A program made the position numbers and the translations under genes. Shown here piece by piece: positions 1-7,536 of a stretch of DNA of 7,536 nucleotides. This DNA comes from Prevotella sp. (GTDB lineage Bacteria; Bacteroidota; Bacteroidia; Bacteroidales; Bacteroidaceae): positions 1-7,536 of the forward strand of contig JAILAA010000123.1 in NCBI GenBank assembly GCA_024681875.1, given 5' to 3'. How positions within the stretch are numbered: position 1 is the first letter of the stretch; every line of letters starts with the position of its first letter. The notes under the pieces were generated by a model, which made no database searches, was not told the DNA's origin, and was given only the letters and a program-made list of their open reading frames with translations.

Positions 1-61
1 ATCACTAACCACTTTCTCATACCCCTATGATATTCGTTACTTTATTGACTTCAACGTGTAA
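1..61 (+). CDS. C-terminal end of a probable Wza-like polysaccharide export protein (partial)
   Basis: Only the last 19 codons are visible, in the frame starting at base 2, ending in TAA at 59-61. They read SLTTFSYPYDIRYFIDFNV, an aromatic-rich tail that resembles the end of an outer-membrane or export protein. The stop lies 20 nt before the start of the tyrosine autokinase. In Bacteroidetes capsule and exopolysaccharide loci the gene directly before the Wzc-like kinase is usually the Wza/BexD-type outer-membrane export protein, so that identity is inferred mainly from position. The other two forward frames do not give a better tail (frame 1 stops at 28-30). It could be another envelope protein. 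Confidence 0.5.
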   Translation, partial: SLTTFSYPYDIRYFIDFNV

Positions 62-81
62 AATTATAAAATATTAATATT

Positions 82-2637
82 ATGTCAGACAAAGTAAATT
101 TTGATTTGGAAGCCCTCGACGACCTGAATAATCTTTTAGGCGACGACGAGAGGAAAGGAACTGGTTTAAACTTCCAAAAAGTGTTTTCACATCTTGTGCT
201 CAACTGGCACTGGTATCTGATCTCGTTACTCATCTGTATGGGCGGTGCCTACTTCTATCTGCGCTATACCCAACCCATCTATCAGGTATCGGCCAGAATG
301 TTGGTGAAGGATGAAGAAAAGAATGCGAGAACTTCGGTCAGGCAGATGCTCCCGAACATGGAAGACTTCGGCATCATGAACAACTCCAGCGGTTTCGAAA
401 ATGAGTTAGAGATACTGCAGTCGCCGGTAACGGTGCATGATGCCGTGAAGCGCCTGAAACTCTATACGGAGTATCGGATTGACGGGCGCTTCAGAAAACA
501 GCTGGTCTATTCCAACCAGCCTATCATTGTAGATCTCGACCCAGTGTCGCTCGACTCGTTAGACTACTACATGCTGGAGGGAGTCTATTCTATACAGATA
601 GCCATCACGAAGAAAGGAGAGGGCTATCATGCCGACATCTCGCTATTTACCAACGGGAACAAATGGAATGAAGAGTACAGCAAGGACATTGATTCACTTG
701 GCACTTCACTCAATACAGTATTCGGCACCATCTCCTTCTTGAACAACCCAGAGTACAGAAATAACAAAAAAGGCCCTTTGGAGAAAGGAGCAACGCTCCT
801 TGTCACCATACGTCCGCCCATGGTGGTCGCCCTCAACTATATGGGACGATTGAGCGTGGTGCCGACATCGAAGGAAACCTCGATTGCTGACATCACACTC
901 AATGACGAAAGTACCAAACGGGCCATCGACTTCATCAACGCACTTGTGCAATGCTATAACGATCAAGCCAATGATGACAAAAACGAGATAGCCCTGAAGA
1001 CGGAGAAGTTCATCAACGAGCGTTTAGAGAAGATTGATGCCGAACTGGGGACAACGGAAAGCGATTTGGAGAACTACAAGCGGCGCAACGCGGTCACTCA
1101 ATTAGAGGCTGATGCAGCACAGTCATTACAGCTCTCGGCTCAATACTTGGCCCGTCTGGCTGATATAAACACGCAGCTGCAACTGCTTGACTATCTGCGA
1201 CAATATGTCGATAACCCTGAAAACCACTACAAGCTGATACCAGCAAATATCGGCATGAACGACCAAGCATCCACACAGTTGATAGCCAACTACAACACTA
1301 CGGTACAGGAACGCAATAGACTCATGCGTAGTGCCAGCGAACAGTCGCCACGGGTGCAGACGCTGACTACCACCCTTGATGACTTGGAGGCATCCATCCG
1401 ACAGGCACTGATGCAGGCCCGCCATTCCGCCGAACTGCAGCGCAAATCCACCCAGGCCCAGTATGACAGATACCAAGGGCGCATCGGCAACACACCGGAG
1501 CAGGAGCGCGTGCTCAATGAGATAGGCCGCCAGCAGGAAGTGCGCTCGGGCCTTTACTTGATACTGCTGCAGAAACGAGAGGAAAACAGCATCTCCTTGG
1601 CAGCAACGGCTGATAAGGGAAAACTCATTGCCCCACCCCTGCTCATGGGACTAGTAAGCCCGCAAAAGGGCAAGATTTTTGGATTAGCCTTCTTTATAGG
1701 TCTGCTCATCCCGCTGGCTATCTTGCTCCTCCGAGGGTTGCTGCGCTATCGCATAGAGGGCCGCGAGGATGTCGTCTCGCTCACTAAACTGCCTCTCGTG
1801 GCCGATGTGCCCGTCGCTAACGAAAAGGCGAAGACCGCTGCGGGCATCGTGGTTCAGGCCGACAAGAACAGCCAGATGGACGAGGTGTTCCGCTCACTGC
1901 GCACCAATGTGCAGTTTATGATGGCGGAGAACGAGAAATTTATTCTCTTCACCTCAGGCACCTCAGGCGAAGGCAAGACCTTCCTCGCCGCCAACCTCGC
2001 AGTGTCGATCGCATTACTCGGCAAGAAAGTTATGCTTGTGGGATGTGATATCCGCAAACCTGCACTCGGACGGCTGTTCGGAACGTCAAACTCAAAACAG
2101 GGCCTCACCAACCTGCTCAGGGCGGAGCATGTCACCGCAGAACTCCTGCACAAAGAAACGTGCAGCTCCGGGGTGAACCCCAATCTTGACCTTCTGCTGT
2201 CTGGACCTATTCCTCCGAATCCTACGGAGCTTTTGAGTAGAAAGAGTCTGAAGGAGGTGTTAGACCTGCTGTACGAGAAGTACGACTATATCATCCTCGA
2301 CACAGCTCCCGTAGGACTGGTTACTGACACCCTGCAACTGGCCCGCTATGCCAATGTCAGCTGCCTCGTCTGCCGTGCCGACTATACGCCAAAGGCGAAC
2401 CTCGCACTACTCGACTCACTAGCTGGGGAAAACAAGCTTCCCAATGCCTGCGTGGTACTCAATGGAGTGGACATGTCAAAGAGGAAGTACGGCTACTATT
2501 ATGGCTATGGCCGCTACGGAAAATATGGCCGCTACGGCTATGGTAAGTATGGCTATGGAAAGTATGGCTATGGCAATTATGGCAGTTACGCCTCCTCCCA
2601 TTATGGCGACAAAAACGATAGCAGTATAAAGAAATGA
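82..2637 (+). CDS. Wzc-like polysaccharide co-polymerase / tyrosine autokinase (BY-kinase)
   Basis: This 851-residue inner-membrane protein controls chain length and export of capsule or exopolysaccharide and autophosphorylates on tyrosine. A Wzz-type N-terminal domain follows a short cytoplasmic segment, with transmembrane helix 1 at about 44-61. A long periplasmic region holds helical, coiled-coil-like sequence at about 300-480. Transmembrane helix 2 is at about 533-550, preceded by proline-containing sequence (P518, P519, P527). The cytoplasmic kinase domain has Walker A SGTSGEGKT (625-633, K632), Walker A' GCDIRKP (654-660) and Walker B IILDTAP (737-743, D740). The tail 803-841 contains 16 tyrosines alternating with glycine, the usual autophosphorylation cluster. 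The length is normal for a fused Wzz-kinase. The ATG at 82 has no clear Shine-Dalgarno, as is usual in this phylum, and sits in very A+T-rich DNA. The gene follows a probable Wza-like gene at 20 nt and is probably cotranscribed with it. Its first Walker A' aspartate is replaced by G654; I recall this as common in Bacteroidetes homologues. Confidence 0.95.
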   Translation: MSDKVNFDLEALDDLNNLLGDDERKGTGLNFQKVFSHLVLNWHWYLISLLICMGGAYFYLRYTQPIYQVSARMLVKDEEKNARTSVRQMLPNMEDFGIMNNSSGFENELEILQSPVTVHDAVKRLKLYTEYRIDGRFRKQLVYSNQPIIVDLDPVSLDSLDYYMLEGVYSIQIAITKKGEGYHADISLFTNGNKWNEEYSKDIDSLGTSLNTVFGTISFLNNPEYRNNKKGPLEKGATLLVTIRPPMVVALNYMGRLSVVPTSKETSIADITLNDESTKRAIDFINALVQCYNDQANDDKNEIALKTEKFINERLEKIDAELGTTESDLENYKRRNAVTQLEADAAQSLQLSAQYLARLADINTQLQLLDYLRQYVDNPENHYKLIPANIGMNDQASTQLIANYNTTVQERNRLMRSASEQSPRVQTLTTTLDDLEASIRQALMQARHSAELQRKSTQAQYDRYQGRIGNTPEQERVLNEIGRQQEVRSGLYLILLQKREENSISLAATADKGKLIAPPLLMGLVSPQKGKIFGLAFFIGLLIPLAILLLRGLLRYRIEGREDVVSLTKLPLVADVPVANEKAKTAAGIVVQADKNSQMDEVFRSLRTNVQFMMAENEKFILFTSGTSGEGKTFLAANLAVSIALLGKKVMLVGCDIRKPALGRLFGTSNSKQGLTNLLRAEHVTAELLHKETCSSGVNPNLDLLLSGPIPPNPTELLSRKSLKEVLDLLYEKYDYIILDTAPVGLVTDTLQLARYANVSCLVCRADYTPKANLALLDSLAGENKLPNACVVLNGVDMSKRKYGYYYGYGRYGKYGRYGYGKYGYGKYGYGNYGSYASSHYGDKNDSSIKK
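2533..2577 (+). repeat. 15-bp in-frame tandem repeats encoding the Tyr/Gly tail of the kinase
   Basis: Three 15-bp units (2533-2547, 2548-2562, 2563-2577) encode YGYGK, YGYGK and YGYGN. They differ at a few bases, mostly silent (TAC/TAT, GGT/GGA/GGC). Shorter related RYGKYGR units precede them from about 2511. The units are whole codons, so gain or loss changes the number of phosphorylatable tyrosines without a frameshift. The repeat belongs to the coding sequence and is not a mobile element. Confidence 0.8.
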
Positions 2638-2678
2638 CCTTTCGGCTATATCACAGCATTTGCGCGAAGGGTATAATA

Positions 2679-2720
2679 AAGATGTGGTCCGTTTGCAAGC
2701 TTGCAAGCGGACCACATCTT
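2679..2720. terminator. bidirectional terminator between convergent genes
   Basis: A 21-bp inverted repeat is centred on the GCAAGCTTGC palindrome (2695-2704). Arms 2679-2699 and 2700-2720 pair throughout except one T2692-G2707 position, which is G-U in the + transcript and A-C in the minus transcript. A single A bulge lets the stem continue into ATAAT/ATTAT. Each strand exits the stem through the same short T-rich run, TTATTAT. It lies 42 nt after the kinase stop and 12 nt after the DAHP synthase-chorismate mutase stop, so it can end both transcripts. The T-tracts are interrupted by A, so efficiency is uncertain. Confidence 0.85.
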
Positions 2721-2731
2721 ATTATGGAGCA

Positions 2732-3796
2732 CTACTTATTGATGATCTCTATCTGCTGACGCACACTCTCCTCATGAATATTCTCGAAGACCTTGGCGAC
2801 AAACTCAGGAGCCATGCCCGATAGTGAACCCTGGACACCGCGTTTTTCCAGTATCTCGTTATAGCGCGTGGCCTGCAGCACGGTCATGTTATGCTCCTTC
2901 TTGTAGTGACCGATCTCACGGCAGACACTCATACGCCTCGACAGGATTTCCATCAGCTGGTTGTCCAGTTCGTCAATCTGTTTGCGTAACTGCTGGATGC
3001 TCTCTGTGGTCACATGCTCGTCACGGATGACCAGCAGGGCTAAGATATAATCCAGCACATCGGGCGTCACCTGCTGCTTGGCATCGCTCCATGCCTTGTC
3101 GGGGTCACAGTGGCTCTCGACAATCAGACCATCGAAGCCTAAGTCCATAGCCTGCTGGCATAACGGGGCTATCAGCTCCCGGCGTCCGCCGATGTGCGAC
3201 GGGTCGCTGATAATGGGCAGTTCGGGAATGCGGCGGTGTAACTCAATGGGTATCTGCCACATCGGAGCATTACGATAAATCTTTTGTTCATAGCTGGAGA
3301 AGCCGCGATGGATGGCTCCCAGACGCTTGACGCCAGCCTGATTGAGTCGCTGCAGGGCACCTATCCATAGCTCCAAGTCGGGATTCACCGGGTTCTTCAC
3401 GAACACAGGCACGTTGGTACCTTTCAAGGCATCGGCCAGAGCCTGCACGGCAAAGGGGTTTGCTGTCGTGCGTGCACCAATCCAGAGGATGTCCATATCA
3501 TATTTCAATGCCAGCTCCACATGCTCAGGCGTAGCTACCTCAGTAGAGATAAGCATGTGGGTTTCCTCCTTCACCTGCTTCATCCAGGGCAGTGCCTTCT
3601 CGCCATTGCCCTCGAATCCGCCTGGCTTGGTACGTGGTTTCCACACGCCAGCACGGAAGTTGTGACAGCCTTTCATAGCCAGCTGTCGGGCGGTCGTCAT
3701 CACTTGTTCTTCGGTCTCGGCCGAGCAAGGCCCGGCAATCACGAAAGGACGTTCATTGTCACTCGGAAGTTTCAAAGGTTCAAGCTCCAGTTCCAT
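2732..3796 (-). CDS. bifunctional DAHP synthase / chorismate mutase (type II)
   Basis: A 354-residue cytosolic fusion enzyme. The N-terminal part (about 15-250) is a DAHP synthase of the I-beta/KDSA-like family, which condenses phosphoenolpyruvate with erythrose 4-phosphate. Visible motifs are AGPCSAE (21-27, C24 a metal ligand), KPRTKPGGFEG (53-63), VKNPVNPD (133-140), HRGFSSYE (163-170), SDPSHIGGRREL (197-208) and ESHCDPD (227-233). The C-terminal part (266-346) is an AroQ-type chorismate mutase. R271, R288, K299 and R311 fall at the same spacing as E. coli R11, R28, K39 and R51, while Y312 stands where E. coli has E52. It is the last gene of the pheA operon, 50 nt downstream of the four-helix-bundle gene, and ends 12 nt before the bidirectional terminator. 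An octamer repeat (3810-3836) ends only 13 nt before its ATG, and no strong Shine-Dalgarno is visible. Fusion of these activities commonly allows prephenate feedback, which the sequence itself cannot show. Confidence 0.95.
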   Translation of the reverse strand: MELELEPLKLPSDNERPFVIAGPCSAETEEQVMTTARQLAMKGCHNFRAGVWKPRTKPGGFEGNGEKALPWMKQVKEETHMLISTEVATPEHVELALKYDMDILWIGARTTANPFAVQALADALKGTNVPVFVKNPVNPDLELWIGALQRLNQAGVKRLGAIHRGFSSYEQKIYRNAPMWQIPIELHRRIPELPIISDPSHIGGRRELIAPLCQQAMDLGFDGLIVESHCDPDKAWSDAKQQVTPDVLDYILALLVIRDEHVTTESIQQLRKQIDELDNQLMEILSRRMSVCREIGHYKKEHNMTVLQATRYNEILEKRGVQGSLSGMAPEFVAKVFENIHEESVRQQIEIINK

Positions 3797-3809
3797 ACTT
3801 TTAGTATTA

Positions 3810-3836
3810 AAGAATTGAAGAATTGAAGAATTGAAG
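3810..3836 (-). repeat. short octamer array, inverted relative to the long array (about 3 units)
   Basis: Three perfect copies of AAGAATTG on the + strand (3810-3817, 3818-3825, 3826-3833) plus AAG. On the minus strand, which is the transcribed sense here, this reads CAATTCTT repeated. It is the reverse complement of the units in the array at 4213-4324. It occupies the spacer between the four-helix-bundle gene stop (3849-3847) and the DAHP synthase start (3796), and it could pair with the long array in the mRNA. Confidence 0.9.
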
Positions 3837-3846
3837 TTCTTCTCAT

Positions 3847-4209
3847 CTACAATTCCGATTGGTTATTTTTTGTTTTCTTTATTGTATTTACTAATGTTCC
3901 CACGATAATCCGCAAATCTTTCATCATCGACTCGTATTCTGAGTCTGTAAGAAAATCTGCTTTTTGTAGAAGTGTAAGCCAATATTTTGTTTCATTCGCT
4001 TCCTTTAATGCTATATATAATTTTGATATGAAATCTGCCTTACTTTGCGCATGCTCACTTTCAGCAATATTTGCACCTATACTCGTACCACAGCGCAACA
4101 ACTGCTTTGACATAACATACTCAAATTTCTCATCGCACAAATACTTATATAAGTTCACAATGCGCAATGCAAAATCCAAGCTCAAATTTGCAACTACGAT
4201 TTCTTTCAT
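3847..4209 (-). CDS. four-helix-bundle protein (S23 / 23S rRNA intervening-sequence protein family)
   Basis: A 120-residue, almost entirely helical, soluble protein with the family signature in order: LRCGTSIGANIAES (38-51), DFISKLYIALKEANETKYWL (59-78), then a final amphipathic helix. Families of this fold include the proteins encoded in 23S rRNA intervening sequences and, more distantly, the Avd accessory proteins of diversity-generating retroelements, which bind nucleic acid. The biochemical role of most members is unknown. I place the start at ATG 4209-4207. An in-frame TTG at 4215 would add two residues, but it lies inside the repeat and would swallow the AAGGA sequence (4220-4216) that sits 6 nt before the ATG. 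The gene is visibly richer in A+T than its operon neighbours and is flanked by inverted octamer arrays, both signs of acquisition. It shares the operon strand, so it is probably cotranscribed with pheA, but no aromatic-pathway function is implied. Confidence 0.9.
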   Translation of the reverse strand: MKEIVVANLSLDFALRIVNLYKYLCDEKFEYVMSKQLLRCGTSIGANIAESEHAQSKADFISKLYIALKEANETKYWLTLLQKADFLTDSEYESMMKDLRIIVGTLVNTIKKTKNNQSEL

Positions 4210-4212
4210 TAT

Positions 4213-4324
4213 CAATCCTTCAATTCTTCAATTTTTCAATTCTTCAATTTTTCAATTCTTCAATTTTTCAATTCTTCAATTTTTCAATTCTTCAATCCTT
4301 CAATCCTTCAATCCTTCAATCCTC
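4213..4324 (-). repeat. 14-unit octamer tandem array overlapping the aminotransferase 3' end
   Basis: Fourteen consecutive 8-bp units run without interruption. On the + strand they are CAATCCTT once (4213), then CAATTCTT and CAATTTTT strictly alternating from 4221 to 4292 (nine units, giving a 16-bp higher-order period), then CAATCCTT three times (4293-4316) and CAATCCTC (4317-4324). The right end lies inside the aminotransferase coding region and supplies its last six codons and stop. The left end reaches the four-helix-bundle start and supplies an AAGGA sequence 6 nt before its ATG. The array fills the 90-nt space between the two genes. Confidence 0.95.
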
Positions 4325-5463
4325 CGAAGCGCAACTTCGAGCTTCTCTTCCTTGGCACAGAGCGAGATGCGGACGTAGCGCTCACCGTTCGAGCCAAAGA
4401 TGAAGCCGGGAGTAATGAACACGCGGGCCTCATGAAGCACGCGCTCCGTCAGATCCTCCACATTCCTGATGTCTTCGGGTATCTTACCCCAGAGGAACAT
4501 ACCCACCTGTTGCGGGTCGTAGGTGCAACCCAGGGCTTCCATAATCTGCTCAGCATACTTGCGCCGACGGGCATAGGTATCGATATTGTACTGGCGGTGC
4601 CAGCTCTCATCGTTCCTGTAGGCCTCAGCGGCTGCCAGCTGGATGCCACGGAAAGTGCCACTCTCTATGTTTGACTGCACCTTCAGAATCCACGAGATGA
4701 ACTGAGCATTAGTGGCGCAAAGGCCTACACGCCAACCAGGCATGTTATGGCTCTTCGACATCGAGTTGAACTCAATGCAGCAGTCCTTGGCACCGGGACT
4801 CTGCAGAATAGACAGATGCTCTTCGCTGAGAATGAAGCTGTAGGGGTTGTCGTTGACCACGACGATGTGATGATCGGTGGCAAACTTCACCAGTCGCTCG
4901 TAGGTCTCACGGCGTGCGCGACCTCCTGTCGGCATATTGGGATAATTCGTCCACATCAGTTTCACCCTCGACTGATCCTTCTTCTCCAGTTCGTCAAAGT
5001 CGGGCTGCCATCCGTTGTCCTCACGTAGATTATAATTAATGATGTCAGCTCCCAGTATCTTCGACAGCGACGTATAGGTCGGATAGCCCGGATTGGGCAC
5101 CAGCACGCCGTCGCCAGGGTTCACGAAGGCCAGCGTCACATGCAGGATGCCTTCCTTCGAGCCAATCAGCGGCAGTATTTCCGTCTTCGTATCCAGTTCT
5201 ACGTCATACCAACGCTTATAGAATCCTGCCATTGCCTCGCGCAGTTCAGGCGTACCCATTGTGGGCTGATAGCCGTGAGCATCGGGACACCTGGCCACCT
5301 CGCACAGCTTCTCGATGGTTTGTTCCGACGGTGGCATGTCGGGGCTGCCAATGGCCAGACTGATAATGTCCTTGCCCTCAGCATTCATCTGTGCCACCTC
5401 CTTCAGCTTGCGGCTGAAATAATATTCGCTTACTAAGCTTAATCTCTCTGCAGGTTGTATCAT
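4300..5463 (-). CDS. PLP-dependent class I/II aminotransferase (probable aromatic/aspartate aminotransferase)
   Basis: A 387-residue fold-type I aminotransferase, cytosolic and normally dimeric. Visible motifs are AIGSPDMPPS (37-46), HGYQPTMGTPELREA (63-77), the NYPNMPTG loop (173-180, N176), NDNPYS (204-209, D205 pairing with the pyridine nitrogen), SMSKSHNMPGWRVG (234-247, Schiff-base K237 and phosphate-binding R245) and YVRIS (363-367, R365 for the substrate carboxylate). It most resembles aspartate/LL-diaminopimelate-type enzymes. Its position after pheA suggests transamination of phenylpyruvate, 4-hydroxyphenylpyruvate or prephenate, but substrate cannot be read from sequence. The ATG lies 5 nt after the pheA stop, so translation is probably coupled; an AGGAGA sits somewhat far upstream within pheA. 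The C-terminal IEGLKD (382-387) and stop codon are written entirely in octamer repeat. Confidence 0.93.
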   Translation of the reverse strand: MIQPAERLSLVSEYYFSRKLKEVAQMNAEGKDIISLAIGSPDMPPSEQTIEKLCEVARCPDAHGYQPTMGTPELREAMAGFYKRWYDVELDTKTEILPLIGSKEGILHVTLAFVNPGDGVLVPNPGYPTYTSLSKILGADIINYNLREDNGWQPDFDELEKKDQSRVKLMWTNYPNMPTGGRARRETYERLVKFATDHHIVVVNDNPYSFILSEEHLSILQSPGAKDCCIEFNSMSKSHNMPGWRVGLCATNAQFISWILKVQSNIESGTFRGIQLAAAEAYRNDESWHRQYNIDTYARRRKYAEQIMEALGCTYDPQQVGMFLWGKIPEDIRNVEDLTERVLHEARVFITPGFIFGSNGERYVRISLCAKEEKLEVALRRIEGLKD

Positions 5464-5468
5464 AATTC

Positions 5469-6299
5469 TTAATTGCCTTTATATTCTCCTAATATCTTCA
5501 AGTCTTTTGTCAGCGGGAAAATGGCATCGATGGCCTGACGATAGCGCACCAGCGACTCGAACATCACATCGACGTAGAACAGGTATTCCCACTCGTGGCC
5601 GATGATGGGCAGCGACTGAATCTTAGTGAGGTTGATCTTGTAGAACGAAAGGATGGCCAGCACAGCCGAGAGACTGCCCTCCTCGTGAGGCAGTGCAAAG
5701 ACAATGCTCGACTTGTTAGCCTCGGTAATAGGCCGCAAGAGGTCGGCCTTCTGTGCTGATGAGCACACCAGGAAGCGAGTGAAGTTGTGCTTGTTGTCCT
5801 CGATGCCGTCCTCCAGCACCTTCAGTCCGTACAGGCGTGCAGCCTCGGCGTGGCAGATAGCGGCCCACCCCCGATGTTCTCCCTCGGCTATCATCTTGGC
5901 CGAGCCGGCTGTGTCGTCGGCCTCCACGATGCGCAGCTGCGGGTGGTGCTCCAGATAGTGACGCGTCTGCATCAGGGCCACGGGGTGCGAGTGCACCTCA
6001 GTGATGGTCGTCCAATCATCGTCGGGCAGACAGCAGATGCAGTGGGTGATGTGCAGCTTATGCTCGCCTACCACCGTAGTGCCACTGTCGCGCAGCAGCT
6101 CATAGTTGTGCAGCAACGATCCTGCAATGGTATTTTCGATGGCCGCCATCGCAATGATCGTCGGGTCGCTGGCCACAGCCTCGTAGACCTGCTCAAAGGT
6201 GGAACAGCAGATGAGCTGCATCTGTTCACCCTTGAAATACTCGTGGGCAGCGATGTCGTGAAACGACCCTATCTCGCCCTGTATGGCTATTCTTCTCAT
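5469..6299 (-). CDS. pheA: prephenate dehydratase with ACT domain
   Basis: A 276-residue cytosolic enzyme that decarboxylates and dehydrates prephenate to phenylpyruvate. The catalytic domain (about 3-180) shows IQGEIGSFHD (6-15), the IENT motif (54-57), HSHPVALMQ (103-111), DDTAGSAK (128-135) and NFTRFLV (172-178), where T174 in the TRF motif is the catalytic threonine. A C-terminal ACT domain (about 198-272) begins FALPHEEGSLSAVL and would be the phenylalanine sensor. Its usual GAL and ESRP motifs appear as GSL (208-210) and QSLP (228-231). There is no fused chorismate mutase; that activity is carried by the DAHP synthase fusion at the end of the operon. The start ATG follows AAAGGG by 4 nt and lies 13 nt after the U-tract of the leader terminator, so the gene is directly controlled by that attenuator. 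Confidence 0.96.
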   Translation of the reverse strand: MRRIAIQGEIGSFHDIAAHEYFKGEQMQLICCSTFEQVYEAVASDPTIIAMAAIENTIAGSLLHNYELLRDSGTTVVGEHKLHITHCICCLPDDDWTTITEVHSHPVALMQTRHYLEHHPQLRIVEADDTAGSAKMIAEGEHRGWAAICHAEAARLYGLKVLEDGIEDNKHNFTRFLVCSSAQKADLLRPITEANKSSIVFALPHEEGSLSAVLAILSFYKINLTKIQSLPIIGHEWEYLFYVDVMFESLVRYRQAIDAIFPLTKDLKILGEYKGN

Positions 6300-6312
6300 A
6301 ATCCCTTTTTAT

Positions 6313-6349
6313 AAAAACGAACCCCACTTTCACCTAAGTGAAGCGGGGT
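6313..6349 (-). terminator. intrinsic terminator of the pheA leader (attenuator hairpin)
   Basis: On the minus strand ACCCCGCTTCAC (6349-6338) pairs with GTGAAAGTGGGGT (6333-6321) around a TTAG loop, giving 12 pairs with one G-U and one bulged A (6328). After three unpaired bases comes TTTTT (6317-6313). No minus-strand gene is visible upstream for it to end, because the neighbouring gene is divergent. It therefore terminates the pheA transcript itself, just before the pheA start, as expected of an attenuator. Confidence 0.88.
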
Positions 6350-6408
6350 CTTATTTCAATTCTTCAATTTTCAATTCTAGAAATTTTACTTACGACTACC
6401 CGCTTCAC
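6338..6408 (-). promoter_or_regulatory. antiterminator pairing of the Phe/Tyr attenuator
   Basis: GTGAAGCGGG (6408-6399), inside the last codons of the leader peptide, is perfectly complementary over 10 bp to CCCGCTTCAC (6347-6338), the 5' arm of the terminator. The two structures are mutually exclusive. A ribosome stalled in the Tyr/Phe codons would leave 6408-6399 free to form the antiterminator. A ribosome reaching the stop at 6388-6386 would cover part of it and allow termination. I see no strong protector hairpin upstream of 6408. Confidence 0.82.
6357..6378 (-). repeat. third octamer repeat copy, in the attenuator loop
   Basis: The + strand reads CAATTCTT (6357-6364), CAATTTT (6365-6371, one base short) and CAATTCT (6372-6378). 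This is the same unit and orientation as the array at 4213-4324. It lies between the leader-peptide stop and the 5' arm of the terminator, so it forms part of the loop closed by the antiterminator. Confidence 0.75.
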
Positions 6409-6463
6409 AATGGCTTGCAAAGTAAAAGTAGAAGTAATAATATGCATTAAAATGCGTCATCAT
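6386..6463 (-). CDS. Phe/Tyr-rich leader peptide of the pheA operon
   Basis: A 25-codon ORF with start ATG at 6463-6461 (a second ATG follows directly) and stop TAA at 6388-6386. Residues 7-16 read AYYYFYFYFA, and F5 adds another aromatic: five Tyr and four Phe in 25 codons, eight of them consecutive (codons 8-15, 6442-6419). The ORF begins about 20 nt after the predicted transcription start, and its last codons contain the antiterminator strand. This is the standard layout of a ribosome-mediated attenuation leader, here sensing both charged tRNA-Phe and tRNA-Tyr. No good Shine-Dalgarno is visible, which is common in this phylum. It was too short for ordinary ORF calling. Confidence 0.88.
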   Translation of the reverse strand: MMTHFNAYYYFYFYFASHCEAGSRK

Positions 6464-6488
6464 TCTGTCGTTTTGCTATTTCCGTGTG

Positions 6489-6520
6489 CAAAATTATAAC
6501 AATTCTCCCAATTACACAAA
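6489..6520 (-). promoter_or_regulatory. Bacteroidetes-type promoter of the pheA operon
   Basis: On the minus strand TTTG (6520-6517), a 20-nt spacer and TAATTTTG (6496-6489) match the Bacteroidetes -33/-7 consensus (TTTG, 19-21 nt, TAnnTTTG) exactly. The expected start is near 6482-6486, giving a leader of about 20 nt before the leader-peptide ATG. It faces away from the promoter of the FHA gene, with 23 bp between the two -33 elements. Confidence 0.85.
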
Positions 6521-6543
6521 TAATTTGAAACTTTTTTTGCAAA

Positions 6544-6577
6544 TTTGTCAATATTCGGAAAATAATGTTTAACTTTG
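6544..6577 (+). promoter_or_regulatory. Bacteroidetes-type promoter of the zinc-ribbon/FHA gene
   Basis: TTTG (6544-6547) and TAACTTTG (6570-6577) match the -33 and -7 boxes with a 22-nt spacer, slightly longer than the usual 19-21. The start would fall near 6582, after the in-frame ATG at 6565 and before the ATG at 6616, which decides the start of the downstream gene. Confidence 0.7.
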
Positions 6578-6615
6578 CAAGCACAAACCTATTTATATCT
6601 AAGACAACAAACGAC

Positions 6616-7422
6616 ATGGCGACAAACGATACCAACGAACCGCTTCCCGTACGCATGCTCAAGGCCCCCATCAAGGAAAGCCCCAGTGTTTACAGACTGG
6701 AGACGCCCCTTTATGTAAAAAAGGAATGCGGCTGGGTATGTCCTAAGTGCAACGAACCTATCGTGATTACCCCTCTCGTTGCAGGAACCCAATACTTCAC
6801 CTGTGAGAAGTGTAATGCAAAGACCTACGCTGAAGTCCGGCCGGAAGAAGAGTTTATTACCTTTCTGCCTAAGAAAAAACCACAGCCCAAGGCAGACATC
6901 CCACAGCAGCCTAAACAAAAGCCCCAGCCTGTAACACCGCAAGGACCGGCTATCGGCATCTCATTAGACATTCCTGAGGACATCAACAATCAGCAGCCGG
7001 GTCCCCATCCGCCAGTATATCCGAACCCACCGATACCGCCCTTTCCACCTGTTTCCAATGGTAAAAAAACCGTTGTAGCTTCTAAACCCCAGAAAACGAA
7101 TGCCGTTCTGCAATGGGGACGCGGAGGTTTCTTTTGCAGCAAGAAAGAGTTTGCCATCAAGACCGGTGAGAACATTGTCGGACGCGAAGATCCGGGAACA
7201 CCATCTGACCTACAGTTCAGCGACCCACAGATGAGCCGTCGTTCCGTTTGCATCGAGGCCACCCCTAACCAAGGCGGCTTCAGCTACACGCTCAGGGTAC
7301 TGAAAGCCCTTAACCCCGTGATTGTCAATGGTCAGGCATTCACTGTCGGAGCCTATATCAAGCTCGTCGATAACACTGTCATCACATTAGGCCAAACCGT
7401 CCTGACTTTCAAGACCAAATAA
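6616..7422 (+). CDS. zinc-ribbon and FHA domain protein of unknown function
   Basis: A 268-residue soluble protein in three parts. Residues 36-75 form a zinc ribbon with CPKC (42-45) and CEKC (63-66). Residues 85-160 are a proline-rich, probably disordered linker. Residues 178-268 are a forkhead-associated domain, a phosphothreonine-binding beta sandwich, with IVGRED (187-192, G189-R190), SRR (207-209) and VNG (237-239). The usual FHA SRxH histidine is S210 here, which may weaken or change phosphopeptide binding. There is no signal peptide or transmembrane helix. An upstream in-frame ATG at 6565 would add 17 residues, but it lies within the promoter, so ATG 6616 is preferred. It diverges from the pheA operon and precedes a tRNA gene, so neighbours do not suggest a partner. 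Proteins of this layout may act with Ser/Thr kinases; that is inference. Confidence 0.88.
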   Translation: MATNDTNEPLPVRMLKAPIKESPSVYRLETPLYVKKECGWVCPKCNEPIVITPLVAGTQYFTCEKCNAKTYAEVRPEEEFITFLPKKKPQPKADIPQQPKQKPQPVTPQGPAIGISLDIPEDINNQQPGPHPPVYPNPPIPPFPPVSNGKKTVVASKPQKTNAVLQWGRGGFFCSKKEFAIKTGENIVGREDPGTPSDLQFSDPQMSRRSVCIEATPNQGGFSYTLRVLKALNPVIVNGQAFTVGAYIKLVDNTVITLGQTVLTFKTK

Positions 7423-7456
7423 GTTTTCTTAAAAAATAAAAAAAGTCGGCGGAAAA

Positions 7457-7488
7457 TTTGCGGGATACAAAAAAAATGTCTACCTTTG
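7457..7488 (+). promoter_or_regulatory. Bacteroidetes-type promoter of the tRNA gene
   Basis: TTTG (7457-7460), a 20-nt spacer and TACCTTTG (7481-7488) match the phylum consensus exactly. The start is expected about 5 nt later, leaving roughly 17 nt of 5' leader before the tRNA at 7511 for RNase P removal. The region between the FHA stop (7422) and this promoter is A-rich, with no convincing terminator hairpin. Confidence 0.82.
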
Positions 7489-7510
7489 CACCCGCAAAAC
7501 AAAAAGCGTT

Positions 7511-7536
7511 GCACCCGTAGCTCAGTTGGTAGAGCA
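7511..7536 (+). tRNA. 5' part of a tRNA gene (cut by the window end)
   Basis: GCACCCG (7511-7517) is the acceptor 5' strand, TA are positions 8-9, and GCTC-AGTTGGTA-GAGC-A is a canonical D arm. The anticodon lies beyond the window. From memory this 5' half resembles tRNA-Lys of Bacteroidetes, but the isotype cannot be read here. Confidence 0.9.

Follow-up and report, generated by a model that had tools for sequence, protein, structure and literature searches.

The DNA in front of pheA in this Prevotella sp. very probably holds a transcription attenuator of the classical, ribosome-mediated kind, one that senses the charging of tRNA-Phe and tRNA-Tyr jointly; we put the probability of this reading at about 0.93. 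In the window, by which we mean the whole 7,536-nt stretch of contig JAILAA010000123.1 that was analysed, the classical set of mutually exclusive pairings (1:2, 2:3 and 3:4) is complete. Leader and stems are conserved in relatives, helices 1:2 and 3:4 covary, and the element tracks the aromatic operon. It is a well-conserved Phe/Tyr attenuator of an already known type, with a tandem variant in relatives. A sequence-only reading of this DNA had proposed a complete attenuator before pheA, and this remains the best reading.

The attenuator sits on the minus strand between a divergent FHA-domain gene and pheA (Table 1). The two promoter elements, TTTG and TAATTTTG, are separated by a 20-nt spacer (N20), an arrangement of the Bacteroidota type, and the leader ATG lies 25 nt past the end of the -7 element. 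The earlier claims of a phylum-type promoter about 20 nt upstream, a leader of 25 codons with an unbroken run of eight aromatic ones, a terminator hairpin with T5 before pheA and a perfect 10-bp alternative pairing are all borne out by the window. In that alternative pairing, the antiterminator 2:3, GTGAAGCGGG pairs with CCCGCTTCAC, which is itself the 5' arm of the terminator; an A/G-rich spacer lies between the leader ORF and the terminator hairpin. The 1:2 hairpin (6403-6422, CTTTGCAA with TTGTGAAG) was absent from the sequence-only reading and is added here. An Rfam cmscan of the window gave no family at E ≤ 1, RF01692 and T-box included, and T-box and other riboswitches were dropped as candidates because of this lack of a match.

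Table 1. Features of the attenuator and of the genes behind it, in window coordinates
Feature	Position	Strand	Basis and remarks
-33 promoter element TTTG	6517..6520	minus	read from sequence
-7 promoter element TAATTTTG (TAnnTTTG)	6489..6496	minus	sequence and 77-locus comparison
Leader ORF MMTHFNAYYYFYFYFASHCEAGSRK	6386..6463	minus	25 codons and stop TAA (6388-6386)
Eight consecutive regulatory codons, Tyr-Tyr-Tyr-Phe-Tyr-Phe-Tyr-Phe (YYYFYFYF)	6419..6442	minus	sequence, fold
Segment 1 CTTTGCAA of the 1:2 hairpin	6415..6422	minus	overlaps last Phe codon; fold and alignment
Part of segment 2 TTGTGAAG, partner of segment 1	6403..6410	minus	fold and alignment
Segment 2 GTGAAGCGGG, antiterminator 5' strand	6399..6408	minus	within CEAG codons of the leader
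Segment 3 CCCGCTTCAC	6338..6347	minus	common to antiterminator 2:3 and terminator 3:4
Intrinsic terminator hairpin 3:4	6320..6350	minus	about -18 kcal/mol; CG next, then U5
U5 tract of terminator (T5)	6313..6317	minus	sequence
pheA, prephenate dehydratase (PF00800)	5469..6299	minus	Pfam
Aminotransferase class I/II (PF00155)	4300..5463	minus	Pfam
23S rRNA-intervening-sequence protein (PF05635), operon insertion	3847..4215	minus	Pfam
DAHP synthase fused to chorismate mutase (PF00793 + PF01817)	2732..3796	minus	Pfam

Among relatives, the commonest gene order is pheA, aminotransferase, DAHP synthase-chorismate mutase and tyrA, with tyrA following DAHP synthase in 67 of the 81 loci formed by the listed relatives and the window (contig ends cut some of the others). 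In the window, tyrA was not found after the DAHP synthase-chorismate mutase gene; the gene run stops there, met by a convergent Wzz-type gene, and by eye a long inverted repeat (2637-2732) lies between the two. The sequence-only reading had placed pheA, the aminotransferase, a four-helix-bundle gene and DAHP synthase-chorismate mutase under joint control. We retain this for the three biosynthetic genes, whereas control of the four-helix-bundle gene (PF05635), which lies inside the aromatic operon in 5/81 loci, is possible but would be incidental. Rfam found no 23S rRNA in the window. Repeats of an 8-nt unit, ATTGAAGA / TCAATTCT (3806-3836, 4212-4320 and 6355-6378) flank the inserted gene and also occur within the attenuator spacer, and comparable repeats are visible by eye in the spacers of many relatives. 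At the far end of the window (7511-7536), what appears by eye to be the start of a tRNA gene is cut off.

A comparison with close relatives, which the sequence-only reading had suggested as a check alongside an Rfam search, leaves its proposal standing. The relatives were 80 pheA loci among the matches listed from the genome collection; the closest are 90-91% identical, and their titles are mostly Prevotella or Prevotellaceae from ruminants. An aromatic-run leader lies within 330 nt of pheA in 76 of these 80 listed relatives, and the stems are kept. One of the four loci that lack the leader (L053) is on a contig that starts 140 nt upstream, with segment 2 and the terminator still visible. The other three (L024, L035 and L038) have no aminotransferase or DAHP synthase behind pheA in the usual orientation, and a search of their genomes with R1, a covariance model built from 60 leaders, placed the attenuator directly before the aminotransferase in 3/3. 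In these three genomes the element has stayed behind while pheA moved away; what it accompanies is therefore the aromatic operon rather than pheA.

Further measurements were made on 77 loci, comprising the 76 relatives and the window (L024, L035, L038 and L053 left out; L049, which falls under the automatic codon rule, put in by hand). The -7 motif TAnnTTTG precedes the leader ATG in 77/77, at a distance of 25-30 nt in 70, and TTG or TTTG stands ahead of it in every locus, at 21 nt in 67 and 24 nt in 10 as the script measures it. By a U-tract rule, an intrinsic terminator and its U tract precede the first gene in 72 of the 77 loci, the window among them, and five terminators fail the rule. After dinucleotide shuffling of positive regions, an aromatic leader with a terminator appeared in 1/290. 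One metagenome-assembled genome (G405) has two pheA operons (L229 and L233), each with its own attenuator, by duplication or in a mixed bin.

A 2:3 helix of 7-11 bp, beginning 9-13 nt past the last aromatic codon, is present in 77/77 loci, and the observed length was reached with shuffled spacers in 134 of 15,400 trials. In a 60-sequence alignment, 96.5% of cells in 3:4 are paired, with 38 both-side changes against 12 in shuffles; the corresponding values for 1:2 are 97.3% and 12 against 2, and one of its A-U pairs has become G-C in 10 of the 60 sequences. For 2:3, 92.5% of cells are paired and both-side changes number 6 against 4.5, so that its covariation within Prevotella is weak, because segment 2 hardly varies there. 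We therefore tested 2:3 on 57 wider loci, where the summed pairing energy was as low with permuted partners in 0 of 2,000 permutations; this set includes one locus entered with the wrong ORF by the script's choice (L174) and some near-duplicates (L136/L138). In four of the 57 (L149, L154, L159 and L168) the native 2:3 pairing was no better than the swapped-partner mean. At L229, a change in segment 2 is matched, by eye, in segments 3 and 4.

In the mechanism that we propose, a ribosome translating the leader while Phe and Tyr are plentiful would read through the aromatic run, reach the stop of the leader and cover segment 2, and the 3:4 terminator would then halt RNA polymerase before pheA. 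With either amino acid scarce, the ribosome would stall in the run and cover segment 1; segment 2 could then capture segment 3 once it is made, leaving the terminator unable to form, so that transcription would continue through pheA, the aminotransferase gene and the DAHP synthase-chorismate mutase gene. Such a scheme would require that the leader is translated, that transcription and translation are synchronized and that termination is efficient, and it would make the operon respond to starvation. Bacteroidota ribosomes initiate largely without Shine-Dalgarno pairing.

Folding of the full-length leader at equilibrium was rejected as a test of the switch, as the two states are not separated: even where the ribosome is stalled, the terminator stands above 0.5 in 67-70 of the 77 loci, which speaks against a plain equilibrium switch, and the window is bistable. 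The terminators are too stable for this calculation to tell the states apart, and a switch must therefore be kinetic. When the transcript instead stopped with segment 3, segment 4 being still unmade, and ribosome footprint lengths were assumed, 2:3 exceeded 0.5 in 76-77 of 77 loci for a ribosome stalled in the run (four positions tried), and in a single locus (L041) for a ribosome at the stop codon. With these assumed footprints, segment 2 is hidden once the ribosome has reached the stop codon and stays free while it is stalled; the geometry thus fits a kinetic, ribosome-controlled decision. With no ribosome, 2:3 exceeded 0.5 in 42/77 loci, the window among them, and termination may therefore be no strong default in an untranslated leader. 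The window values for 2:3 on the cut transcript are 1.0 when stalled, 0.0 at the stop codon and 1.0 with no ribosome. In an untranslated leader 1:2 would compete with 2:3, and for the window the folding has 2:3 winning and so favours read-through, unlike the textbook case.

Two other accounts of the same DNA give the leader or the hairpin a different role. The leader might be an upstream ORF that controls translation, by reinitiation at pheA or by stalling that unmasks its start, with the hairpin incidental. The retention of the ORF in nearly all listed relatives would suit this, and reinitiation at leader genes has been put forward for bacteria including Bacteroidetes (PMC4833913). However, the leader stop and the start codon of pheA (ATG, 6299) are 86 nt apart, with the terminator and its U tract in between, the alternative pairing leaves the pheA start untouched, and the covarying 3:4 hairpin precedes whichever gene comes first, be it pheA, the aminotransferase or DAHP synthase; we consider translational control very improbable. 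Alternatively, the terminator could be constitutive, or governed by an antiterminator protein, and the aromatic ORF a by-product of pyrimidine-rich RNA. The dominance of the terminator at equilibrium is in keeping with this, as is the full-length fold of the window, where the pyrimidine-rich run can serve as a partner for segment 4. Against it, diverged leaders retain an in-frame Phe/Tyr run after the start codon, the stems change together, and matches at both kinds of locus surveyed below fall overwhelmingly on the forward strand, so that we give this account hardly any credence.

An attenuator might also respond in practice to only one of the two amino acids, the codons for the other being neutral, since one limiting tRNA species is enough for stalling. 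Over the 77 leaders, the run contains 248 Phe, 358 Tyr and 7 Trp codons, a purity that is partly by construction as the run was located through its aromatic codons. Both amino acids are represented by at least two codons each in 76/77 Prevotella leaders and in 56 of the 57 wider leaders. These codons match the products of the operon, in which pheA, the aminotransferase and DAHP synthase-chorismate mutase are usually joined by tyrA, and the frequent presence of tyrA would explain why the codons are mixed. The operon of the relatives makes both amino acids, and stalling on either is therefore the natural reading; we infer that scarcity of Phe alone or of Tyr alone would suffice, and regard sensing of a single amino acid as unlikely.

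Across the phylum to which Prevotella sp. P6B1 belongs, we surveyed 198 genomes, and pheA is present in 172 of them. The DNA before pheA was read in 110 of the 172, leaving out 62 pheA-positive genomes; these 110 loci are a non-random set (the 30 best-scoring and 80 hand-picked from the listed matches, mostly stand-alone pheA), and 29 of them have an aromatic leader and terminator. At a stricter cut there were 28/110 on the forward strand versus 1/110 on the reverse. The fraction is low because many of these genomes lack the fused operon or have another gene first, a difficulty removed by taking DAHP synthase-chorismate mutase as the anchor. The DAHP synthase-chorismate mutase fusion (near full-length matches, E below 1e-100) is present in 54/198 genomes, and 46 of these 54 have the leader: 28 at pheA, 17 more upstream of DAHP synthase, and G001. 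Among the remaining fusion genomes, two are ambiguous and not counted as positive (L257 and L258), and six are negative where read. In genomes without the fusion, one of the 77 pheA loci read is positive (L157). These tallies were compiled by hand.

The DAHP-anchored loci were read over about 5.5 kb before DAHP synthase, giving 18/30 on the forward strand versus 2/30 in the reverse-strand control. The leader lies directly before DAHP synthase in L245, L254 and L255; L240, where it lies about 1.1 kb upstream with another gene in between, was counted as positive, and an aromatic ORF at L246:1623 was treated as spurious and ignored. At the two ambiguous loci, where DAHP synthase is apart from pheA, possible leaders end in YYRFYWYC (L257:5109) and YRFYYWYC (L258:5239), and a convincing terminator was not found behind them. 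R1 matched 40/198 Bacteroidales-order genomes; being a Prevotella model, it misses diverged leaders and was therefore not used for prevalence. Separately, leader ORFs with a His run (for example MITTLHHNHHHCHHCFG) and a terminator lie upstream of hisG in 9/16 Bacteroidales-order genomes (L264, L265, L266, L268, L269, L270, L271, L277 and L279), and no clear one was seen in the five Prevotella-type genomes tried.

Adjacent pairs of R1 matches in four genomes point to a tandem form. Two leader-terminator units stand in series in 6 of the 28 Bacteroidales-order loci read (28 of the 30 returned), namely L130, L135, L136, L138, L140 and L143, and in 3 of the 30 DAHP-anchored loci (L237, L241 and L247). 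In all nine, both leaders have Phe/Tyr runs and the stems differ between the units. In 8/9, each segment 2 has a better partner in the terminator of its own unit than in that of the adjacent one; L247 is the exception. As L136 and L138 are nearly alike, the nine loci are not all independent. Such pairs look like a natural instance of attenuators placed in series that respond to the same signal. A literature search on tandem attenuators with leader peptides gave, as its title match, Salmonella mgtCBR (PMC3641672), which as described there also has two leader-ORF attenuators in one leader; those respond to two different signals, ATP and proline, whereas both members of the pairs found here are Phe/Tyr.

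The pheA attenuator of E. coli (pheL) resembles the present element in its leader peptide, its alternative hairpins and its control of prephenate dehydratase, and differs in phylum and operon; its regulatory codons are Phe only. Closer at hand, Bacteroid-trp (RF01692, from PMC2864571) shares the phylum, the leader ORF and the terminator hairpin, and has Trp codons and different stems of its own, with no match to the window. In a covariance search, 5 of the 14 genomes tried matched RF01692, four of them over the cut-off, and 5/5 matches have a leader with WW or WWW and, behind it, a terminator hairpin.

The sequence-only reading knew of no characterized mixed Phe/Tyr attenuator in Bacteroidetes, a statement that needs qualifying in view of this Trp leader in the same phylum and of two earlier signs. 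Table 7 of a 2005 paper (PMC1173090) gives a putative attenuator before the B. thetaiotaomicron operon pheA>hisHb>aroA-aroQ>tyrA, taken from Merino's web site. Operon and place are the same, and it is probably the same element; the table entry lists it as putative only, with no leader peptide, codons or conservation described there. A 2021 paper (PMC9723704) reports a conserved structured element 5' of pheA in Flavobacterium psychrophilum and other Flavobacteriaceae, with no Rfam match, and suspects leader-peptide attenuation upstream of amino-acid operons; a structured leader thus precedes pheA as it does here, and the passages on that element give no Phe/Tyr leader or stems. PMC7366714 mentions short ORFs in B. 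thetaiotaomicron that resemble leader peptides, and Fig. 6b of PMC6429828, a paper on five bacterial genomes, presents Phe/Tyr-containing uORFs near shikimate genes, akin to that of the window. As stated in PMC2965389 (2010), leader peptides had, to the knowledge of its authors, been shown only in Proteobacteria and Actinobacteria. Among the titles and abstract openings listed by literature searches, no Bacteroidota Phe/Tyr leader peptide appeared beyond the papers just cited, and a fuller earlier description may exist, for instance in two comparative-genomics papers (PubMed 20198868, 17477496).

The attenuator would account for how Phe and Tyr synthesis is set in Prevotella and probably in many other Bacteroidota. 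The conserved, covarying set of leader and stems suffices to define a new RNA family, none in Rfam having matched the window, and it offers a ready test of whether ribosome and RNA polymerase run in step in Bacteroidota. On balance, and with some reserve, we favour the view that a single bivalent Phe/Tyr attenuator of ancestral origin serves the entire Phe-Tyr branch in Bacteroidota, that it stays with the operon even where a different gene has come to stand first, and that several lineages have turned it into two independent units in series, which would multiply control. If this is true then, together with the Trp and His leaders in the phylum, synchrony between transcription and translation would be a general working principle of Bacteroidota leaders.
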